A DNA stretch of 64,000 nt, taken from NCBI GenBank assembly GCA_016183425.1, contig JACPEP010000006.1, positions 88,875-152,874 on the forward strand, written 5' to 3'. How positions within the stretch are numbered: position 1 is the first letter of the stretch; each line of letters starts with the position of its first letter. The notes beneath the pieces were generated by a model that saw only the letters and a list, made by a program, of their open reading frames with translations, did not search any database and was not told where the DNA came from. Of the stretch, positions 1 to 64,000 are shown one piece after another. The translations under genes and the position numbers were made by a program. This DNA is from Chloroflexota bacterium (GTDB lineage Bacteria; Chloroflexota; Dehalococcoidia; JACPEP01).

Positions 1-2
1 CG

Positions 3-869
3 GGACATGTTTATCTGGAGGAATGGGGTAATAGCGTGCCCAATCCGGGGCCCGGCTTTGAGACGATAGGATGGCAGCAACCGGTGGTCAACCCGGTGGG
101 AGATACCCGTAGCTTCCCTGACGTGCTCCTTGCCCTGGCTCAAGGATTGGGCGGTGAGACAGAGCGCGCCCTGCCCTGGAGTACATTTAGAGACATGCTT
201 TGGGAGGGGGCGAAAAGCTTGCATCAGCGTGGCTCGGTAAGGGCCGCTGACTTCGAGTCCTTCTGGATAGGCTTGTTGCAAAGGGGTGGCTGGTGGGACA
301 CTACCGCCCGGGGGGGTCAACAGACCACCAAGGCTCCGGTGTTGCCCCGGGAGCCGCGGCTGCCCTCTTTCAGCGGGGAGGGAGACTTCCATCTTATACT
401 CTTCCCCTCTATTTCCCTTGGCGATGGCCGGGGAGCTCACCTCCCCTGGCTTCAGGGAACGCCCGATCCTTTGACCACGGTAGCCTGGCAGACCTGGGTG
501 GAAATGAACGCTCAGTCGGCTCAGAAGATGGGCCTACAGGAAGGGGATGTGTTGGCCGTGGAGTCGCCGGTGGGGGTGGTGGAAGCCCTTCTCTATTTGC
601 ATCCCGCTATCCCTCCGGGGGTGGTAGCTATGCCTATGGGTCAAGGCCATGACGCTTACGGCCGCTATGCTCAGGGTAGAGGTGCTAATCCCCTGTCCTT
701 GATTTCCCTTCCCAAGGATAGCGATAATGGGTCTTTGGCCTGGGCTGCCACCAGGGTAAGGATCAGGAAGACGGGGCAGCGCGTCAAGCTGGCTAAGCTG
801 GAAGGATTTGTAACCCCCACCCAGTTGCCGGGCACGGAGATCGTGCCCGAAGCTCAGGTAACCAGATAG
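3..869 (+). CDS. Molybdopterin-oxidoreductase-like subunit of alternative complex III, 5'-truncated
   Basis: The reading frame is open to the window edge, so the gene starts upstream; the GTG at 36 is internal rather than a true start. The visible part is the C-terminal end of a molybdopterin oxidoreductase-family protein. Its last third (from about base 480) looks like a molydopterin-dinucleotide-binding domain, with segments such as GDVLAVESPVGVVEA and a conserved GRGAN stretch. In alternative complex III (ActB) this domain is structural and carries no molybdenum. The gene is followed 11 bases later by the FeS subunit, so the ActB equivalent seems split into two genes. A pentaheme ActA would be expected upstream, outside the window. 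Family assignment rests mainly on the gene order. Confidence 0.85.
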   Translation, partial: GHVYLEEWGNSVPNPGPGFETIGWQQPVVNPVGDTRSFPDVLLALAQGLGGETERALPWSTFRDMLWEGAKSLHQRGSVRAADFESFWIGLLQRGGWWDTTARGGQQTTKAPVLPREPRLPSFSGEGDFHLILFPSISLGDGRGAHLPWLQGTPDPLTTVAWQTWVEMNAQSAQKMGLQEGDVLAVESPVGVVEALLYLHPAIPPGVVAMPMGQGHDAYGRYAQGRGANPLSLISLPKDSDNGSLAWAATRVRIRKTGQRVKLAKLEGFVTPTQLPGTEIVPEAQVTR

Positions 870-880
870 GAGGCGGCGGC

Positions 881-1591
881 TTGTCCGAAGAGTACAAATG
901 GGGTATGGTGGTGGATGTGGATCGCTGCACCGGCTGCCAGGCCTGCGTCGTTGCCTGCCAGGTGGAGAATAATGCCCCTCTGAGCAGCGAGGAATCCTTT
1001 CAGCGCCGTAGGCCCATGCAGTGGATCCGCATCGAACGCTATTGGGAGGGTGAGTACCCCCACATCAAGGCTCGCTTCCTGCCCCTACTTTGCCAACAAT
1101 GCGGCAATGCCCCCTGTGAACCAGTCTGTCCCGTCTATGCCACCTACCACAATAGGGAGGGGCTCAACGTGCAGATCTATCCTCGATGTATAGGTACTCG
1201 CTTCTGCGCCAACAACTGCCCTTATAACGCCCGTTTCTTTAACTGGGTGGAGCATCAGTGGCCCCCCGTCATGGCCAATTACCTTAATCCCCACGTCACA
1301 GTGCGTCCTCGGGGTATAATGGAAAAGTGCACCTTCTGCATCCATCGCCTTCATCGTGCCCAGCGCCAGGCCAAGGGGGAGGGGAGGGTATTGCGGGACG
1401 GGGAAGTCCAGCCCGCCTGTGTCCAAACGTGTCCCACCAATGCCCTGGTTTTTGGCAACCTTAAAGACCCCAACAGCCGGGTGTCCAGTATGGTTCAAGA
1501 CGAAAGACATTACCGGCTGCTGGAGGAGCTGGGGACGGAGCCCAGCGTGGTATACCTGAAGAAAGTGGTGCCGGGTGGCAGAGCATCCTGA
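881..1591 (+). CDS. 4Fe-4S ferredoxin subunit (ActB2/PsrB-like)
   Basis: Electron-transfer subunit of an ACIII or polysulfide-reductase-type complex. It begins at a TTG preceded by AGGAGG. Cysteine clusters are visible in order: CTGCQACVVAC, CQQCGNAPCEPVCP, CIGTRFCANNCP and CTFC...CVQTCP. In the third cluster one expected cysteine is replaced by Thr (CIGTRFC). To my knowledge this is the signature of the [3Fe-4S] site in ActB-type proteins, so it separates this protein from ordinary PsrB/DmsB subunits. Length (236 aa) fits a separate FeS subunit. It overlaps the next gene by 17 bases, indicating translational coupling. Confidence 0.92.
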   Translation: MSEEYKWGMVVDVDRCTGCQACVVACQVENNAPLSSEESFQRRRPMQWIRIERYWEGEYPHIKARFLPLLCQQCGNAPCEPVCPVYATYHNREGLNVQIYPRCIGTRFCANNCPYNARFFNWVEHQWPPVMANYLNPHVTVRPRGIMEKCTFCIHRLHRAQRQAKGEGRVLRDGEVQPACVQTCPTNALVFGNLKDPNSRVSSMVQDERHYRLLEELGTEPSVVYLKKVVPGGRAS

Positions 1592-2936
1592 GGTTCGGAG
1601 GCCTTTGGCATCCTCCCAGGAGGTCACCAGACATCTCTTGGGGGGGGGCCGAGGGCGATCACCTTCCTTTTGGCTGTTGGTGGGGGTGCTGACGGTTCTT
1701 TTTGGGGCCGGGGTAGTGGGTCTTATCATACGGCTTCAGGGGGGATTCCATGAGCGGTCGGTGTGGGGTTACTACGCTGCCACCGTCGCTTATCTGCTTA
1801 CCATTACCCAAGGAGCGCCACTGGTAGCCGTAGCCTTGAGGCTGACCAAGGCTGATTGGCGACGGCCCGTGACCCGTGCCGCCGAGCTTTTCACTGTGGT
1901 GGGCGTTCTTAATTTCTTCCTTTTTCTACCCCTCTTGGCCCTGGTTCCTTCCGCTCAAGGGCGGTCCACTGTTTGGCTGCAATGGCCCTGGGGGGCACCT
2001 CACGTGTGGGATACCCTGGCCTGGGCACTCCTCGTTTTGTGCGGCTTGGCCCTCCTCTACACCAGCGTGTTGCCCGATGTGGCCGCCGCCCGGGACGGAG
2101 CCACCGGCTTTCGTCAGCGTGTCTCCGCCTGGTTGGCTTCCCATTGGCAAGGCACGGAGCGCCAGTGGCGAGTCCAACGAGGGGGTTTGGTGCTCCTGGG
2201 CGTCTTCTATCTTATGCTTTTTGTCCTGGTACATACCCTGTTCAGCTCCGATTTTGCTATGAGCATAGTGCCCGGATGGAAGGACGCCATCTTTCCTCCC
2301 TTTCACGCCCTTAGCGGCCTCCAATCTGCGGTCGCGGTCACCGTAGTAGCCATGTATCTCTGGCGCCGGGCAGAGGGCCAGCCGTACCTGGGACGTGACC
2401 AGTTCTGGGCCCTGAGCAAGGTGCTCTTTGCTCTCTCCTTGCTGTGGTTCTATTTCTGGTTTGCTCAGTTCCTAACCATGTGGTATGGCCGTCTGCCCAT
2501 AGAGCAGACACTGCTCCAGTTACTCATGGTGGGGCCGTACCGGGTGCCTTTCGTACTGGCTTTTTCCCTTAATTTTCTCGTGCCCTTCTTCATCCTGTTG
2601 TGGAACCCGGCGCGGAAGAGCATCCTTGGCCCTACCCTGGCGGCTACCAGCATCCTGGTGGGCACCCTCTTTGACCGGATACGAATTTACGTGTCCGCTT
2701 ATTCTGTAGAAGAGAGTGCTGCCCATATCCTGGAGCAAGTGCCGGCGACCCGGCTACCGGACGGGGTTGACATCCTTATGGTAGTCGGGCTGGTAGCGGG
2801 GGCTGTGTTATTTTACGTGTTGGCCGCTCGGTTAATACCACCCATAGCGATCTGGGAGGTGAAAGAGGGTTTGTACTTGAGAGTGGAGCGGCTTTTCTTG
2901 CGCAAAGGGGTATCGGTAGTGGGCAAGCCGGAGTGA
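1575..2936 (+). CDS. NrfD/PsrC-family membrane subunit (first of two)
   Basis: Polytopic quinol-interacting membrane subunit of the NrfD family, 453 aa, beginning at a GTG inside the end of the FeS gene. About ten hydrophobic segments are visible, with charged loops containing the family-like stretch RLTKADWRRPVTRAAE. That stretch has a close counterpart (RLTHAEWRRPATRAAE) in the next gene, so the two are paralogues. In ACIII the two NrfD proteins are ActC and ActF. Here they are adjacent, unlike the canonical actABCDEF order, so I do not assign one name. Inferred role: quinol oxidation and possibly proton translocation, passing electrons to the FeS subunit. Confidence 0.9.
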   Translation: MAEHPEVRRPLASSQEVTRHLLGGGRGRSPSFWLLVGVLTVLFGAGVVGLIIRLQGGFHERSVWGYYAATVAYLLTITQGAPLVAVALRLTKADWRRPVTRAAELFTVVGVLNFFLFLPLLALVPSAQGRSTVWLQWPWGAPHVWDTLAWALLVLCGLALLYTSVLPDVAAARDGATGFRQRVSAWLASHWQGTERQWRVQRGGLVLLGVFYLMLFVLVHTLFSSDFAMSIVPGWKDAIFPPFHALSGLQSAVAVTVVAMYLWRRAEGQPYLGRDQFWALSKVLFALSLLWFYFWFAQFLTMWYGRLPIEQTLLQLLMVGPYRVPFVLAFSLNFLVPFFILLWNPARKSILGPTLAATSILVGTLFDRIRIYVSAYSVEESAAHILEQVPATRLPDGVDILMVVGLVAGAVLFYVLAARLIPPIAIWEVKEGLYLRVERLFLRKGVSVVGKPE

Positions 2937-2950
2937 CCCGGTGACGTTTT

Positions 2951-4351
2951 GTGGGTTCTCTATCAGGAGGCGCGGTGCAGGAACGAAGGGATACTAGCTT
3001 CCCTCAGATCAACCAGGACCTATTGCGGGGGGTAATCAAGACGCCTATATGGTTCTGGCTGGTTCTGGGAGCCTTGGGGATGGTAGTCCTGGGGGGGGCG
3101 GGGGCAATGGGCTATCTCTTCTACGTGGGTTTGGGTCTCACTGGTCTGAACTGGCCGGTGATGTGGGGGGCGTTTATCACCACCTTCGTCTTCTGGGTGG
3201 GTATCAGCCATGCTGGGGTCATGCTCTCTGCCATTCTGAGGCTGACCCACGCCGAGTGGCGGCGTCCGGCCACCAGGGCGGCGGAGGTGCTCACGGTTTT
3301 CTCCCTGGCCACGGCCGCCCTTTTCCCCATCATCCACGTAGGCCGGCCCTGGCGAGCCCTTTACTGGATATTCCCTTATGACTTCGCCCGGGGCATCTGG
3401 CCCAACATCCGCTCTCCCCTGATTTGGGACCCGGCGGCCATCTTTACCTACCTTACCGGCAGCAGCCTCTTCGTCTACATCGCATTGCTGCCGGACCTGG
3501 CCGCGGCCCGAGACCACACTACGGGCTGGCGGCACACTCTCTACTCGGTGATTTCGCTAGGCTTTCGGGGGACGGCCCGTCAATGGCGGTTGCAGGTAAT
3601 GGGAGGCATCCTTCTATCGGCCCTCATTCTACCGGTATTCGTATCGGTGCACAGTATCGTATCCTGGGACTTTGGCATGACCATGGCCGTTAGCGGCTGG
3701 CACGTGACCATTTTCGCTCCCTACTTCGTTATCGGCGCCGTGCATTCGGGCGTCGCCGCCGTGGTCACTCTCCTGGCTTTAATGCGTTGGGTCTTTGGGT
3801 GGCAGGACTACATTCGCCGTGAGCACTTCGATGCCCTGGGGCGTCTGATGCTGGTGGTGTCCACCGCTTGGCTCTATTTCTTCTTCATGGAGTTTCTCTT
3901 CGCCTTATATAGCGGCGAATCCGCTGAAATTGCCCTTCGGGAGATGCAGGTATTCACGCCGCCCTGGAGCTACTTCTTCATCACCTTCCTTCTCACGGCT
4001 TATTTCATTCCGGTGCCGCTGTGGCTCTTCCGGGGCGTGCGACGCAGCGTCCCTCTCATGTTCCTGACCTCTCTCTCGGTCAATATCGGCATGTGGCTGG
4101 AGCGTTTTCTCATCTTTGTTCCCGGTTTGGCGCGGAAACAGGTGTTCACCTTCGACTGGTATACTTATCGTCCCAGTGCCGTAGAGATAACCATCATCGC
4201 CGCCTCCTTCGCTGTGGTGGCTTTGGGGGTGCTCCTCTTTTCCAAGTTCTTCCCCTTGGTGCCCATTTACGACGTCAAGGAGGGGGAGGTGTTCAGCACT
4301 CGGATCGAGGTGGGGCGAAGAAAAGTTCCGGCGGTGGTGCGAGAAGAATAG
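2951..4351 (+). CDS. NrfD/PsrC-family membrane subunit (second)
   Basis: Second NrfD-family quinol-binding membrane protein, 466 aa, from a GTG 14 bases after the previous stop. It has around ten membrane helices and repeats the conserved loop RLTHAEWRRPATRAAE and the ARDHTTG/ARDGATG-type loop of its neighbour. Its C-terminus (FPLVPIYDVKEGE) parallels IPPIAIWEVKEG in the first copy, supporting ancient duplication. Together with the DUF3341 and cytochrome genes downstream this gives the ACIII layout. Direction of electron flow cannot be read from sequence alone. Confidence 0.9.
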   Translation: MGSLSGGAVQERRDTSFPQINQDLLRGVIKTPIWFWLVLGALGMVVLGGAGAMGYLFYVGLGLTGLNWPVMWGAFITTFVFWVGISHAGVMLSAILRLTHAEWRRPATRAAEVLTVFSLATAALFPIIHVGRPWRALYWIFPYDFARGIWPNIRSPLIWDPAAIFTYLTGSSLFVYIALLPDLAAARDHTTGWRHTLYSVISLGFRGTARQWRLQVMGGILLSALILPVFVSVHSIVSWDFGMTMAVSGWHVTIFAPYFVIGAVHSGVAAVVTLLALMRWVFGWQDYIRREHFDALGRLMLVVSTAWLYFFFMEFLFALYSGESAEIALREMQVFTPPWSYFFITFLLTAYFIPVPLWLFRGVRRSVPLMFLTSLSVNIGMWLERFLIFVPGLARKQVFTFDWYTYRPSAVEITIIAASFAVVALGVLLFSKFFPLVPIYDVKEGEVFSTRIEVGRRKVPAVVREE

Positions 4352-4365
4352 TTTGATGGGGGGTT

Positions 4366-4899
4366 GTGGTCATGGCCAGGAGAGGAATTCTAGGCTTATT
4401 TAGAGATGCTGACGGGGCGGCAGAGGCCGTAGATTGGTTGCGCCGCTCCCAGTTCTCCAGCGAGGAGTTTGAGGTTCTTACCGGGAGCCCCTATCCCGAG
4501 GGAGCCTTCGGGGAGGGCCATATCAAACACCGCCTGTTCATCTTTCCCTTCGTAGGGGCCGCCTTGGGGTTCGCGGTAGCCATCCTTCTCAACATCGGCA
4601 CTCAGGTGTCCTACCCTATAGTCACCGGGGGTAAGCCCATTCTTTCCCTGCCCCCTATGACCATAATCACCTATGAAGGCACCCTTTTGGGCGCCATCCT
4701 TTTCACCGTGTTGGGCATCGTATTTGAGTCGCGTCTGCCGTCGCGTCTCCCCAAGATATATGACCCTCGTATTAGCGATGGCTACATAGGTGTAATGGTA
4801 GCCTGCCCCGAGGAGCGCCTGAACGAGGTGGATCGGGGACTGCGACAGGCGGGAGCCGTGGACGTGAAGTGGGAGCCGGGGGCAGCGGCGAAGATATGA
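4366..4899 (+). CDS. actD: DUF3341 membrane protein (ActD-like)
   Basis: Small membrane subunit of alternative complex III. The N-terminal 55 residues form a soluble region typical of DUF3341 (GILGLFRDADGAAEAVDWLR), followed by two hydrophobic helices (about residues 58-80 and 98-122) and a C-terminal soluble tail. At 177 aa it has the usual ActD size. The GTG at 4366 is two codons before an ATG at 4372; the GGGGGG tract upstream could serve either. Its stop overlaps the next start as ATGA. DUF3341 next to NrfD and cytochrome c is the strongest local sign that this is ACIII rather than a polysulfide reductase. Confidence 0.88.
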   Translation: MVMARRGILGLFRDADGAAEAVDWLRRSQFSSEEFEVLTGSPYPEGAFGEGHIKHRLFIFPFVGAALGFAVAILLNIGTQVSYPIVTGGKPILSLPPMTIITYEGTLLGAILFTVLGIVFESRLPSRLPKIYDPRISDGYIGVMVACPEERLNEVDRGLRQAGAVDVKWEPGAAAKI

Positions 4900-5441
4900 A
4901 CGCCCTGGGAAACATCACCCACCCCTTGGTCGGTCGTCGCCTTTTATGGTTGGCGGGGGGCCTGGTGCTATTATTAGGATGTACCCCCACTGGCGCTTAC
5001 CGGGTGGACATCATGCGGGAGATGCACTACCAGATATCCTATCGCTCTCAAGAACCTCCCCGCCTGGATTCCCCTGCGGGCGCTGTGCCCGTGACGGGAG
5101 GGGAACGAAGCTATACCTTGAGCGAAGCGACGGCGCTCACCAATCCTGTGCCTCCGGGGAAAGAGAGCCTGGAGAGGGCGGCGCGCCTGTACCAGGTGAA
5201 TTGCTCTGCCTGCCACGGCCCCAAAGGGAGGGGCGACGGCGTGGTGTCTGGATTCTTTGTTCAGGCCAACACACCGCCCCCCATAGACTTGGCCAGCGAA
5301 CGCGTGCGTTCTCGTACCGAGGGCCAACTCTTCTGGTTCATCACCAATGGCCTAGGCAACATGCCTCCCTTCCGCAAGCTCTTGACGGAGGAGGAGCGCT
5401 GGACGGTAATCCAGTTCATTCATCAGGTTCAGGCTCAATAG
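4896..5441 (+). CDS. actE: Monoheme cytochrome c lipoprotein (ActE-like)
   Basis: Class I cytochrome c, 181 aa from the ATG that overlaps the actD stop (ATGA). An N-terminal hydrophobic stretch ends in LLLGC, a lipobox, so the mature protein is probably membrane-tethered by lipid. The heme site is CSACHGPKGRGDG, and the likely axial methionine lies in GNMPPF. A further 27 bases upstream are open in frame, but the overlapping ATG is preferred because it places the signal peptide at the very N-terminus. The 3' end of this gene recurs as a 57-bp exact copy at 6095-6151. Confidence 0.9.
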   Translation: MNALGNITHPLVGRRLLWLAGGLVLLLGCTPTGAYRVDIMREMHYQISYRSQEPPRLDSPAGAVPVTGGERSYTLSEATALTNPVPPGKESLERAARLYQVNCSACHGPKGRGDGVVSGFFVQANTPPPIDLASERVRSRTEGQLFWFITNGLGNMPPFRKLLTEEERWTVIQFIHQVQAQ

Positions 5442-5444
5442 TCC

Positions 5445-5480
5445 GGTAGGGTGGGTTAAGTGAAACGAAACCCACCTCAC
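5445..5480. repeat. GGTGGGT-type hairpin repeat, copy 1
   Basis: Short palindromic element just after the cytochrome gene: GTAGGGTGGGTTA, a short loop, then AAACCCACCTCAC. Related copies lie at 6017-6052, 6058-6092 and 6220-6253. The arms pair as GTGGGTT/AACCCAC. It lies at the left edge of the inserted DUF4160/DUF2442 module and may act as a weak terminator or be a REP-like mobile repeat. Confidence 0.6.
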
Positions 5481-5539
5481 AAACTTCAGTCCTTTTGGGG
5501 ACGCTATATGCAATTGCACTGGTGAGGTATAATTATTTT

Positions 5540-5755
5540 GTGCCAACAGTGTTAAGGCTTGGGAAATTTCGGTTTTTCTTTTTCAGCAACGAGGGTGACG
5601 AACCTGTCCATATTCATGTTGAGTCCGAGGATAAATATGCTAAATTTTGGCTTGAACCGGTGCAGCTTGCAAAATCGATTGGGTATAGCGCAAGAGAACT
5701 GAGCGAAATAAGGAATTTAATCGTGGAGAATGTGAATATTCTCAAGGGGAGATGA
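5540..5755 (+). CDS. DUF4160 protein, toxin-like module partner
   Basis: Small 71-aa protein. The GTG at 5540 is chosen because it gives the family-typical beginning MPTVLRLGKFRFFFFSN; a longer frame from 5495 adds unrelated residues. Features include a very aromatic N-terminus, then EPVHIHVE and a C-terminal helix SARELSEIRNLI. DUF4160 genes are usually paired with DUF2442 genes, as here (stop to start 1 base). They are often listed as candidate toxin-antitoxin pairs, though activity is not established. Its AT-richer, repeat-flanked setting suggests recent arrival. Confidence 0.8.
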   Translation: MPTVLRLGKFRFFFFSNEGDEPVHIHVESEDKYAKFWLEPVQLAKSIGYSARELSEIRNLIVENVNILKGR

Positions 5756-5756
5756 G

Positions 5757-5999
5757 ATGAATATTTCGGTCAGTAGGACTTTAGAAGCGATGGCTTCTGA
5801 TGTATGGTTTGATGCCGACATGATGCATGTCCGCCTCTTGGACGGAAGGGAAATCAGTGTGCCTCTTGAGTGGTTCACCAGGCTGCGGCATGCCACCGAC
5901 GAACAGAAAAAGAAATGGCGGCTGATTGGCAAAGGTATCGGAATACACTGGGAAGATATAGACGAGGATATCTTGGTAGCCGCCCTATTGAGAGTATAG
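5757..5999 (+). CDS. DUF2442 protein
   Basis: An 80-aa protein starting one base after the DUF4160 stop. The DUF2442 pattern is visible: a strand-rich first half (VWFDADMMHVRLLDGREISVP), LEWFTRLRHAT, then the characteristic IGIHWEDIDEDI near the end. Some DUF2442 proteins carry a DNA-binding domain; this short form does not. Likely the antitoxin-like or regulatory partner of the preceding gene. No promoter motif of good quality was seen directly upstream of the pair. Confidence 0.8.
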   Translation: MNISVSRTLEAMASDVWFDADMMHVRLLDGREISVPLEWFTRLRHATDEQKKKWRLIGKGIGIHWEDIDEDILVAALLRV

Positions 6000-6016
6000 C
6001 TAGCGCTGTTAGTCGT

Positions 6017-6253
6017 CAGGGTGGGTGAAGTGAAACGCAACCCACCCCTGCCAAGTGAAGGTGGGTTTCGCTGCGGCTACGCCCACCCTACCAACTTGAC
6101 GGAGGAGGAGCGCTGGACGGTAATCCAGTTCATTCATCAGGTTCAGGCTCAGTCCACCAGTCGCTGAGAGCATCCGGCGACCCACGTCCTGAAACATCTT
6201 TGCCCACCCCTGCCAAGGAAAGGTGGGTTCCTCTGCGCTACACCCACCCTACC
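6017..6253. repeat. Cluster of GGTGGGT-type hairpin repeats
   Basis: The 314-bp gap between the DUF2442 gene and the glycosyltransferase holds three copies of a palindromic repeat with arms like GTGGGT/ACCCAC: 6017-6052, 6058-6092 and 6220-6253. The duplicated actE tail lies between the second and third. No gene is seen here. Confidence 0.65.
6095..6151 (+). pseudogene. Duplicated 3' fragment of the actE-like cytochrome gene
   Basis: These 57 bases are identical to 5381-5437, the codons for the last 19 residues of the cytochrome (from LTEEERWTV to the C-terminal QAQ region). The copy lacks the original stop and any start. The 714-bp offset brackets the DUF4160/DUF2442 pair, so this is a scar of insertion or tandem duplication. 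Confidence 0.9.
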
Positions 6254-6313
6254 AAATCCTAGCGAATCCAGGTTATAAGAAGGGATTGCCCCCGTGGGCT
6301 GCCTACAGTATCA

Positions 6314-9133
6314 TTGCTATTGGAGAATCGCAGGGGGCAAAGGAACTTGTCTCGTAAGGAGCTTATCTTATTGGGCGTCATCCTGGTGGTGGCCGCTTTC
6401 TTCCGCCTCTACCAGTTGGACTCCGCTCCCCCCGGCCTTCAGTACGACGAAGCCTACAACGGCATGGACGCCCTAAGGGTGCTCCAGGGGGAGCGCCCTA
6501 TGTTCTTCGAGGGCAATAACGGACGGGAGCCTCTTTTTATCTACCTGGTGGCCCTTTCGGTAGCCCTGGTGGGCAAGGGCGTTCTGGCGGTGCGGCTAGT
6601 CTCGGTGGTCATGGGACTGGCCGTAGTGGCGGGAAGCTACTTCCTGGTGCGGCGCCTCTATGGGGTGCCGGTAGCTCTCATAAGCGCCGGATTGCTTTCC
6701 GTCTCCTTCTGGCACGTGCTGGTCAGCCGCTGGGGATATGAAACGGGGCCGCTGCTCTTTTTGGAGGTGTTGGCTCTCCTCCTCTTCTGGGAGGCCATAG
6801 ATAAGGGGAACAATATAGCGGCCCTGGGGGGTGGGGTGGCTTTAGGAGCTTCCCTTTATACTTATCCCTCCAGCCGTTTTCTACCCATTGCCTTTTTGGT
6901 GTTTGTGGTTGTTAGTGCACTTCTTAAACCTATCTTTATTAAAGAGAGGGGACGCTCCCTCATCATTTTCTTTGCCGCGGCGTTGGTAGCCCTGATCCCT
7001 CTGGGCCAGTACGCCGTCACCCATTCTCAGTCCTTCCTCCTCCGGACCTCTCAGACCAACGACATCCGTTACATCCTGGAGAAAGGGGATTTTGGTCCCT
7101 TTCTGGGCGATTCCCTCAATGCTCTGGCCATGTTCAGCTTGAGGGGCGACCCTCAGTGGATGTATAACTTTTCGGGCCGTCCCCTCTTTGATCCCGTCAC
7201 GTCTCTCCTTTTTTACGCCGGAGTAGGTTTGGTCTTAGCCCGCTTTCGTGACCCCCGCCACGCTCTGGCCTTGATAACGGTAGGGGTGATGCTCGTTCCT
7301 ATCGCTATTACCGGCCAAAGCCCTCACCTGGTGCGGGCGGTGGGCATCATTCCCTTCCTGTACCTTTTTCCCGCGCTGGGTATCCTCTGGCTGTGGCAAA
7401 GGGTGGCGATACGTTTTGTTGTTCATGGGCAAAAAATGGCCGTCGCTTTTCTGGCTCTCCTCTTCTTAGCTACTGCTGCATCCACCTATTACCACTTCTT
7501 TCAGGTGTGGGCCAAAGAGCCGCAGGTGCTGCAAGAGTACGACGCCGATTTGGTGGATGGGCTTCACTTTCTCCAGCGCTATAATGGCTCGGAAAGGATC
7601 TTCCTCGCCACGGAGCAGCCCAACCACCCGGCAGTGGCTTTTTTGGCTCCTCATGCAGAGCAGGTGAGACAGTTTACGGGCTTCTCCCGCTTCACCGGGC
7701 GCTCCACCCTGGTTCTGCCCGCCGCGGGAGACATCCTCTACCTGTTTCCCCGTTGGATGACCCCTTCTGCGGAGCAAATGGCGTCCTTTGCCTCCATGCA
7801 ACCGGTAGCCACGGGGCGGGACATGGATGGCAAACCCAGCTTTGTTGCCTACCGCTTGGACAGCCAGGCCCTGGCCGCGGCCCGCTCCGTAACCCCGCAA
7901 AAGGTTCTCAACAAAGATTTGGGGGGTGAGGTGAGGCTGGTGGGGTACGTTGCCCCATCGGAAATACGCTCGGGAGAAGAATTGCCCCTCATATTGTACT
8001 GGCAGCCCTTAGGCCGCGCTAAAGACGACTATCGCATTACCTTCTCCATCACCGATGACCGAGGCCAGCGCCGGAGTTGGAGGTGGCTGACCGGTGACGA
8101 TAGCTACCCCCCCGGCCTGTGGGAAGATGGGGACCTGGTCATCACCAAGTATGGGCTAGGCCTGTACCCCGGCCTGCCCCGGGGAGAGGGTTGGGTGACA
8201 GTTCGCTTCGCCCCTCCCCGGAGCGAGGCCGGCGGCCTCTCAGCGACCCTGGGCCCGGTGCGATGGCTTACGAACCCCACCCCGCCCCCGCTCCAATTTT
8301 TGGGCGCGCGCTCCTTCACCCGCGCCAGAATAGCTGACGACCTTCTTCTCCTGGGCTGGAACAAAGGGGAGGGCAACTTCCAGCCGGGAGATCGGGTTCC
8401 GGTAACCCTTTTCTGGCAAGCTCTGCAGAAGGGGGTAGAAAACTATCGTTTCGCTATCCAATGGGTGGATGGGGAGGGGCGCCTTTGGGATGCGGCCCCC
8501 CGGCTTCTAGCAGGAGGGGTTTATCCCCCTGGGGAATGGGCCCCGGGGGAGGTGGTTAGAGATGACGTGGCTTCCCCTCTCAGCGTCAGAATGCCGCCGG
8601 ACCGCTACCAAGCTCACCTCAAGGTTTTCCTGGGAGAACGCCTGGTGAGCCGCCTGTCAAACCTATTCTCTATTCAGGTTGTTCCCGGCCAGCGGGAATA
8701 CCGGGAGCCATCCCTGCCTCACTCGGTCTACGCCAGGATGGGAGACGATATGGAGCTTCTGGGCTACCGCCTGTCCCCAGAGGGCATTGCCTCTCCGGGG
8801 GAGCTGAAGGTAACCTTGTACTGGAGGGCCTTGAAAAAGATGGAGCGGGATTATACTATTTTCTTGCACCTCCTGGATGATTCGGGAAGATTGACCGGCC
8901 AGGTGGACGGGCCGCCCAGGGCGGGTCAGTACCCCACCAGCCGCTGGGCGCCTGAGGAGGTGGTGGAGGAGGAGCGCTATTTACCCTTGCCTCAGGGCAT
9001 GACCTCAGCGAGGTATCAACTGAGGGTGGGCGTGTATTGCTTCCCCCAGATGGAGCGCCTCCCCATCTCCGACAATCGAGGTAATTCTCTGGGCACCAGT
9101 CTCCTGTTGCAAGAGATTCCCGAGGGCGGATAA
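6314..9133 (+). CDS. GT39/ArnT-like membrane glycosyltransferase with C-terminal repeats
   Basis: Large (939 aa) glycosyltransferase of the dolichyl-phosphate-mannose mannosyltransferase superfamily. After a basic N-terminus comes a first helix, then the catalytic-loop signature QYDEAYNGMDA at about residue 45, followed by roughly ten further hydrophobic segments to about residue 395. The remaining half is extracytoplasmic and holds three related beta-rich units (from about residues 545, 675 and 800). Each begins like LVGY/LLGW/LLGYR and contains a P-V/L-T-LYWxAL-type strand. Start is uncertain: TTG at 6314, with another TTG two codons later. It likely transfers a sugar from a polyprenyl-phosphate carrier; acceptor unknown. 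The next gene, a sugar transferase, follows after 4 bases. Confidence 0.82.
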   Translation: MLLENRRGQRNLSRKELILLGVILVVAAFFRLYQLDSAPPGLQYDEAYNGMDALRVLQGERPMFFEGNNGREPLFIYLVALSVALVGKGVLAVRLVSVVMGLAVVAGSYFLVRRLYGVPVALISAGLLSVSFWHVLVSRWGYETGPLLFLEVLALLLFWEAIDKGNNIAALGGGVALGASLYTYPSSRFLPIAFLVFVVVSALLKPIFIKERGRSLIIFFAAALVALIPLGQYAVTHSQSFLLRTSQTNDIRYILEKGDFGPFLGDSLNALAMFSLRGDPQWMYNFSGRPLFDPVTSLLFYAGVGLVLARFRDPRHALALITVGVMLVPIAITGQSPHLVRAVGIIPFLYLFPALGILWLWQRVAIRFVVHGQKMAVAFLALLFLATAASTYYHFFQVWAKEPQVLQEYDADLVDGLHFLQRYNGSERIFLATEQPNHPAVAFLAPHAEQVRQFTGFSRFTGRSTLVLPAAGDILYLFPRWMTPSAEQMASFASMQPVATGRDMDGKPSFVAYRLDSQALAAARSVTPQKVLNKDLGGEVRLVGYVAPSEIRSGEELPLILYWQPLGRAKDDYRITFSITDDRGQRRSWRWLTGDDSYPPGLWEDGDLVITKYGLGLYPGLPRGEGWVTVRFAPPRSEAGGLSATLGPVRWLTNPTPPPLQFLGARSFTRARIADDLLLLGWNKGEGNFQPGDRVPVTLFWQALQKGVENYRFAIQWVDGEGRLWDAAPRLLAGGVYPPGEWAPGEVVRDDVASPLSVRMPPDRYQAHLKVFLGERLVSRLSNLFSIQVVPGQREYREPSLPHSVYARMGDDMELLGYRLSPEGIASPGELKVTLYWRALKKMERDYTIFLHLLDDSGRLTGQVDGPPRAGQYPTSRWAPEEVVEEERYLPLPQGMTSARYQLRVGVYCFPQMERLPISDNRGNSLGTSLLLQEIPEGG

Positions 9134-9137
9134 AACG

Positions 9138-10949
9138 ATGGTAACGTTGGGCGACGAGAAAGGGTTGCGCATCCTTATACCGGCCACTCATCCGGAACAG
9201 GCAGAGGACCTGTTCGCGGTTGCTTCCCGCGTCTTTCGCCGCCGCCTGGGCCGGGTGGTGGTTCTGGGGGTGGTGGAGGTACCTGATGGAAGCAACCTCT
9301 CTCTGGGGGCCCTTCAGGCCCGGGCACAGCGCCAGTTCCTGGGCACGGTAGCGCCTTTGGGGGAGAAAGAGGGCATAGAGGTTAAAACGGTGGTTCGAGT
9401 TGCTCGTGAGGCGTGGCGCGGGATTCAGGAAGTGGTGGCGGAAGAGGGCATCCACCTGCTTCTCCTGGAGTGGATGGGGCAGCGGAAGCAAGAGGAGGGT
9501 CTTTTCGGCACCACCATTCGACGCCTGGCGGCCAGCCCGCCCTGCCACCTGGCGGTGGTGAAGCTAAGGGATATATCAGATTGTCGCAGCATCCTGGTTC
9601 CGGTACGAGGCGGCCCCCACGCCGAGTTGGCCCTGGAGCTGGCTTTGGCCCTCTCCGAAAGCCTCCCGGCAAAGGTTACCGTAATGAATGTCACCACCCA
9701 AATTGAAGAAAAGGGGCCCGATGATCTGATACCTCGAACCCAAAGACGGGAGCACGTACAACTGCTGAGGGTACCTTCTCCCTCGGTGGAGGAGGCCATC
9801 CTAGAGGAAGCTAAGAGGCATCAACTGGTGGTCATGGGCGCTTCGGCGGCCCTGGATGGGCATGATACCCTCTTTGGGGTCATACCAGAGGCCATTATGA
9901 GTCAGACCCAAGCTGCCGTTATCATCACTAAAACCCGGGAGCCGGTCTATTCCAGCCCTTCCTTAGCTCAGGTGGAGCCGGTAGCGGCTCAGGTGGACAA
10001 GTGGTTTGCCGAGAACACCTTTCACGGCCGGGAATTCCGTGACTACGATGAGCTGCTTTACCTGAAGAGAAAGCAGGGCCTCACCATCAGCCTGGGACTG
10101 CCCGCCCTCAACGAAGAGGATACCATCGGCACTGTCCTCCGCGTGGTGAAGGGGGAGCTTATGGAACATTGTCCCCTTCTGGATGAGATCGCCGTGCTGG
10201 ATGGCGGCTCCACCGACCGGACGATGCCCATTGCCCGGGGCTGGGGAGTGCCTGTCTACTATCACAAGGAGGTCCTGGCAAGGTATTCCCGCCGTCCCGG
10301 CAAAGGAGACGCCCTGTGGAAGAGCCTCTATTTCCTTAAGGGGGACATCTTGCTGTGGATTGATACCGATATTATGAATATCCATCCCCGTTTCATCTGC
10401 GGCGTCCTGGGGCCCCTGCTGAGGGAGGAGCACATTCAATACGTTACCTCCTTTTACGGGCGGGCCATGCAGCCCTCGGACTACTATCAGGGGGAGTCCG
10501 ACCCGGTGGCCCACCTGGTGGCCCGGCCCCTCATCAACCTGTTTTTCCCCCAGCTTTCAGGACTGGTGGAGCCCCCCAGCCGAGAGCACGGCGGCCGGCG
10601 CCGTGCTCTGGAGCAGGTTCCCTTCTTCTCTGGCTTTGGTGTGGAGATGGGGCTTCTCTTGGACATGTGGGCGCGCTTTGGACTCAAAGCCATCGGTCAG
10701 TCGGACCTGGAGGATAGGGTTCAGCGAGACCTGCCCCTTATCGTCCATTGGCGACGCTCTTTTGGCGTCATACAGGCGATAATGAAGCGGGTGGAGCAGC
10801 AGAGAAGGGTCAGCCTTCTGGAGGGAACCGACCTGAGCATGAAGCTCCTTCGCTATGAGCAGGATCGCCTCTATCTGGAGCTCCAGGAGGTAGAAGAGAC
10901 GGAGCTACCCCCCATGGTTACCGTGCCCGAATACAGCCCTCGGAGGTAA
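9138..10949 (+). CDS. Usp-Usp-glucosyl-3-phosphoglycerate synthase-like fusion
   Basis: A 603-aa three-part protein. Residues about 8-142 and 148-266 resemble two universal stress protein folds (GLRILIPATHPEQAED; SILVPVRGGPHAELALELA). Residues about 314-560 are a GT2-family transferase with PALNEEDTIG, LDGGSTDRT, the metal-binding IDTDIMNIHPRFI and a downstream region like glucosyl-3-phosphoglycerate synthases (PFFSGFGVEMGLLLD, QSDLEDRVQRD). Such enzymes make the precursor of glucosylglycerate or mannosylglycerate-type solutes. The Usp part lacks an obvious complete ATP-binding GxxG motif, so a regulatory or scaffold role is likely. It is probably co-transcribed with the upstream glycosyltransferase. 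Substrate assignment is inference. Confidence 0.82.
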   Translation: MVTLGDEKGLRILIPATHPEQAEDLFAVASRVFRRRLGRVVVLGVVEVPDGSNLSLGALQARAQRQFLGTVAPLGEKEGIEVKTVVRVAREAWRGIQEVVAEEGIHLLLLEWMGQRKQEEGLFGTTIRRLAASPPCHLAVVKLRDISDCRSILVPVRGGPHAELALELALALSESLPAKVTVMNVTTQIEEKGPDDLIPRTQRREHVQLLRVPSPSVEEAILEEAKRHQLVVMGASAALDGHDTLFGVIPEAIMSQTQAAVIITKTREPVYSSPSLAQVEPVAAQVDKWFAENTFHGREFRDYDELLYLKRKQGLTISLGLPALNEEDTIGTVLRVVKGELMEHCPLLDEIAVLDGGSTDRTMPIARGWGVPVYYHKEVLARYSRRPGKGDALWKSLYFLKGDILLWIDTDIMNIHPRFICGVLGPLLREEHIQYVTSFYGRAMQPSDYYQGESDPVAHLVARPLINLFFPQLSGLVEPPSREHGGRRRALEQVPFFSGFGVEMGLLLDMWARFGLKAIGQSDLEDRVQRDLPLIVHWRRSFGVIQAIMKRVEQQRRVSLLEGTDLSMKLLRYEQDRLYLELQEVEETELPPMVTVPEYSPRR

Positions 10950-10954
10950 CGATG

Positions 10955-13162
10955 CTACTCCAGGCTGCCTTTATGGGGTAACACCCCCTTTATAAAGGCG
11001 GGCGCCCACCAATTCAGGTCTCCCAGGAGGCGCATAGTGGCGGGAACCACCAGAGCGCGCACCAGGGTAGCATCGATGAAGACCGCCAGCGCCAAAGCCA
11101 CCCCCATGGATTTGATGAGGACGATGTCCGCCAGGGCGAAGGAACCCAGCACCAGTACCATAACGAGAGCGGCTCCGGTGATAATGCGCCCACTGCGCTG
11201 CAGGCCCAGGGCCACGCTGGCCGTGTTGTCCCCGCTCTCGTCGTAAGCTTCTTTGATTCGGCTGAGGAGGAAAACCTCGTAGTCCATACTCAAGCCAAAG
11301 ACGGTGCAGAACATGAGGATGGGCAGGGTGGCCTCCACCAGGCCTTGAGGCGTGAAGTTAAGCACCCCGGCAAAGTGCCCCTCCTGAAAGATGTACACCA
11401 GCGCCCCGTAGCTGGCCATGATGCTCAAGGCGTTCATAAACACTGCCTTTAGAGGCAGAACCACGGAGCGGAAAAGGAGAAACAAGGCGACATAGATAAT
11501 TCCTACTACCATGAGTATCGCCCGGGGAAAGTCCTGGTACAGCCCATCTACCACGTCCTTGATGATAGCGCTGGTGCCGGTCACAGATACCTTCAGATCG
11601 CCTCCCGGCGTCATTTGTCGAATCCGCTGCACCAAGGCCTGGCTCTCCCCGGACATGGGCTTGGTGTGGATTACTACTCGCAGCATGGTCGCCTTATCTC
11701 CGCCCAGGCTCTTCACCGCTTTGGTTATCTCCGGGGACCACTGGGACGGCTGCGAGTACAGGGCCATGTATTGCTCTTTGGTCAGCCGAGGATCCAGGGT
11801 AACGAGGCTGGTCACCCTGGCCACGTCCTTTTCTTTGGCGATCCCCTGAGCCAACTCGTAAAGGGCGGCCACGTTCTCGGGACGAAGAACCCCCTTGTCC
11901 GACTGGACGACCACCAGGATAGGGGATTGTTCCCCGGCCCCAAATTTCTCTTCTAAAAGGTTGAAGCCGCGGCGAGAATCCACCCAGGGGGGTAGGGCGC
12001 TGGCATCCACCGAGCCCAGTTGCACACTCAGGAAGGGAATGCCCAGGGCGGAAAGAAAGAGGAAGAGGGGTACCAGCACCAGCACGGGATGCTTCATCAC
12101 CCCCAGGGCCAGCCGGTGCCATAATGTGCCGCCCTGGGCAGGAATGCGGATGAGGGAGAGGGAGTTCACCCGTCTCCCCAGTAGGGAGAGGAGGGCGGGG
12201 AGGAAGGTCAGTGCCGCCATTACGGATACCAGAACCACCAGACCACCGCCGATGCCCAGGGAGCGGAGCATCGTGGAGTTGAAGGTCAAGAGCCCCATAA
12301 GGCCAAAGAATACCGTGGCCCCAGAGAAGAAGACCGCCCGTCCTGCGGTGGCGGTGGCCACGGCCACCGCCTCGGCCACCCCCCGCCGATTCAGCTCCTC
12401 TCGGAAGCGGCTGACGATGAAAAGGGAGTAATCTATGCCCACCCCCAGCCCTAGCATGGAGGCCATGTTCAGCACAAAGATGGACATGGTGGTGACCTGG
12501 GCCAGGAAGTAAATCAGGGCCAGGGTGGTGAACACCGCCACCCCGCCCATGGCCACCGGAGCCCCGGCGGCCACTAAGGCGCCGAAGATGAGGAGCAGGG
12601 CTACCAGAGCTAAGGGGAAGGTATAAATTTCCGCCCGCTGTAGGTCATTTTCGCTCACCTTTTGAATGTCGTAGGCGGTGGCAAAGGGCCCGGCCACGTG
12701 TGTTTCCAGCTCCACGGGCTTGATGGCCTCTCTGAGCTTTGGTACAAGATTCATAGCGGTATCGGCATCTACGTTGAGGTTAACCAACGCGTAGGTCGTT
12801 GTGCCATCGGGGGAGATAAGGCTGGGATCCCCTGAGGAGGCATAGGTCTCTATGCCGCTCACCTCTCTCATACCTTTTAGGCCGGCTAAAGCCGTGTCCA
12901 TCTGCTGAAGGAAGCGGGGGTCGGTGGCAGGGAGGGAGGGGCTGCTGAAAACGACTTGAAGCGAGCTGGGGCTTGTCCCCAACTCCCGATTCAGGACATC
13001 AAAAGCCCGTGCTGATTCGCTGTCCGGATTTGTATAGCCACCGGCCTTGAGGACCCCCGATACCTGGGGGACAAAGATGAGACTGGCGCCGAAGATCACC
13101 GCCCATAGGAGGAGTACCCACCAGCGGGCGCGAACCACAAAACTACCCAGGCGATAGAACAT
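10955..13162 (-). CDS. MMPL-family RND transporter
   Basis: 735-aa integral membrane exporter of the MMPL type. Helix 1 (RARWWVLLLWAVIFGASLIFV) is followed by an extracytoplasmic loop domain, a block of five to six helices containing LGLGVGIDYSLFIVSRFREE, a large second loop, and a matching helix block with FGLSMDYEVFLLSRIKEAYDE. These two related GxxxDYxxFLxSRxxEE motifs mark the internal duplication of the family. MMPL proteins move lipids or hydrophobic molecules across the inner membrane using the proton gradient. The gene converges with the preceding one and diverges from the MFS cluster. Substrate unknown. Confidence 0.93.
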   Translation of the reverse strand: MFYRLGSFVVRARWWVLLLWAVIFGASLIFVPQVSGVLKAGGYTNPDSESARAFDVLNRELGTSPSSLQVVFSSPSLPATDPRFLQQMDTALAGLKGMREVSGIETYASSGDPSLISPDGTTTYALVNLNVDADTAMNLVPKLREAIKPVELETHVAGPFATAYDIQKVSENDLQRAEIYTFPLALVALLLIFGALVAAGAPVAMGGVAVFTTLALIYFLAQVTTMSIFVLNMASMLGLGVGIDYSLFIVSRFREELNRRGVAEAVAVATATAGRAVFFSGATVFFGLMGLLTFNSTMLRSLGIGGGLVVLVSVMAALTFLPALLSLLGRRVNSLSLIRIPAQGGTLWHRLALGVMKHPVLVLVPLFLFLSALGIPFLSVQLGSVDASALPPWVDSRRGFNLLEEKFGAGEQSPILVVVQSDKGVLRPENVAALYELAQGIAKEKDVARVTSLVTLDPRLTKEQYMALYSQPSQWSPEITKAVKSLGGDKATMLRVVIHTKPMSGESQALVQRIRQMTPGGDLKVSVTGTSAIIKDVVDGLYQDFPRAILMVVGIIYVALFLLFRSVVLPLKAVFMNALSIMASYGALVYIFQEGHFAGVLNFTPQGLVEATLPILMFCTVFGLSMDYEVFLLSRIKEAYDESGDNTASVALGLQRSGRIITGAALVMVLVLGSFALADIVLIKSMGVALALAVFIDATLVRALVVPATMRLLGDLNWWAPAFIKGVLPHKGSLE

Positions 13163-13195
13163 CTCACCTCCCTGCTATCAAGACTGGTATTCGGT

Positions 13196-13224
13196 TTGAC
13201 AAAAGAGCCAAAAGCAATTATAAC
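13196..13224 (+). promoter_or_regulatory. Sigma-70-type promoter for the MFS cluster
   Basis: TTGACA at 13196-13201, a 17-base spacer, then TATAAC at 13219-13224, in the gap between the divergent MMPL and MFS genes. A TATAAT also reads on the minus strand across the same bases, so the -10 region may be shared for divergent transcription. Distance to the MFS start is about 68 bases. Confidence 0.75.
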
Positions 13225-13291
13225 AAACTCATCGTTTCTGCGAGCAGGGTGTTTTGCATAGCATGAGAGAAAAGGGCACGACAGGCACCTT

Positions 13292-14533
13292 ATGACAATC
13301 CCCACGAAGGAAGCGAGGCCCTCTCCGTACCGATGGGTAGTTATCAGTATGCTGTGGGGGCTGAACGTTATCGAGCCGATAACCCTTCAGTCCCTGGGCG
13401 TCATGCTGCCCGCCATCACCCAGGATCTCTCAGTAACCCCCAGCCAGGCGGGGTTGTTGGGGGCGGCCGCCTGGTTGGGCCGGGCCCTTTTCTCCATTCC
13501 CTTTAGCGCCTGGCTTTCCCGCTACGGTCCGCGCCGCCTGGTGGGGGGCGCTATCCTGACCGCCGTTGTTCTCGTTTTCCTCCAGGGCCTTTCCCCGGCC
13601 TATGGTTTTCTGTTGGCCAGCCGCGTGGCGCTGGTGGTGGTGCTGGTGGCCGAAGTGCCCGCCCGGCCCCTTCTTATTCAGCAGTGGTTTCCCCGCCGTG
13701 AGATCTCCCTGGTCAACGGCATATACTCTGCCCTTAACGGTACCGGGGTGGCCACGGCGGTGGTGTTAACCCCCTTCCTTCTTCTGGCTCTGGGAGGATG
13801 GCGCAACACATTGTATGCCTATGCTGTCCTCTTTGCCCTGGGTGCCCTTTTGTGGATCCTTTTGGCTCGAGAGGGCCGTAGCGAAGAGTATCAGTCGAGA
13901 TACTTGGCCCAAAAAAGAACGCCCCTGATGGCGGTGATGAAGTATCGGGAGCTGTGGCTCCTGGCGTTGGGACAGTTGGGGGGCTATATAGCCTGGTCCG
14001 CCCGTCTCACCTTCTACCCCACCTTCATGCTGGCTGCCTATCAAATGCCCATTACCACCTCCGGGTTCATTCTGGCCATGCACCAGTTGGGCTACATCGT
14101 CGGGTGCTTCATTTCCGGCATCGTAGCCGAGAAGGTGGGCTACCGTCGCCCCCTTATCTATATACCGGGTATCCTCATGCCCCTTTTCTCCTTTGGACTT
14201 CTGGTCACCAGTTGGGTGCCTCTGTTGGCCTTTTTCGCCGTGGCCAGCGGTCTTATCTGGCTTTTTAACCCCATCATCCATACCATTCCCTACGAGCTGC
14301 CGGGGATAAAGCCTCGGGAGGTGGCGGTGGCCTCCGCCTTTGTCGCCACCGCTATGATGGGCGGGGGCAGCCTGGGTCCCTTACTGGCGGGGGTGCTCTA
14401 TCAGGGGCTGGGCTCCCTCTACACCGCCCTGGCCATAACCTGCATCTTTCCGGGCCTCTACTTCGTCACTGGCATGTTGATCCCTGAAACAGGCCGTCGC
14501 GCCCGGGAAGCTACCCGAGTCACCAGTTTATGA
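13292..14533 (+). CDS. MFS transporter (first of three paralogues)
   Basis: 413-aa major facilitator superfamily transporter with twelve predicted helices. It contains the family loop AWLSRYGPRRLVGG between helices 2 and 3, and SLGVMLPAITQDLSVTPSQAGLLG in helix 1-2, mirrored in both following genes. The central loop (EGRSEEYQSRYL) and the conserved YELPGIKPREVAVASAF are also shared. General type resembles the cyanate/nitrate-like MFS group; the substrate cannot be told. Three tandem copies point to local duplication followed by divergence. Confidence 0.9.
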   Translation: MTIPTKEARPSPYRWVVISMLWGLNVIEPITLQSLGVMLPAITQDLSVTPSQAGLLGAAAWLGRALFSIPFSAWLSRYGPRRLVGGAILTAVVLVFLQGLSPAYGFLLASRVALVVVLVAEVPARPLLIQQWFPRREISLVNGIYSALNGTGVATAVVLTPFLLLALGGWRNTLYAYAVLFALGALLWILLAREGRSEEYQSRYLAQKRTPLMAVMKYRELWLLALGQLGGYIAWSARLTFYPTFMLAAYQMPITTSGFILAMHQLGYIVGCFISGIVAEKVGYRRPLIYIPGILMPLFSFGLLVTSWVPLLAFFAVASGLIWLFNPIIHTIPYELPGIKPREVAVASAFVATAMMGGGSLGPLLAGVLYQGLGSLYTALAITCIFPGLYFVTGMLIPETGRRAREATRVTSL

Positions 14534-14540
14534 ATATGGG

Positions 14541-15776
14541 TTGAGAGTGATGGGATCCGGAGAGGGAATGAGATACCGCTGGGTTATAGGGGCCCTCTTT
14601 TTTGGTGCCATTTACGGTACCATGCTCTTTTCCTACTCTTTGGGCATGATGTTGCCGGAGATGACCAAAGAGTTGGGTCTGACTCCCCTTCAAGTGGGTT
14701 GGCTGGGCTCGGCGGCCTGGCTCATTAGTGCCGCTTTGTCAATACCTCTGGGTGTCTGGCTTTCTGGCTACAGCCCAAAAAGGCTGATGGCCTTGGCTCT
14801 TTTCATCGGTGGCCTGAGCCTATTACTCCAGGGATGGGCGCGAAACTTCGTCACTCTTCTGGTTGGCCGCCTGGCTATGTCCGCCGTTCTGGTTGCCCGC
14901 TCGCCCAGCCAGACCCTCCTCATACAGCAGTGGTTTCCCCGTCAGGAAATACCCTTCGTTAACGGGCTCAACAGCGCCTTCAGCGGCACGGGCGTTATTA
15001 CGGCCCTGGCCCTGACCCCTTTGCTCCTCATTCTTTTCTCCGGCTGGAGAAGCATCTTTTTCGCCACCGCCCTCATTTTCTTCCTTCTGGCTCTGGCGTG
15101 GCTCGTTTTCGGCCGAGAGCGAATCACCCCGGAATATCGGGCCCGCCTCGCTTCCCAGGAGCGCAGCCCGATCGCTGCCCCCTTGAGGTACAAAGAGCTG
15201 TGGATTCTGGGACTGGGGGAGGTGGGGTGCTTCGCTACCTGGACAGGACGTATAGTCTTCTGGCCCATCTATGCCCTAGAAAGCTACGCCATGCCGTTGC
15301 CTCTCATCGGCATTATTATGGCCATCCACGAGGTTGGCTATATCCTCAGCGCCCTGGTCTCCGGGTACCTATCCAGCCGGCTGAGGCAGCGCCGTATTTT
15401 CGTTTGGGCGCCGGGGATAGCGATGCCCTTCCTCGCCTTCAGCCTCCTTATCACCGATTCCGTGCCCCTTTTGATCCTGCTATCCTTCCTTAATGGGTTC
15501 ACCTGGACCTTTCAACCCATTGTGTATACGGTGCCCTTCGATCTGCCGGGAGTAAAGCCGCGAGAGGTGGCGGTGGCCACCGCCTTCCTTTCCACCTTTA
15601 TGACAGTGGGCTCGGCTTTGGGGCCCCTCATGATAGGTGCTATCTACCAGGGGACGGGGTCTCTCTTTATGGCTCTCGCCATAAGCTGCATCCCTCCTTT
15701 GGGGATGGCCCTGGCCGCGCCATCGGTGCCGGAGGCGCGTCCCCGTCCCGTGGCGGAGGGGGGGCTGGTTCCATGA
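14541..15776 (+). CDS. MFS transporter (second paralogue)
   Basis: 411-aa MFS transporter, eight bases after the previous gene. The longest frame begins at TTG 14541; ATGs at 14550 and 14568 are alternatives, the last preceded by GGAGAGG. Diagnostic stretches shared with its neighbours are LGMMLPEMTKELGLTPLQVG, WLSGYSPKRLM and the FDLPGVKPREVAVATAFLS loop. Twelve helices are expected. It ends in an ATGA overlap with the third copy, so the three are one operon. Confidence 0.9.
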   Translation: MRVMGSGEGMRYRWVIGALFFGAIYGTMLFSYSLGMMLPEMTKELGLTPLQVGWLGSAAWLISAALSIPLGVWLSGYSPKRLMALALFIGGLSLLLQGWARNFVTLLVGRLAMSAVLVARSPSQTLLIQQWFPRQEIPFVNGLNSAFSGTGVITALALTPLLLILFSGWRSIFFATALIFFLLALAWLVFGRERITPEYRARLASQERSPIAAPLRYKELWILGLGEVGCFATWTGRIVFWPIYALESYAMPLPLIGIIMAIHEVGYILSALVSGYLSSRLRQRRIFVWAPGIAMPFLAFSLLITDSVPLLILLSFLNGFTWTFQPIVYTVPFDLPGVKPREVAVATAFLSTFMTVGSALGPLMIGAIYQGTGSLFMALAISCIPPLGMALAAPSVPEARPRPVAEGGLVP

Positions 15777-17026
15777 GCCGGAAAGCCGCCATCCAAATTC
15801 GAGAAGCCCCGTCAAAGGCGTCTCCCTACCGTTGGGTGGTTCTGGCGGCCTTCTGTGCCGTGGACCTAGCCACCATGCTATCCTCCCAGTCCATGGGGGT
15901 GATGCTCCCCGCTATGAAGGTAGACCTATCCCTTTCCCCCTTCCAGATGGGGTTGCTCGGTGCCTCCTCTTGGATGGGTACCTTCCTCTTTGCCATTCTC
16001 TTTGGCGCAGGGCTGTCTCGCTACAGTCCCAAGAAGGTTACCTTCTTCACCGCCATCAGCGGCAGTATCTTGGCCTTTTTTCAAGGAATGGCCCAAAGCT
16101 TCCTGGGACTTTTCATCCCCCGCTTCGGGGCCGTCGTCGCCTCGGTGGGTCGTATGTCCGCCCGCACCATCATAATCCAGCAATGGTTTCCGCTGCATCA
16201 GGTGGTATTGGCCACCGGCATTAACTCAGCCACCAGTGGCATTGCCTTAGCTATAGCCACCGGGTTGACACCATTCCTCCTCATTGCCTTGGGAGGGTGG
16301 CGGAGTACTTTTTATCTCTACAGTCTGCTTCTGCTCGTGATGAGCGGTGTGTGGCTGGTGGTGGGCCGCCAGAGGGTCACTCCCAGCTTTCAGCAAGGCC
16401 TTACCTCCCAGCAAGATAGTCCTTTGAGAATTATCTGGCGACACAAGATGCTTTGGCTGCTGGGCTTAGGCTCTATGGGATGCAACCTGGGCTGGGGAGC
16501 GCGCATGGTTTTCTGGCCTACCTACATGCTGGAGGCCTATAGAATGCCGGTCACCATCTCCGGACTCATGTGGAGCGTCCACGAGGTAGGCTACATACTG
16601 GGCAGTGTGGGCGCGGGCTGGATAGCCAATCGGGTAAAGGTGCGCAACCCCCTCATCTGGCTGCCGGGGTTTTTCATCCTTCTCTTCGCCCTGGGGATGC
16701 TCTCCACCGGCAACGTGCTTTTATTGGCCCTTTTTACCTTTAGCGGTGGCTTCTCGTGGTTTTTCAACCCTATTATCCATAGCATGCCCTATGAGTTGCC
16801 GGGCGCCAAGCCCCAGGAGGTGGCGGTGGCGGTGGCGTTCTTGAGAACGATGACTACCTTTGGCTCCACCATCGGCCCCATCCTGGCCGGGCTCCTGTAT
16901 CAGACCACCGGCTCTCTCTACTGGGCGCTGGTGATTACCAGCTTGTCTCCGATACTGACGGTAATAGCTGGCCTCATTATGCCCGAGCGGGAGCCCCGGC
17001 AGAGGGAGGGAATGGGCCACCTTTAA
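15773..17026 (+). CDS. MFS transporter (third paralogue)
   Basis: 417-aa MFS protein overlapping the previous gene by four bases. Shared family signatures include SMGVMLPAMKVDLSLSPFQM, LSRYSPKKVTF and YELPGAKPQEVAVAVAFLR. The three paralogues have clearly diverged, suggesting different substrates or regulation rather than recent gene amplification. The stop TAA overlaps the start of the following small membrane protein by one base. Confidence 0.9.
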   Translation: MSRKAAIQIREAPSKASPYRWVVLAAFCAVDLATMLSSQSMGVMLPAMKVDLSLSPFQMGLLGASSWMGTFLFAILFGAGLSRYSPKKVTFFTAISGSILAFFQGMAQSFLGLFIPRFGAVVASVGRMSARTIIIQQWFPLHQVVLATGINSATSGIALAIATGLTPFLLIALGGWRSTFYLYSLLLLVMSGVWLVVGRQRVTPSFQQGLTSQQDSPLRIIWRHKMLWLLGLGSMGCNLGWGARMVFWPTYMLEAYRMPVTISGLMWSVHEVGYILGSVGAGWIANRVKVRNPLIWLPGFFILLFALGMLSTGNVLLLALFTFSGGFSWFFNPIIHSMPYELPGAKPQEVAVAVAFLRTMTTFGSTIGPILAGLLYQTTGSLYWALVITSLSPILTVIAGLIMPEREPRQREGMGHL

Positions 17027-17793
17027 TGGTACTGGGGGAAGAATCGAGCCCGACGGCCGGGGCTGGCGGCGCCTTGGCTACCCTCTTTTTCACATTGGCT
17101 CTTGTCCCCGCCCTGTTGGTTTATAACCTGTTTCTCCTGACCTCCCCTCCGGTTGCCCAGCCCCTGGCTGCCTTCGTCATCGGTGAGGTGTCCCAAATAG
17201 ACGGGGTGGTAGCTCAAGTTCGGACCCAGCTCGAATCCTCGCCCCGGCCAGAGGACCCTTTCCTCGTGCCCGATTTCCCTTTGGAGGTGTGGCTGGAACC
17301 CCAGGAGGCGGCTAGCAAAACACCTATCCAGCTAAGGGACTACATCCTCCACGAGGCGGCCGGTGGCGTTTACCAAGGGAGGCTATCGTCTCCTTCTGGG
17401 CGGGACGCCGTGGCCAGCAAGAATCCCGTGTTCTGGTCTTTGGCAGGAATCTTGAGCTACCAGGGGCATCGTTTCCTGGGCCGGGTTCTTCTCTGGGTGT
17501 CTGCGGTAGCTGCTTTCCTGGGGCTGGCTGTCATTGTTCTTGAGCCTGGGTGGGGAAAGTCCCTGGGGGTGGGCTTCACCTTGGCCAGCTTTCCTTTGCT
17601 GGCGTTGTCCGTTTTAGGGGGGTGGAGGGTGGCTGCTCTGGCTCAGGGGCAGGAAGATGCTTTCTTGGCCGCCATGCTGAAGGCAGTTTCGATCATTCTC
17701 TATCATACGGGATGGAACTACCTTCTTTTCCTGGGTTTGGGGGTGGGGCTGTACCTGGTGGGCTATCTGGCTCCTCGCTGGAGGCTACGCTGA
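17026..17793 (+). CDS. Hypothetical membrane protein
   Basis: 255-aa protein that I do not recognise. One N-terminal helix (about residues 17-38) is followed by about 100 extracytoplasmic residues, including a proline-rich stretch, then four hydrophobic segments in the C-terminal half (from about residue 140). No catalytic motif is visible. Because it starts within the stop of the third MFS gene it is translationally coupled and probably assists transport or membrane assembly, but this is inference only. Confidence 0.7.
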   Translation: MVLGEESSPTAGAGGALATLFFTLALVPALLVYNLFLLTSPPVAQPLAAFVIGEVSQIDGVVAQVRTQLESSPRPEDPFLVPDFPLEVWLEPQEAASKTPIQLRDYILHEAAGGVYQGRLSSPSGRDAVASKNPVFWSLAGILSYQGHRFLGRVLLWVSAVAAFLGLAVIVLEPGWGKSLGVGFTLASFPLLALSVLGGWRVAALAQGQEDAFLAAMLKAVSIILYHTGWNYLLFLGLGVGLYLVGYLAPRWRLR

Positions 17794-17821
17794 TCAATTG
17801 AGATTGCTTAAAAAAGATAAT

Positions 17822-17857
17822 ATTTGGGGGTGATTTCAAGGCGATATTAAACAGTCT
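17822..17857. repeat. Dispersed repeat B, copy 1
   Basis: A motif of the form TTTGGGGGTGATTTCAAG followed by GATATTAAACAGTC. Similar copies occur at 23179-23213, 46037-46063 (opposite strand, shortened) and 48510-48534 (shortened). It is purely intergenic and lies between the membrane protein gene and the tRNA. Confidence 0.7.
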
Positions 17858-17921
17858 CTTTACCGGTGAGGTGGCGACAAAGATTGATATGCTCTTAGCC
17901 GTGTGCTACCCTAAGTATTAA

Positions 17922-17997
17922 GCGGGAGTAACTCAGTTGGTAGAGTCCCTGCCTTCCAAGCAGGTTGTCGCGGGTTCGAATCCCGTCTCCCGCTCCA
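17922..17997 (+). tRNA. tRNA-Gly (anticodon UCC), CCA encoded
   Basis: A full cloverleaf can be drawn. Acceptor stem GCGGGAG pairs with CTCCCGC, the anticodon stem CCTGC/GCAGG encloses CTTCCAA, giving anticodon TCC, and the T-arm has the standard TTCGAAT loop. The discriminator T is followed by genomic CCA at 17995-17997. tRNA genes are common integration sites, and the signalling locus begins about 400 bases downstream. Confidence 0.97.
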
Positions 17998-18004
17998 CAA
18001 TAGG

Positions 18005-18150
18005 GCTAGTACTTGGTTGCGTAGAAGTCTAAACATTTCCTCGCCCCTCTGTGGGAGAGGATTAAGGTGAGGGGGCTTCAATTTCACCCTCACCCGGACC
18101 TCTCCCATCAAGGGAGAGGTGATTCTTCTTATCGATTAGGCATTTATGCA
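18005..18150. repeat. Long dispersed repeat C, copy 1
   Basis: About 146 bp directly after the tRNA, closely similar to 37127-37270 in the same orientation. It contains inverted pairs such as CTCTCCCATCAAGGGAGAGG and a GAGGGGGCTT core. Between it and the promoter at 18305 there is only sequence with no recognisable gene, including a partial TGAGCGTGTCGAAGGAGGA repeat. Confidence 0.8.
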
Positions 18151-18304
18151 AGGCGGGGAAACCCTTCTTCCCCGCTCATCCTGAGCGTGTCGAAGGAGGA
18201 GCGGATTGTTCAAGAAATTTCGAAGACAGGAGACTAGTACAGTCCCTCCCAGTGGGCCGGCTCTCTTATTTTTGGGGCCCAGCAATTTTTCCCCCACAAA
18301 AGTA

Positions 18305-18333
18305 TTGACAAGGTAACAAAATCGTGATAAACA
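18305..18333 (+). promoter_or_regulatory. Promoter of the ComX/ComQ/ComP-like operon
   Basis: Perfect TTGACA at 18305-18310, a 17-base spacer and TAAACA at 18328-18333 preceded by TG (extended -10 type, TGATAAACA). It sits 58 bases before the peptide gene start. No clear operator palindrome was seen. Confidence 0.7.
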
Positions 18334-18390
18334 TGTGTACTAGATTAAGCTTGCAAGACGCGGGTAAATCAAAAAAAGGAGGAGGGTCAC

Positions 18391-18606
18391 ATGAGTCTAC
18401 AGGCAATAAAACATCTGGTGGCCGGGCTGCACTCTGACAAGGACTTGAAAGACCGCTTTGGGTCAAAACCTGATGAGGTGATGGCTCAGTTCAAGCTGAG
18501 TGCAAAGGAAAGAACCGCCATCAAGCAGGCGCACTTTCGAGTCCAAGCCGACGGCACGCTAGTTCTGAAAGCAGAAGCCGGCACTCTCGATTGGTGGTGG
18601 TCATAG
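18391..18606 (+). CDS. ComX-like pheromone precursor peptide
   Basis: 71-aa peptide with a very strong ribosome binding site (AAAGGAGGAGGG, six to seven bases before ATG). The N-terminal two thirds form a helical leader (IKHLVAGLHSDKDLKDRF, then LSAKERTAIKQAHF). The last residues are LDWWWS: three consecutive tryptophans at 68-70 and a terminal Ser. The immediately following gene is a ComQ-like isoprenyl-diphosphate synthase homologue. ComX of Bacillus is a short precursor whose near-C-terminal Trp is prenylated by ComQ and whose C-terminal fragment is released as pheromone. Order here is precursor-ComQ-receptor, unlike comQ-comX-comP. Assignment is by context and architecture. The fold of the leader also resembles other small precursor/LigA-type leaders. 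Confidence 0.72.
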   Translation: MSLQAIKHLVAGLHSDKDLKDRFGSKPDEVMAQFKLSAKERTAIKQAHFRVQADGTLVLKAEAGTLDWWWS

Positions 18607-18610
18607 GCGC

Positions 18611-19603
18611 CTGGAAGTAGTAGGCTTTGCCAAAGTTGCCACGGAACCGAAAGCCCACCTCAGGGAAGTAAGCGGCGTCGTTTTTCGGGAGATCCAGGTC
18701 ACGCTGGGCCTGGTAAAAGAGAACAAAGGCTTACGGAATATTCTTCTGGAGGCGATTCAGGCCCAGGCAGGGGAATCTCTATCGCTGCGTCGCTCCTTTT
18801 TAACTCTTATCATCTATCAGTTACTGGGGGGGCATCTGGAACGAGGCGTACCGGCGGGGGCGGCCATCGAATTCTTTGCTGCCGCCCTGGATGTGTTTGA
18901 TGACCTTGAGGACCGGGACGCCAAAACGGCCCTATGGCGGAAACACGGACAGGCTCAGGCCCTAAATGCGGCCACGGCTTTGCTTATGCTGGCTTACGGG
19001 GCAGTAGCGCGCTTGAGGCTGAAGGGAGTTGACGACTTCACCATCGCCCGAGCTACTGAAACAATAGCCTCCCTGGGCGCTACCGCCTGTGCCGGTCAGC
19101 ACTACGACCTCGCATGGGAATCAAAGCCCTTTGTCAGCGAAAGCCAATACTTCAAAATGATCGAGATGAAGTCGGGGTCGTTGATGGAGTGCGCCTGCCG
19201 GATGGGTGCCGTCGTGGCAGGAGCCGATGAAAAGACGGTGGATTCTTATGGTCTTTTTGGCCGCAACCTGGGTATGGCCGCCCAGATCATGAACGACACG
19301 GAGTCAACCCAAGACCGACAGTCGGCGAAGAGTGACCTTATCAAGAGGAAAAAGACGTTACCGGTTATCTTTGCCTTCAGCCACGCCGAGCCTGAAGATC
19401 GCAAGTGGTTGACGGATCTTTATGGTCAAGATATCCCCATGGAGCCACGCGAAGAACAACGGGTATCCCAAATATTGCAGCGCTGCGGAGCCATCCACTA
19501 TTCGGTAATTCGGGCCGAGCTCTACAAGCAAAAGGCAATTCAGTCGCTGAAAGCAGTTTCAGACTCTATCAGGCAGACTCTGCAGGCAGTGCTAAGTATT
19601 TGA
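18611..19603 (+). CDS. ComQ-like isoprenyl-diphosphate synthase/pheromone prenyltransferase
   Basis: Reads as an all-helical trans-isoprenyl diphosphate synthase homologue. The first Asp-rich motif DDLED is encoded at 18899-18913 with the context FDDLEDRDAKTALW and LNAATAL. From memory this closely matches Bacillus ComQ (DDLEDxD...ALW...LNAA). GQHYDL, KSGSLMECA and AELYKQKAIQSL continue the match. The second motif is NDTES, not DDxxD, again as expected for ComQ-type rather than chain-elongating enzymes. The conserved region extends upstream of the GTG at 18893 (SFLTLIIYQLLGGHLERGV), so that GTG cannot be the start. Yet there is no ATG, GTG or TTG in frame between 18569 and 18893. I used CTG 18611 as a provisional start; ATT at 18590 is another candidate. 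Confidence 0.8.
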   Translation: MEVVGFAKVATEPKAHLREVSGVVFREIQVTLGLVKENKGLRNILLEAIQAQAGESLSLRRSFLTLIIYQLLGGHLERGVPAGAAIEFFAAALDVFDDLEDRDAKTALWRKHGQAQALNAATALLMLAYGAVARLRLKGVDDFTIARATETIASLGATACAGQHYDLAWESKPFVSESQYFKMIEMKSGSLMECACRMGAVVAGADEKTVDSYGLFGRNLGMAAQIMNDTESTQDRQSAKSDLIKRKKTLPVIFAFSHAEPEDRKWLTDLYGQDIPMEPREEQRVSQILQRCGAIHYSVIRAELYKQKAIQSLKAVSDSIRQTLQAVLSI

Positions 19604-19629
19604 CCCTGGGTAGCTAAAGCAAAGCAATC

Positions 19630-21876
19630 ATGGATGCATACCCTGTTTCTCCCCCTCTTTCTCTGTCCCAGACGGTATGGGAAAAGGTAGCCAGTTGGCT
19701 GCTACTAGCTGTCGGGGGTACTGTTGGCGTCGGCCTCGTTGCTATATTCGTCCTGACCCTCACGACTTCCTACGTTGGCGTTGACCTTGTCTTGCGAAAT
19801 GGTAAGTGGTATGTCGGTCAGCTAAGCGAATCCGGTACCGCCGGTCGCGACGGCATAAGGTCGGGAGACGAGGTCATAGCCGTAAACGGGCTAAGCCCAA
19901 AGGAAGTCAGCGGTGGCTTGGGCTATATCGGCGCATCACGCGTTCGATCCCTGAAAGTCGTGAATGGCGTCGGTGAGGCCAAGGAGACTGCGACAACCAC
20001 CGGTCCGGTCCCTGCAGGAGCGCGGCAAGAGTCTATTGCCATGTTCGTTGTCGGTGCCGCCTTCTGGACGGTGGGGTTCGTTTCTCTGCTCAGGAAGCCG
20101 CAATCACGTATAGCCCTATGGCTTTTCCTAATGAGTCTCAGTGTTGCCGTTGCCCCACTGGTATCCTTGTTACCACTGCGTGGCTGGCTTGAGATACGGC
20201 CCCTGGAAGCCGTGAACGGGTTTCTAGCCCCCTGGCTCATGGTGCGTTTTTTCCTCGAGTTTCCGGCGGAGAAGCGAATCAAACTACTGGGTAAGGACAT
20301 CACGGACCTCGTTTATCTTCCCCCTGTGCTCCTCCTAGTGGTGTATGCATGGGTTGGGTACCAAGATTCGGCGTTCTACACCTGGTTTCGGCCGGTGCTC
20401 CTTTGGAATCTGGCAACGGGTTTCCTCTTGGTGATTGGCTTCATCACCCACAGCTACTTGACTGCCTCCTTCGGCAGGTATAAGCAGCAGATAAAGATCG
20501 TCGCGGTCGCTGCTGCCATTAGCCTCTTGCCTTTTGTTATCCTCGCTGTGTTGCCGAATGCCTTGGGCTTGAGTGGTCTCGTCCCGCCTTATATAAGCGT
20601 TATTGGTCTCGTTCTTTTGCCTCTTTCTCTGGGATATGTGATCCTGGTGAAGAACCTTCTGGACATCGATGTGGTGGTTAGCCAGGTAGTATCTCACAGT
20701 GCGCTGCTGTTGCCTCCGGTCAGTGCCAAAATCCAGCAACTGGTTCAGCGTCGGATGAGCAAGGGTAGATACGATTATCGGGAAGCCGCCTCCAGTCTCG
20801 TCATGGAGCTCTCGTCACAGACGGAGCTTGAGCAAGTCTTGCGAGGGTTTGCTTCAAGCGTCAGACGTTTCTTAGGACTTGATGGGGCCTGCGCCTTCGT
20901 CGTTGACAGAGAGAAGCCTTCGGTAATCGCCGCCGCCTCTGGGATATACGAGGACGACGTGGCTCTAAAACGTCTGGTCATCGGTTGGGCTCGCGCCGTA
21001 AGAGATGACCCCGAGCATCAGTTCCCGAATAAGGCTCCCCCTCAGGCGGGTGTGGCCTTCTTCGTGCCTCTTTTCAGGGGTGAAACCGACGTGGGAATGC
21101 TCATATTGAGCCACAAGCTGCCGCCATTGGGTTACTCGGTGGACGATGTGTATTTTCTGCTCACTATTCAAAACCCAGCGTCGTTGCTCATTCACAATGC
21201 CTTGCTGCTGCACCAGGCGAGGAGGAACGCTATAGAGCTTGAGGCAGTTCAGAAAAGCGTCCAAGAATATGCGACTTCTCTGGAAAGAAGCAAGAAGGAG
21301 GTGGAACAAGCCTTCTTTAACACTGTCCGGACGCTTGTCCTGGCGTTGGAAAGCCGAAATCCCTACACGAAGCAGCACTCCGAGCGGGTTGCCCGGCTCG
21401 CCCAAAGGATCGGGATGGCCCTGGGACTGGCTCCCGAGGATTCGCGCAACCTGGAGATTGCGGGGCTCGTCCACGACATAGGCAAGATAGGGATTCCAGA
21501 TAACGTCTTGCTCAAGCGAGGGCCCCTGGAACATCAGGAGAGAGCAGAGGTGGAACTCCATGCGATTAGGGGCGTAGAGATGCTGCGGTTCTTGGGCTTC
21601 TTGGCCGAGGTTATTCCCCTAGTCGAGCACCACCACGAACGGTATGACGGTACCGGGTACCCCCACGGCTTGAAAGGCGCTGCCATACCCCTGGGAGCGC
21701 GCATTCTGGCGGTCGCCGATGCCTATGACGCGATGACCTCAGAACGCCCTGGGCAGCCCGCCCTCTCGTCAAAAGAGGCGATGGAGAGGCTCAAAGAGGG
21801 TGCGGGAACTCAGTGGGATCCGCAGGTAGTGACGGCATTTCAACGTCTCAACAAGCTGGATAGTGAAGCGACATGA
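19630..21876 (+). CDS. ComP-like membrane receptor with GAF and HD-GYP output
   Basis: 748 aa. Helix 1 (about 22-45) is followed by an extracytoplasmic PDZ domain (about 50-115, with GIRSGDEVIAVNGL). About seven more helices follow to residue 340, ending in LGYVILVKNLLDIDVVVSQ, like the end of the ComP sensor region. Then come a GAF-like domain (about 395-530), a short coiled coil (535-560) and an HD-GYP domain. HD-GYP residues are visible: H583, HDIGKIGIPD (H615/D616), H644, HHH 667-669 and DGTGYP (673-678). HD-GYP domains hydrolyse cyclic-di-GMP. So the input half resembles the pheromone sensor ComP while the histidine kinase half is replaced. The start ATG is 26 bases after the ComQ-like stop and has only a weak ribosome site. 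It converges with the next gene. Confidence 0.85.
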   Translation: MDAYPVSPPLSLSQTVWEKVASWLLLAVGGTVGVGLVAIFVLTLTTSYVGVDLVLRNGKWYVGQLSESGTAGRDGIRSGDEVIAVNGLSPKEVSGGLGYIGASRVRSLKVVNGVGEAKETATTTGPVPAGARQESIAMFVVGAAFWTVGFVSLLRKPQSRIALWLFLMSLSVAVAPLVSLLPLRGWLEIRPLEAVNGFLAPWLMVRFFLEFPAEKRIKLLGKDITDLVYLPPVLLLVVYAWVGYQDSAFYTWFRPVLLWNLATGFLLVIGFITHSYLTASFGRYKQQIKIVAVAAAISLLPFVILAVLPNALGLSGLVPPYISVIGLVLLPLSLGYVILVKNLLDIDVVVSQVVSHSALLLPPVSAKIQQLVQRRMSKGRYDYREAASSLVMELSSQTELEQVLRGFASSVRRFLGLDGACAFVVDREKPSVIAAASGIYEDDVALKRLVIGWARAVRDDPEHQFPNKAPPQAGVAFFVPLFRGETDVGMLILSHKLPPLGYSVDDVYFLLTIQNPASLLIHNALLLHQARRNAIELEAVQKSVQEYATSLERSKKEVEQAFFNTVRTLVLALESRNPYTKQHSERVARLAQRIGMALGLAPEDSRNLEIAGLVHDIGKIGIPDNVLLKRGPLEHQERAEVELHAIRGVEMLRFLGFLAEVIPLVEHHHERYDGTGYPHGLKGAAIPLGARILAVADAYDAMTSERPGQPALSSKEAMERLKEGAGTQWDPQVVTAFQRLNKLDSEAT

Positions 21877-21883
21877 GGGAACC

Positions 21884-22999
21884 TTAGGGCTTGTAGTCCG
21901 AGGCGTTCTCAAACTGCTCGATGCCGCCGTAACCGATCCACATGTAGACCCGGGGGTGAACCCCCCAAATCTTGACCGGCTGATCTGAGGTGTTGAACTC
22001 CTGGTGGGTGACCCCGATGGGGATACACACCAGATCGCCGGCCTTCCAATTGTAGCGCACCCCGTTCTGGATGATGTAGCCCTCGCCAGAATCTATCCAG
22101 TGGAGCTCCTCGTAGAGGTGGCGATGCTTGCCTGTGTAGCCCCCAGGGGGGATCTCCTGCTGGAAGCAGTCCAGGGTTCGCAGCACCGATTTGCTCCAGG
22201 GATGCACGATGTACCTTATCTTTCCCTGGCAGGTATTCTCCCAGGGGACGGTATCGGCGGGGATCCAGCGCTGGGCCTGCATCCGCCAGCGGTTCTCGTC
22301 CGGGATGTCTTTCAGGTAGCGATCGTAGATGGTCTTGGGTTCCCCTCCGTCCCACCGGGTAACGGCTCGGCGGGCATAGATGATGTCCTGCATCTCCTGG
22401 ATGATATGGAAGTCGCCCAGGGGCTTTCCCCGTCGCTGATAGGTCTCGTCTATGTCGAAAAGCTCCATGTCGGCCAGGCCCAGATATTCGAAGATATGGG
22501 AGATGACGGTGAGGCCAAATTTGGTGGGGGGTTCCTTGAAGAAGTGGCCGTGGATGGAGTAGGTGGGGACACACAGCACCCCCTCCCCCTGGCATTCGTA
22601 GTGGACGCCGTCCTGCTCTTCGATGTAAGCGCCGCTGGGGCGAATGAAGCAGGCCTCCATCCAGTGGCGGTGGCAGCCCGAGGCTCCCACTTTGTAGTCG
22701 GGCCCCACGGGTTTACCGGCATGGCCGTGGGCCTCCATAGTGTAGATGGGGAAGTGCATTTCCTCCCACTTTCCCCTTCGCCAGGGGATGAAGACCGCCC
22801 GACCCTTGCGCGACGGGCCGCCCTTTTTATCGGCGGAGGTTCCTTTGGGGCTGGCCACCCCCGGCACATCGGCACAGTGGATGACCCGCGGCAGCTTGGC
22901 CATGTGAGCCTTTTCATCATCCCGATTGACGTAGACCCATCTTTCGTACTCCTGGGGCTCCTCTTCCCGCTCCCGCAACATCTCCCGCTCGAGTTCCAT
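21884..22999 (-). CDS. Bicupin-domain protein
   Basis: 371-aa protein with two cupin units. The first (about residues 80-185) contains HFPIYTMEAHGH and CHRHWMEACFI. The second (about 285-360) contains the metal-type motif GGYTGKHRHLYEELHW, then GVTHQEF. Two cupin domains suggest a dioxygenase of the gentisate/homogentisate sort, but the residues do not fix a substrate. A charged coiled N-terminus precedes. Cupins also occur at 29722-30060, and the nearby aldolase and molybdenum hydroxylase genes fit degradation of an aromatic or heterocyclic compound. Confidence 0.85.
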   Translation of the reverse strand: MELEREMLREREEEPQEYERWVYVNRDDEKAHMAKLPRVIHCADVPGVASPKGTSADKKGGPSRKGRAVFIPWRRGKWEEMHFPIYTMEAHGHAGKPVGPDYKVGASGCHRHWMEACFIRPSGAYIEEQDGVHYECQGEGVLCVPTYSIHGHFFKEPPTKFGLTVISHIFEYLGLADMELFDIDETYQRRGKPLGDFHIIQEMQDIIYARRAVTRWDGGEPKTIYDRYLKDIPDENRWRMQAQRWIPADTVPWENTCQGKIRYIVHPWSKSVLRTLDCFQQEIPPGGYTGKHRHLYEELHWIDSGEGYIIQNGVRYNWKAGDLVCIPIGVTHQEFNTSDQPVKIWGVHPRVYMWIGYGGIEQFENASDYKP

Positions 23000-23178
23000 T
23001 CTTGATTCTCCTCCTTCGCTAAACGGCGTCTCTACCTATCCCGACATATACTTCGCCTCGCATTTTATGCCATCAGCGAGGTCTTCACAATAGGCTTACC
23101 CCCGAGAGTGGATGGACCTCACTCCCCGACCCCCTCTCCGGGAAGGAGAGGAAAGCGACATTTTGTTGCTGACGGGGG

Positions 23179-23213
23179 TTTGGGGGTGATTTCAAGGTGA
23201 TATTAAACAGTCC
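23179..23213. repeat. Dispersed repeat B, copy 2
   Basis: Same motif as at 17822-17857 (GGGGGTGATTTCAAG ... ATATTAAACAGTCC), with one base change in the middle. It lies just upstream of the rph promoter. Confidence 0.7.
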
Positions 23214-23225
23214 ATGGACCACACG

Positions 23226-23254
23226 TTGTTTTGGCACCCCCCAGGTGGTATACT
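23226..23254 (+). promoter_or_regulatory. Probable promoter of rph
   Basis: TTGTTT at 23226-23231, 17-base spacer, TATACT at 23249-23254. The GTG start of rph lies 32 bases after the -10 and is preceded by GGGAGG with six bases spacing. Confidence 0.6.
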
Positions 23255-23286
23255 GGCCTTGGCCGAACCTAGCAGGGAGGTAATGG

Positions 23287-24006
23287 GTGGCAAGAATCGA
23301 TGGCAGGGCACCTGATGAGCTCCGCCCGGTGCGCATCATACCTCGTTATCTCCTTCATGCCGAGGGTTCGGCGCTCATCGAGCTGGGACTGACGCGGGTT
23401 GTCTGCGCGGTCACCGTGGAGGAGCGGGTTCCTCCCTTCCTGCGCGGTGGGGGGAAAGGATGGGTCACCGCCGAGTATTCTATGTTGCCGCGGGCGACAC
23501 TGACGCGCACCCCCAGAGAGGCCGGCCGCACCACGGGCCGCAGCCACGAGATCCAGCGTCTCATCGGCCGCTCCTTACGGGCGGTCACCGATCTAAACCT
23601 TTTGGGGGAAAGAACCCTGGTGGTGGACTGCGATGTCCTCCAGGCCGACGGCGGTACCCGCACGGCCGCCATCACCGGCGCCTATGTGGCCCTTTCTCAG
23701 GCGATGCACGGCCTGGTTGTCCAGGGGGCGCTGCCCCGAATGCCGCTACGCACTGCCGTCGCCGCCGTGAGTGTCGGCGTGGTGGACCGGGAACTCCTCC
23801 TGGATCTGTGCTACGAAGAGGACTGTCGGGCGGAGACGGACTTCAACATTGTCATGACCAGCCAGGGCGAATTTGTGGAGATTCAAGGCACCGCCGAGAG
23901 CAGACCCTTCTCCCAGGAGACGGTGCTCGCCATACTCTCGCTAGCCAGAAAGGGCACCGATCACCTTTTTAAGGTGCAGCGCTCCGTTCTCAGGGCCGAG
24001 GTTTGA
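23287..24006 (+). CDS. rph: Ribonuclease PH
   Basis: Phosphorolytic 3'-5' exoribonuclease that trims tRNA 3' ends, 239 aa. Conserved family stretches are visible: the N-terminal [28 protein letters not shown], the [16 protein letters not shown] block that binds RNA and phosphate, [19 protein letters not shown], and [20 protein letters not shown]. It starts at GTG with a good ribosome site. It faces the phosphatase gene, with which it converges after four bases. Confidence 0.97.
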
Positions 24007-24010
24007 AAGG

Positions 24011-24652
24011 CTATAAAGCCTGATCCATAGCGCTTGAGCGGTGCTGCCCCAGGTGACAGGTATCATTAAAGGCAAGCAGCCGCGTCCCCTCAGCTCCGAA
24101 GCTCAGCACGGAGAGGGAGGCGTTTTCCAGACTCAGGGACCAGAACTGGTTCAAGTCCATGCCCAGAACAGAGAGAAGTATCACTCGGATAACGGCGTCA
24201 TGGGAACAGATTACCGTTCCTTCCTGGGGGTACTGGGACTGAATGCGAGCCAGAACGGACATGGCTCTCTGGCGCACAACCTCCAGACTCTCTCCACCGG
24301 GCATCTGAACCTGGGCCGGAGCCCGGTACCACATCTCCAGCAACGGCCCGAAACGCTTCTCTACCTCCTCCTTCAGCAGCCCGCACCATAGGCCGTGGTC
24401 TATCTCAGTCAGGTCCGGTTCCACCTGAACCTCCAACCCCTGGGGCAGAGCGACATTGATGGCCGTATGCAGGGCTCGCCGCAGGGGGCTGGCGTAGACC
24501 GCCGTCACGGGCACGGTCCGAAGACGCTGGGCTATCAGAGCCACCTGCTCCTGGCCCCGAATAGACAGCTCGGTATCGATGCGGCCCTGGTAGCGGCCCG
24601 TCTCGTTCCAGGTGCTTTCCCCATGCCGCACCAGGAAGATAGTGCCCATCAC
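24011..24652 (-). CDS. Histidine phosphatase family protein
   Basis: 213-aa member of the phosphoglycerate-mutase-like superfamily. The catalytic motif RHGESTWN sits at residues 8-15, the paired Arg/Glu region is ASPLRRALHTA, and the second histidine is in CSHDAVIRV. Likely cytoplasmic phosphatase; small-molecule substrates of such proteins are often unknown (for example alpha-ribazole phosphate or sugar phosphates). In this corrinoid-using organism a CobC-type role is possible but not shown. Confidence 0.92.
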   Translation of the reverse strand: MMGTIFLVRHGESTWNETGRYQGRIDTELSIRGQEQVALIAQRLRTVPVTAVYASPLRRALHTAINVALPQGLEVQVEPDLTEIDHGLWCGLLKEEVEKRFGPLLEMWYRAPAQVQMPGGESLEVVRQRAMSVLARIQSQYPQEGTVICSHDAVIRVILLSVLGMDLNQFWSLSLENASLSVLSFGAEGTRLLAFNDTCHLGQHRSSAMDQAL

Positions 24653-24672
24653 CTATTTGCCGGGGAGGGGGT

Positions 24673-25383
24673 CTACCACCAGCCCTTCTCTTGTCCCAAC
24701 TGGAGGTAGTAGCGCCAATAGGCGGGACCTTGAACCTCGTTGACGAAGTGGCCGGCGGCCATCTCTGGCCATGTCCAGGGATTCAGCTCCCCCATCTGAG
24801 AGGCGACGAACTGGGTGCGGCAGGCCAGCTCCAGCCAATCCACTCGAAATAGACAATCCTCGACGCCCTTGCCCACGGTGACAATACCATGCCCCCGAAT
24901 GAAGGCGGCCATTCTCTGCCCCAGGGCCTTGACCAGCCCCTGGCCCTGCTCCACCAGATGCACCAACTGCGGCCCGGCGTCGAAGTGGGGCACCCCGCCC
25001 GGAAAGAGAGCGGTGTGGCGGGATATAGCCAGTAGCTCCTGTTTGGTGCAGCTAAAGGTGGTGGCAAAGAAGGGGTGACAGTGGCAAACGCTGAGGACGT
25101 CGGGACGGGCCTTGTAGATCTCGGTATGGATGACGTACTCTGAAACCGGCTCCTCCAACCCCGTTTCCCGCCCATCCAGATAGACCACCGTTATACCATC
25201 GGCGTCCATGTTGCCCAGGTGGGCCATGGTCTCAGCGCTGTGACGGTGGGCGGGGATGTACACCGTGTCGGTGCCGGGAACCCGGTAGCTGATATGCCCC
25301 TCGTAGGTCTCTCGCCAGCCCTGATGGTACAGAATGCGGCAGGCCTTGGCCAGCTTTTCCTTGATCTCAGCGGGGTTGTCCAA
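24673..25383 (-). CDS. Class II aldolase/adducin family protein
   Basis: 236-aa zinc-dependent aldolase-type protein. Metal ligands are suggested by VCHCHPF (two His) and the later GHGIVTVG His. The Asp/Glu-rich segment HTEIYKARPDVLS precedes them, as in fuculose-1-phosphate aldolase relatives. It belongs to a minus-strand run with the ferredoxin, flavoprotein and molybdenum subunit, separated from the ferredoxin by 19 bases. Its substrate could be a hydroxyacid or sugar-phosphate product of that pathway; not determined. Confidence 0.88.
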   Translation of the reverse strand: MDNPAEIKEKLAKACRILYHQGWRETYEGHISYRVPGTDTVYIPAHRHSAETMAHLGNMDADGITVVYLDGRETGLEEPVSEYVIHTEIYKARPDVLSVCHCHPFFATTFSCTKQELLAISRHTALFPGGVPHFDAGPQLVHLVEQGQGLVKALGQRMAAFIRGHGIVTVGKGVEDCLFRVDWLELACRTQFVASQMGELNPWTWPEMAAGHFVNEVQGPAYWRYYLQLGQEKGWW

Positions 25384-25402
25384 TGTTTAACTCCTCTCTA
25401 TG

Positions 25403-25684
25403 CTAACGACTTTCAGCTCTTGGTGACGATGGGGAAGGGGGAAGCGGGTAGGGGAACCAGCCCTGGGGCACCTCCAGGTAAGCGGATACCTGAATGGCAT
25501 CCTGAGGGCAGTCCATCTTACAGAGTAGACAACTGTGGCAGTCGCCAGGGTAGCGGATTTGGGCAACCCAGCCCCCGGCCCAGGGAGGACGCCTCTCCCC
25601 CAAATATAGGACATCGGCGGGGCAGCTTTCGATGCAGATACCACAGCCGTTGCAGCGTTCAGGGTCGATACCCTGGATGCTCAT
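25403..25684 (-). CDS. 2[4Fe-4S] ferredoxin, flavoprotein partner
   Basis: 93-aa ferredoxin with two cluster motifs, CNGCGICIESCP and CHSCLLCKMDCP. The proline-rich tail PYPLPPSPSSPRAE lies after the second. The start overlaps the stop of the flavoprotein gene (ATGA), so the pair is stoichiometrically coupled. An AprB/fumarate-reductase-like electron-transfer role is likely: it would accept electrons from the flavin enzyme. Confidence 0.93.
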   Translation of the reverse strand: MSIQGIDPERCNGCGICIESCPADVLYLGERRPPWAGGWVAQIRYPGDCHSCLLCKMDCPQDAIQVSAYLEVPQGWFPYPLPPSPSSPRAESR

Positions 25685-27438
25685 AGTGCCACCTCATTAA
25701 GCAACTCAGCAGGAAAGGCCGGGACGTGAAGGGTGAAGGGTATCCTCTCCCTTTTTGCCGGCTGGATGGGATAGCGCTGGAAGGGCAAAGGCCAGAAGCT
25801 CAGCCTTGTCTCATCGCCCTCGCGCCGGGCCACGATCCACTTCAGCCAGTTGGCATCGTCCCGGTAGGGATAGTCCTCCCGGAAGAGCTTCTCTCCTCGA
25901 CTTTCCTTTCTCTCCAGGGCTGCCAGGTAGCCCAACTCTGCCATGGCGACCACGTTGCGGGCCTCGTTGGCCTTGACCAACTCATGGATATCCGGGGCAG
26001 AGACGAGGGGAAGCCTCTCGGTGGCGAGGCGGCGTATTCGCGCCAGCGCCTCCCGCAGCCGATCTTCCCTTTTGAAGAAGCTATAAGGGGCAGGAGTCAC
26101 GATGCGGTTGAGGGCGTAGATGATGTTCAACGCCTTCTCCTGGCCATCTTGCCTCAGAGGGGCAAAGGCCTCGTTCCGGAGGCGGTTCACCTGCTGGGAG
26201 GAGAGGTGGGCCTTCCCCGCCTCTTGCGCCGCTTCCCAGGCGGCCTCCCCGGTTCCATAGCCCAAGGTTATCGCGCCCATAGCGCCGCCAATGGCGGCGC
26301 TATTAGAGGAGCCGGAGCCGCCGTAGGTGACGGAGCCCGCGGCCAGGAGCCCGGGAAGGTTGGTGGCCCCCCGGGCGTCTACCTTTATGCCCCCGGAGAG
26401 GCCGAGCATGGTGTAGGGGGTCACCTCCACCGGCTCCTTGAGGATATCGATGCCGAACTCGTCGAAGGCAGCCATGGTGGTGGCAGCGGTGCGGCGCAGC
26501 ACGGCCACATCTTCGGGGGAGAAGTGGGTCATGTCCACGAAGCAAGGCCCGCGCCCCTCCAGCATCTCGGTGACTACCGCCCGGCAGATGGATGACATCC
26601 CCGCTCGCTCCCGGCGCTCCGGGTGGTAGCGCTCCATGATGCGCTCCCCCCGGGCGTTGATGACCCGCGCCCCCAGGGCGATCTGCTGAGACTGGCCGTG
26701 GCCAGGGAACCTCCGCGCCCAGAAGGCGAAGCGGCTGTGGTGGCAGAACTCCAGGCCCGCCAGCTCCGCCCCGGCCCGAAAGGCGGCCATCTGTCCCTCG
26801 CCAGTGAGGTTGTCCAGGTGAGTATAGTGGAGCTTGGAGGTGAAGGGGCCGGTGGCCAGCACGGTGGCTCGCGCCTGGATGACGTAGAACTGCCCGCGGC
26901 GGGTATGGAAGCCCACCGCCCCCACCACCCGTCCCCCGGTGGGGTTCTCGCCATCGGAGGTGAGAAGGTCGGTGATCGTGACCCGCTCCAGAATGGGGAT
27001 GCCGCTCCTTTCCACCTGGCGGCGCATCACCTCCATTACCTGGACGCCGTCGGCCTGGAGAACGGTGATGTCGCGGCCAAAGCCGAAGGGGACGTACTTC
27101 AGGCCCCCTTTTTCGTCCCGTTCAAAGGCTACTCCCCAAGACTCCAACTCTCTCACTCGCTCCTGGGCGGTGTCGGTGAAGGCCTGAAGCTGGTCCTGGT
27201 CGATGAGGTAGGAGCTGTTCTCCACGTACTCTTTGAGCCACTGGCGGCGTCTTGCGGAGGACATAGGAGGTTGGGGGGCCTCGAAGCTGTGGGCGTAGAG
27301 AGCGCCGCCGCTACGGGATATGTGGGCCTTCTCCACCAGGAGCACGCGCGCCCCCAGCTCATGGGCGCGCAGGGCGGCGCGGCACCCCGCCGGGCCACCC
27401 CCGACAATCAGAACGTCGGTGTCTATAGTCTCATCCAT
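25681..27438 (-). CDS. FAD-dependent oxidoreductase (fumarate reductase/AprA-like)
   Basis: 585-aa flavoprotein. The N-terminal Rossmann motif is VLIVGGGPAGCRAALRA, followed by EKAHISRSGG, the FAD-contact stretch VLATGPFTSKLHYTHLDNLTG, and a C-terminal FAD site AAGSVTYGGSGSSNSAAIGG. The general layout is that of succinate dehydrogenase/fumarate reductase or APS reductase alpha subunits. The FeS partner follows. The natural substrate is not evident. It overlaps the molybdenum subunit gene upstream by eight bases. Confidence 0.9.
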   Translation of the reverse strand: MDETIDTDVLIVGGGPAGCRAALRAHELGARVLLVEKAHISRSGGALYAHSFEAPQPPMSSARRRQWLKEYVENSSYLIDQDQLQAFTDTAQERVRELESWGVAFERDEKGGLKYVPFGFGRDITVLQADGVQVMEVMRRQVERSGIPILERVTITDLLTSDGENPTGGRVVGAVGFHTRRGQFYVIQARATVLATGPFTSKLHYTHLDNLTGEGQMAAFRAGAELAGLEFCHHSRFAFWARRFPGHGQSQQIALGARVINARGERIMERYHPERRERAGMSSICRAVVTEMLEGRGPCFVDMTHFSPEDVAVLRRTAATTMAAFDEFGIDILKEPVEVTPYTMLGLSGGIKVDARGATNLPGLLAAGSVTYGGSGSSNSAAIGGAMGAITLGYGTGEAAWEAAQEAGKAHLSSQQVNRLRNEAFAPLRQDGQEKALNIIYALNRIVTPAPYSFFKREDRLREALARIRRLATERLPLVSAPDIHELVKANEARNVVAMAELGYLAALERKESRGEKLFREDYPYRDDANWLKWIVARREGDETRLSFWPLPFQRYPIQPAKRERIPFTLHVPAFPAELLNEVAL

Positions 27439-29725
27439 TACCCTTACCTTTCAAAGCCCGCCATATCCCCTCCGGCGTCATGGGCTGCTCCCGCAGCCGC
27501 ACCCCCACCGCCTGGTAGATGGCGTTGGCGATGGCGGGGGCGGTGGGGATGAGGGCCGGCTCCGCCAGTCCTTTGGCCCCGAAGGGGCCGTTGGGGTCGT
27601 ACGTCTCCACTAGGGTAACAGATATGGCGGGCATATCGCAAGCGGTGGGAAGGGGGTAATCAGCGAAGCTGGGGTTGGTCACCCCTCCCTCTTCGACTAT
27701 CATCCTTTCCATGAGGCCGAAGCCCAGCCCCTGGGCGATAGCGCCCTGAATCTGGCCCTGGGCGGCCAGAGGGTTCAGGGCGCGACCCAGGTCATGGGCG
27801 GCGGCGACGCGAAGCACCTCCACCTGCCCCGTCTCCCGGTCCACGGCCACTTCAGCCACTTGAGCGGCGAAGGGATAGGCGATAGAGATATTGCCGTACT
27901 TGGTCTCCGGGTGGATCATGGTGACGGTTTGAGGGATATAGCTTCCCCGGCCAGTAATGAGACCGCCCCCCTGGCGATAAGAGGCGCGTCGGGCGATGTC
28001 CCCCAGGGTCAATCCTTTTTCCGGGGAGCCGGTAACGAACACCCGCCCGCCGTGGCATTCCAGGTCTTCCTCCCTGGCCTCTAGCTCCTGGGCCGCCAGA
28101 GCCAGTATCTGCCTTCGAGCATCCCTGGCCGCCACCAGCACGCCGTTGCCCCCCAGGGTAGTGGCCCGGTCCCCCCAAGTTCCCAGCCCGTGAGGGCTTA
28201 CCTGGGTGTCCACGGGAGCCACCTCCACCTGGGACAAAGGAACCCCTAGCACCTCCGCCGCTATCTGGGCAAAAACGGTGCGGGCACCCTGCCCCAGATC
28301 CACCTCTCCCGTGAAGACGGTGACACGGCCCTCCTCTCCCACCTGCAAGTACGCCGATGAGCCATCGAAGAAGGGAAGAAAAGAGCGGTTGCCCGAAACA
28401 TGGACGCAACAAGCCAGGCCCAATCCCCGGCCCGCCATAGGCGGGCTGGTCTCTCTCTGCCGCCAGCCGGCGATCCGCGCCGACTCCTCCAGACACTGTG
28501 TCAGGCCGCAGCTATCCAGCCGCCAGCCGTGGACGGTGACATCTCCCGGCTGGGCGGCGTTCTTGAGCCGCAGCTCCAGGGGGTCCCGCCCCAGCTCCCG
28601 GGCCACCTCGTCCAAAGCCTGCTCCAGAGCGAAGTGAGACTGGGGCTGGCCGAAGCCTCGAAAGCAGCCAGTGGCCACCTTATTGGTGTAGACGGCATAG
28701 GCCTCCGTTTTGATGTTGGGGATGCGATACATATTGTCGTGCCTCAAGGCAGCGCTGAGGAGGATGGCTGGCGTGTAGTTGACGTAGGCGCCACAGTCGG
28801 CGATGACCCTCATCTCCTGACCCAGAAGGGTGCCATCTTTTCTCACCGCCAGGCGAATATTAAAGATCATGGGCACCCGAGGGTTTCCGGCCACGAACTC
28901 CTCTTCCCGGCTGTTAACCAGGCGCACTGGCCGCCCGGCTTCTCGGGCCAGGAGGGCGCACAGGGGGTGGAGCTTCACCTCGATCTTAGCGCCGAAGGCG
29001 CCCCCTAGAGCCGTTTGGATGATGCGGATGCTGTCTTGACTTATACCCAGGGCGCGGCTGTAGGTGAGGCGGGCTACCGCCGGTGACTGGGTAGGGAGCC
29101 AGAGGGTCAGCTTGCCCGTGCCGTCCCACTCGGCCACGGCGGCGTTGGGCTCCAGGTAGGCCTGGTGAACCAAAGAGGTCGCAAAGCTTCCCTGGTAGAT
29201 ATAGTCCGCCTGGGCGAAGGCCCGGGCCGCCTCCCCCCTTTCATAGGCGAAGCGGGAGGCGATGTTGTCCGGGGCCCCTTGGTGGATGAGGGGGGCCTGG
29301 AGGCTCATGGCCTCCAGGGGGTCGAAAACAGCGGGGAGCAGCTCGTACTCCACCCTAATGAGGGAAAGGGCCTCCAGGGCGGTGTCCCCATCCACGGCAG
29401 CCACCGCCGCCACCTCGTCCCCCACATAGCGAACCTTGTCCACCGCCAGGAGGGTCTCATCCTGGATAGGAGTGCCGGCCACGCCGTAGCGGGGAAGCGG
29501 GATGTCTCTTCCCGTTACCACCACCTTCACCCCCGCCAACTTTCGGGCCCGGCTGGCATCAATGTTTAGGATTCGGGCGTGGGGGTGGGGACTTCGGAGC
29601 ACTTTGCCATGGATCATGCCAGGCAGCTTTACATCGGTGCCGAAGACAGCCCGGCCGATGACCTTGTCCCAGGCATCTACCGCCGGCGTGGGACGCCCAA
29701 TCAGGGAAGCCGAGCCGAGGGTCAC
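27431..29725 (-). CDS. Xanthine dehydrogenase family molybdenum-binding subunit
   Basis: 764-aa large subunit of a molybdenum hydroxylase. Expected features occur: an N-terminal aldehyde-oxidase a/b hammerhead-like region (DKVIGRAVFGTDVKLPGM), LGGAFGAKIEVKLHP (pterin binding), GCFRGFGQPQSHFALE, GEVDLGQGARTVFAQIAAE, and GAKGLAEPALIPTAPAIANAI near the end. The usual FAD (CoxM) and 2Fe-2S (CoxS) partners are not in this window. It overlaps its cupin neighbour (GTGA) and the flavoprotein (8 bases), forming one operon. It hydroxylates an aldehyde or N-heterocycle; the substrate is unknown. Confidence 0.93.
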   Translation of the reverse strand: MTLGSASLIGRPTPAVDAWDKVIGRAVFGTDVKLPGMIHGKVLRSPHPHARILNIDASRARKLAGVKVVVTGRDIPLPRYGVAGTPIQDETLLAVDKVRYVGDEVAAVAAVDGDTALEALSLIRVEYELLPAVFDPLEAMSLQAPLIHQGAPDNIASRFAYERGEAARAFAQADYIYQGSFATSLVHQAYLEPNAAVAEWDGTGKLTLWLPTQSPAVARLTYSRALGISQDSIRIIQTALGGAFGAKIEVKLHPLCALLAREAGRPVRLVNSREEEFVAGNPRVPMIFNIRLAVRKDGTLLGQEMRVIADCGAYVNYTPAILLSAALRHDNMYRIPNIKTEAYAVYTNKVATGCFRGFGQPQSHFALEQALDEVARELGRDPLELRLKNAAQPGDVTVHGWRLDSCGLTQCLEESARIAGWRQRETSPPMAGRGLGLACCVHVSGNRSFLPFFDGSSAYLQVGEEGRVTVFTGEVDLGQGARTVFAQIAAEVLGVPLSQVEVAPVDTQVSPHGLGTWGDRATTLGGNGVLVAARDARRQILALAAQELEAREEDLECHGGRVFVTGSPEKGLTLGDIARRASYRQGGGLITGRGSYIPQTVTMIHPETKYGNISIAYPFAAQVAEVAVDRETGQVEVLRVAAAHDLGRALNPLAAQGQIQGAIAQGLGFGLMERMIVEEGGVTNPSFADYPLPTACDMPAISVTLVETYDPNGPFGAKGLAEPALIPTAPAIANAIYQAVGVRLREQPMTPEGIWRALKGKGNG

Positions 29726-30060
29726 TTCGGGTAGTACCTTACCTCAAAGGTGACGCACCCGATGGGCACCTGGTAGGGGCCGTGCTTCATGCCCGGGGGG
29801 CGACAGGCGTACATCCCTTCGGTGAAGGTCTGCTTCTTGGCCACGTCGATGAGCCCCCCCTGGACGATCCACACCTCCTCCCAGAAGTCGTGGGTCAGGG
29901 TCTCCGTGGTCACCACCCCCGGCTCGAACCGTAGAAGGCGGGTATGGTCCCCCGTCTTCTCATCCTGGCTCAGTGTCTTTTCGTAGACGCCCGGCCAGCC
30001 CGCCACGGGCCGCCACGGGAGTGGGCCAACGTCGAAGAACTCTAGCTCCGGTTTGGGCAT
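29722..30060 (-). CDS. Small cupin-domain protein
   Basis: 112-aa single cupin. The core is TRLLRFEPGVVTTETLTHDFWEEVWIVQGG followed by CRPPGMKHGPYQVP, giving the fold, though one metal-binding histidine is not obvious. Such proteins can be acetoacetate/quercetin-type enzymes or binding accessory proteins. It is the first gene of the molybdenum hydroxylase operon and its end overlaps the next start by four bases. Confidence 0.85.
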   Translation of the reverse strand: MPKPELEFFDVGPLPWRPVAGWPGVYEKTLSQDEKTGDHTRLLRFEPGVVTTETLTHDFWEEVWIVQGGLIDVAKKQTFTEGMYACRPPGMKHGPYQVPIGCVTFEVRYYPK

Positions 30061-30091
30061 ATCTCCTCCTTTTCTAAGGTACTACCCAACT

Positions 30092-30315
30092 TGTCACCCT
30101 GAGCCCGCCTCTAGCGGAAAAAGGGTCTGGCGGGGGGGATCGTACCAGATGGCCCATCCCCACCCCAGATGCTTCGCTCCGCTCAGCATGACATTAGTCT
30201 CTTCTGTCACCCTGATCCGCCTTGGGCGGAGAAGGGTCTGGTGGGGGGGGATCGTACTAGATGGCCCATCCCCGCCCCAGATTCTTCGTCCGCCCCAGGT
30301 GGACTCAGAATGACA
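30092..30315. repeat. MITE-like repeat A, two tandem copies
   Basis: Two related units (30092-30193 and 30205-30315) begin TGTCACCCTGA and end TCAG(A)ATGACA, inverted forms of each other. The inner part reads AGAAGGGTCTGG and GATCGTAC, followed by CAGATTCTTCG or CAGATGCTTCG. Other single copies are at 31998-32105, 48373-48457 and 50919-50995. The 270-bp gap between the cupin and the ThDP enzyme holds nothing else. Confidence 0.8.
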
Positions 30316-30331
30316 TTCATCCACTGGGCCA

Positions 30332-31960
30332 CTACCTCCCCAGTGTCGTGGCGTAGCGGACGGAGGTATCGCTGGTGGCCGTGGGGTCGGTAAGCACGTT
30401 TACACAGGCGGGGAGGCCGGAGGCAAAGGCCCGCTCCAGGGCGGGGCGAATGTCCTCCGGGCGTTGGACGAACTCTCCGTGGCCCCCCAGCGCCTCCACC
30501 ATCTTATCGTAGCGCCTTACCCCTAGCTCCGTGGCCACCACCGCCCCCGGGCCGTACTTTATCTCCTGGCCATGCTTTATCATGCCCCAGGCGCCGTCGT
30601 TGCTGATGACACAGACAATGGGCAGGCGATGGCGGATGGCGGTATCCATCTCCATGGCGGACAGGCCGAAGGTGCCATCGCCACTGAGGATGAGGGCCTG
30701 CTTCTGGGGATAGGCCGCCTTGGCGGCCAGGACAAAGGGCAGCCCCGACCCCAAACAGCCCAAGGGGCTTCCCCCCAGGTTCTGCCCCATATGGTGAACC
30801 CGAAGGGTCTGACGGCCGAAATCCCCGATATCGCCGCCATCCACAGCGAAGAGAGCGTCATCGTTCAAGAAATCCCGAACCTCCCGGCACAGACGCAGGG
30901 GATGGATGGGCACCGCCGAGGAATTCCATAAAGGGGCCAGGCGGGCCTGATGTTCTTCCTGCCTCCGCCTCAGCTCCCCCAACCAGGCTCCCCGCTCGGC
31001 AACCTGGCGCCCCTCCATCTCTTTCATCAACTGGCCCAGCACCGCCCCGGCGTCACCGGCGATGGGCACCGTCGCGGGACGAATCCGCCCCAGCTCCGCG
31101 CCATCGATGTCTACCTGGATGACCTTAACGTCTGACCGAAACGAGAGGGAGCGGTATCGGGAGCCTACGGAAAGGATGACGTCGGCATCCTCCTGGCCGT
31201 AGGCGCCCAGGGCCAGAGGGTGGTCACTGGGGAGGGCGCCGATTCCCCGATAGGTGAAGGCGACGGGGAGGGCGGCCATTTCTACCAGGCGTCGAAACTG
31301 AGCGTCTGCTTGGGACCACCAGACGCCGCTTCCCGCCACGGCCACCGGGCGCGCAGCCCCGGCCAGGAGTGCCGCCGCCTGGCGAATCAACGCCGGATCG
31401 CCCTGAGGCCGGGGGGGCGTTACAGGCGGGGGGAAGAAGACCTCCTCCTCGGTCACCTCTCCCATGAGGATGTCCATGGGCACGTCCAGATATACGGGGC
31501 CAGGGCGGTCGGAGAGGGCATGACGAAAGGCCGTGGCCACGTACTCCGGGATGCGCTTGGTTTCGAAGCAGGTCTCCGCCCACTTGGTTATGGGACGCAC
31601 CAGCCGGGCCTGGTCCAGCTCTTGAAGCACCCCCACCAGGAACTCTTTCAAGGGGCTGCGGCCGGCCAGGAGAACCATGGGGCTGCCGGAAACAAAGGCG
31701 TTGACTATGCCGCTGATGGTGTTGGTCAGTCCAGGGCCAGCGGTGACCAGAGCCACGCCGGGGCGGCCGGTGGCCCGGGCCCAGCCCTCGGCCATATGGG
31801 CCGCCGCCTGCTCATGGCGGGTATCCAGAAAGGGGATGCCCATTGGGGCACAACCCCGATAGATGGGGTCGATGTGGGCGCCACTGAGGGTGAAGATGCG
31901 CTCCACCCCCTGGATTTTCAGCGCTCTGGCCGCCAGGTAACCGCCGTCCACCCTTGCCAT
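30332..31960 (-). CDS. ThDP-dependent acetolactate-synthase-like enzyme
   Basis: 542-aa thiamine-diphosphate enzyme. ATG at 31960 is chosen because upstream in-frame sequence to 32113 is encoded by repeat A and because AGGGG precedes the ATG. The catalytic Glu lies in DTRHEQAAAHMAEG, the middle domain follows, and the ThDP motif starts at GDGTFGLSAMEMDTA. Members include acetolactate synthase, oxalyl-CoA decarboxylase and benzaldehyde lyase-like enzymes. No small regulatory subunit is nearby, so a catabolic C-C lyase is at least as likely as branched-chain synthesis. Confidence 0.88.
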   Translation of the reverse strand: MARVDGGYLAARALKIQGVERIFTLSGAHIDPIYRGCAPMGIPFLDTRHEQAAAHMAEGWARATGRPGVALVTAGPGLTNTISGIVNAFVSGSPMVLLAGRSPLKEFLVGVLQELDQARLVRPITKWAETCFETKRIPEYVATAFRHALSDRPGPVYLDVPMDILMGEVTEEEVFFPPPVTPPRPQGDPALIRQAAALLAGAARPVAVAGSGVWWSQADAQFRRLVEMAALPVAFTYRGIGALPSDHPLALGAYGQEDADVILSVGSRYRSLSFRSDVKVIQVDIDGAELGRIRPATVPIAGDAGAVLGQLMKEMEGRQVAERGAWLGELRRRQEEHQARLAPLWNSSAVPIHPLRLCREVRDFLNDDALFAVDGGDIGDFGRQTLRVHHMGQNLGGSPLGCLGSGLPFVLAAKAAYPQKQALILSGDGTFGLSAMEMDTAIRHRLPIVCVISNDGAWGMIKHGQEIKYGPGAVVATELGVRRYDKMVEALGGHGEFVQRPEDIRPALERAFASGLPACVNVLTDPTATSDTSVRYATTLGR

Positions 31961-31997
31961 AGCATCCCCTATCTGCGAGACTGCTGTGAAAATAACG

Positions 31998-32105
31998 GTC
32001 ACCCTGATCCGCCAGAGGCGGACATGTCCGCCGAAGGCGGAGAAGGGTCTCGGCCCACGGGTGTCGAGATTCTTCGCCTCCGCTCCGCTACGGCTCAGAA
32101 TGACA
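31998..32105. repeat. MITE-like repeat A, copy 3
   Basis: GTCACCCTGATCCGCC...CAGAATGACA with an internal GGCGGACATGTCCGCC palindrome. The 220 bases after it up to the glycoside hydrolase stop hold only a partial GAACTGTTTAATGATA (repeat B-like) motif and no gene. Confidence 0.75.
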
Positions 32106-32326
32106 TTTTTCATCCTCTGGTGATGAACTGTTTAATGATACCCCGTGCTTTAGCGTGGGGTGTTTCCAAACACTCTCTACCTGTCCCCCCTGCCATAGGC
32201 AGACTAACTCTATCACAGCGGCCAACTAGCTTCAAGGCATACAATCCGCCTCTCGCCAGGTCGAGTCTGCGACAGGCAGAGTCCGATGGTTATCCCTGGC
32301 TGACCTCTGGCAACCCTTTCGCCCCT

Positions 32327-34876
32327 CTATGGCATAGGGGTAGGCGGCAGTGGCACGAGCTGAGGGTGAGGTGGGGGCGGGCGGGGCGTCTGACTCGGCG
32401 ATGGGGGTTGGGGCGTCAGCAGGGGCGGGGGGAGGGGTTGTACAGGCAGGCGCGTCTCACCCCCCAGGCTGACCTCGTCCAGCCACAGCACCGCCCCCTC
32501 GCCGGTCAACTCAAAGCGAACCTCTACATCTCCCTGGAGAGCCTCCAGGTCTATCCAGGCGTGACGCCACGCATCCTCAGCGTTAAGAGTCTGGGACAGT
32601 CTCTTCTCTCCTCCCACGCCTATTGCCCTGACCGTAAGCTGCCCCGGAGACGCCGTGGCGGGCGTTCGATACACTAAGGAGAGAGTGGCCCCGGAGCGAG
32701 GTACGTACACCCTTTGGGATAAGGAGGCCGTCCCCGATAGATAGGCACCGTAATCCCCGCTGTGGCGAAAGGTCTTGGCCAGAACCGTTCCGCTGACGGT
32801 CCACCCCGTCACTCCCTCCTCAAAGCCGCCGTTGGCGATCAGGTTGTCCCCCGGAGGTAGATAAAAGTCGTAGGGGATGGTACCCGCCATGGCGATAGCC
32901 TTGGGCGGCCACTGACCGAAGTCGGCTCGGCTGGCCGCGAAAAGATACGTCCCTTGGGGATAGGTTCCCAGGCGATAGGTGCCCGCAGCGCTGGTGGTGG
33001 TGGAGAAGGAAGAACCCACTGCCAGGACGCTGGCCCCCGACAACGGCTGGCCTCGGTAATCCGTTACTCCGCCGGTGACGAAGAAAGGCACCGTGGTCTG
33101 GGCATCGCCGGGGAAAGGGGTATAGGGATCGGCGTTTCCTTCCGCATCCCTGGCCCGAACACGGAAATTGTAGGCCGTGCCCTCCGCCACCGGGAGCGGA
33201 GAGGTGGGGCCAAATACGGCTGAGGTGGCGGAGGTATTCTCCAACCAGGTGACCCACCTATCTTCCGCCCAGTACTGGACATCGTACCTGACGCTGGTGC
33301 TTCCCGAAGACCACCTCACCGGAAAGGATTTGCCTGAGGCATAGGTGGGAAGGGCCTCCATTACTGCTGACGCCGCCGGCCTCACCGGCTCCACTAACAA
33401 ATAGGGCTCCCCTCCCACATCCCCGTTGGCGTAGCTGGTGCCGGGAAGGGAGATATTATAGATGCCACTGGTCGGCGTAATGGTGGTCTTATTGCCGTAC
33501 TTGTCTACCAGGAGGGCGGGCGAGGCGGAGGCCTGGATGCCCGCCACGGTGGATACGGCGGAGGAGTTCCACAACGCCGTCACCTTGCCCTTAGATGTCC
33601 CGTAGAAAGTTACCCCTATGGCCGAGCCTATGGTCTGATAAACCACTCGCGTGGGATAAGCAAAATATGTCGCTGCCACCTGGTAAGATGTGTAGGCGGG
33701 CCGCTCACTGGCGCTATTGCGTATAAGCCCGTACCAATCGTAAGTCCCCAGGTCATCGTCGTAGAGCTGAAAAACAAAGGTCTTGTCCACGCCGGCGGCG
33801 GCCGCCATGGCATAAGCCTGGATGATGAAAGATGCCTGCTCCTCCAAGCTGCCCCGCCACTGAGTGGGGCAGCCCAGGTAGGGGGAAACCTGGGTATCGC
33901 TGCAAACGGGAATGTTGGTTTCGTTGACCCATATGGGCTTGGAGATGCCCCGCCCCGCCATCTCAGAACGGGCCCACAAAGGCACATTATAAAGGTGATA
34001 AGGGCTGACGTAGAGATGCCAGGGAAGGCCGTCGAAGTAGTAGTTGTGAGAAGGCGCAGTGGCATCGGCCACCATCAAATCCAGGAGGCGGGGCAGGAAC
34101 GTGGTGTCTGTCCAATAGGCCAACCCGGCGAAAAGTACCGTAGCGGAAGGGTCGGCCGCCTTAGCTGCCTGGTAGCCCACCTTGAGGAGCTGATAGTAGT
34201 CCGCATAGCTGCCACTCCAGAAAACAGGCTGGCCGTTGCTGTCCTTGAGGTCGGGCTCGTTCCACATCTCCCACACCTTGACCCGGCCCTTGTAGCGGCT
34301 AACGGTGGTGTAGACGAAGCGGGCCCAGTAGTTGTCCGGATTTATGGTGCCATCGCCCAGGAAAACGGGGAGGTAGAGGTTCTTGGGTGAGGAGGCGGCG
34401 ACGCTGGACTGGGGGATAGGTTGTCCCGAGGGCTGGGAAAGGGAAGGAAAAAGGGACGCTCGGTTCTCCAGGCGAGGCACGGGCACGGCCAGGCTGCCCG
34501 CGGTGGCTGACCAAAGAGGTGTCCCTAAGAGGATGGCGTTTGTCTCCAGGCCGTGGGCCACGTCGCCCGCCACCACCTCATCCTGCAGGCTGTAGGCGGC
34601 ATCCCCCAGATAGCCCGGCGACGTTTCAATTTCGTGCCAGTACATGGGCCATCGGGTCCAGCGGACCCCCGAGGCCACCGCCTGCTGGTATCTTTGTTCT
34701 GAAGCGTTGTATCCGGCGCCGTTGACGAAGACGATGCCGAAGCGGTCGTTCCTCTCCGCCACCGGAGGTAGGGTGGCCAGAGAAAAGGCGGCGGCGCCGT
34801 CCCCCCAGCGCTGGGGGGACGGCGCCGCTAAAAGAATTCCTATAGTTACGACAATGACTAACCAGAAAGGACGCAA
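32327..34876 (-). CDS. Secreted multi-domain glycoside hydrolase (GH39/GH5-like)
   Basis: 849-aa exported protein. A hydrophobic signal segment is at residues 4-17. The catalytic TIM barrel covers about 45-430: WEMWNEPDLKD gives a likely acid/base Glu (207) and PIWVNETNIP a likely nucleophile (319). After it come a FnIII-like domain (from about 520), a carboxypeptidase-regulatory-like segment (VTDYRGQPLSGASVLAVG), a carbohydrate-binding-like jelly roll (NLIANGGFEEGVTGW) and a proline-rich tail. The start is TTG with GGGAGG nine bases upstream. A 38-bp perfect palindrome lies within the signal-peptide codons. Substrate likely a plant or bacterial polysaccharide; not resolved. Confidence 0.85.
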   Translation of the reverse strand: MRPFWLVIVVTIGILLAAPSPQRWGDGAAAFSLATLPPVAERNDRFGIVFVNGAGYNASEQRYQQAVASGVRWTRWPMYWHEIETSPGYLGDAAYSLQDEVVAGDVAHGLETNAILLGTPLWSATAGSLAVPVPRLENRASLFPSLSQPSGQPIPQSSVAASSPKNLYLPVFLGDGTINPDNYWARFVYTTVSRYKGRVKVWEMWNEPDLKDSNGQPVFWSGSYADYYQLLKVGYQAAKAADPSATVLFAGLAYWTDTTFLPRLLDLMVADATAPSHNYYFDGLPWHLYVSPYHLYNVPLWARSEMAGRGISKPIWVNETNIPVCSDTQVSPYLGCPTQWRGSLEEQASFIIQAYAMAAAAGVDKTFVFQLYDDDLGTYDWYGLIRNSASERPAYTSYQVAATYFAYPTRVVYQTIGSAIGVTFYGTSKGKVTALWNSSAVSTVAGIQASASPALLVDKYGNKTTITPTSGIYNISLPGTSYANGDVGGEPYLLVEPVRPAASAVMEALPTYASGKSFPVRWSSGSTSVRYDVQYWAEDRWVTWLENTSATSAVFGPTSPLPVAEGTAYNFRVRARDAEGNADPYTPFPGDAQTTVPFFVTGGVTDYRGQPLSGASVLAVGSSFSTTTSAAGTYRLGTYPQGTYLFAASRADFGQWPPKAIAMAGTIPYDFYLPPGDNLIANGGFEEGVTGWTVSGTVLAKTFRHSGDYGAYLSGTASLSQRVYVPRSGATLSLVYRTPATASPGQLTVRAIGVGGEKRLSQTLNAEDAWRHAWIDLEALQGDVEVRFELTGEGAVLWLDEVSLGGETRLPVQPLPPPLLTPQPPSPSQTPRPPPPHPQLVPLPPTPMP
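34791..34828. repeat. 38-bp perfect palindrome inside a signal peptide
   Basis: GCGGCGCCGTCCCCCCAGC followed directly by its reverse complement, with no loop. It encodes the APSPQRWGDGAA part of the glycoside hydrolase N-terminus, within 90 bases of its start. It could form a stable hairpin in the mRNA near the initiation site. Confidence 0.9.
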
Positions 34877-34925
34877 TACTTTCAGCCTCCCTAATTCCTC
34901 CTTTCCTTATTGTATTCTCAGGAGC

Positions 34926-36773
34926 TTAGCGGAGCTTGTCAAGACCCTGGCTCTCCAGGGTGGCGGGAAGGGGCACTCCCGTCTCCGCATCCCAGCCCAT
35001 GGCCTGATAGTAGTCTCGCAGCATCTTCTCCCAGTGGGGCATCATCGCCCTTCCCTGAGCCGGCCCGTCCACCGGCGAGGAGCCGTAGCGAGGAGAGGGG
35101 CGGTCCCCAGCGGGAGAGATGCCGTGACGCAGGTCAAAGGCCCTCATGGTGTTGACCGCTTTGCGCCCGATGGCCATGGCATCTGAGATGCTCACTTCCC
35201 ACCCCGTGGCCGCCTGCAAAGCCTCTGTCAAGAATTCCATGTTAGTTCGGGTCTGGAAGCGGCACACCCCCAGGGAGTCTTCGAACTGCATGGCGCCCTT
35301 GGTCACTGCTACGAAAGTGGCCACCTCCTCGGGGGAGAAGGCGTTCTTCAAAGGGGGATGGCCCAACTGCTCCACGGGTACAGTGTACACCGTCTCAATA
35401 GTGCCTGAGCTGGAGACACAGGTATCGAAAAGCTCTACCCAGCGTGCCCGATGGTCATGGCCTCGGGGGCTGGCGCCCTTCTGAGTGTGAACGGCCATAT
35501 TGATAGCCTCCCCGCCCAGGCGTTGGGCGGCCCGCATCACCCCTTCCGCCAGAAGGTCGCCGAGACCCCGACGGTGGGCGATCTGGCTCAGAAGGGACAT
35601 GGCGGCCCCGGAGTTGCCCCAGGTCAACTCCAGCCTGTCCGTGGCCTCCTTATCCAGGAGTCCCTTCTGATGGGCCTCCATAGCAAAGCCCATCACCCAC
35701 CCCGCCTCGTTGACGTCCATGCCCAGTCGATCCACCTCGTTGGCCAGGACCATGGCCGAGACCACGTCCCTCACCCCGATATTGGAGGCACAGGCGGCAA
35801 AGCCTTCGTATTCCGGCTCCTCGATGACCCTTCCGGCCCAGGGACCGGAGGGAATCTTAAGTAAGTGACAGTGGTGGAACTGACATGCCCAGCATGGGTG
35901 AGGCTCTGGTTGGAATTGGGAGCGGATGTAGGGCCCGGTGAACTTGTCCAGGTCCGCCTGGTCAAAGGGCCACCGGTTGGTGGTATAGTTTTTGGTGGGT
36001 AGCCATCCCCCCCGGGCCGCCCCCTGGAAGAGATTCAAGGTTCCCCAGTCATAGATATCCCGGGCTCGGGGATCGTCCTTTATCTTTTGGATCTGCTCTT
36101 TGGCCAGGGCGGACAGCCGGGCAGCGTCGTGGAGGGGAAATTTGCGGCGGCTTCGGGCGACGGCGATGGCCTTCAGCTTCTTAGCTCCCGCCACCGCCCC
36201 CACCCCGTTGTGGGCGGCCACATGGCCCCGGTCGCCTACGATGGCGGCGAAGCGAACCCGGTTCTCCCCCGCCGGCCCGATGCCGAAGACGCTGCTGGCT
36301 CGGCCAGGGAGGGCCAGATCCGCCTTCACCAGGTCCTCCGTCTCCCAGGTATCCTTACCCACCAGATGGGCAGCATCTCTCAGCTCCGCCGTGCCGTCGT
36401 GGATGTAAAGATAGACCCATTGGGGAGATGCGCCCTGGATTATGATGGCGTCGAAGCCGGAGAACTTGAGATAGGCACCCCAGAAGCCGTTGGCCTGGGT
36501 AGCCGTAGCCCCTTCGGTGAGAGCGCCCTTGGTCACCACGGAGAAGGTGCCCGAGCCCCCCACCGTGGTTCCCGCCAAAGGGCCGGAGGCCAACATGAGG
36601 CGATTATCGGGATGAGACCAGGCGACGCCAGGGGGAACCTCCTCATAGAGGTATCGGGCGAGAAGGCACGTTCCGCCCACGTACTGCCGGAGGAAGGATT
36701 CCTCCACTGTCTCGGAGCTTATCTTACTCTGAGACAGGTCTACCCGCAGAATTCTGCCCGCATAGCCGTCCAT
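34926..36773 (-). CDS. Tungsten-containing aldehyde:ferredoxin oxidoreductase
   Basis: 615-aa AOR-family enzyme. The N-terminus has GRILRVDLSQSKISSE and GGTCLLARYLYEE as in known AORs. The iron-sulfur cluster cysteines appear in HPCWACQFHHC and, later, SLGVCRFQ. SPRGHDHRARW and the downstream KGAMQFEDS are also family-like. It oxidises aldehydes to acids with reduced ferredoxin using a tungstopterin cofactor. The next gene upstream-to-downstream is a MoaD-like protein, a common companion in cofactor assembly. It is 13 bases from that gene. Confidence 0.95.
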   Translation of the reverse strand: MDGYAGRILRVDLSQSKISSETVEESFLRQYVGGTCLLARYLYEEVPPGVAWSHPDNRLMLASGPLAGTTVGGSGTFSVVTKGALTEGATATQANGFWGAYLKFSGFDAIIIQGASPQWVYLYIHDGTAELRDAAHLVGKDTWETEDLVKADLALPGRASSVFGIGPAGENRVRFAAIVGDRGHVAAHNGVGAVAGAKKLKAIAVARSRRKFPLHDAARLSALAKEQIQKIKDDPRARDIYDWGTLNLFQGAARGGWLPTKNYTTNRWPFDQADLDKFTGPYIRSQFQPEPHPCWACQFHHCHLLKIPSGPWAGRVIEEPEYEGFAACASNIGVRDVVSAMVLANEVDRLGMDVNEAGWVMGFAMEAHQKGLLDKEATDRLELTWGNSGAAMSLLSQIAHRRGLGDLLAEGVMRAAQRLGGEAINMAVHTQKGASPRGHDHRARWVELFDTCVSSSGTIETVYTVPVEQLGHPPLKNAFSPEEVATFVAVTKGAMQFEDSLGVCRFQTRTNMEFLTEALQAATGWEVSISDAMAIGRKAVNTMRAFDLRHGISPAGDRPSPRYGSSPVDGPAQGRAMMPHWEKMLRDYYQAMGWDAETGVPLPATLESQGLDKLR

Positions 36774-36786
36774 GGCGACGCCCCCT

Positions 36787-37077
36787 TTACCCTCCCGCGT
36801 AGGCGGGGACTAAGGTGACCCTATCTCCCTCCTGAAGCAGCGTGGATTCCCATTCCACAGCCTCCACCAGGCTGCCGTTCCAGACCAGGCAAAGGTACTC
36901 AGACGGAGAGGCGGCCCAGATCCGGGCCGCCTCCGGGAAATGGTCTATCAGGTCTCGGAAAAGTGTCTGGAGCGTTTGAGGCCCTTTTGTCTCCCATTCA
37001 AAAACCAGCCGCTGAGCGCCGTCGCCCCCGAAGGCCCTGCTCAACCAGGGGAGAACCTCGATATTGACCCGTACCAT
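36787..37077 (-). CDS. MoaD/ThiS-family sulfur carrier
   Basis: 96-aa ubiquitin-like sulfur carrier. The ATG at 37077 is chosen: the longer in-frame extension to 37233 is encoded by repeat C. The protein ends in YAGG, the Gly-Gly end that is thiocarboxylated for molybdopterin or tungstopterin synthesis. The position directly upstream of the AOR gene fits a dedicated pterin-cofactor supply. Confidence 0.88.
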   Translation of the reverse strand: MVRVNIEVLPWLSRAFGGDGAQRLVFEWETKGPQTLQTLFRDLIDHFPEAARIWAASPSEYLCLVWNGSLVEAVEWESTLLQEGDRVTLVPAYAGG

Positions 37078-37126
37078 TGACCTAGCCACTCCCAGGACGA
37101 CGCCCCTGGCAATGCTTCCCCTTGGA

Positions 37127-37270
37127 GCTAGCACCTGGTTGCGTAGAAGCCTAAACATTTCCTCGCCCCTCCGGGGGAGAGGATTAAGGTGAGGGGGCTT
37201 CAATCTCACCCTCACCCCAATCTCTCCCATCAAGGGGGAGGTGATTCTTCTATCGACTTGAGATTTATGC
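37127..37270. repeat. Long dispersed repeat C, copy 2
   Basis: About 144 bp closely matching 18005-18150 in the same orientation, with a few substitutions. It lies between the MoaD-like and the pyrophosphatase genes. Confidence 0.8.
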
Positions 37271-37301
37271 GAGCAAGTACTAGCTTTTTCCTCACAAGCC
37301 C

Positions 37302-39428
37302 TTAGATGAACAAGGGCGCCAGCACCAGGGTGATGGTGCTCAAAAGCTTCACCAGCACATGTAGCGATGGGCCGGCGGTATCCTTCAGGGGATCGCCCAC
37401 GGTGTCCCCCACTACGGCGGCGGCGTGGCTGAACGAGCCCTTGCCGATGGTAGCGCCGTCGTCGTCCCGCAGGCTGCCCTCCTCGATGAGCTTCTTGGCG
37501 TTATCCCAGGCGCCGCCGCCGTTGTTCATGAAGCTGGCCAGCATGATGCCACCGATGGTGCCTACCATAAGCAGGGCGGCCACGGCCATGGCGGCGTCGT
37601 AGCCTGGGATTTGATTGAAGATGACCCCTACGGCCACCGGCATAGCCACCGCCAGGACACCGGGGGCGATCATCTGCCGCAGCCCGGCTCTGGCCGTGAT
37701 ATCCACCGCCCGGGCGTAGTCAGGTCGGCTGGTGCCGGCCATGATGCCGGGGTCGGCGCGGAACTGACGGCGCACCTCCTCGATAATCATACTCGCCGTG
37801 TTCCCCACCGCCCTGATGGCCAGGGAGCTGAAGAGAAACACAAGCATCACCGCGAGGATGGCGCCGACGAAGACCTCCACCTTGGCCAGATTAACCACGT
37901 CGAAAGAGGGCAAATCGCGAAGGAAGGCCACCCGATCCAGATAGGCCCGGAAGAGGAGAAAGGCGGCCAGCCCGGCGGAAACCATGGCATAGCCCTTGGT
38001 CAAGGCCTTGGTGGTGTTGCCTACTGCATCCAGCCGATCCGTGATGTGGCGCACCGTTCCCCCTATCCCAGCCATCTCGATGATGCCGTTGGCGTTATCG
38101 GTGATGGGGCCGAAGGTGTCCATAGAGAGGATGTAGGGGCAGGTCATGAGCATACCCATAGTGGCGGCGGCGGTGCCGAAGACACCCCCACCCGCCAGCC
38201 CGGTCATAGTTCCCATCCAGTAAGAGACCAGGAGGGCGATGCCGATGACTATCGCCGTGGCCAAGGTAGTCTCAAAGCCGACGGCCATCCCCGACACGAT
38301 GTTGGTGGCCGGCCCCGTACGGGAGGCCCGGACGATCCGCTGCACCGGAGCGAAGCGGGACTCCGTGTAATACTGGGTGACGTAGACAACGGCGACGCTG
38401 GTAAGAACGCCCACCGCCCCCGCGCCGAAGAGCCAGGCATCGTTGAGCATGGTGAAGGCTGCCAGGGCCATACCGCCCACGGAGAGAATCACTGCTACAA
38501 AGTAGCCTCGGTTGAGGGCCGCCATGGGGTTCTCCCCCTCCCGCCCCCGTACCGAGACGACGCCGACCATACTAGCTATGATACCAAATGCCCGCACCAC
38601 CAGAGGGAAGAGGATCCACGCCGGATTCTTGGTGATGGCATAGACGGCGATGCCCAGGATCATGGCCCCAATGTTCTCCGCCGCCGTGGACTCAAAGAGG
38701 TCGGCGCCGCGGCCAGCGCAATCCCCCACGTTGTCCCCCACCAGGTCGGCGATAACGGCCGCGTTGCGGGGGTCGTCCTCAGGGATGCCCGCCTCCACCT
38801 TCCCCACCAGGTCCGCCCCCATGTCCGCTGCCTTAGTGTAGATGCCACCCCCCAACTGGGCGAAGAGGGCGACGAAGCTGGCCCCGAAACCAAACCCTAC
38901 GATGAGGTGGGGAGCGATGTCGGGCAGGTTGGCTCCGCCGTAGGCGTAGAACATAGCAGCCACCCCTAGAAGGCTTAGGGCGACGATGAGAAAGCCGGAT
39001 ACCGCCCCTCCGCGTAGAGCCACCGTGATGGCATCATGAAGGCCCCGCTGGGCGGCGGCGGCACAGCGAACGTTGGACTTAACCGATACATACATACCGA
39101 TGAAACCGGAGACGGCGGAGCAGAAGGCACCGGCTAGAAAGGCCAGGCCCGTTCGCCACGCCACATCCATGGGAGTCATCCCCTCAATCCCCTCGTTACC
39201 CCCCAGCAGGCCTACCAGAGCCCCTACTACCACCGCCGTTACCGCCGACAGCACGGCGATGGTCAAGTATTGGCGGCGCAGGAAGGCCATGGCTCCCTCC
39301 AGTATCATATCGCCGATCTCTTGCATCTTGGGTGAGCCGGCATCTCGCCGCAACACATCCATGGCCATAAAGACAGCAAAAATGACCGCCCCGATGCCTG
39401 CTACAGGCACCACCCAGACCAAATCCAT
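37302..39428 (-). CDS. hppA: Membrane-bound proton-translocating pyrophosphatase
   Basis: 708-aa membrane pyrophosphatase with about sixteen helices. The substrate-binding loop is visible in full: KAADMGADLVGKVEAGIPEDD, DLVGDNVGDCAGRGADLFES. The motif GNTTKA carries Lys at the position where K+-dependent enzymes have Ala, indicating the K+-independent, H+-pumping class. It would generate a proton gradient from pyrophosphate, useful in an energy-limited anaerobe. Its own promoter candidate lies upstream. Confidence 0.97.
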   Translation of the reverse strand: MDLVWVVPVAGIGAVIFAVFMAMDVLRRDAGSPKMQEIGDMILEGAMAFLRRQYLTIAVLSAVTAVVVGALVGLLGGNEGIEGMTPMDVAWRTGLAFLAGAFCSAVSGFIGMYVSVKSNVRCAAAAQRGLHDAITVALRGGAVSGFLIVALSLLGVAAMFYAYGGANLPDIAPHLIVGFGFGASFVALFAQLGGGIYTKAADMGADLVGKVEAGIPEDDPRNAAVIADLVGDNVGDCAGRGADLFESTAAENIGAMILGIAVYAITKNPAWILFPLVVRAFGIIASMVGVVSVRGREGENPMAALNRGYFVAVILSVGGMALAAFTMLNDAWLFGAGAVGVLTSVAVVYVTQYYTESRFAPVQRIVRASRTGPATNIVSGMAVGFETTLATAIVIGIALLVSYWMGTMTGLAGGGVFGTAAATMGMLMTCPYILSMDTFGPITDNANGIIEMAGIGGTVRHITDRLDAVGNTTKALTKGYAMVSAGLAAFLLFRAYLDRVAFLRDLPSFDVVNLAKVEVFVGAILAVMLVFLFSSLAIRAVGNTASMIIEEVRRQFRADPGIMAGTSRPDYARAVDITARAGLRQMIAPGVLAVAMPVAVGVIFNQIPGYDAAMAVAALLMVGTIGGIMLASFMNNGGGAWDNAKKLIEEGSLRDDDGATIGKGSFSHAAAVVGDTVGDPLKDTAGPSLHVLVKLLSTITLVLAPLFI

Positions 39429-39450
39429 ACCGCTCTCTCCTTCCTACCTC

Positions 39451-39489
39451 TCACAAAAGGGGGGGAGAAACCAGCCCCCTCCCTTTTGC
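39451..39489 (-). other. Hairpin upstream of hppA
   Basis: Interrupted inverted repeat: CAAAAGGG...CCCTTTTG with G/C-rich centre. It lies in the hppA leader and after the dehydratase gene's stop. It lacks a U-tract on the minus strand, so a strict intrinsic terminator is not supported. It may act in RNA stability. Confidence 0.4.
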
Positions 39490-39515
39490 CATTACCCTCT
39501 CAGAACAGCGCCGAT

Positions 39516-39545
39516 AGTCTACCTGATTGGGCTACCCATCGTCAA
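39516..39545 (-). promoter_or_regulatory. Candidate promoter of hppA
   Basis: On the minus strand TTGACG (39540-39545), an 18-base spacer and TAGACT (39516-39521). The -35 overlaps the end of the dehydratase gene. Confidence 0.45.
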
Positions 39546-40585
39546 GCTACTTTGGTGCTCCTTTTGCCTCGGCCTCCGTCCACCCCCGAAGAGCGCCCTT
39601 GCCGACGCAGCATGTCCACGAAGGCCTCCAACCTGGTTCTCACGTGGTGGGTGAGCAAGAAGTCGTGATTGCCCTCCAGAGTGAGGATGGGAACATGGAG
39701 GTCATGGCGCATAATGATATCGGCGATGCCCCGATGACAGAAGGCTTGAACATAGTGGATGATACCCTGGAGGCGGCGCCGTTCCACCTCCGCCGTTATT
39801 TCCTGCAAGCGGTAGAAGACCGAGTAGGGATAGGTGTAGTTGGTGTACTGCTCGGCCAGGTTGGCCCCCGGATAGGGCATGGCGAACTGCCGCTGCACCT
39901 CGTTATACACCACCCGGGCCCCCAACCCCTCCAGGTAGGGATATAGCTCCTGGGCGTAGATGGGAGGCACGCCGATGTAACCCAGGGGAATAGTATCCTC
40001 AGGATAAGGCTCCCGCTTCTCCACTTCCTCAAGGAGGGGAGCCATGTCCTGGCGGTAGGCGCTGGGGTCGCCATTGAAATCGGAGGTGGACACCAGCCAG
40101 CGGTGGTTCTCCCCCCCGCTCACCCGATGGTGCCGCCAGGTGGACTCGTCCATGACATGGGCCAGGCGACGGCATTCCTGAAGCTCTCGTCTCACCTCTT
40201 CGGCGGCGGCCACGGTGGTGCCCAGGCGGGAGGCCAGGTCGGACAGGGCTCTTTCCATATCCGTTGTCTTGGGCTCCGGAGGATAGGCGAAGGGGATGGC
40301 CTCTACTCCCCGCAGCCGCAGCACCTCCATGAGCATCAGGGTGTTGGAGCAGTCCCCGGTGGTGACGCCCAGCACCTGGGGAATACCGTGCTCCCGGCAC
40401 ACCCCGTAGATGCCCTTTATCCAGGCGCAGCAGTTCTGGGGGAAGCCGTCTCGCTCCGCCACCTCCAGGAAGCGCTGTCGGCGAGGGCTGGAGACGAAGA
40501 TGTTATTCAGGTCCACCGGGGTGTAGCCGGCGGCGATAAGCACCTCTATGGGGACGGTGGTGGTAATGCCGATGGTCTTCTTCAC
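39542..40585 (-). CDS. 2-hydroxyacyl-CoA dehydratase D-component-like protein
   Basis: 347-aa member of the BcrC/HgdB family. The early segment TTTVPIEVLIAAGYTPVDLNNIF is typical, and conserved cysteines appear in NCCAWIKG, TTGDCSN and VQAFCHRG. These bind a [4Fe-4S] cluster in two-subunit dehydratases or benzoyl-CoA reductases. Only one subunit and no ATP-dependent activator are in the window, so it may be a single-subunit relative of uncertain substrate. Confidence 0.85.
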   Translation of the reverse strand: MKKTIGITTTVPIEVLIAAGYTPVDLNNIFVSSPRRQRFLEVAERDGFPQNCCAWIKGIYGVCREHGIPQVLGVTTGDCSNTLMLMEVLRLRGVEAIPFAYPPEPKTTDMERALSDLASRLGTTVAAAEEVRRELQECRRLAHVMDESTWRHHRVSGGENHRWLVSTSDFNGDPSAYRQDMAPLLEEVEKREPYPEDTIPLGYIGVPPIYAQELYPYLEGLGARVVYNEVQRQFAMPYPGANLAEQYTNYTYPYSVFYRLQEITAEVERRRLQGIIHYVQAFCHRGIADIIMRHDLHVPILTLEGNHDFLLTHHVRTRLEAFVDMLRRQGRSSGVDGGRGKRSTKVA

Positions 40586-40621
40586 CAGTACTCACTTGCA
40601 GAAAAAGGCGGTAACAACAAC

Positions 40622-40680
40622 CGTTCGTGGTGAGCTTGTCGAACCACTGGGCCTCGCCCTTCGACGGGCTCAGGGTGAAC
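40622..40680. repeat. Inverted repeat element, GTTCGTGGTGAGC type
   Basis: Sequence beginning GTTCGTGGTGAGCTTGTCGA and ending GACGGGCTCAGGGTGAAC, whose ends are inverted relatives. It is another REP-like intergenic element, in the 150-bp gap before enolase. Confidence 0.6.
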
Positions 40681-40736
40681 GGTATCGTTCCTTGGCCATC
40701 CGGGCACTGATTTATGCAGCTAGATACCAGTCACAT

Positions 40737-42517
<1,781 letters not shown>

Positions 42518-42544
42518 TTCTTACCCGTCCGTCCCGGAGAAAAA

Positions 42545-42585
42545 CCAGATAATAAACGGAGGCCCGCCGCCCACAGTAGGCCTCC
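42545..42585 (-). terminator. Intrinsic terminator after clpX
   Basis: On the minus strand a 7-bp stem GGAGGCC/GGCCTCC (42558-42564 and 42579-42585) is followed by GTTTATTATCTGGTTTT. It sits after the clpX stop, ending the tig-clpP-clpX transcript. Confidence 0.7.
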
Positions 42586-42698
42586 CCCCACCTTTGCTAG
42601 TCTAATCTTACTACCTACTATCACATCAAAGGCGTCGCCCCCTCAGGCCAGGGTAGGGAGACAAGGCCATTTCTGCTTCGGAGAGAGATACCCCCGCC

Positions 42699-43979
42699 TC
42701 AGGCCGACTCACCCTTCAGCTCAACATCGGAAAATACCTGGTCGCTGCGGTTAAGGAGGTAGGGCCGTATCTTGCCTCTGATAACATCTGCGTTGACCAC
42801 GCACTTCTTCACGTCTTCGCGCGAGGGGATGTCATACATTACGTCCAGGAGCGTCTCCTCCAGGACGGTACGCAACCCACGCGCCCCCGTTTTGTGGACC
42901 ATGGCCTCCTCCGCCACCGCCTCCAGCCCTTCGGGGGTGAAGACCAACTCCACTTTATCCAGGGAGAAGAAGCGCTGGTATTGCTTCACTAGGGCGTTTT
43001 TGGGCTCGGTAAGAATGCGCACCAGGTCCTCTTTCTCCAAAGGATCTAGGCTCACCGCCATGGGCAATCGGCCCACAAACTCAGGAATGAGGCCGAACTT
43101 CAACAGGTCATCGTGGGTTACGTGACGCAGCAGGTCGCTGATGGAATTCTTTCTCTCCACCCCCGGATGGGTTCGGAATCCCATGGAGCTCCCGCCGATG
43201 CGGCGAGCGACGATGTCCTCCAGCCCTACAAAGGCCCCCCCGCAGATAAAGAGGATGTTGGTGGTATTGATACGGATAAACTCCTGATGCGGGTGTTTAC
43301 GCCCCCCCTGGGGAGGCACGCTGGCGACACTGCCCTCGATGATCTTAAGAAGCGCCTGCTGTACCCCCTCTCCGGAGACATCCCGAGTGATGGAGGGATT
43401 GTCGCCCTTGCGGGCGATCTTATCTATCTCATCGATATAGACAATACCCCGCTCCGCCCGGGGAATATCGAAGTTGGCTGCCTGGATGAGATGGAGGAGA
43501 ATATTCTCCACATCTTCCCCTACGTAGCCTGCCTCAGTAAGGGAAGTGGCATCGGCGATGGTAAAGGGAACGTCCAGGATGCGGGCCAGGGTGCGGGCCA
43601 GGAGGGTCTTGCCACTTCCGGTGGGCCCCACCAGCAGGATGTTGGTTTTTTCCAACTCCACGTCATGGGTCTGGAGATGGGAATCGATGCGCTTATAGTG
43701 GTTGTAGACGGCGACGCTGAGAACCTTCTTGGCCCTCTCCTGGCTCACCACATACTGGTTAAGCTCCTCACAAATGCGTTTGGGAGTAGGCACTTTGCTC
43801 GCCACGACCTTGCCCTTGAGGACGGGGGTGTCTTCATTGATAATCTCTCGGCACAGCTCCACGCACTCGTCGCAGATATAAACACCCCCCGGCCCGGCCA
43901 CCAGTCGCTTCACCTGCTCTTGTGTCTTGCCACAAAAGGAGCAACGATACTGGTATCGGGAACTCTTGGCATTAGACAT
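42699..43979 (-). CDS. clpX: ClpX ATPase subunit of Clp protease
   Basis: 426-aa AAA+ unfoldase. Zinc-finger [11 protein letters not shown]...CDECVELC at residues about 15-45, Walker [15 protein letters not shown], Walker [12 protein letters not shown], sensor region [13 protein letters not shown], and the C-terminal small domain. It recognises tagged proteins and feeds them to ClpP. The order tig-clpP-clpX is conserved in many bacteria and is kept here. Confidence 0.98.
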
Positions 43980-44014
43980 GGCTCGGCCTCTCTTCTCTTC
44001 TACTCATCCACGAT

Positions 44015-44620
44015 TCACAGGCGAACCTTTTCCGGCCGAACGAGGATCTCGTCCACGATGCCGTACTCTACCGCCTGCTCAGCATTCAGATAAAAGTCCC
44101 GGTCAGTATCCCGAGCCACCTTCTCCACCGGCTGGCCAGAGTGTTTGGAGATGATTTGGCGAATCTTCTCCTGCATCCTCAGTATCTCTCGGGCTGCGAT
44201 CTCGATATCCGCCGCCTGCCCTTGAGCACCACCCATGGCCTGGTGCATATGGATGGTGGAGTTGGGCAGGGCATATCGCTTCCCCTTGGTACCTGCGCAG
44301 AGGAGTAGGGTGGCCATACTGGCTGCCAGCCCAACGCAGATGGTGGACACATCGGGGCGAATAAGCTGTAAGGTATCGTAGATGGCCAGGCCAGAGCTGA
44401 TGATGCCCCCCGGACTGTGGATGTAAAGACTGATGTCCTTCTCCGGGTCCTCCCGCTCCAGGTAAAGGAGCTGTGCCACGATGAGATTGGCCACCACATC
44501 GTTGATAGGTGTCCCCAAAAATATAATACGCTCTTTCAAAAGAAGAGAGTAAATATCGAAAGCTCGCTCGCCGCGCGCCGTACTCTCGATAACCATGGGA
44601 ATCAAGCTGGAAACGCTCAT
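44015..44620 (-). CDS. clpP: ClpP protease subunit
   Basis: 201-aa ATP-dependent serine peptidase. Catalytic Ser lies in [16 protein letters not shown], His in [14 protein letters not shown], and Asp in the [12 protein letters not shown] region. The short N-terminal propeptide [14 protein letters not shown] precedes. The start overlaps the tig stop as ATGA, so the two are translationally coupled. Confidence 0.98.
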
Positions 44621-45975
44621 TCTGCCTTCTCTCCTTCTGGCTCTGGCGCACTGTAAGATAGGCCACTTTCCCCGGCCTCCCCGGACCCCTCCGCACTCTC
44701 CTCCCTCTTGTCGGTAGCTATCTCCACCAGGCGCCGTACCGTCTTCTGTGTCTTTAGAATCCGCTCCACAGAGCGACGCGCCGCCGGGGAAGATAGGCCT
44801 GCCTTCTCTTTGTCCTCAGCGCCCTTCACTAGACGCTCTATCTCAGCCTCCAGGTCCTCCTCGGTGACGACTACTTCCTCCACCTCCGCCACTTTTCCCA
44901 GCACCAAACCCCGACGAACCCGCTGAGTGGCTTCCTCCATCAGAGCCTCCTTGACCTCCTCTGGACTCTTACGGGTAAGCTCCATATCCTTGGTCGTCAT
45001 CCAACCGTTTTTAATACGCTGGTTGGCCTCATCTATCATACTAGCCACCTGCTGATCCAAAAGCAGGGGGGGAAATTCAACGGAAGACATATCCACCACC
45101 GCCTGGATTACCTTTTCCCGAAGACGCTCCTCAGCTATCGCCGCCTTCCTTTTCCTCAGATCCTCCCGCGCACCTTGACGTAGCTCTTCCAGAGTTTGGT
45201 AGGTGCTATTTAAGCTGCGGGCAAAATCATCGTCCAGGGGAGACATATGCCGCTCCTTGATTTCCTTCACCACCACCTGGTAGCGACACTCTTTACCCGC
45301 CAGCTCCGGCTGATGATAGTCGGACGGTAGGGTGACGCTCACCTCTCGGGGCTGCTCCTTCTCCGCCCCCACCAATCCTTCGGCAAAGCCAGGGGCGATT
45401 GCCTTTCCATCCTCCACCATGGGGTATTGCATCCCCTTTTCTTGAAGGGCCTTTTCCCCCTCGACGTAGCCCTCTACGTCGAGGGTAAGCAAATCGCCCA
45501 TGGCCACGGGGCGCTCCGCGGGCTCCCAGGTGGCATAAACGTTCTGAAGTCCTCGCAGATAGCTGTCTACCTCCGTCTCCTCCACCGTTACCACCTCCTG
45601 CTCAAAGCGGATACTTTTGTAGTCTCCCAGCTCAACGGTGGGTCGCACAGGGACGATGGCTCGGAAAACCACCGGCTCCCGCTGCTTAACCTCAACCTGC
45701 GGCTCGCCGATAGCATCGATCCCCTGCTCTTTGATGGCCTCTGTGTAGACCTGGGGCAGAAGAAGGTCCACCGTCTGCTGCCACAGGGTGTCTTTGCCCA
45801 CGTAGCGCTCCAGGACAGTACGGGGGGCTTTGCCTTTTCTGAAGCCAGGAACGTTAACTCGTTCGGCCAAGCGACGGTAGGCTCGCTCCATCGACTGGGC
45901 CACCGCCTCCGGCTCCACCTCAATATCCAGGGCGACCTGGCTGTTCGCTAGTCGTTCCGTAGAAACTTTCACCAT
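44617..45975 (-). CDS. tig: Trigger factor
   Basis: 452-aa ribosome-associated chaperone. The ribosome-binding [19 protein letters not shown] is in the N-terminal domain. The FKBP-type PPIase domain (from about residue 155) is followed by helical C-terminal arms. It starts at ATG 45975, just after a strong promoter, with no evident ribosome binding site. It heads the operon with clpP and clpX. Confidence 0.96.
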
Positions 45976-45986
45976 GTCTTTCGCCC

Positions 45987-46015
45987 ATTATAGCATGACG
46001 GTTCTGCCAGGTGAA
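45987..46015 (-). promoter_or_regulatory. Promoter of tig, near-leaderless
   Basis: On the minus strand: TTCACC (46010-46015), 17-base spacer, TATAAT (45987-45992). The -10 ends 11 bases before the tig ATG, so the transcript would begin only a few bases upstream of the start codon. Confidence 0.6.
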
Positions 46016-46396
46016 GCCCATAAAGCAGGTGTCTGCTTAATATCACAGTGAAATCACCCTAAACACTATCCATTTCCCCTTCTCCCTCGGGGAGAAGGGG
46101 ACTAAGGGGATGAGAGCAGAGGGTATGGCGGACCAGAGGCGATAGGAAGAAGGACAAAGAGGCCAAGGACGGATTGCCGCGCCCTTCTGCAGAAGGGCGC
46201 GCAATGACAGGTTATAGGAGATGAGGTAGAGATGACACAGAATTTGGCTGTCATTCCGAGGCCTCGATACGCAAACGCAGTGAAGCGGAAGAGGCTGTGG
46301 GAATCCGTAACCCCAGGTGCGTTGTGACGGATTGCCGCGCCCTTCTGCTGACAGCCGGGGTCACGCCAATAGTGGCATGTCAATTGGTTTAACTTA
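45993..46396. repeat. Intergenic repeats between tig and nadE
   Basis: No gene is supported in this stretch. It holds a reverse partial copy of repeat B (46037-46063), a perfect 22-bp palindrome at 46179-46200 (GCGCCCTTCTG and its complement), and a repeated ATTGCCGCGCCCTTCTGC at about 46173 and 46330 flanking TGTCATTCCGAGG-type sequence. Confidence 0.65.
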
Positions 46397-46425
46397 TTCC
46401 ATTTGCCCCCGCGTTTTGCTATACT
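46397..46425 (+). promoter_or_regulatory. Probable promoter of nadE
   Basis: TTCCAT at 46397-46402, 17-base spacer, TATACT at 46420-46425, with AGGAG 9 bases before the ATG at 46451. Confidence 0.5.
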
Positions 46426-46450
46426 GAGGCACGGCTAGGAGCAATCTGAT

Positions 46451-48181
46451 ATGCGACTGCTACGCATCGGTATGGCCCAGGTAAACTGCATCGTAGGCGA
46501 CCTGGACGGCAACACGAACAAGATTATCGACTACATAGACCGAGCCAGGGCGTTGGGGGTAGACCTGGTCGCCTTCCCGGAGCTGGCCATTACGGGCTAC
46601 CCTCCGGAAGACCTTCTCCTCAAGCCCAGGTTCATTCGGGAAAACCAGGAGCGCCTCAAGACCATCGCGCCCCGCTGCCGCGACATCACCGCCGTGGTGG
46701 GTTTTGTGGACTCCAACCAGGATATCTTCAACGCCGCCGCTATCATCCACCAGGGGGAGGTGGTGGCGGTGCACCACAAGATGTACCTCCCCAACTACGG
46801 CGTCTTCGATGAAGACAGGTACTTCCAGCGGGGGAGCCAGTGCGCGGTGTGCGTCATAAACGGCATCGGCCTGGGCGTCAACATTTGCGAAGATATCTGG
46901 TATCCCAGCGGCCCCACCGCCCTCCAAACCGCCGCCGAGGCCGAGGTCATCGTGAACATCAACGCCTCCCCTTACTCGACGGGCAAAGGCCGCCTGCGGC
47001 AGAAGATGCTCTCCACCCGGGCCTTCGACAACGTAGCCATCGTGGCCTACGTCAACCTGGTGGGCGGCCAGGATGAGCTGGTCTTCGACGGCAACAGTCT
47101 TCTCTTCGATGAACGAGGAGAGTTGGTAGCCCAAGGCCACCAGTTCGCTGAGGATCTGGTGGTGGCCGACGTAGACGTAGACGGGGTGGGCCGGGTTCGC
47201 CTTCACGACCCCCGACGACGGAAGGAGGCCATAGACGGCCAGAAGGAAGTGGTTAGGCACGTCGTGTCCCTGGAAGGCCCCCCCCATGTCCCCAAACCCT
47301 CCCTCCCCCCTCGGGACAGCCAGGTATACCCCATGCCCGCCGAGGTATACCATGCCCTGGTGCTGGGCACCCGGGACTATGTACGCAAGAACGGATTCCA
47401 GAAGGTAGTCATTGGTCTCTCCGGTGGCATCGACTCCAGCTTGGTGGCGGTTATCGCTGTGGACGCCCTGGGGCCGGACAACGTCATCGGCGTCTCCATG
47501 CCTTCTCGATACTCATCAGTGGGCAGCCGCCGCGACGCCCAGATCCAGACCCGAAATCTGAGCATCCCCCTCATGACCATTCCCATCGAGAAGCCTTTTA
47601 AGGCCTTTCTGGGGACGTTGGCAGGGGCCTTCCGAGATACGGAGCCGGGGGTGGCCGAGGAGAACCTTCAGGCTCGAATCCGGGGCAACATCCTTATGGG
47701 CCTCTCCAACAAGTTCGGCTGGCTGGTGCTCACCACCGGCAACAAGAGTGAGCTGGCCACCGGCTACTCCACCCTCTACGGCGATATGGCGGGGGGGTTC
47801 GCCGTCATCAAGGACGTACCCAAAACCTTAGTCTACGAGCTGGCCCGCTATCGCAACGCTGTGGCAGGCACCTCCATCATCCCCCAGCCAGTGATAGATA
47901 AGGAGCCCAGCGCCGAGCTGCGGCCCAACCAGCGGGACGTCGATACCCTCCCCCCCTACTCCCTCCTGGATCCCATCCTGCAGGCCTATGTGGAGGAGGA
48001 CATGAGCTACGAAGAGCTGGTGGCCCGAGGCTACCCTCCAGAGGTGGTGCACCGGGTCATCACCATGGTGGACCGCAACGAGTACAAGCGGCGCCAGGCG
48101 GCACCGGGCATCAAGATCACCCCCCGCGCCTTCGGCAAAGACCGCCGACTCCCCATCGTCAACCACTACCGAGAATCGTAA
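46451..48181 (+). CDS. nadE: Glutamine-hydrolysing NAD+ synthase
   Basis: 576-aa two-domain enzyme. The N-terminal nitrilase-type glutaminase has the Glu-Lys-Cys triad regions: FPELAITGYPPEDLLL, HHKMYLPNYGVFDE and VNICEDIWYP. The C-terminal synthetase has the PP-loop GLSGGIDSSLVAVIA, then TTGNKSELATGYSTLYGDMAGG. It makes NAD+ from deamido-NAD+. Both domains are complete. Confidence 0.98.
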   Translation: MRLLRIGMAQVNCIVGDLDGNTNKIIDYIDRARALGVDLVAFPELAITGYPPEDLLLKPRFIRENQERLKTIAPRCRDITAVVGFVDSNQDIFNAAAIIHQGEVVAVHHKMYLPNYGVFDEDRYFQRGSQCAVCVINGIGLGVNICEDIWYPSGPTALQTAAEAEVIVNINASPYSTGKGRLRQKMLSTRAFDNVAIVAYVNLVGGQDELVFDGNSLLFDERGELVAQGHQFAEDLVVADVDVDGVGRVRLHDPRRRKEAIDGQKEVVRHVVSLEGPPHVPKPSLPPRDSQVYPMPAEVYHALVLGTRDYVRKNGFQKVVIGLSGGIDSSLVAVIAVDALGPDNVIGVSMPSRYSSVGSRRDAQIQTRNLSIPLMTIPIEKPFKAFLGTLAGAFRDTEPGVAEENLQARIRGNILMGLSNKFGWLVLTTGNKSELATGYSTLYGDMAGGFAVIKDVPKTLVYELARYRNAVAGTSIIPQPVIDKEPSAELRPNQRDVDTLPPYSLLDPILQAYVEEDMSYEELVARGYPPEVVHRVITMVDRNEYKRRQAAPGIKITPRAFGKDRRLPIVNHYRES

Positions 48182-48372
48182 TGGTAGCGGCCCTTTGCTA
48201 AGTTCCCTGGTAAAACATTAAATCAAAAGGGCCTTCAGAGACTGTTTAACAAAGGGGGAGTCCAGAGAGGCCCTTTGGTAGGGGGATCGGGGGATGTGCC
48301 CCCGAATAAATCTAACCCCCGACGGGGTTCCTTGAACCCTCTAATGGTCATAAACTAAATAAATTGACATCA

Positions 48373-48457
48373 TGTCATTCTGAGGGAGCGTAGCGACCGA
48401 AGAATCTCAATGTGTCTGCGAGATTCTTCGCCCGCCTGGGGCGGGCTCAGAATGACA
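48373..48457. repeat. MITE-like repeat A, copy 4
   Basis: TGTCATTCTGAGGGAGCG...CTCAGAATGACA with terminal inverted repeats. A shortened repeat B lies at 48510-48534, and a GACTGTTTAAC fragment lies at about 48240. The 418-bp gap after nadE holds no gene. Confidence 0.8.
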
Positions 48458-48599
48458 GCGAAGCCTGCCGCTTTTGAGGCATAATAATTACTTGATGACC
48501 ATGAGGGGGTTTGGGGGTAATATTAAACACTCTCCTTTAAACTATTAATAGATGCCCCCAAAAAAGGTAGCATGGCGTAAGCGGCCGAGGAGGGACCCC

Positions 48600-49259
48600 A
48601 TGAAGAGGACAAAGCTCACCAAACTGGGGCTAGCCTTGATAGTTGTTGGGGTGGCGGCGCTCCTGGTGGTGGGGGCGAGCACCTACCTGGGCCTAGCGGC
48701 CCCGGCCCCCGCCGGGCCACCCACACCCGTGCCACCCTTTGGGCCTCCCGTTCCCTTCCCTACACCCGCCCCAAAGCCCAGACTAGTGTCCCCGGTCATC
48801 GAGCCTGACCCCACGGTGGAGTGGAGAGAGTTTGTCCACCCCGACCTGAAGTACTCCATCAAATACCCTGGCAAATGGTATCTCATCCCAGGAAGTATCG
48901 TATTCATAACCAGTTACGACATGCGCACGGTCAAGAATCCCAGTATGCCTCTCCCCAAGACGGAGATAAAGATTGACATTATGGTCGCAACTAGGCCATT
49001 GCCAGCAGGCCAAAGCTTGAGGGAGTGGCTGTATTCCCAGATTACTGACAAAAGCATTATCCTGGAGGAGGTTGCCCTCTCTCTTGGGGGAGCCGAGGCC
49101 CTCAAAGTGGTCATCGAAGACAGAGATCCTGGTGCGCGTCCAGCTACCGTGGTCTACGTTGCCCAAAGGCCCAAGGTTATCAAAATCGTTAGCTCCGCCG
49201 AGTCGGTATACGCTAACATTTTTGACCAGATAGTTGCCAGCTTTCGCTTCACCCAGTAG
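48600..49259 (+). CDS. Exported protein of unknown function
   Basis: 219 aa from the ATG at 48600, preceded by GGAGGGACCCC. An N-terminal membrane anchor (KLGLALIVVGVAALLVVGAS) is followed by a Pro-rich spacer, then a beta-rich domain starting EFVHPDLKYSIKYPGKWYLIPGS. The shape resembles PsbP-type or lipoprotein-associated domains found in many exported proteins, but no specific family is certain. It is 19 bases before the peptidase-like gene, likely co-transcribed. Confidence 0.72.
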   Translation: MKRTKLTKLGLALIVVGVAALLVVGASTYLGLAAPAPAGPPTPVPPFGPPVPFPTPAPKPRLVSPVIEPDPTVEWREFVHPDLKYSIKYPGKWYLIPGSIVFITSYDMRTVKNPSMPLPKTEIKIDIMVATRPLPAGQSLREWLYSQITDKSIILEEVALSLGGAEALKVVIEDRDPGARPATVVYVAQRPKVIKIVSSAESVYANIFDQIVASFRFTQ

Positions 49260-49278
49260 CGTGGGCTGAGAAAAGACG

Positions 49279-50871
49279 ATGAAAGTGTCGCAAAACCTTA
49301 AAAGTCTGGTAATAGTCTTTAATGTACTCGCCGCCATTGTGGGAGGTCTGGTCTTCTACTCGGTTCTAGGTGAAGCGGCTCCCCTGGGATTCCGGCTTCC
49401 CTTTGTTAGCCCCGAATACATCATCGCCGGGCCGGGGTGTATAGATACTCATACGGGAGCCAATGCGGAGGCCATCGACTATAATCTCCAGGAGAGGACG
49501 AGCGTTTTTGCTACCTTCGGCGGCACCGTAATCTTTGCTGGAGAAAATGCTGCCTGGCCTGGTCGCGGCATATACATCGAGATTGAGCATCCGGATCTCA
49601 AGGTGAGCCGCTACCTGCACCTTACCGAGACCCTGGCGGTGACTGTAACGGAATGGGTAGAGAAAGGGGAGTATATCGCCCCTTCTGGCTCCACGGGACA
49701 GGGGGTGACGGGCCCCCATCTCCACTTCCAGGTAAATGAGAGCGATGGCACCCCAGTGCCCATCCGCGACCTCTTTTACACTGAGTGGTGGTCGGGAGAC
49801 CCCAACAATCCCTGCGTGTGGAGCGGTGAGACGAATGGTATCGCCAACGGCCCCCAGGTGACGGGGCGGCTCCTGGTATACGGACATCCCGTGTTCACTC
49901 AGACGAACAACCCCATGGGGCGTCTGTTCGGCCCACCGGGAGAGGCTATTGTGAACGCCGATGACGAGGGCTACCTCTCCTTTTTCAACGTCCCCACCAG
50001 CCAATATGTTATCCAGGGCAACTACTATTTCACCTCCACCGAAGTAACTGGCTTCCCCGTCTGCCCCAACGCCAATCAGTGGTCCTTTGTCCTCCTGGCC
50101 ACTAACACGGTGTGGATCAACGAGGCCTCCGCCACCACCATGGCGGATAAGATTCTGGGCTCCGGCAACGCCAACGGCGATTCCCAGGTGAACATCGCCG
50201 ATTTTGGGATACTGGCCGGCTCCTATCTAAAAACGTGTGCCGATCCAACCTTCGAGCCTCGGGCCGATTTCAATGAGAACTGCCAGGTAGAAATCTCCGA
50301 TTTTGGTATACTGTCGGCTCACTATCTGCAACTGTGTCCCGATACCGCCCCGTGGGCGGTGCTGGTAAGTCAAGGCACTCCTGTCGGCGGCGCTGGCGCT
50401 GGTGCGCCACTGGCAGCTCCCGAAAAAGCGGTCTCCCTGACCCTGGTCTCCGTCCCACCCAGGGTAAAGACAGGGGAGGTCTTCCCCCTCACCATCGCCC
50501 TTCTCAACCCCGCCCGCCAGCCCATCCACGGCGCTGAGGTCCACCTGGCCTTCGATCCCCGATACCTGGAGGTGGTAGACGCCGCAGGCAAGGCAACGAC
50601 CACCGTTGCGGCCGGGGACGCTCTGCCTCTCATTCTCTATAACCAGGCAGACAATAAGGAGGGTCGTATCACCTTTGCCGCTGGAGCCGCCCTGGGCACC
50701 ACCTGGAGCCATGAGAAGACCACCCTGGCCACCATCTACCTTAAAGCCAAGGCCACCACTGCCAGCACAGTTATTTCCTTCTCCACCGCCCCCAGGCAGA
50801 AGAGCGACGTGGTCTTTGGAGGCTCTTCTGTACTTAAAGAGTCTCGAGACGCCGCACTGAAAATAGAGTAA
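49279..50871 (+). CDS. Secreted M23 peptidase with dockerin and cohesin-like domains
   Basis: 530-aa exported protein with an N-terminal anchor. Residues about 50-160 form a LytM/M23 fold: H58, D67 and GPHLHF (H147, H149) are candidate zinc ligands. Residues about 295-355 are a dockerin with two EF-hand-like repeats (NANGDSQVNIADFGILAGSYL and DFNENCQVEISDFGILSAHYL). Residues about 385-530 resemble a cohesin domain (VSLTLVSVPPRVKTGEVFPLTI). The presence of both dockerin and cohesin-like parts suggests extracellular protein assembly. Confidence 0.85.
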   Translation: MKVSQNLKSLVIVFNVLAAIVGGLVFYSVLGEAAPLGFRLPFVSPEYIIAGPGCIDTHTGANAEAIDYNLQERTSVFATFGGTVIFAGENAAWPGRGIYIEIEHPDLKVSRYLHLTETLAVTVTEWVEKGEYIAPSGSTGQGVTGPHLHFQVNESDGTPVPIRDLFYTEWWSGDPNNPCVWSGETNGIANGPQVTGRLLVYGHPVFTQTNNPMGRLFGPPGEAIVNADDEGYLSFFNVPTSQYVIQGNYYFTSTEVTGFPVCPNANQWSFVLLATNTVWINEASATTMADKILGSGNANGDSQVNIADFGILAGSYLKTCADPTFEPRADFNENCQVEISDFGILSAHYLQLCPDTAPWAVLVSQGTPVGGAGAGAPLAAPEKAVSLTLVSVPPRVKTGEVFPLTIALLNPARQPIHGAEVHLAFDPRYLEVVDAAGKATTTVAAGDALPLILYNQADNKEGRITFAAGAALGTTWSHEKTTLATIYLKAKATTASTVISFSTAPRQKSDVVFGGSSVLKESRDAALKIE

Positions 50872-50918
50872 TCCCCCGTACCGGCTTGTCATTGGCACCA
50901 CGAAGGATGAAAAAAGGT

Positions 50919-50995
50919 TGTCACCCTGATCCGCCGGAGGCGGAGAAGGGTTTCCCCCAGGCGAGGCTAGATGCTTCGCTTCGCTCAGCATGACA
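50919..50995. repeat. MITE-like repeat A, copy 5
   Basis: TGTCACCCTGATCCGCCGG...GCTCAGCATGACA with inverted ends, in the gap between convergent genes. Confidence 0.75.
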
Positions 50996-51106
50996 GTGTT
51001 GCCAGGCCTCTCTCAAGGATGACTTGCCTGTACAGCGCGCCATTTTCGTAGGAAAAGGCAGGCATAGCTTTCCCGGGCCCTTCCGGGAAAGAAAAAACCA
51101 AGAATA

Positions 51107-51137
51107 GACGCCCCCGAGGTCTTAGCCCGGGGGCGTC
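51107..51137. terminator. Bidirectional terminator hairpin
   Basis: GACGCCCCCG (51107-51116) pairs perfectly with CGGGGGCGTC (51128-51137). On the plus strand ATTTTGTTT follows; on the minus strand a T-rich stretch follows. A second 9-bp stem (CTTTCCCGG/CCGGGAAAG) lies at 51068-51091. It separates the convergent M23 and iscU transcripts. Confidence 0.8.
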
Positions 51138-51164
51138 ATTTTGTTTAAAGTCCAGATGCTAAAC

Positions 51165-51551
51165 CTAGCCCGTGCCTACCTTTTCCTTTTGCTTGCTGCG
51201 ATAGTCCTCGATGGCCTTGTGCAGGGCGTCGGCCGCCAGATTGGAGCAGTGCATCTTATTGAGGGGCAATCCCCCCAGGGCATTTGCCACCGTCCGGTTG
51301 GTGATGGCCAGGGCCTCTTCAAGGGTCTTTCCTTTGACCATCTCGGTGACCATGCTGCTGGTGGCGATGGCCGCGCCGCAGCCAAAGGTTTGGAACTTCA
51401 CGTCCGTGATATGGCCATCGGACACCTTGATGAAAATCTTCATCAAGTCCCCGCAAACCGGGTTGCCCTCCAGGCCGATGCCATCGGCATCGGGGATCGT
51501 CCCCACGTTGCGGGGATTGCTAAAGTGCTCCATTACCAGACTGCTGTACAT
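51165..51551 (-). CDS. iscU: Iron-sulfur scaffold IscU/NifU-N
   Basis: 128-aa scaffold. Cluster ligands appear in PVCGD, FGCGAAIATSS and HCSNLAADAL. It starts MYSSLVMEHFSNPRNVG, typical of the family. It accepts sulfur from IscS, encoded 15 bases upstream. There is no C-terminal thioredoxin-like NifU domain. Confidence 0.95.
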   Translation of the reverse strand: MYSSLVMEHFSNPRNVGTIPDADGIGLEGNPVCGDLMKIFIKVSDGHITDVKFQTFGCGAAIATSSMVTEMVKGKTLEEALAITNRTVANALGGLPLNKMHCSNLAADALHKAIEDYRSKQKEKVGTG

Positions 51552-51566
51552 ACTCTACCCCTCCAC

Positions 51567-52757
51567 TTACGTCTTGGCGGCCTGAGCCAGGGGAGACATG
51601 GCCCTCAGCTTTTCTACGATGCCCGGCAGAACGGAAAGAACGTGGTCCACATCCTGCGCGGTGTTGCTCGCTCCCAGGGTGAGGCGCAGGCTGCCGTGGG
51701 CTATCTCCACCGGGAGGCCGGTGGCCAGCAGGACGTGGGACGGCTCCAGGGAGGCGGAGGTGCAGGCGCTGCCGCTGGATGCGGCCACGCCGGCAAAATC
51801 CAGGTGTAACAGAATGGACTCCCCCTCCACATATTCGAAGGCCACATTTACGTTGTTGGCCAGGCGATGAGTAGGGTGGCCATTTACATGGGTCTTGGGG
51901 ATGGTTGAGATAATGCCTTCAATGAGCCGATCCCGCAGCGCCTGACAGTGGGCCGTGTAGGACTCCCGATTCTCCGCCGCCCGCTGCAAAGACGCTCCCG
52001 CCCCCACGATGCCAGCCACGTTCTCCGTGCCCGCGCGACGGTGTCTCTCCTGCCCACCCCCAGTTTGCTGGGGAGCAAAGGGGGTTCCCCGCCTCAGGTA
52101 GAGCACTCCCATGCCCTTAGGGCCGTAGCATTTGTGAGCCGAAAGGCTCATCAGATCAACCCCTAATGGATTCACATTTAGGTCCAAGAGTCCTGCCCCT
52201 TGAACAGCATCGGTATGAAGGGCGATACCGCGCCGTGTCTTCTGATTGACATCTTTTATCAGCCGGGCGATCTCAGGGATAGGCTGAACGGTGCCTATCT
52301 CGTTATTGGCGAGCATTATGGTTACCAGGATGGTGCTGGGGGTGATGGCCTTCTCTACATCCTCTAGCTGTACCATACCGTATTGATCCACCGGAAGATA
52401 GGTTACTTCAAAGCCGAACTTCTCCAGGTAATGGCAGGTGTGGATGACGGCATGGTGCTCCACACTGGAGGTTATAATATGATTGCCGCTCTGTTTGGCG
52501 GCGAAAGCCACCCCTTTGATAGCCGTGTTGTCGCTTTCTGTGCCCCCACTGGTGAAGATAACCTCGTTAGGGCGACACCCCAGGACCTCAGCTACCGCCT
52601 CCCGGGCTTCGTCCACCGCCTTCCGAGCCTCTTGGGCTAAGCCGTAGACGCTGGACGGATTGCCATATTTCTCGGAAAAATAGGGCAGCATGGCCTCCAT
52701 AACCTGGGGGTGAACCGGAGTAGTGGCGGCGTGATCCATGTAAATCAATCTGGGCAT
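51567..52757 (-). CDS. iscS: Cysteine desulfurase
   Basis: 396-aa PLP enzyme. The PLP lysine is in [11 protein letters not shown], the mobile catalytic Cys is in [16 protein letters not shown], and the beginning is [16 protein letters not shown]. It is coupled to the regulator upstream (15 bases) and to iscU downstream, giving the order iscR-iscS-iscU. Confidence 0.97.
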
Positions 52758-52772
52758 CCCTCGCTCCTTCTT

Positions 52773-53231
52773 CTAAAAATCCCCCGAGTCACTACTAACG
52801 GGTACTCTTAGCAAGGGGGGCTGGTCTCGACATAAATCGGCCAATGTGGTGCCGTTGAGCACTCCAACGATGCTGTCTCGCATCCGCTGCCAAACGACAC
52901 GGGAGGCACAGGCCCTCTCTCGCTCACAGCACCCTGGCTCGGCAATCTCCGAAGCACATTCCGCTATAACCAAGGGACCTTCCAAGACTCGCAATACGTC
53001 CCCCACCGTCACCGAAGACGGTGGCTGAGCCAGTTGGTACCCCCCCTTGGTGCCCCGAGTACTGGTTACCAATCCCGCCCGCTTCAAGGCAGAGAAAATC
53101 TGCTCCAGGTAACCTACTGAGATGTGCTCACTTTGGGCAATATCCCCCAATGCCACCGGCTCGCTGCCTTTCGTATTGGCCAGCTCCACCATGGCTCGCA
53201 AACCGTAATGCCCCCGTGTGGAGATACGCAT
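52773..53231 (-). CDS. iscR: Rrf2-family regulator, IscR-like
   Basis: 152 aa from the ATG at 53231. The longer in-frame extension to 53375 would run through the operator and promoter, so it is rejected. Winged-helix region LGDIAQSEHISVGYLEQIFSALKRAGLV; a glycine-rich wing TRGTKGGYQL. Cysteines for an Fe-S cluster appear as ECASEIAEPGCCERERAC. It heads the isc operon and an inverted repeat overlaps its promoter, so it is likely autoregulated in response to Fe-S status. Confidence 0.93.
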   Translation of the reverse strand: MRISTRGHYGLRAMVELANTKGSEPVALGDIAQSEHISVGYLEQIFSALKRAGLVTSTRGTKGGYQLAQPPSSVTVGDVLRVLEGPLVIAECASEIAEPGCCERERACASRVVWQRMRDSIVGVLNGTTLADLCRDQPPLLRVPVSSDSGDF

Positions 53232-53238
53232 AAAATAC

Positions 53239-53264
53239 CCTAGTAATCCTAGCGACTTACTAGG
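53239..53264. promoter_or_regulatory. Candidate IscR/Rrf2 operator
   Basis: Perfect inverted repeat CCTAGTAA (53239-53246) and TTACTAGG (53257-53264) around a 10-base centre. It lies immediately downstream of the -10 box, covering the expected start of transcription. Confidence 0.75.
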
Positions 53265-53265
53265 A

Positions 53266-53294
53266 ATTATAACGTCTTGCCTCGTCTCTGTCAA
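53266..53294 (-). promoter_or_regulatory. Consensus promoter of the isc operon
   Basis: On the minus strand TTGACA (53289-53294), a 17-base spacer and TATAAT (53266-53271): a perfect match to the sigma-70 consensus. Such a strong promoter is normally kept off by a repressor, in line with the adjoining operator. Confidence 0.9.
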
Positions 53295-53541
53295 CCACCC
53301 GGGGAGGATATTTAACAACGGGGTTGCAAGATAGTCAAAAACATTGCTAAACGCCATTCCAGAGAATCTACCCATATGATTGCCGTGTAGCCTTGAATTA
53401 GCTTCCCCATTCCATTATATTATGAACCGTTCTTGTCCTGACCGAGGCTACGTAGCCCTTAGGCCACCCTATGGGTGGCTTGAGGCTAAAGAGCATGAGA
53501 AAGGACCGCTCGCCGTTTTCAGGTTTAGAGGGCCTAGAGAG

Positions 53542-54591
53542 ATGCTAGGGGGGAGGGGCCGGGGGCCTTTGCTTAAAGTGACCCCTTCACCCCTATGGCT
53601 GGCGCTGAGTGGCGGGCTAATCCTCCTGTTAAGCACCCCCTCCCTGGACGGTCCCCACCCGCCCCTCTCCACCACCCCTTCCCCCGCCATTACTGACTCC
53701 GGCTACGCTGCTCCTGACATCGAAGCCCCCGCTCCCAACACCCCGCTAACCGCCACCACCACGCCGGTGGCGACACCCTCGCCCAACCCTACTACAACCT
53801 CCACTGACACCATGACGCTCATGCCAAACACTGCCAAGGCCGGCACCGTCACACCCTCGCCTACCGCAACGCCCGGGCCAACAACCGCCGTCAACCCACC
53901 GCCCGTCGCCGCTCGGGTCAAAGTGCCCATTCTCATGTACCACTATATCCGGGTGAACCCCGACCCTGCCGACCGCATGGGCTATAACCTCTCCGTAACA
54001 CCAGAAACCTTCGCTGCCCAGGTGGAGTACCTGACCCGTCAGGGCTACCGCGCCATCTCCATAGGGCAACTAGTTGCCCATCTTCGAGAAAACCAGCCCC
54101 TCCCTCCGAAACCCATCATCTTAACCTTTGACGATGGCTATCGCGACTTCTACACTAACGCCTATCCCGTGCTCAAAAGGTATGGACAAAAGGGCACCGT
54201 CTTTGTTATCACCGGACTGATAGGAAACAAAGAGTATTTAACCTGGGAGCAAATTATGGAGTTGGCCACCGATGGCATCGATTTCGGCGCTCACACGGTG
54301 CATCACCCAGACCTACAGCGTACCGGGGAGGGTCAGGCCGCTATAGAGATCAAAGCGAGCAAGGAGGCTCTGGAGCTTGCCCTGGGCAAGAGCATCATCG
54401 CCTTCGGCTATCCTTCCGGACGATACAACGATTCCGTTGTCAATCTGGTCAAGGCCGCCGGCTTTCAGGCGGCGGTAACCACCCAACAGGGCATCTGGCA
54501 TCGAGAACGGGACCTCTTCATCCTGAACCGGTTGCGCGTCACCAATGCCATGGCGCCAGAGGCGCTGGTTCGGTACATCGAGAGCCAGTAG
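53542..54591 (+). CDS. Polysaccharide deacetylase family protein
   Basis: 349 aa from the ATG at 53542, which places the membrane anchor (PLWLALSGGLILLLS) near the N-terminus; a longer frame begins at TTG 53380. A Thr/Pro-rich linker follows to about residue 115. The NodB domain then contains LMYHYIRV, the metal-binding LTFDDGYRDF and HTVHHPDLQ, and YPSGRYNDSV. It would remove N- or O-acetyl groups from a cell-surface or environmental glycan outside the membrane. Confidence 0.88.
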   Translation: MLGGRGRGPLLKVTPSPLWLALSGGLILLLSTPSLDGPHPPLSTTPSPAITDSGYAAPDIEAPAPNTPLTATTTPVATPSPNPTTTSTDTMTLMPNTAKAGTVTPSPTATPGPTTAVNPPPVAARVKVPILMYHYIRVNPDPADRMGYNLSVTPETFAAQVEYLTRQGYRAISIGQLVAHLRENQPLPPKPIILTFDDGYRDFYTNAYPVLKRYGQKGTVFVITGLIGNKEYLTWEQIMELATDGIDFGAHTVHHPDLQRTGEGQAAIEIKASKEALELALGKSIIAFGYPSGRYNDSVVNLVKAAGFQAAVTTQQGIWHRERDLFILNRLRVTNAMAPEALVRYIESQ

Positions 54592-54721
54592 CGTCCAACA
54601 GGTTCGAGGTCAAGACGTAGGGGACGCAATCACATCGTTCCGCTTCACCCTGGAGCGGGAGTAAGGGAGGCGATAACAATAGCAGAGCCAATCGCTTCAG
54701 GGGCACAGATCGCACCGCCCA

Positions 54722-55642
54722 TTAAGTACCTGCTAGCCAAGCATAGACTTGCTCTAGCTGCCGTACACTGGCCGGCTCAAACAAGCCGACGCATGAGGAT
54801 AATACTAAGTGGCCATCCCTTACCATATCCCGCACCTGTGTCATAAAGCAGGAAAGACTCTGTTCGTCCAGATGAGATGCCGACAATAGATCGGCGCCTA
54901 TCCCGGTGAACCAGATAAGACTGTCTCGGTAACGCTCCTTCAAAAAAGCAACATTCATCTCTGGGCAATCACTCTGGCAAAGGATGCCGTCAAATCCACA
55001 AGCGATTAACTCAGGGACGATGCGCGTCAAGTTGCCGTCAGAGTGGATCAGTGCATAGAGAGATAGCTCATGGATCCGGCTGACCAAACCGGCATAGCAA
55101 GGAAAGAGAGCTTGCCTCATGTGAGCAGGCTGCAGATAGGTTGTTTGATTGTAAGCAAGATCGTCTGCGATGACTACGAGCTTGGCCCCAGCCTGGGCGC
55201 ATCCAGTAACGAGTTCTCCCAGAGGTATCTCATCCTCTTCCACTTCTTTCAGGGCTTTGCTCAGGGCACCTGCGTCATGACCCTTCTCACGCAATAACTC
55301 TAGCAACCCTTTCTGAGCAATGAGCCGGGAGAAGGGACCATCGACAACGGCGGCTACGGGAAGATTGCTAGTATGCACAGCTTCGGCTACTTTCTCCAAC
55401 GTGAAACAACGATAGCTGTAAGCTGCCCCATCGGTTTCTCGCCAAGATACGGGAATCCCTAGAAAATCCATTTGGAGGGCGTTACACAGGTCTATGCGCC
55501 CCTTAAGGTCGTCCGTGCAGCCCATTTCAGCCAAAGCTCGTTCGCCTACCCAAAATTCGCCTCTGGGCGGCGGCCACACCGGTTTGTGAGCTAAGATAGC
55601 CTCGAGCCTTTTCGTAGGTCTCGCGACCTTTGTTTCAGACAC
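54722..55642 (-). CDS. UroD-family methyltransferase-like protein
   Basis: 306-aa protein resembling uroporphyrinogen decarboxylase-like methyltransferases (MtaA/MtbA group). Recognisable are the beginning with RLEAILAHKPVWPPP, a CGFDGILCQSDCPEMN stretch with Cys/His-type residues, and IHSDGN. Together with the corrinoid protein and other genes here it is likely a methyl-transfer enzyme rather than heme biosynthesis. It is 9 bases downstream of the next gene. Confidence 0.75.
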   Translation of the reverse strand: MSETKVARPTKRLEAILAHKPVWPPPRGEFWVGERALAEMGCTDDLKGRIDLCNALQMDFLGIPVSWRETDGAAYSYRCFTLEKVAEAVHTSNLPVAAVVDGPFSRLIAQKGLLELLREKGHDAGALSKALKEVEEDEIPLGELVTGCAQAGAKLVVIADDLAYNQTTYLQPAHMRQALFPCYAGLVSRIHELSLYALIHSDGNLTRIVPELIACGFDGILCQSDCPEMNVAFLKERYRDSLIWFTGIGADLLSASHLDEQSLSCFMTQVRDMVRDGHLVLSSCVGLFEPASVRQLEQVYAWLAGT

Positions 55643-55651
55643 ACTGCCTCA

Positions 55652-56461
55652 CTATTGTAAGCTACCGGCGCGGTAGGCTCTGATATAGTCTTTGCACATC
55701 TTGTCTTGGCCCGCCACAGCCTGGGCTGCCCTCAGGATAGACATCAGACCGAGATCACGTACATCAACGATGCAAGCATCCACCCCCGCCGCTGCCAGCA
55801 TGGCAAGAAAGGCCCCATTAAGTAGCTTACGCCGCGGAAGCCCGTAGCTTATGTTGGAGACTCCCACGATAGTTCGGGCACCTGGCAGGTGTTCCTTTAT
55901 GAGACGTGTCGTTTCCAGGGCCACGGTGCCAGCCTGGGCTTGGGTGCCAACCGGGCTGACTATAGGATCAAAATACAGGTTTTCAGCTGTGATCCCTCTT
56001 GTCATGGCCATTTCATATAGGGTATTAGCTATGGCTAGCCGTCCTTGAGCTGTTACCGGGATCGCCTGAGGCCCGATACACAAGGCGACAACACCGCAAC
56101 CCTTTTCCGACGCTAGAGACAGGATAGCTGGTGCGCTCTCTAGATTCCTTCTTTCCACACTAATGGAGCTTAGCAGGAGAGACTTACCTCGGTAGACCTT
56201 AGCCGCTGCCTCTATCGCTTTTGCATTTGAGCTGTCAAGCACTAAGGGCACCTGCGCCACCGCCTGTATCGCTTCTACCATCCAAACAAGATCCTCCACC
56301 TCCCTGTCCTGCGATATGCCTCCACTGTTCACATCCAGCATTTGAGCGCCACAACGGATTTGGTCTAAAGCCATCTGCTGAATCCACGCCTCGTTATGGG
56401 CAAGAATTGCTCTCTGAGGTCCGGCAAGGGTTCCGTTGAGCGACTCACCTACTACAATCAT
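55652..56461 (-). CDS. Dihydropteroate-synthase-like methyltetrahydrofolate methyltransferase
   Basis: 269-aa TIM-barrel pterin-binding protein of the AcsE/MtgA type. The N-terminal VVGESLNGT, the conserved MLDVNSGG and VLDSSNAKAIEAA, and TIVGVSNISYGLPRRKLLN match this group (NISYGLP is distinctive). It likely moves the methyl group between the corrinoid protein and tetrahydrofolate. Confidence 0.9.
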   Translation of the reverse strand: MIVVGESLNGTLAGPQRAILAHNEAWIQQMALDQIRCGAQMLDVNSGGISQDREVEDLVWMVEAIQAVAQVPLVLDSSNAKAIEAAAKVYRGKSLLLSSISVERRNLESAPAILSLASEKGCGVVALCIGPQAIPVTAQGRLAIANTLYEMAMTRGITAENLYFDPIVSPVGTQAQAGTVALETTRLIKEHLPGARTIVGVSNISYGLPRRKLLNGAFLAMLAAAGVDACIVDVRDLGLMSILRAAQAVAGQDKMCKDYIRAYRAGSLQ

Positions 56462-56481
56462 GTTTAGTACTCCCTCGCCTC

Positions 56482-58449
56482 TCAGAGATCCTTCATCGAA
56501 CCCTTTGTACTGGCCAAGGGCTTGTACTGACCCAAGGAAAGCGCTTCCAAGAAGATTCTGGAAAATTCCTTTTCTTTGGCTAGCTCAAGGTGCTCCACTT
56601 TTTGCACCATGCTCTCAGCCTCAAGCCGTTTCTCTCGATTAAGCAAGCAAAGCCGGGCTCCATTTCCAGCGGCGTTGCCCACCGCATAGACCTCATCACA
56701 ACCTGGGAAGAGGCCAATGGTTCTACAACTGTCTACGTCAAGAGAAGTGCCAAAGGAACCGGCGAGAAGGACCTTATCCGGGAGCGTCTTGCCAACTTTT
56801 CGTAGCAGGACGCTGGCTCCTGCGTAAACCGCTGCCTTGGCCAACTGGATCGCCCTAACATCACTATTGGAAATCGTAATATCCCGATCAAGGGCAGTCT
56901 CATGGGCCCAAGCGATCACAAATACTGAGGTTCCTTGCGCCGTTTGCCTCAGCCTAGGCGACGAGATGCTTGAATCGAATCGCCCGTCGGCATGGATGAT
57001 ACCCGCGCGCAGCATTTCAGCCACAACGTCAATGATACCGGAGCCGCATATCCCCTTCGCATTGGTTTTCCTCTGTCCATCGCTCCAGGAAGGTGAGCCA
57101 ACGACCTGAAACTTAACTTCTAACGTATCCGGGTCAATACGCACCTTCTCGATAGCGCCCGCGGTGGCTCTCATACCGGAGCTGACCTGCCCACCTTCGA
57201 AAGCAGGACCACAGGCACAGGATGTGCAAAGCAATCTTCCTTCCCCGCTTAGTATCAACTCTCCATTGGTGCCAAGGTCTATAGTTAGAACTGTCTCAGC
57301 CTCTAGGTTGGGCTCCATAGCAAGCATAACGCCTACCGCATCTGCTCCCACGAAAGAGGCGACGGTAGGCAGAAAGTAGGCATACACTGAGGGCGAAAGG
57401 TCAAGACCGAGTTCCCTCGCTTTTATATCAAGAGCTCGTTGAACTACTGCCCGGTAAGGGGCTCGGCTGAGGCCGTAGGGGGTGAGACCCAGCAAAAAAT
57501 GATGCATGCAAGTGTTGCCCACAATGCAGACGTCGGATATATCTTTGGGTTGAAATCCAGCTTGTTTTGTCACCTGAGACAAGAGAGTGTTAAGACCATC
57601 AATGACTATTATCTGAAGCTCCTCAAGCCCGTTGGGAGCAAGGATTGCGTAGCTGATACGAGAGATGACGTCCTCTCCAAATCGTATTTGTGGATTTGAC
57701 ATCACCTCAGCAGCCAAGGTTTGACCGTTCACGAGGTCGCACAGGTAGGCGGCGATACTCGTGGTGCCCACGTCAATGGCTACCCCTAGGTTCACGTCCC
57801 AGTAGCCGGGCTCGATCTTCACGATCTCTTTGTTCATCCACACCGTGACGGTGACCTTGCCCTCCGTCTCCCGTAAAAGAGAAGGCAGCGCCCGCAGAAC
57901 GTAATGATCTGCCCTAAGGTCGGACAAGGCAAACCTTGTTGTGATCTCACTCACCAGGCTCTCAAAATCGGCTCGCGCGCCTTCTCTCCCCACGCCTTCT
58001 CTCCCAAAGGGTGGTACTTCCACATAATACTTTCTCACCACAGGAAGGAGAGAGACAAAACGTTCCGTCAATCCTTTCCAGGCTATATGTTTAGTTAAGC
58101 GGCTGTCCTCTGGGACAAAGATGACCACATCCCCCATGACCCTGGCAAGACAGGCTAGACGATATCCAGTCAAGTCTGAATGCTGAGAGAAGAATTCCCT
58201 TTCCTCCTCCACCATGGGAGAAAGATGTTTTTGGCTAGAATAAATCTCTTGATGGAATCCCTCTTCAACTCTTACCTTACACTTCCCGCAGGTCGCCTTC
58301 TCGCCACAGACCCTTTCCAACTGTATTCCAAGGGTTTCACATGCCTTCATGAGGGTTGTTCCTGCCTGAACATACCCTCGCCGTGCCATAGGCTGAATAG
58401 CGATCAAATGTTGGAAACGGTGTTTCCCACTACCCTGTTCCAAGGCCAA
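56482..58449 (-). CDS. Corrinoid reductive activator (RACo-like, ASKHA domain)
   Basis: 655-aa protein. An N-terminal 2Fe-2S ferredoxin-like domain with CGEKATCGKC is followed by a large DUF4445/ASKHA ATPase portion (VAIDVGTTSIAAYL, IDLGTNGELILS, KVLLAGSFGTSLD). Such proteins reduce inactive Co(II) corrinoid to Co(I) using ATP. The start is uncertain: TTG at 58449, or an ATG 20 codons later at 58389. It directly follows the corrinoid protein gene. Confidence 0.9.
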   Translation of the reverse strand: MALEQGSGKHRFQHLIAIQPMARRGYVQAGTTLMKACETLGIQLERVCGEKATCGKCKVRVEEGFHQEIYSSQKHLSPMVEEEREFFSQHSDLTGYRLACLARVMGDVVIFVPEDSRLTKHIAWKGLTERFVSLLPVVRKYYVEVPPFGREGVGREGARADFESLVSEITTRFALSDLRADHYVLRALPSLLRETEGKVTVTVWMNKEIVKIEPGYWDVNLGVAIDVGTTSIAAYLCDLVNGQTLAAEVMSNPQIRFGEDVISRISYAILAPNGLEELQIIVIDGLNTLLSQVTKQAGFQPKDISDVCIVGNTCMHHFLLGLTPYGLSRAPYRAVVQRALDIKARELGLDLSPSVYAYFLPTVASFVGADAVGVMLAMEPNLEAETVLTIDLGTNGELILSGEGRLLCTSCACGPAFEGGQVSSGMRATAGAIEKVRIDPDTLEVKFQVVGSPSWSDGQRKTNAKGICGSGIIDVVAEMLRAGIIHADGRFDSSISSPRLRQTAQGTSVFVIAWAHETALDRDITISNSDVRAIQLAKAAVYAGASVLLRKVGKTLPDKVLLAGSFGTSLDVDSCRTIGLFPGCDEVYAVGNAAGNGARLCLLNREKRLEAESMVQKVEHLELAKEKEFSRIFLEALSLGQYKPLASTKGSMKDL

Positions 58450-58517
58450 ATCCCAACTTTTGTGAGGTAGGTTTTACTTTGATCTTGTGCTTCTTAAAAA
58501 ATCCGTGTCCTAAAGAG

Positions 58518-59144
58518 CTATCTAGAGCATAGCTGGCGACAAAGATCGACCGCCGATGCCGCATCGGCGGCGTAACCATCAGCGCCGATGGTTCCGGCAA
58601 AGGCTGAAGTTACACATGCGCCGCCGACAACAACCTTGGTACTGTCCCTGAGTTCCGCCTTTTCTAGGGCGTCAATAGTGTCCCTCATGGCCAGCATGGT
58701 AACCGTCAATAGTGCTGACATACCAAGCACGTCTGGCTTCCAACGCGTTACCGCCTCCACAAAATCTTCCGGAGGTATGTCTACCCCCAAATCGAAAACC
58801 TGGAAGCCGCCGGCTTCTAACATCATCTTCACAATGTTCTTGCCGATGTCGTGGATATCCCCCTTTACGGTACCGATGACGACCTTCCCCGCTGTGGGCA
58901 CCTCATCCTCGCTCAGGTGAGGCTTCACCACAGCCATCACCTCCTTTGCCGCCTCGGCAGCGATGATGACCTCAGGTATAAACAGGTCTCCTTGCCGCCA
59001 TCTTGCACCAACTTCATCCATAGCCGCCAAAACGCCGTTGCTAACCAGGTCTAAAGGATTGGCTCCCTGGGCAAGGGCTCTCTCGGTCTCTTGAAGGGCT
59101 TTGTCTCCGTCGCCCTCCACTATGGCTTGAATCATCTCACGCAT
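58518..59144 (-). CDS. Corrinoid-binding protein (MtbC-like)
   Basis: 208 aa from the ATG at 59144, preceded by GGAGGT; an in-frame extension to 59204 is unlikely. The N-terminal helical cap domain (about 1-85) precedes a B12-binding Rossmann domain with GDIHDIGKNIV, the DxHxxG signature, SALLTVTM and VGGACVTSAFA. It carries the methyl group between MttB-type and methyltetrahydrofolate-type methyltransferases. Confidence 0.95.
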   Translation of the reverse strand: MREMIQAIVEGDGDKALQETERALAQGANPLDLVSNGVLAAMDEVGARWRQGDLFIPEVIIAAEAAKEVMAVVKPHLSEDEVPTAGKVVIGTVKGDIHDIGKNIVKMMLEAGGFQVFDLGVDIPPEDFVEAVTRWKPDVLGMSALLTVTMLAMRDTIDALEKAELRDSTKVVVGGACVTSAFAGTIGADGYAADAASAVDLCRQLCSR

Positions 59145-60590
59145 AATGCACCTCCTTCTCGAAAGCTTCCACCTCTCTCCGTAACTCCTGAACCAGTTTA
59201 TCATCCAGAGGAGCCGGCTGGTGCTCTCTCAGAAGCTCCCGCGCCTTCTCTCTTGCCCGGGCAAGATAGTCCTTGGCCCCTTTGGATTGCCACACCTCCC
59301 ATTTGTCGTAGTTGAAAAGAGGCGGTACAAACCAGGTGGGCCGCATGTGCTTCAAGGTATGACGATCCGTCAGGAAGTTACCCCCTGGGCCAACCCTTTC
59401 GATGGCTTCAAGAGCTAGAGTGTCCTCGTTGACTTCTATCCCCATCAATAGCCGCTTGGCAATCCCGAAGATCTCATTGTGACAAGCTGCTCCAGGCTAA
59501 AGGTGCTGGAGGCCAGCTTTCCACCCCCTCGGACTATATTGGCTCCGGCGAGAGCAGCCATGAGACTACCGATGCCATGTTTTAAGGCCGTCTGGCCATC
59601 AGGCCGCTGGGATTCGCTTGTCATAAGGTTCACATACGTGGGAAGCTGGAAGCAATCTTTCTTGACCTGGACGAAGGCTATTGAAGCCGTTACATGTTCA
59701 AGGGTATCTCTCTCATCGCCGCTAACCAGATCAAGGGTAGCTATTTTCCCAGCAAGTATCACTGGTGTGCCCGGAGCGGACGACTGGGCTAGCACCACCC
59801 CGGCCATGGTTTCGGCGGTAGCTACCACCAGGCTGCCGGCCAAGGTAACCGGACTGGTACCCCCCGCTATGGGCAGACTACCAACTTGAACGGGAACTTT
59901 CCAGCGCGTAGCCAGGAGCAGTTTATCCACCGCATCGCGACCATAAGCCAGGGGAGACACCGGAGATAGTCTCATATGGAGAAGCGGTCGCTTCTCCAGC
60001 TCTTTTCGACCGCCGACAACCAGGGAGGCCAGTCTGAAAGCGAGCTCGTTGTTGGGTTCTAGGTTCTGGCCACCATAGGCAATATGCTTCTCCGTATTCT
60101 CTAGCGCTAGCTCAAACATGTGGAGGTCTATGAAGGTCACTGGAATCTCGCTGGGAACCACACACCCGGCTCCGATGTTTACATTGCTCAAGGCATTGAT
60201 TAGCCTCATGCAATTGATGGTGTCCTCGCGCTTGCCTGGTCTCCGCTCCCCCGTCTCCAGGTCGAGAATATATTCGGCGGTTCCCGACGCTTCAAGGAAT
60301 GCCTCACCCCCAGCTTCCAGGAGCATGTCATTCTTGGGGATACGCCCCGCCAAGAAGACCTGCTTGGGAGCCTGCGCTAGGCTTTGCTCCACCAGTCGAG
60401 GGGGAATACGGAAGGTGATGCCATCGGGAGCAAGGTGAGCACCTGCCTCTTGAAGTGTGTGCCGGGCCTCCTCATGTTGAAACCTAATCCCCACTTTTCC
60501 AAGTAACTCCAAAGCCGAAGAATAAATCTGCCAAACTTCACCATCGGACAAGACCTTAAATTGAGAAGGGTGCTTTTTCTGTCCGACCAC
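59137..60590 (-). pseudogene. MttB-family methyltransferase with a frameshift
   Basis: Reads as an MttB/MtgB-family corrinoid methyltransferase in two frames: 59445-60590 (381 codons, GTG start with GGAGG before it) and 59137-59448 (the C-terminal 103 residues). Comparing it with the intact copy at 62378-63799 shows a one-base loss near 59480, after SLEQLVT, where the normal frame would continue NEIFGIAKR. No pyrrolysine-type UAG is involved. It may be a true pseudogene, an assembly error or programmed frameshift. Its last ~330 bases are almost identical to the intact copy. Its 3' end overlaps the corrinoid protein start. Confidence 0.85.
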
Positions 60591-60625
60591 TGACTACCTC
60601 CTATACATACAGCGCCATAACGGCG

Positions 60626-62278
60626 TTAGGCCTGAATCCACACCTCACTAAAGTTCCACCGGGTTTCGTTCCCAGGGGGGATGTAGTTCTTAACCCGTTT
60701 GTTGTAGGTCAGGCGGTGAACGTTGTAGGCAATGGGTAAGAATCCAATTACATCCTCAGTCAAGTACTTGTCCACCTCGACATACAATTTCCCCCTCTCC
60801 TCTTGGTCGTATGTCCGATCTGCTTTTACTATGAGCTGCCACGCTTCAGGGCTCATCTTTGCGCCACGGTATTGGGCTTCAGGATGCAAGTACCAATTTA
60901 CATAGGCTTGTGGGTCAGCTCCGGTGGGCGTTTGTACGGCGGCTATCTCATAGTCACCCTGCTTCTGAAGGGTCGCATACGTTGCTGCCTCCAGGCTCTG
61001 AATCTTGAGACGCACTCCTACCTTGCTCAACATGGCCTGAATAGCCTCCGACAGGGGCGACAGGGTCGGGCGATCTTTGCGAATGATGACGGTCACTTCG
61101 AACCCATTAGGATACCCCCCTTCAGCCAGTTTTTCCCTTGCCTTTGCCGGATCGAAGGGATATCCTTTGACCTTCCCGTAGAACCAGTATTGGGGTCCCA
61201 AGTGACCTTCCGCCGGCTGGTATTTGCCCCTATATACGGCCTCTGAGATGGCCTTGCGGTCGATAGCGTAAGCAATGGCCTGCCTTACCGCTTTTTTATC
61301 AAGGGGTGGCTTCTCCATATTCATCAGTATTCCCTGAATTCCGTCCCCAGGCATAAACTTCACTTCTAACTGGGGCAATTTTGCCAGCTCCTCCATGCTT
61401 ACGACGCTCATGTCATGGGCGAAGTCCACCGCGTCTGTTTGAAGCATAATCTTCCGCGTTGTTTCGTCAGGGACCACCATAGTTAAGATCCCATCGAGGT
61501 AGGGAAGACCCTTCCGCCAGTAGTCGTTGAACCTCACCATTTCCTGTTTCAAATCCAATAGCCATTCTTTGTGTTGAAAAGGACCGGTGCCCACGCCATT
61601 CCTTCTCAAGTCATTGTTGAACTTCTTGACCGCCGCAGGTGAGGCCATAGCCCCAGCTCGGTCGGCCATTGAGTTCACAAGAAAGGCTACGGATGGGTTT
61701 TTTAATACGTACGTGAGCGTTGAATCGTCGACCACTTCAAGGGTCTGAACCGCTTTCTCCAGATCGGCTCTCCCGCCTGACTTGGTTTCTGGATCGAGTT
61801 GCCGGTCGTAGTTGAATTTGCCAACCGCGGCGTTGAAATCACTGCCGTCGTGAAACTTCACGCCCTTGCTAAGCTTGAAAATAACCCTGGTCGGCTCTGG
61901 CGTCTCCCAGGACACGGCGAGCCCAGGCTGCAAAGTCAGCTTATGATCAAGAACCAGCAGACTGTCATACATGTGGCCAGTGGAGATGTAATCGAAGGAG
62001 CCCGACAGATTACGGGCTGGATCTTCGCCGGGAATCTGACCCATGGCAAGTCGTAAAGTCCCTCCATAAACCGGCTTAGGCGTTGGAGTTGCCCCCGGCG
62101 AGACCGGCTTAGCCGCCGGAGTTGCGCCTGGCGTCGGCGTAATCTTTGGGCTTGCGGCGCAGCCCAACAAAGAAAGCCCCCCCATCCCCGCACCGATTCT
62201 TAGGGCGAGCCTCACCGCTTCCCGCCGAGATAGCCTCCGCCCCAGCTTCTTTGCCCAATAGGTTGCCTCTCCACCCAT
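60626..62278 (-). CDS. Family 5 substrate-binding lipoprotein of an ABC transporter
   Basis: 550-aa SBP_bac_5-type binding protein. The N-terminus carries a twin-arginine signal (GRRLSRREAVRL) and a lipobox (LSLLGC), followed by a Pro/Thr-rich linker. It contains typical family elements such as GVKFHDGSDFNAAVGKF and the C-terminal region. No permease or ATPase is nearby. In the middle of a methyltransferase cluster it may capture the methylated amine or betaine substrate. Confidence 0.93.
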   Translation of the reverse strand: MGGEATYWAKKLGRRLSRREAVRLALRIGAGMGGLSLLGCAASPKITPTPGATPAAKPVSPGATPTPKPVYGGTLRLAMGQIPGEDPARNLSGSFDYISTGHMYDSLLVLDHKLTLQPGLAVSWETPEPTRVIFKLSKGVKFHDGSDFNAAVGKFNYDRQLDPETKSGGRADLEKAVQTLEVVDDSTLTYVLKNPSVAFLVNSMADRAGAMASPAAVKKFNNDLRRNGVGTGPFQHKEWLLDLKQEMVRFNDYWRKGLPYLDGILTMVVPDETTRKIMLQTDAVDFAHDMSVVSMEELAKLPQLEVKFMPGDGIQGILMNMEKPPLDKKAVRQAIAYAIDRKAISEAVYRGKYQPAEGHLGPQYWFYGKVKGYPFDPAKAREKLAEGGYPNGFEVTVIIRKDRPTLSPLSEAIQAMLSKVGVRLKIQSLEAATYATLQKQGDYEIAAVQTPTGADPQAYVNWYLHPEAQYRGAKMSPEAWQLIVKADRTYDQEERGKLYVEVDKYLTEDVIGFLPIAYNVHRLTYNKRVKNYIPPGNETRWNFSEVWIQA

Positions 62279-62377
62279 TGTATTCCTCCTTTTTCGCTTC
62301 AGCGCAAAAAAACCCTGGATCTACCGTTTCAACTCAGAACCAAAAGCACGGTTTCTAACCCCCAAAACAATCCCCTT

Positions 62378-63799
62378 TCACGCGTACTGCACCTCCTTCT
62401 CGAAAGCTTCCACCTCTCTCCGTAACTCCTGAACCAGTTTCTCGTCCAGAGGCGCCGGCTGATGCTCCCTCAGAAGCTCCCGTGCCTTCTCCCTCGCCCG
62501 GGCAACATAGTCCTTGGCCCCTTTGGATTGCCACACTTCCCATTTGTCGTAGTTGAAAAGAGGCGGTACAAACCATGTCGGCCGCATGTGCTTCAAGGTA
62601 TGACGATCCGTCAGGAAGTTACCCCCTGGGCCAACCCTTTCGATGGCTTCAAGAGCTAGAGTGTCCTCGTTGACTTCTATCCCCATCAATAGCCGCTTGG
62701 CAATCCCGAAGATCTCATTGAATCCACCGCCTTTAGCTATTATGTTGGCACCGGCCAGAGCCGCAATAAGGCCCCCGATACCATGCTTCAAAGCCGTCTG
62801 CCCATCAGGGCACACCGCCTCAGTGGACATGAGGTTGATATACGAAGGGAGGCCGAAACAATCTTTTTTGATCTGAATAAAGCCTGCCGAGGCCGTTATG
62901 TGCTCAAGAGCGTCTCGTCTTTCATCGCCCCGAACCAGGTCAAGGGCGTCTATTTTGCCGGCAAAGATTACCGGCGTGCCAGGAGCCGCCAACTGAGTTA
63001 AGACTATCCCGGCCATGGTTTCGGCAGTAGCCACCACCAGGCTCCCGGCCAAGGTAATGGGGCCATTGCCGCCCGCTATGGGGGTACTTCCTATTTGGAG
63101 AGGGACCCCCCAGCGCGTTGCCAGAAACAATTTGTCTACGGCATCCCGACCGTATACCAGTGGGGAGACTGGCGACACCCTTATGTGGGTTAGCGGGCGC
63201 TTCTGAAGTTCCTTTCGCCCACCGACAACCAAGGAAGACAACTTAAGAACAAGCTCGTCGTTCTGAATCAGGTTTTGACCACTATAGGCAATATGCTTCC
63301 CGGTATTTTCCAGCGCCAGTTCTACTATGCGGATGTCCATGAAAGTCACGGGAACTTCCCTGGGGACCACACAACGGGGACCGATTCTTACATTGCTCAG
63401 GGCGTCGATGAGCTTTAGGCACTGGATGGTGTCCTCGTGCCTCCCCGGCCTCCGCTCGCCTGTTTCCAGATCGAGAATAAACTCAGATGTTCCCGCTGCC
63501 TCGAAGAATGCCTCACCTCCCGCTTCCAGAAGTAGATCATTCTTTGGTATGCGCCCCGCCAGCAAAACCTTTTTGGGTGTTTGCGCTAAGCATCGCTCTA
63601 CCAGCCGTGTAGGAATGCGAAGGGTAATACCATCTGAGGCGAGGCTAGCGCCTCCATCTTGGAGGAGTCGCTGCCCTTCCTCGTGCTGGAATCTAATCCC
63701 AACCTTATTAAGTACCTCTAACGCTGCAGAATAAATCTGCCAGGCTCCGTCACTGGACAAGGCCTTAAATTGAGGCGTATGCTTCCCTTGCGTGACCAC
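62378..63799 (-). CDS. MttB-family corrinoid methyltransferase, intact
   Basis: 473-aa protein of the trimethylamine/glycine betaine methyltransferase superfamily (COG5598-like), GTG start with GGAGG six bases upstream. Features include VLNKVGIRFQHEEGQRLLQDGGA, GRIPKNDLLLEAGGEAFFEA, SLVVATAETMAGIVL, and GIEVNEDTLALEAIERVGPGGNFLTD. It has no in-frame amber codon, so it belongs to the non-pyrrolysine type. A segment of about 13 residues present in the neighbour (KLASSTFSLEQLVT) is missing at GGGFNEIF. Confidence 0.9.
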   Translation of the reverse strand: MVTQGKHTPQFKALSSDGAWQIYSAALEVLNKVGIRFQHEEGQRLLQDGGASLASDGITLRIPTRLVERCLAQTPKKVLLAGRIPKNDLLLEAGGEAFFEAAGTSEFILDLETGERRPGRHEDTIQCLKLIDALSNVRIGPRCVVPREVPVTFMDIRIVELALENTGKHIAYSGQNLIQNDELVLKLSSLVVGGRKELQKRPLTHIRVSPVSPLVYGRDAVDKLFLATRWGVPLQIGSTPIAGGNGPITLAGSLVVATAETMAGIVLTQLAAPGTPVIFAGKIDALDLVRGDERRDALEHITASAGFIQIKKDCFGLPSYINLMSTEAVCPDGQTALKHGIGGLIAALAGANIIAKGGGFNEIFGIAKRLLMGIEVNEDTLALEAIERVGPGGNFLTDRHTLKHMRPTWFVPPLFNYDKWEVWQSKGAKDYVARAREKARELLREHQPAPLDEKLVQELRREVEAFEKEVQYA

Positions 63800-64000
63800 T
63801 AGCTACCTCCAATCATATATCATCGTCCATCGATGACACCTTTCGACACAGGGGGACACCTTCTATATGAAACGTCTTAAATGTTTGCGCATAATATTTT
63901 GAGAGGGTTGTTTGGTTGCGCCCATTTCGTAAAATGAGAAATCAGAGCCATTTTGAGTTCCTCGACCGACGGGAAATAACGGTTGTGGGTGACGAGCCTG
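63800..64000. other. Intergenic sequence, no gene recognised
   Basis: About 200 bases to the window end. It contains GACACC and GGACACC near-repeats at 63836-63870, but no gene, promoter of quality or complete IS end can be supported. Confidence 0.5.

Follow-up and report, generated by a model that had tools for sequence, protein, structure and literature searches.

A predicted ComQXP-like lipopeptide signalling operon with an HD-GYP receptor in a Chloroflexota genome

The window analysed here, a 64,000-nucleotide stretch of contig JACPEP010000006.1 from a Chloroflexota bacterium, contains three adjoining forward-strand genes in the order X-Q-P. The first of these (18391..18606) encodes a putative precursor peptide of 71 residues, in which a putative NHLP/Os1348-like leader is joined to a Trp-rich C-terminus that ends in TLDWWWS. 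It is followed by a gene for a ComQ-like enzyme (18611..19603), which is a predicted peptide tryptophan prenyltransferase, and by a gene for a ComP-like receptor of 748 residues (19630..21876) composed of a first transmembrane helix (TM1), a PDZ domain, about seven to eight further transmembrane helices, a GAF domain and an HD-GYP domain. The short reading frame, the ComQ-related prenyltransferase and the PDZ-containing multi-helix protein of the original prediction were all found in the order that it had given. A strong Shine-Dalgarno sequence (AGGAGGAGGG, 18377..18386, forward strand) is positioned 5′ of the precursor's ATG, and similar purine stretches precede the precursor in 14 other loci. 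The promoter that had been claimed was not confirmed: a TTGACA that might act as a −35 element is present at 18305..18310 on the forward strand, but at 17-nt spacing the −10 element matches only three of six positions by eye, which makes for a weak promoter call, and a promoter scan reported none at this TTGACA. The nearest upstream feature found is a tRNA-Gly(TCC) gene (17922..17997, forward strand), and the next gene downstream is convergent and encodes a cupin protein. No ComA gene follows the receptor in the window, and neither an exporter nor a leader peptidase is encoded among the three genes. Three transporter-like ORFs, recognized by eye, lie upstream and are set apart from the operon by a 255-residue ORF and a tRNA.

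For the precursor, we assembled a profile from 15 relatives with the window row excluded. Among the 1247 open frames of at least 30 residues in the window, this leave-one-out profile matched the window precursor alone (E = 2.9e-13); it also matched 16/16 precursors as compared to 0/22 control loci of polyprenyl synthases. Judged by this match, which is beyond chance, the precursor is a real gene, and the proposed short peptide ending in LDWWWS is borne out. Furthermore, dN (0.03-0.22) was below dS (0.21-1.33) for six precursor pairs of relatives, values that show purifying selection on these sequences; the small gene is neither absent nor unconserved in relatives. A tryptophan is present among the final six residues in 25/25 loci read, a count in which one of two L019 frames, being a different frame, was left out. 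This tryptophan is second from the end in 20 loci, last in one, and fifth or sixth in four. The window precursor has three, at the second, third and fourth positions from its C-terminal end, and the portions of PMC5331326 consulted report these as positions accepted by one ComQ.

Membership of the Pfam ComX family (PF05952), which the original prediction had suggested as a check, was ruled out: the profile matched 0/16 aligned precursors, including that of the window, versus 17/17 Bacillales controls. Profile-to-profile similarity to ComX was weak (hhalign 40.5%, E = 2.9e-4), and in 35 Bacillales loci our precursor profile gave one weak match (E = 0.0013) away from comX. All 16 aligned precursors did match NF038399 at E ≤ 0.5 (best 5.6e-12), although the window row reached only 0.057, under the cut-off. 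By sequence the precursor appears to resemble NHLP/Os1348-type RiPP leaders, as does PalX. In two loci, L029 (Herpetosiphonaceae) and L020, the precursor was not found by the profile and was assigned by position and tryptophan alone.

The enzyme frame is open from 18569 to 19603 and has no ATG, GTG or TTG ahead of a GTG at 18893, which is itself two codons 5′ of the active-site motif. Because only these three starts were allowed, the enzyme had been cut to 236 residues (P0002). Its close homologues P0003 and P0005 begin two codons after a CTG in the window at 18611, which is 4 nt past the precursor stop and is the predicted start. The protein matches PF00348 (E = 6e-33), and its AlphaFold2 model (pLDDT 91.5) shares the fold of GGPP synthases. 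The fold, together with best Pfam and NCBIfam matches to generic synthases, would suit an ordinary short-chain polyprenyl diphosphate synthase that has a small ORF and a signalling gene as neighbours by chance. However, real ComQ proteins give the same generic NCBIfam matches. The top NCBIfam match, a family 2 encapsulin cargo transferase, is likewise not diagnostic because the real ComQ of L030 and L025 share it, and all matches are far under the cut-off.

The motifs argue for a ComQ-type enzyme. The first Asp-rich motif (FARM), DDLED at residues 97-101 (18899..18913, forward strand), is present as had been noted, with D97, D98, E100 and D101 invariant in 26 aligned sequences; 18 of the 19 X-Q rows have DDxxD, and L093 has DExxD. 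As in ComQ, a pseudo-second Asp-rich motif (pseudo-SARM) is present, NDTES at residues 228-232 (19292..19306, forward strand), and its Asn is found in 18/18 covered family rows and 25/25 Bacillales ComQ. NDxxx is not diagnostic alone, since the Asn also occurs in 4/22 class synthases. Published mutagenesis, as given in the consulted portions of PMC5331326, indicates that NDxxx or GDxxx is needed for tryptophan prenylation. The Lys of the GKxxRP column occurs in 0/19 X-Q rows (the window and L093 are gapped there), in 2/19 near homologues and in 1/25 ComQ. In addition, four columns after the FARM are lost in 19/19 X-Q rows, and the enzyme is without the Arg-containing loop of chain-elongating synthases. 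The LYKQK motif that had been noted is present in the window, but is variable in relatives (LYKHK, LFRQK, LYRGK).

Consistent with these features, one split with SH-aLRT support of 100 places 20/20 X-Q loci and 19/19 Bacillales ComQ opposite 12/12 class synthases (61 versus 34 rows, in a midpoint-rooted tree made by a quick method, with L020 on a long branch). Clustering with ordinary polyprenyl synthases was thus not seen, and the proposed ComQ-like identity gains from the branching with Bacillales ComQ, the missing chain-elongation Lys and Arg loop, and the presence of NDxxx. Two further synthase genes are found in the window's own genome, and a precursor adjoins the enzyme in all 25 loci read. 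Identity as an ordinary polyprenyl synthase was rejected on the tree and motif counts, and a chance placement of such an enzyme is very improbable. We predict instead a ComQ-type tryptophan prenyltransferase acting on the peptide.

The sensor region of the receptor aligned with that of ComP over 338 columns (hhalign 99.9%, E = 3e-34) and, on this comparison, is homologous to it. Receptor architecture was derived from Pfam and hydropathy, and the structural model had a pLDDT of 78. The PDZ domain (about residues 47-121; 19768..19992, forward strand) is located between TM1 and TM2, is predicted to be extracytoplasmic, and has its strands in the model. The PF00595 match is below the Pfam cut-off in the window receptor (E = 0.025) and reaches 8.7e-6 in the relative L011; at E 0.05 PDZ was detected in 12/17 scanned Chloroflexota-type receptors (not in L017, L018, L020, L090 or L093). 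Two of three ComP proteins, those of L030 and L046, have it in the same place, while none was detected in L025. A structure search with the receptor model yielded no match at E ≤ 0.001, and it adds little because the best matches were generic 7TM receptors of low TM-score and PDZ proteases.

The output end is an HD-GYP domain (residues 571-733; 21340..21828, forward strand; PF13487, E = 3e-43) with HDIGK and GYP motifs, which by motifs and profile is a predicted c-di-GMP phosphodiesterase. HD-GYP is present in the window receptor and in five relatives (L011, L093 and P0049-P0051). Other relatives have kinases in this position, either histidine kinases or hybrid kinases, and in L029 a HisKA_3 kinase is accompanied by a LuxR-type regulator. 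Among the 17 scanned receptors, from relatives and the window, HisKA_3 plus HATPase output was found only in L029 and L020, and the window receptor is without it. The proposed ComP-like PDZ/multi-helix receptor therefore holds for the sensor, but not for the output, which is GAF plus HD-GYP with no kinase and which the original prediction had left unmentioned. In L093 a single gene separates the HD-GYP receptor from a GGDEF gene farther on, and the window's own genome encodes one GGDEF protein.

A protein-database search with the precursor returned only itself, and the breadth of the system was therefore taken from genome searches. Among 393 genomes of the class, the precursor was found in 13 and the sensor in 13; both were present in 12, each was alone in one, and 379 had neither. 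In genome G280 a strong sensor is encoded, yet the 3.5 kb preceding it contain neither precursor nor enzyme. Searching with the enzyme recovered 15 relatives in addition to one ordinary synthase and 35 loci from Bacillales, and a small ORF with a C-terminal tryptophan adjoins the enzyme in 15/15 of these relatives. The viral contigs scanned contained no relative, and a viral or phage origin was set aside. A 2014 census recorded no ComQXPA-type signalling outside Firmicutes, and in the portions consulted PMC8895600 states, by KEGG assignment, that chloroflexi contain a ComP-ComA pair. Our literature search found nothing joining ComQ with Dehalogenimonas, or on ComP with HD-GYP as a pheromone receptor.

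The locus shares several features with ComQXPA of Bacillus and other Firmicutes: adjoining genes, an enzyme related to ComQ that carries a FARM and an NDxxx pseudo-SARM, a small precursor with tryptophan near its C-terminus, and a receptor sensor of TM1-PDZ-multi-TM form. In contrast to ComQXPA, it belongs to another phylum, its order is X-Q-P rather than Q-X-P-A, its precursor appears to resemble NHLP/Os1348 leaders rather than PF05952, and its output is HD-GYP with no ComA, although in L029 a LuxR-type regulator follows the kinase. Hence, the description as ComQXP-like outside Firmicutes stands as a sequence-inferred scheme, on the ComQ branch, the ComP-homologous sensor and the conserved precursor, whereas strict ComQXPA membership fails on the Pfam ComX result, gene order, lack of ComA and replacement of the histidine kinase by HD-GYP. 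Cell-to-cell signalling that ends in an HD-GYP c-di-GMP phosphodiesterase is familiar from RpfC/RpfG DSF signalling, which differs in using a fatty-acid signal and a separate kinase and regulator; here a single protein combines sensor and HD-GYP, and a lipopeptide is predicted as the signal. The enzyme model also matches the fold of the Trp prenyltransferase Ord1 (PDB 9v4g-9v4j; TM 0.79 by query, 20% identity), a member of the same superfamily, but unlike the predicted window enzyme Ord1 is described in the consulted part of PMC13290415 as farnesylating free tryptophan, not peptide-linked tryptophan.

NHLP-type leaders are typical of RiPPs, and the product might accordingly be a prenylated RiPP with antibiotic or membrane-active function, its receptor acting not in quorum sensing but as an immunity sensor or a regulator for self-sensing. 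The PalP-PalX-PalQ cluster of Paenibacillus alvei is comparable: the consulted portions of PMC10853753 describe an NHLP-type leader, a C-terminal tryptophan, a Trp prenyltransferase of isoprene-synthase fold and a sensor kinase gene, and treat PalX as a RiPP without ascribing a role in signalling to it; PMC13290415, as far as consulted, reports prenylated antimicrobial peptides made with PalQ. PMC10853753 nevertheless reports that PalQ forms its own cluster apart from ComQ, a description that sets it apart from the window enzyme. From the same partial sources, PalQ needs tryptophan at the very C-terminus, whereas the window has it second to fourth from the end and 20/25 loci have it second, and PalP is a histidine kinase, as opposed to HD-GYP here. 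Moreover, genes for transport, immunity or additional maturation steps are found neither among the three genes nor immediately downstream, the upstream transporter-like ORFs are separated from them, the sensor is homologous to that of ComP, and precursor and sensor nearly always co-occur. An antibiotic role is thus unlikely.

We favour, at a probability of roughly two in three, a system in which a precursor, a ComQ-related tryptophan prenyltransferase and a ComP-related receptor operate together, the receptor sensing released lipopeptide outside the cell and hydrolysing c-di-GMP. The NHLP-like leader would bring the precursor to the enzyme, whose first Asp-rich motif would bind a prenyl diphosphate while the NDxxx pseudo-motif, with Gln225, would hold the indole in place of IPP. 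One of the precursor tryptophans would then receive a lipid of geranyl or farnesyl type, a protease would remove the leader, and the C-terminal lipopeptide would be exported. Recognition of this lipopeptide may fall to the TM bundle and to the PDZ domain that TM1 and TM2 flank, with the signal passing via GAF to HD-GYP to change c-di-GMP; a ComA-like regulator would then not be needed. The sequences show directly which genes are present and in what order, their homologies, the state of their motifs, and their conservation and co-occurrence; from these we infer prenylation, maturation, export, binding and output.

A different outcome is conceivable after prenylation, since none of the three genes encodes an exporter: the peptide might act within the producer cell or its envelope, and the receptor might read isoprenoid or membrane state rather than cell density. 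A PDZ domain with a TM bundle could report membrane-embedded ligands, and the donor supply would be the cell's own prenyl diphosphates. On the other hand, ComX is also secreted, although its operon is not known to encode a dedicated exporter. The PDZ domain is flanked by TM1 and TM2, and the loop joining these helices lies outside the cell in a model of ComP (PMC9620489, in the part consulted). We hold this membrane-state reading to be distinctly unlikely. Given the Trp-ended peptide, the ComQ relative and the ComP-related receptor side by side, it is instead probable that another phylum has the cell-to-cell signalling scheme of Bacillus and its relatives, coupled to a different output.

More broadly, and at slightly less than even odds, these loci may represent a Chloroflexota prenyl-tryptophan pheromone system in which the receptor is itself a c-di-GMP phosphodiesterase, giving one-protein quorum sensing without a phosphorelay. 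The sensor would have been combined with HD-GYP, HisKA, hybrid and HisKA_3 outputs, and lipopeptide signalling would be older and wider than Firmicutes. The NHLP-like precursors suggest that ComX could descend from a RiPP precursor of the NHLP type. As the truncated enzyme illustrates, operons of this kind are hidden by start-codon rules. Over a dozen Chloroflexota genomes, including single-contig ones, have all three parts, and the system, if real, would provide peptide quorum sensing for the phylum, a peptide pheromone tied directly to c-di-GMP, new tryptophan prenyltransferases with different acceptor rules, and an outgroup for studying the evolution of ComX, ComQ and ComP.

Three consecutive genes on the forward strand make up the locus: a precursor ORF of 71 codons (18391-18606) with a strong Shine-Dalgarno sequence and the C-terminus LDWWWS, an open frame for a ComQ-like enzyme (18569-19603) and the reading frame of a 748-residue ComP-like receptor (19630-21876). 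A tRNA-Gly gene lies upstream (17922-17997), and a convergent cupin protein gene follows the operon. In the enzyme frame the first ATG, GTG or TTG, at 18893, is only two codons ahead of the active-site motif. Because the homologues P0003 and P0005 start two codons past the position of CTG 18611, and because this codon is four bases past the precursor stop, enzyme translation is probably re-initiated there. Of the promoter originally predicted, a TTGACA is present at 18305 but lacks an acceptable -10, so that this claim is weakly supported. Farther upstream (13292-17026) are three tandem ORFs of about 410 amino acids that look MFS-transporter-like by eye.

Relatives were collected by searching with motif patterns from the enzyme alignment against 84,980 species genomes, with the enzyme itself against the class Dehalococcoidia (393 genomes), and with the precursor alignment against these 393 and 400 phylum genomes. 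The first route gave 51 loci, comprising 35 from Bacillales genera, one ordinary synthase (L059) and 15 further relatives; in all 15 of the latter a small ORF with a C-terminal Trp adjoins the enzyme. Among 25 loci examined (the window, L009-L020, L024, L029, L031, L090-L092, L094 with L093, L101, L103, L113, L121 and L130; L094 and L093 are two contigs of one genome), which include one labelled Firmicutes (L020) and one labelled Syntrophaceae (L015), Trp is found within the last six residues in every case, being second from the C-terminus in 20, last in one, and fifth or sixth in four; the ORFs of L029 and L020 were assigned on position and Trp alone. Sixteen loci were aligned, omitting L029, L020, five later finds, and L015 and L019, whose contigs start within the precursor ORF. 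Leave-one-out profiles recovered 16 of 16 rows, and a window-free profile matched just one of the window's 1247 open frames, the precursor (E 2.9e-13). The profile also matched the unaligned loci L101, L103, L113, L121 and L130, and found no match in unaligned L029 and L020 or the two cut loci. All 22 control loci, which hold ordinary synthases, were free of matches at E<=1; the 35 Bacillales loci gave one weak match (E 0.0013), on the opposite strand and away from comX. For six precursor pairs dN was 0.03-0.22 versus a dS of 0.21-1.33 (dS was saturated in three additional pairs). By its Trp tail, its leave-one-out recovery and a dN below dS, the precursor is a conserved gene, and its absence from relatives, named beforehand as a refutation, was not observed.

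Membership of the precursor in the Pfam ComX family did not hold: this model recognises all 17 Bacillales peptides compared and none of the 16 aligned precursors. NCBIfam NF038399, the Os1348 NHLP leader model, matches all 16 at E<=0.5 (best 5.6e-12), with the window precursor alone at E 0.057, under the cut-off. Profile-profile comparison with ComX (40.5%, E 2.9e-4, 44 columns) reveals a weak but suggestive similarity. Since Pfam ComX fails, NF038399 matches and the ComX profile similarity is weak, the precursors look like NHLP-type RiPP precursors, the type to which PalX of Paenibacillus alvei is also assigned (PMC10853753). Other Chloroflexota genomes carry NHLP-type small ORFs with the Trp-rich tails PFWLTGGL, RPAWLFWP and RPGWFYWPS (L106, 1492-2563; L107, reverse strand; L109), each followed by a frame for a membrane protein, which Pfam assigns to DUF2085 in L106 and L107; perhaps they represent another Trp-peptide system without ComQ.

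As predicted, the enzyme groups with ComQ and apart from the polyprenyl synthases of the class. A tree of 95 rows was built by a quick method and rooted at the midpoint; L020 sits on a long branch in it, and the five loci found later are absent. On one side of a single split with SH-aLRT 100 are 20 precursor-enzyme loci, 19 Bacillales ComQ (out of the 35 Bacillales loci), 19 close homologues from metagenomes and 3 other proteins; on the other are 12 class synthases and 22 other proteins. Motifs were counted in a separate alignment excluding L020. Lys at the GKxxRP column, a site of IPP binding, is present in 22/22 class synthases and 22/22 far hits, and in 0/19 precursor-enzyme loci (the window and L093 rows being gapped here), 2/19 near homologues and 1/25 ComQ. 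Four columns are lost after the first Asp-rich motif (DDLED in the window) in 19/19 precursor-enzyme loci, 19/19 near homologues and 25/25 ComQ, as against 0/44 synthases. Likewise, N starts the second motif in 18/18 covered rows, 19/19 and 25/25, respectively, versus 4/22 class synthases and 0/22 far hits; the Gln ahead of it occurs in all covered rows of all groups and is non-discriminating. According to a review, mutagenesis shows that Trp prenylation by ComQ requires NDxxx or GDxxx and that an N to D exchange drastically lowers activity; the review also states that one ComQ tolerates Trp second to fourth from the end (PMC5331326). The window enzyme carries NDTES, which fits this rule, and the precursor Trps lie exactly second to fourth from the end, the places that this ComQ accepts. 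The enzyme model (pLDDT 91.5) has an isoprenoid synthase fold, and its best structural matches include synthases and the Trp prenyltransferase Ord1.

Hydropathy and modelling give the receptor a first transmembrane helix, then a PDZ-like domain, followed by another seven to eight helices. Its sensor is homologous to that of ComP (338 columns, 99.9%), whereas its output differs, being HD-GYP. With a Pfam threshold of E<=0.05, PDZ was detected in 12 of the 17 such receptors scanned and in 2 of 3 ComP, the L020 receptor being among those without a match. HD-GYP outputs occur in the window, L011, L093 and database proteins P0049-P0051; other receptors end in HisKA kinases (L009, L010, L012, L014, L015, L092), hybrid kinases with a receiver (L016-L019, L090, L091) or HisKA_3 (L029, L020), a LuxR-type regulator gene following in L029. 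A poorly supported branch (28/61) of the sensor tree separates the six HD-GYP rows from the rest, with which a single output swap is compatible. L093 carries a GGDEF gene one gene past its HD-GYP receptor; the window's own genome has a single GGDEF protein and one ComP-like sensor, together with four HD_5 (HD-GYP-type) matches and three genes of the polyprenyl-synthase type. A gene for a CheY-like receiver-domain protein, recognised by eye and confirmed by Pfam in L016, is located upstream of the precursor in L009, L011, L014, L016, L017, L018 and L031; its product is possibly the regulator that partners those receptors that are kinases.

At E<=1e-4 the precursor model hit 32 of 393 class genomes, 13 of them with a near full-length match and the enzyme alongside (the contig stops within the enzyme in G039, the enzyme is interrupted by an IS3-like element in G188, and the contigs are split in G031). 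The sensor was found at E<=1e-15 in 20 of the 393, 13 at E<=1e-111 and the remaining seven between 1e-19 and 1e-28. The 13 precursor genomes and the 13 genomes with the strong sensor match coincide in 12 cases, with 379 genomes having neither, precursor alone in G039 and sensor alone in G280 (Fisher p 7e-21, kinship ignored). In G188, transposase-like ORFs, IS3-like by eye, separate the receptor from an enzyme frame that is shortened (L158, 5562-7369). The G280 sensor (L159, 3525-5930) is a kinase-type member of the same family with no precursor or enzyme within 3.5 kb ahead; either it is an orphan or its pair has been lost. Outside the class, precursor and enzyme occur in G467, G429 and G577, followed by a receptor gene in the first two; by sequence identity G577 is the genome of L024, and the G380 locus is L012. 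Binning error as the source of the operon was rejected, since four carriers (G082, G188, G199, G210) are single-contig genomes. The 3.1-kb Syntrophaceae-labelled contig L015 places within the Chloroflexota clade and may itself be a binning error.

A 2014 census reported ComQXPA-like loci in some Clostridiales and none outside Firmicutes (PMC4008528), and a 2022 study mentions a ComP-ComA pair in chloroflexi by KEGG assignment (PMC8895600). Our literature search, which covered non-subscription papers, found none that describes the complete system in Chloroflexota. The proposal of a ComQXP-like operon outside Firmicutes is upheld at the sequence level by the gene set, the homologies and the co-occurrence in Chloroflexota genomes. 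As sequence, such a Chloroflexota operon, whose precursor is NHLP-like and whose receptor ends in HD-GYP, is well supported, and the best inference is that it would make and sense a prenylated pheromone.
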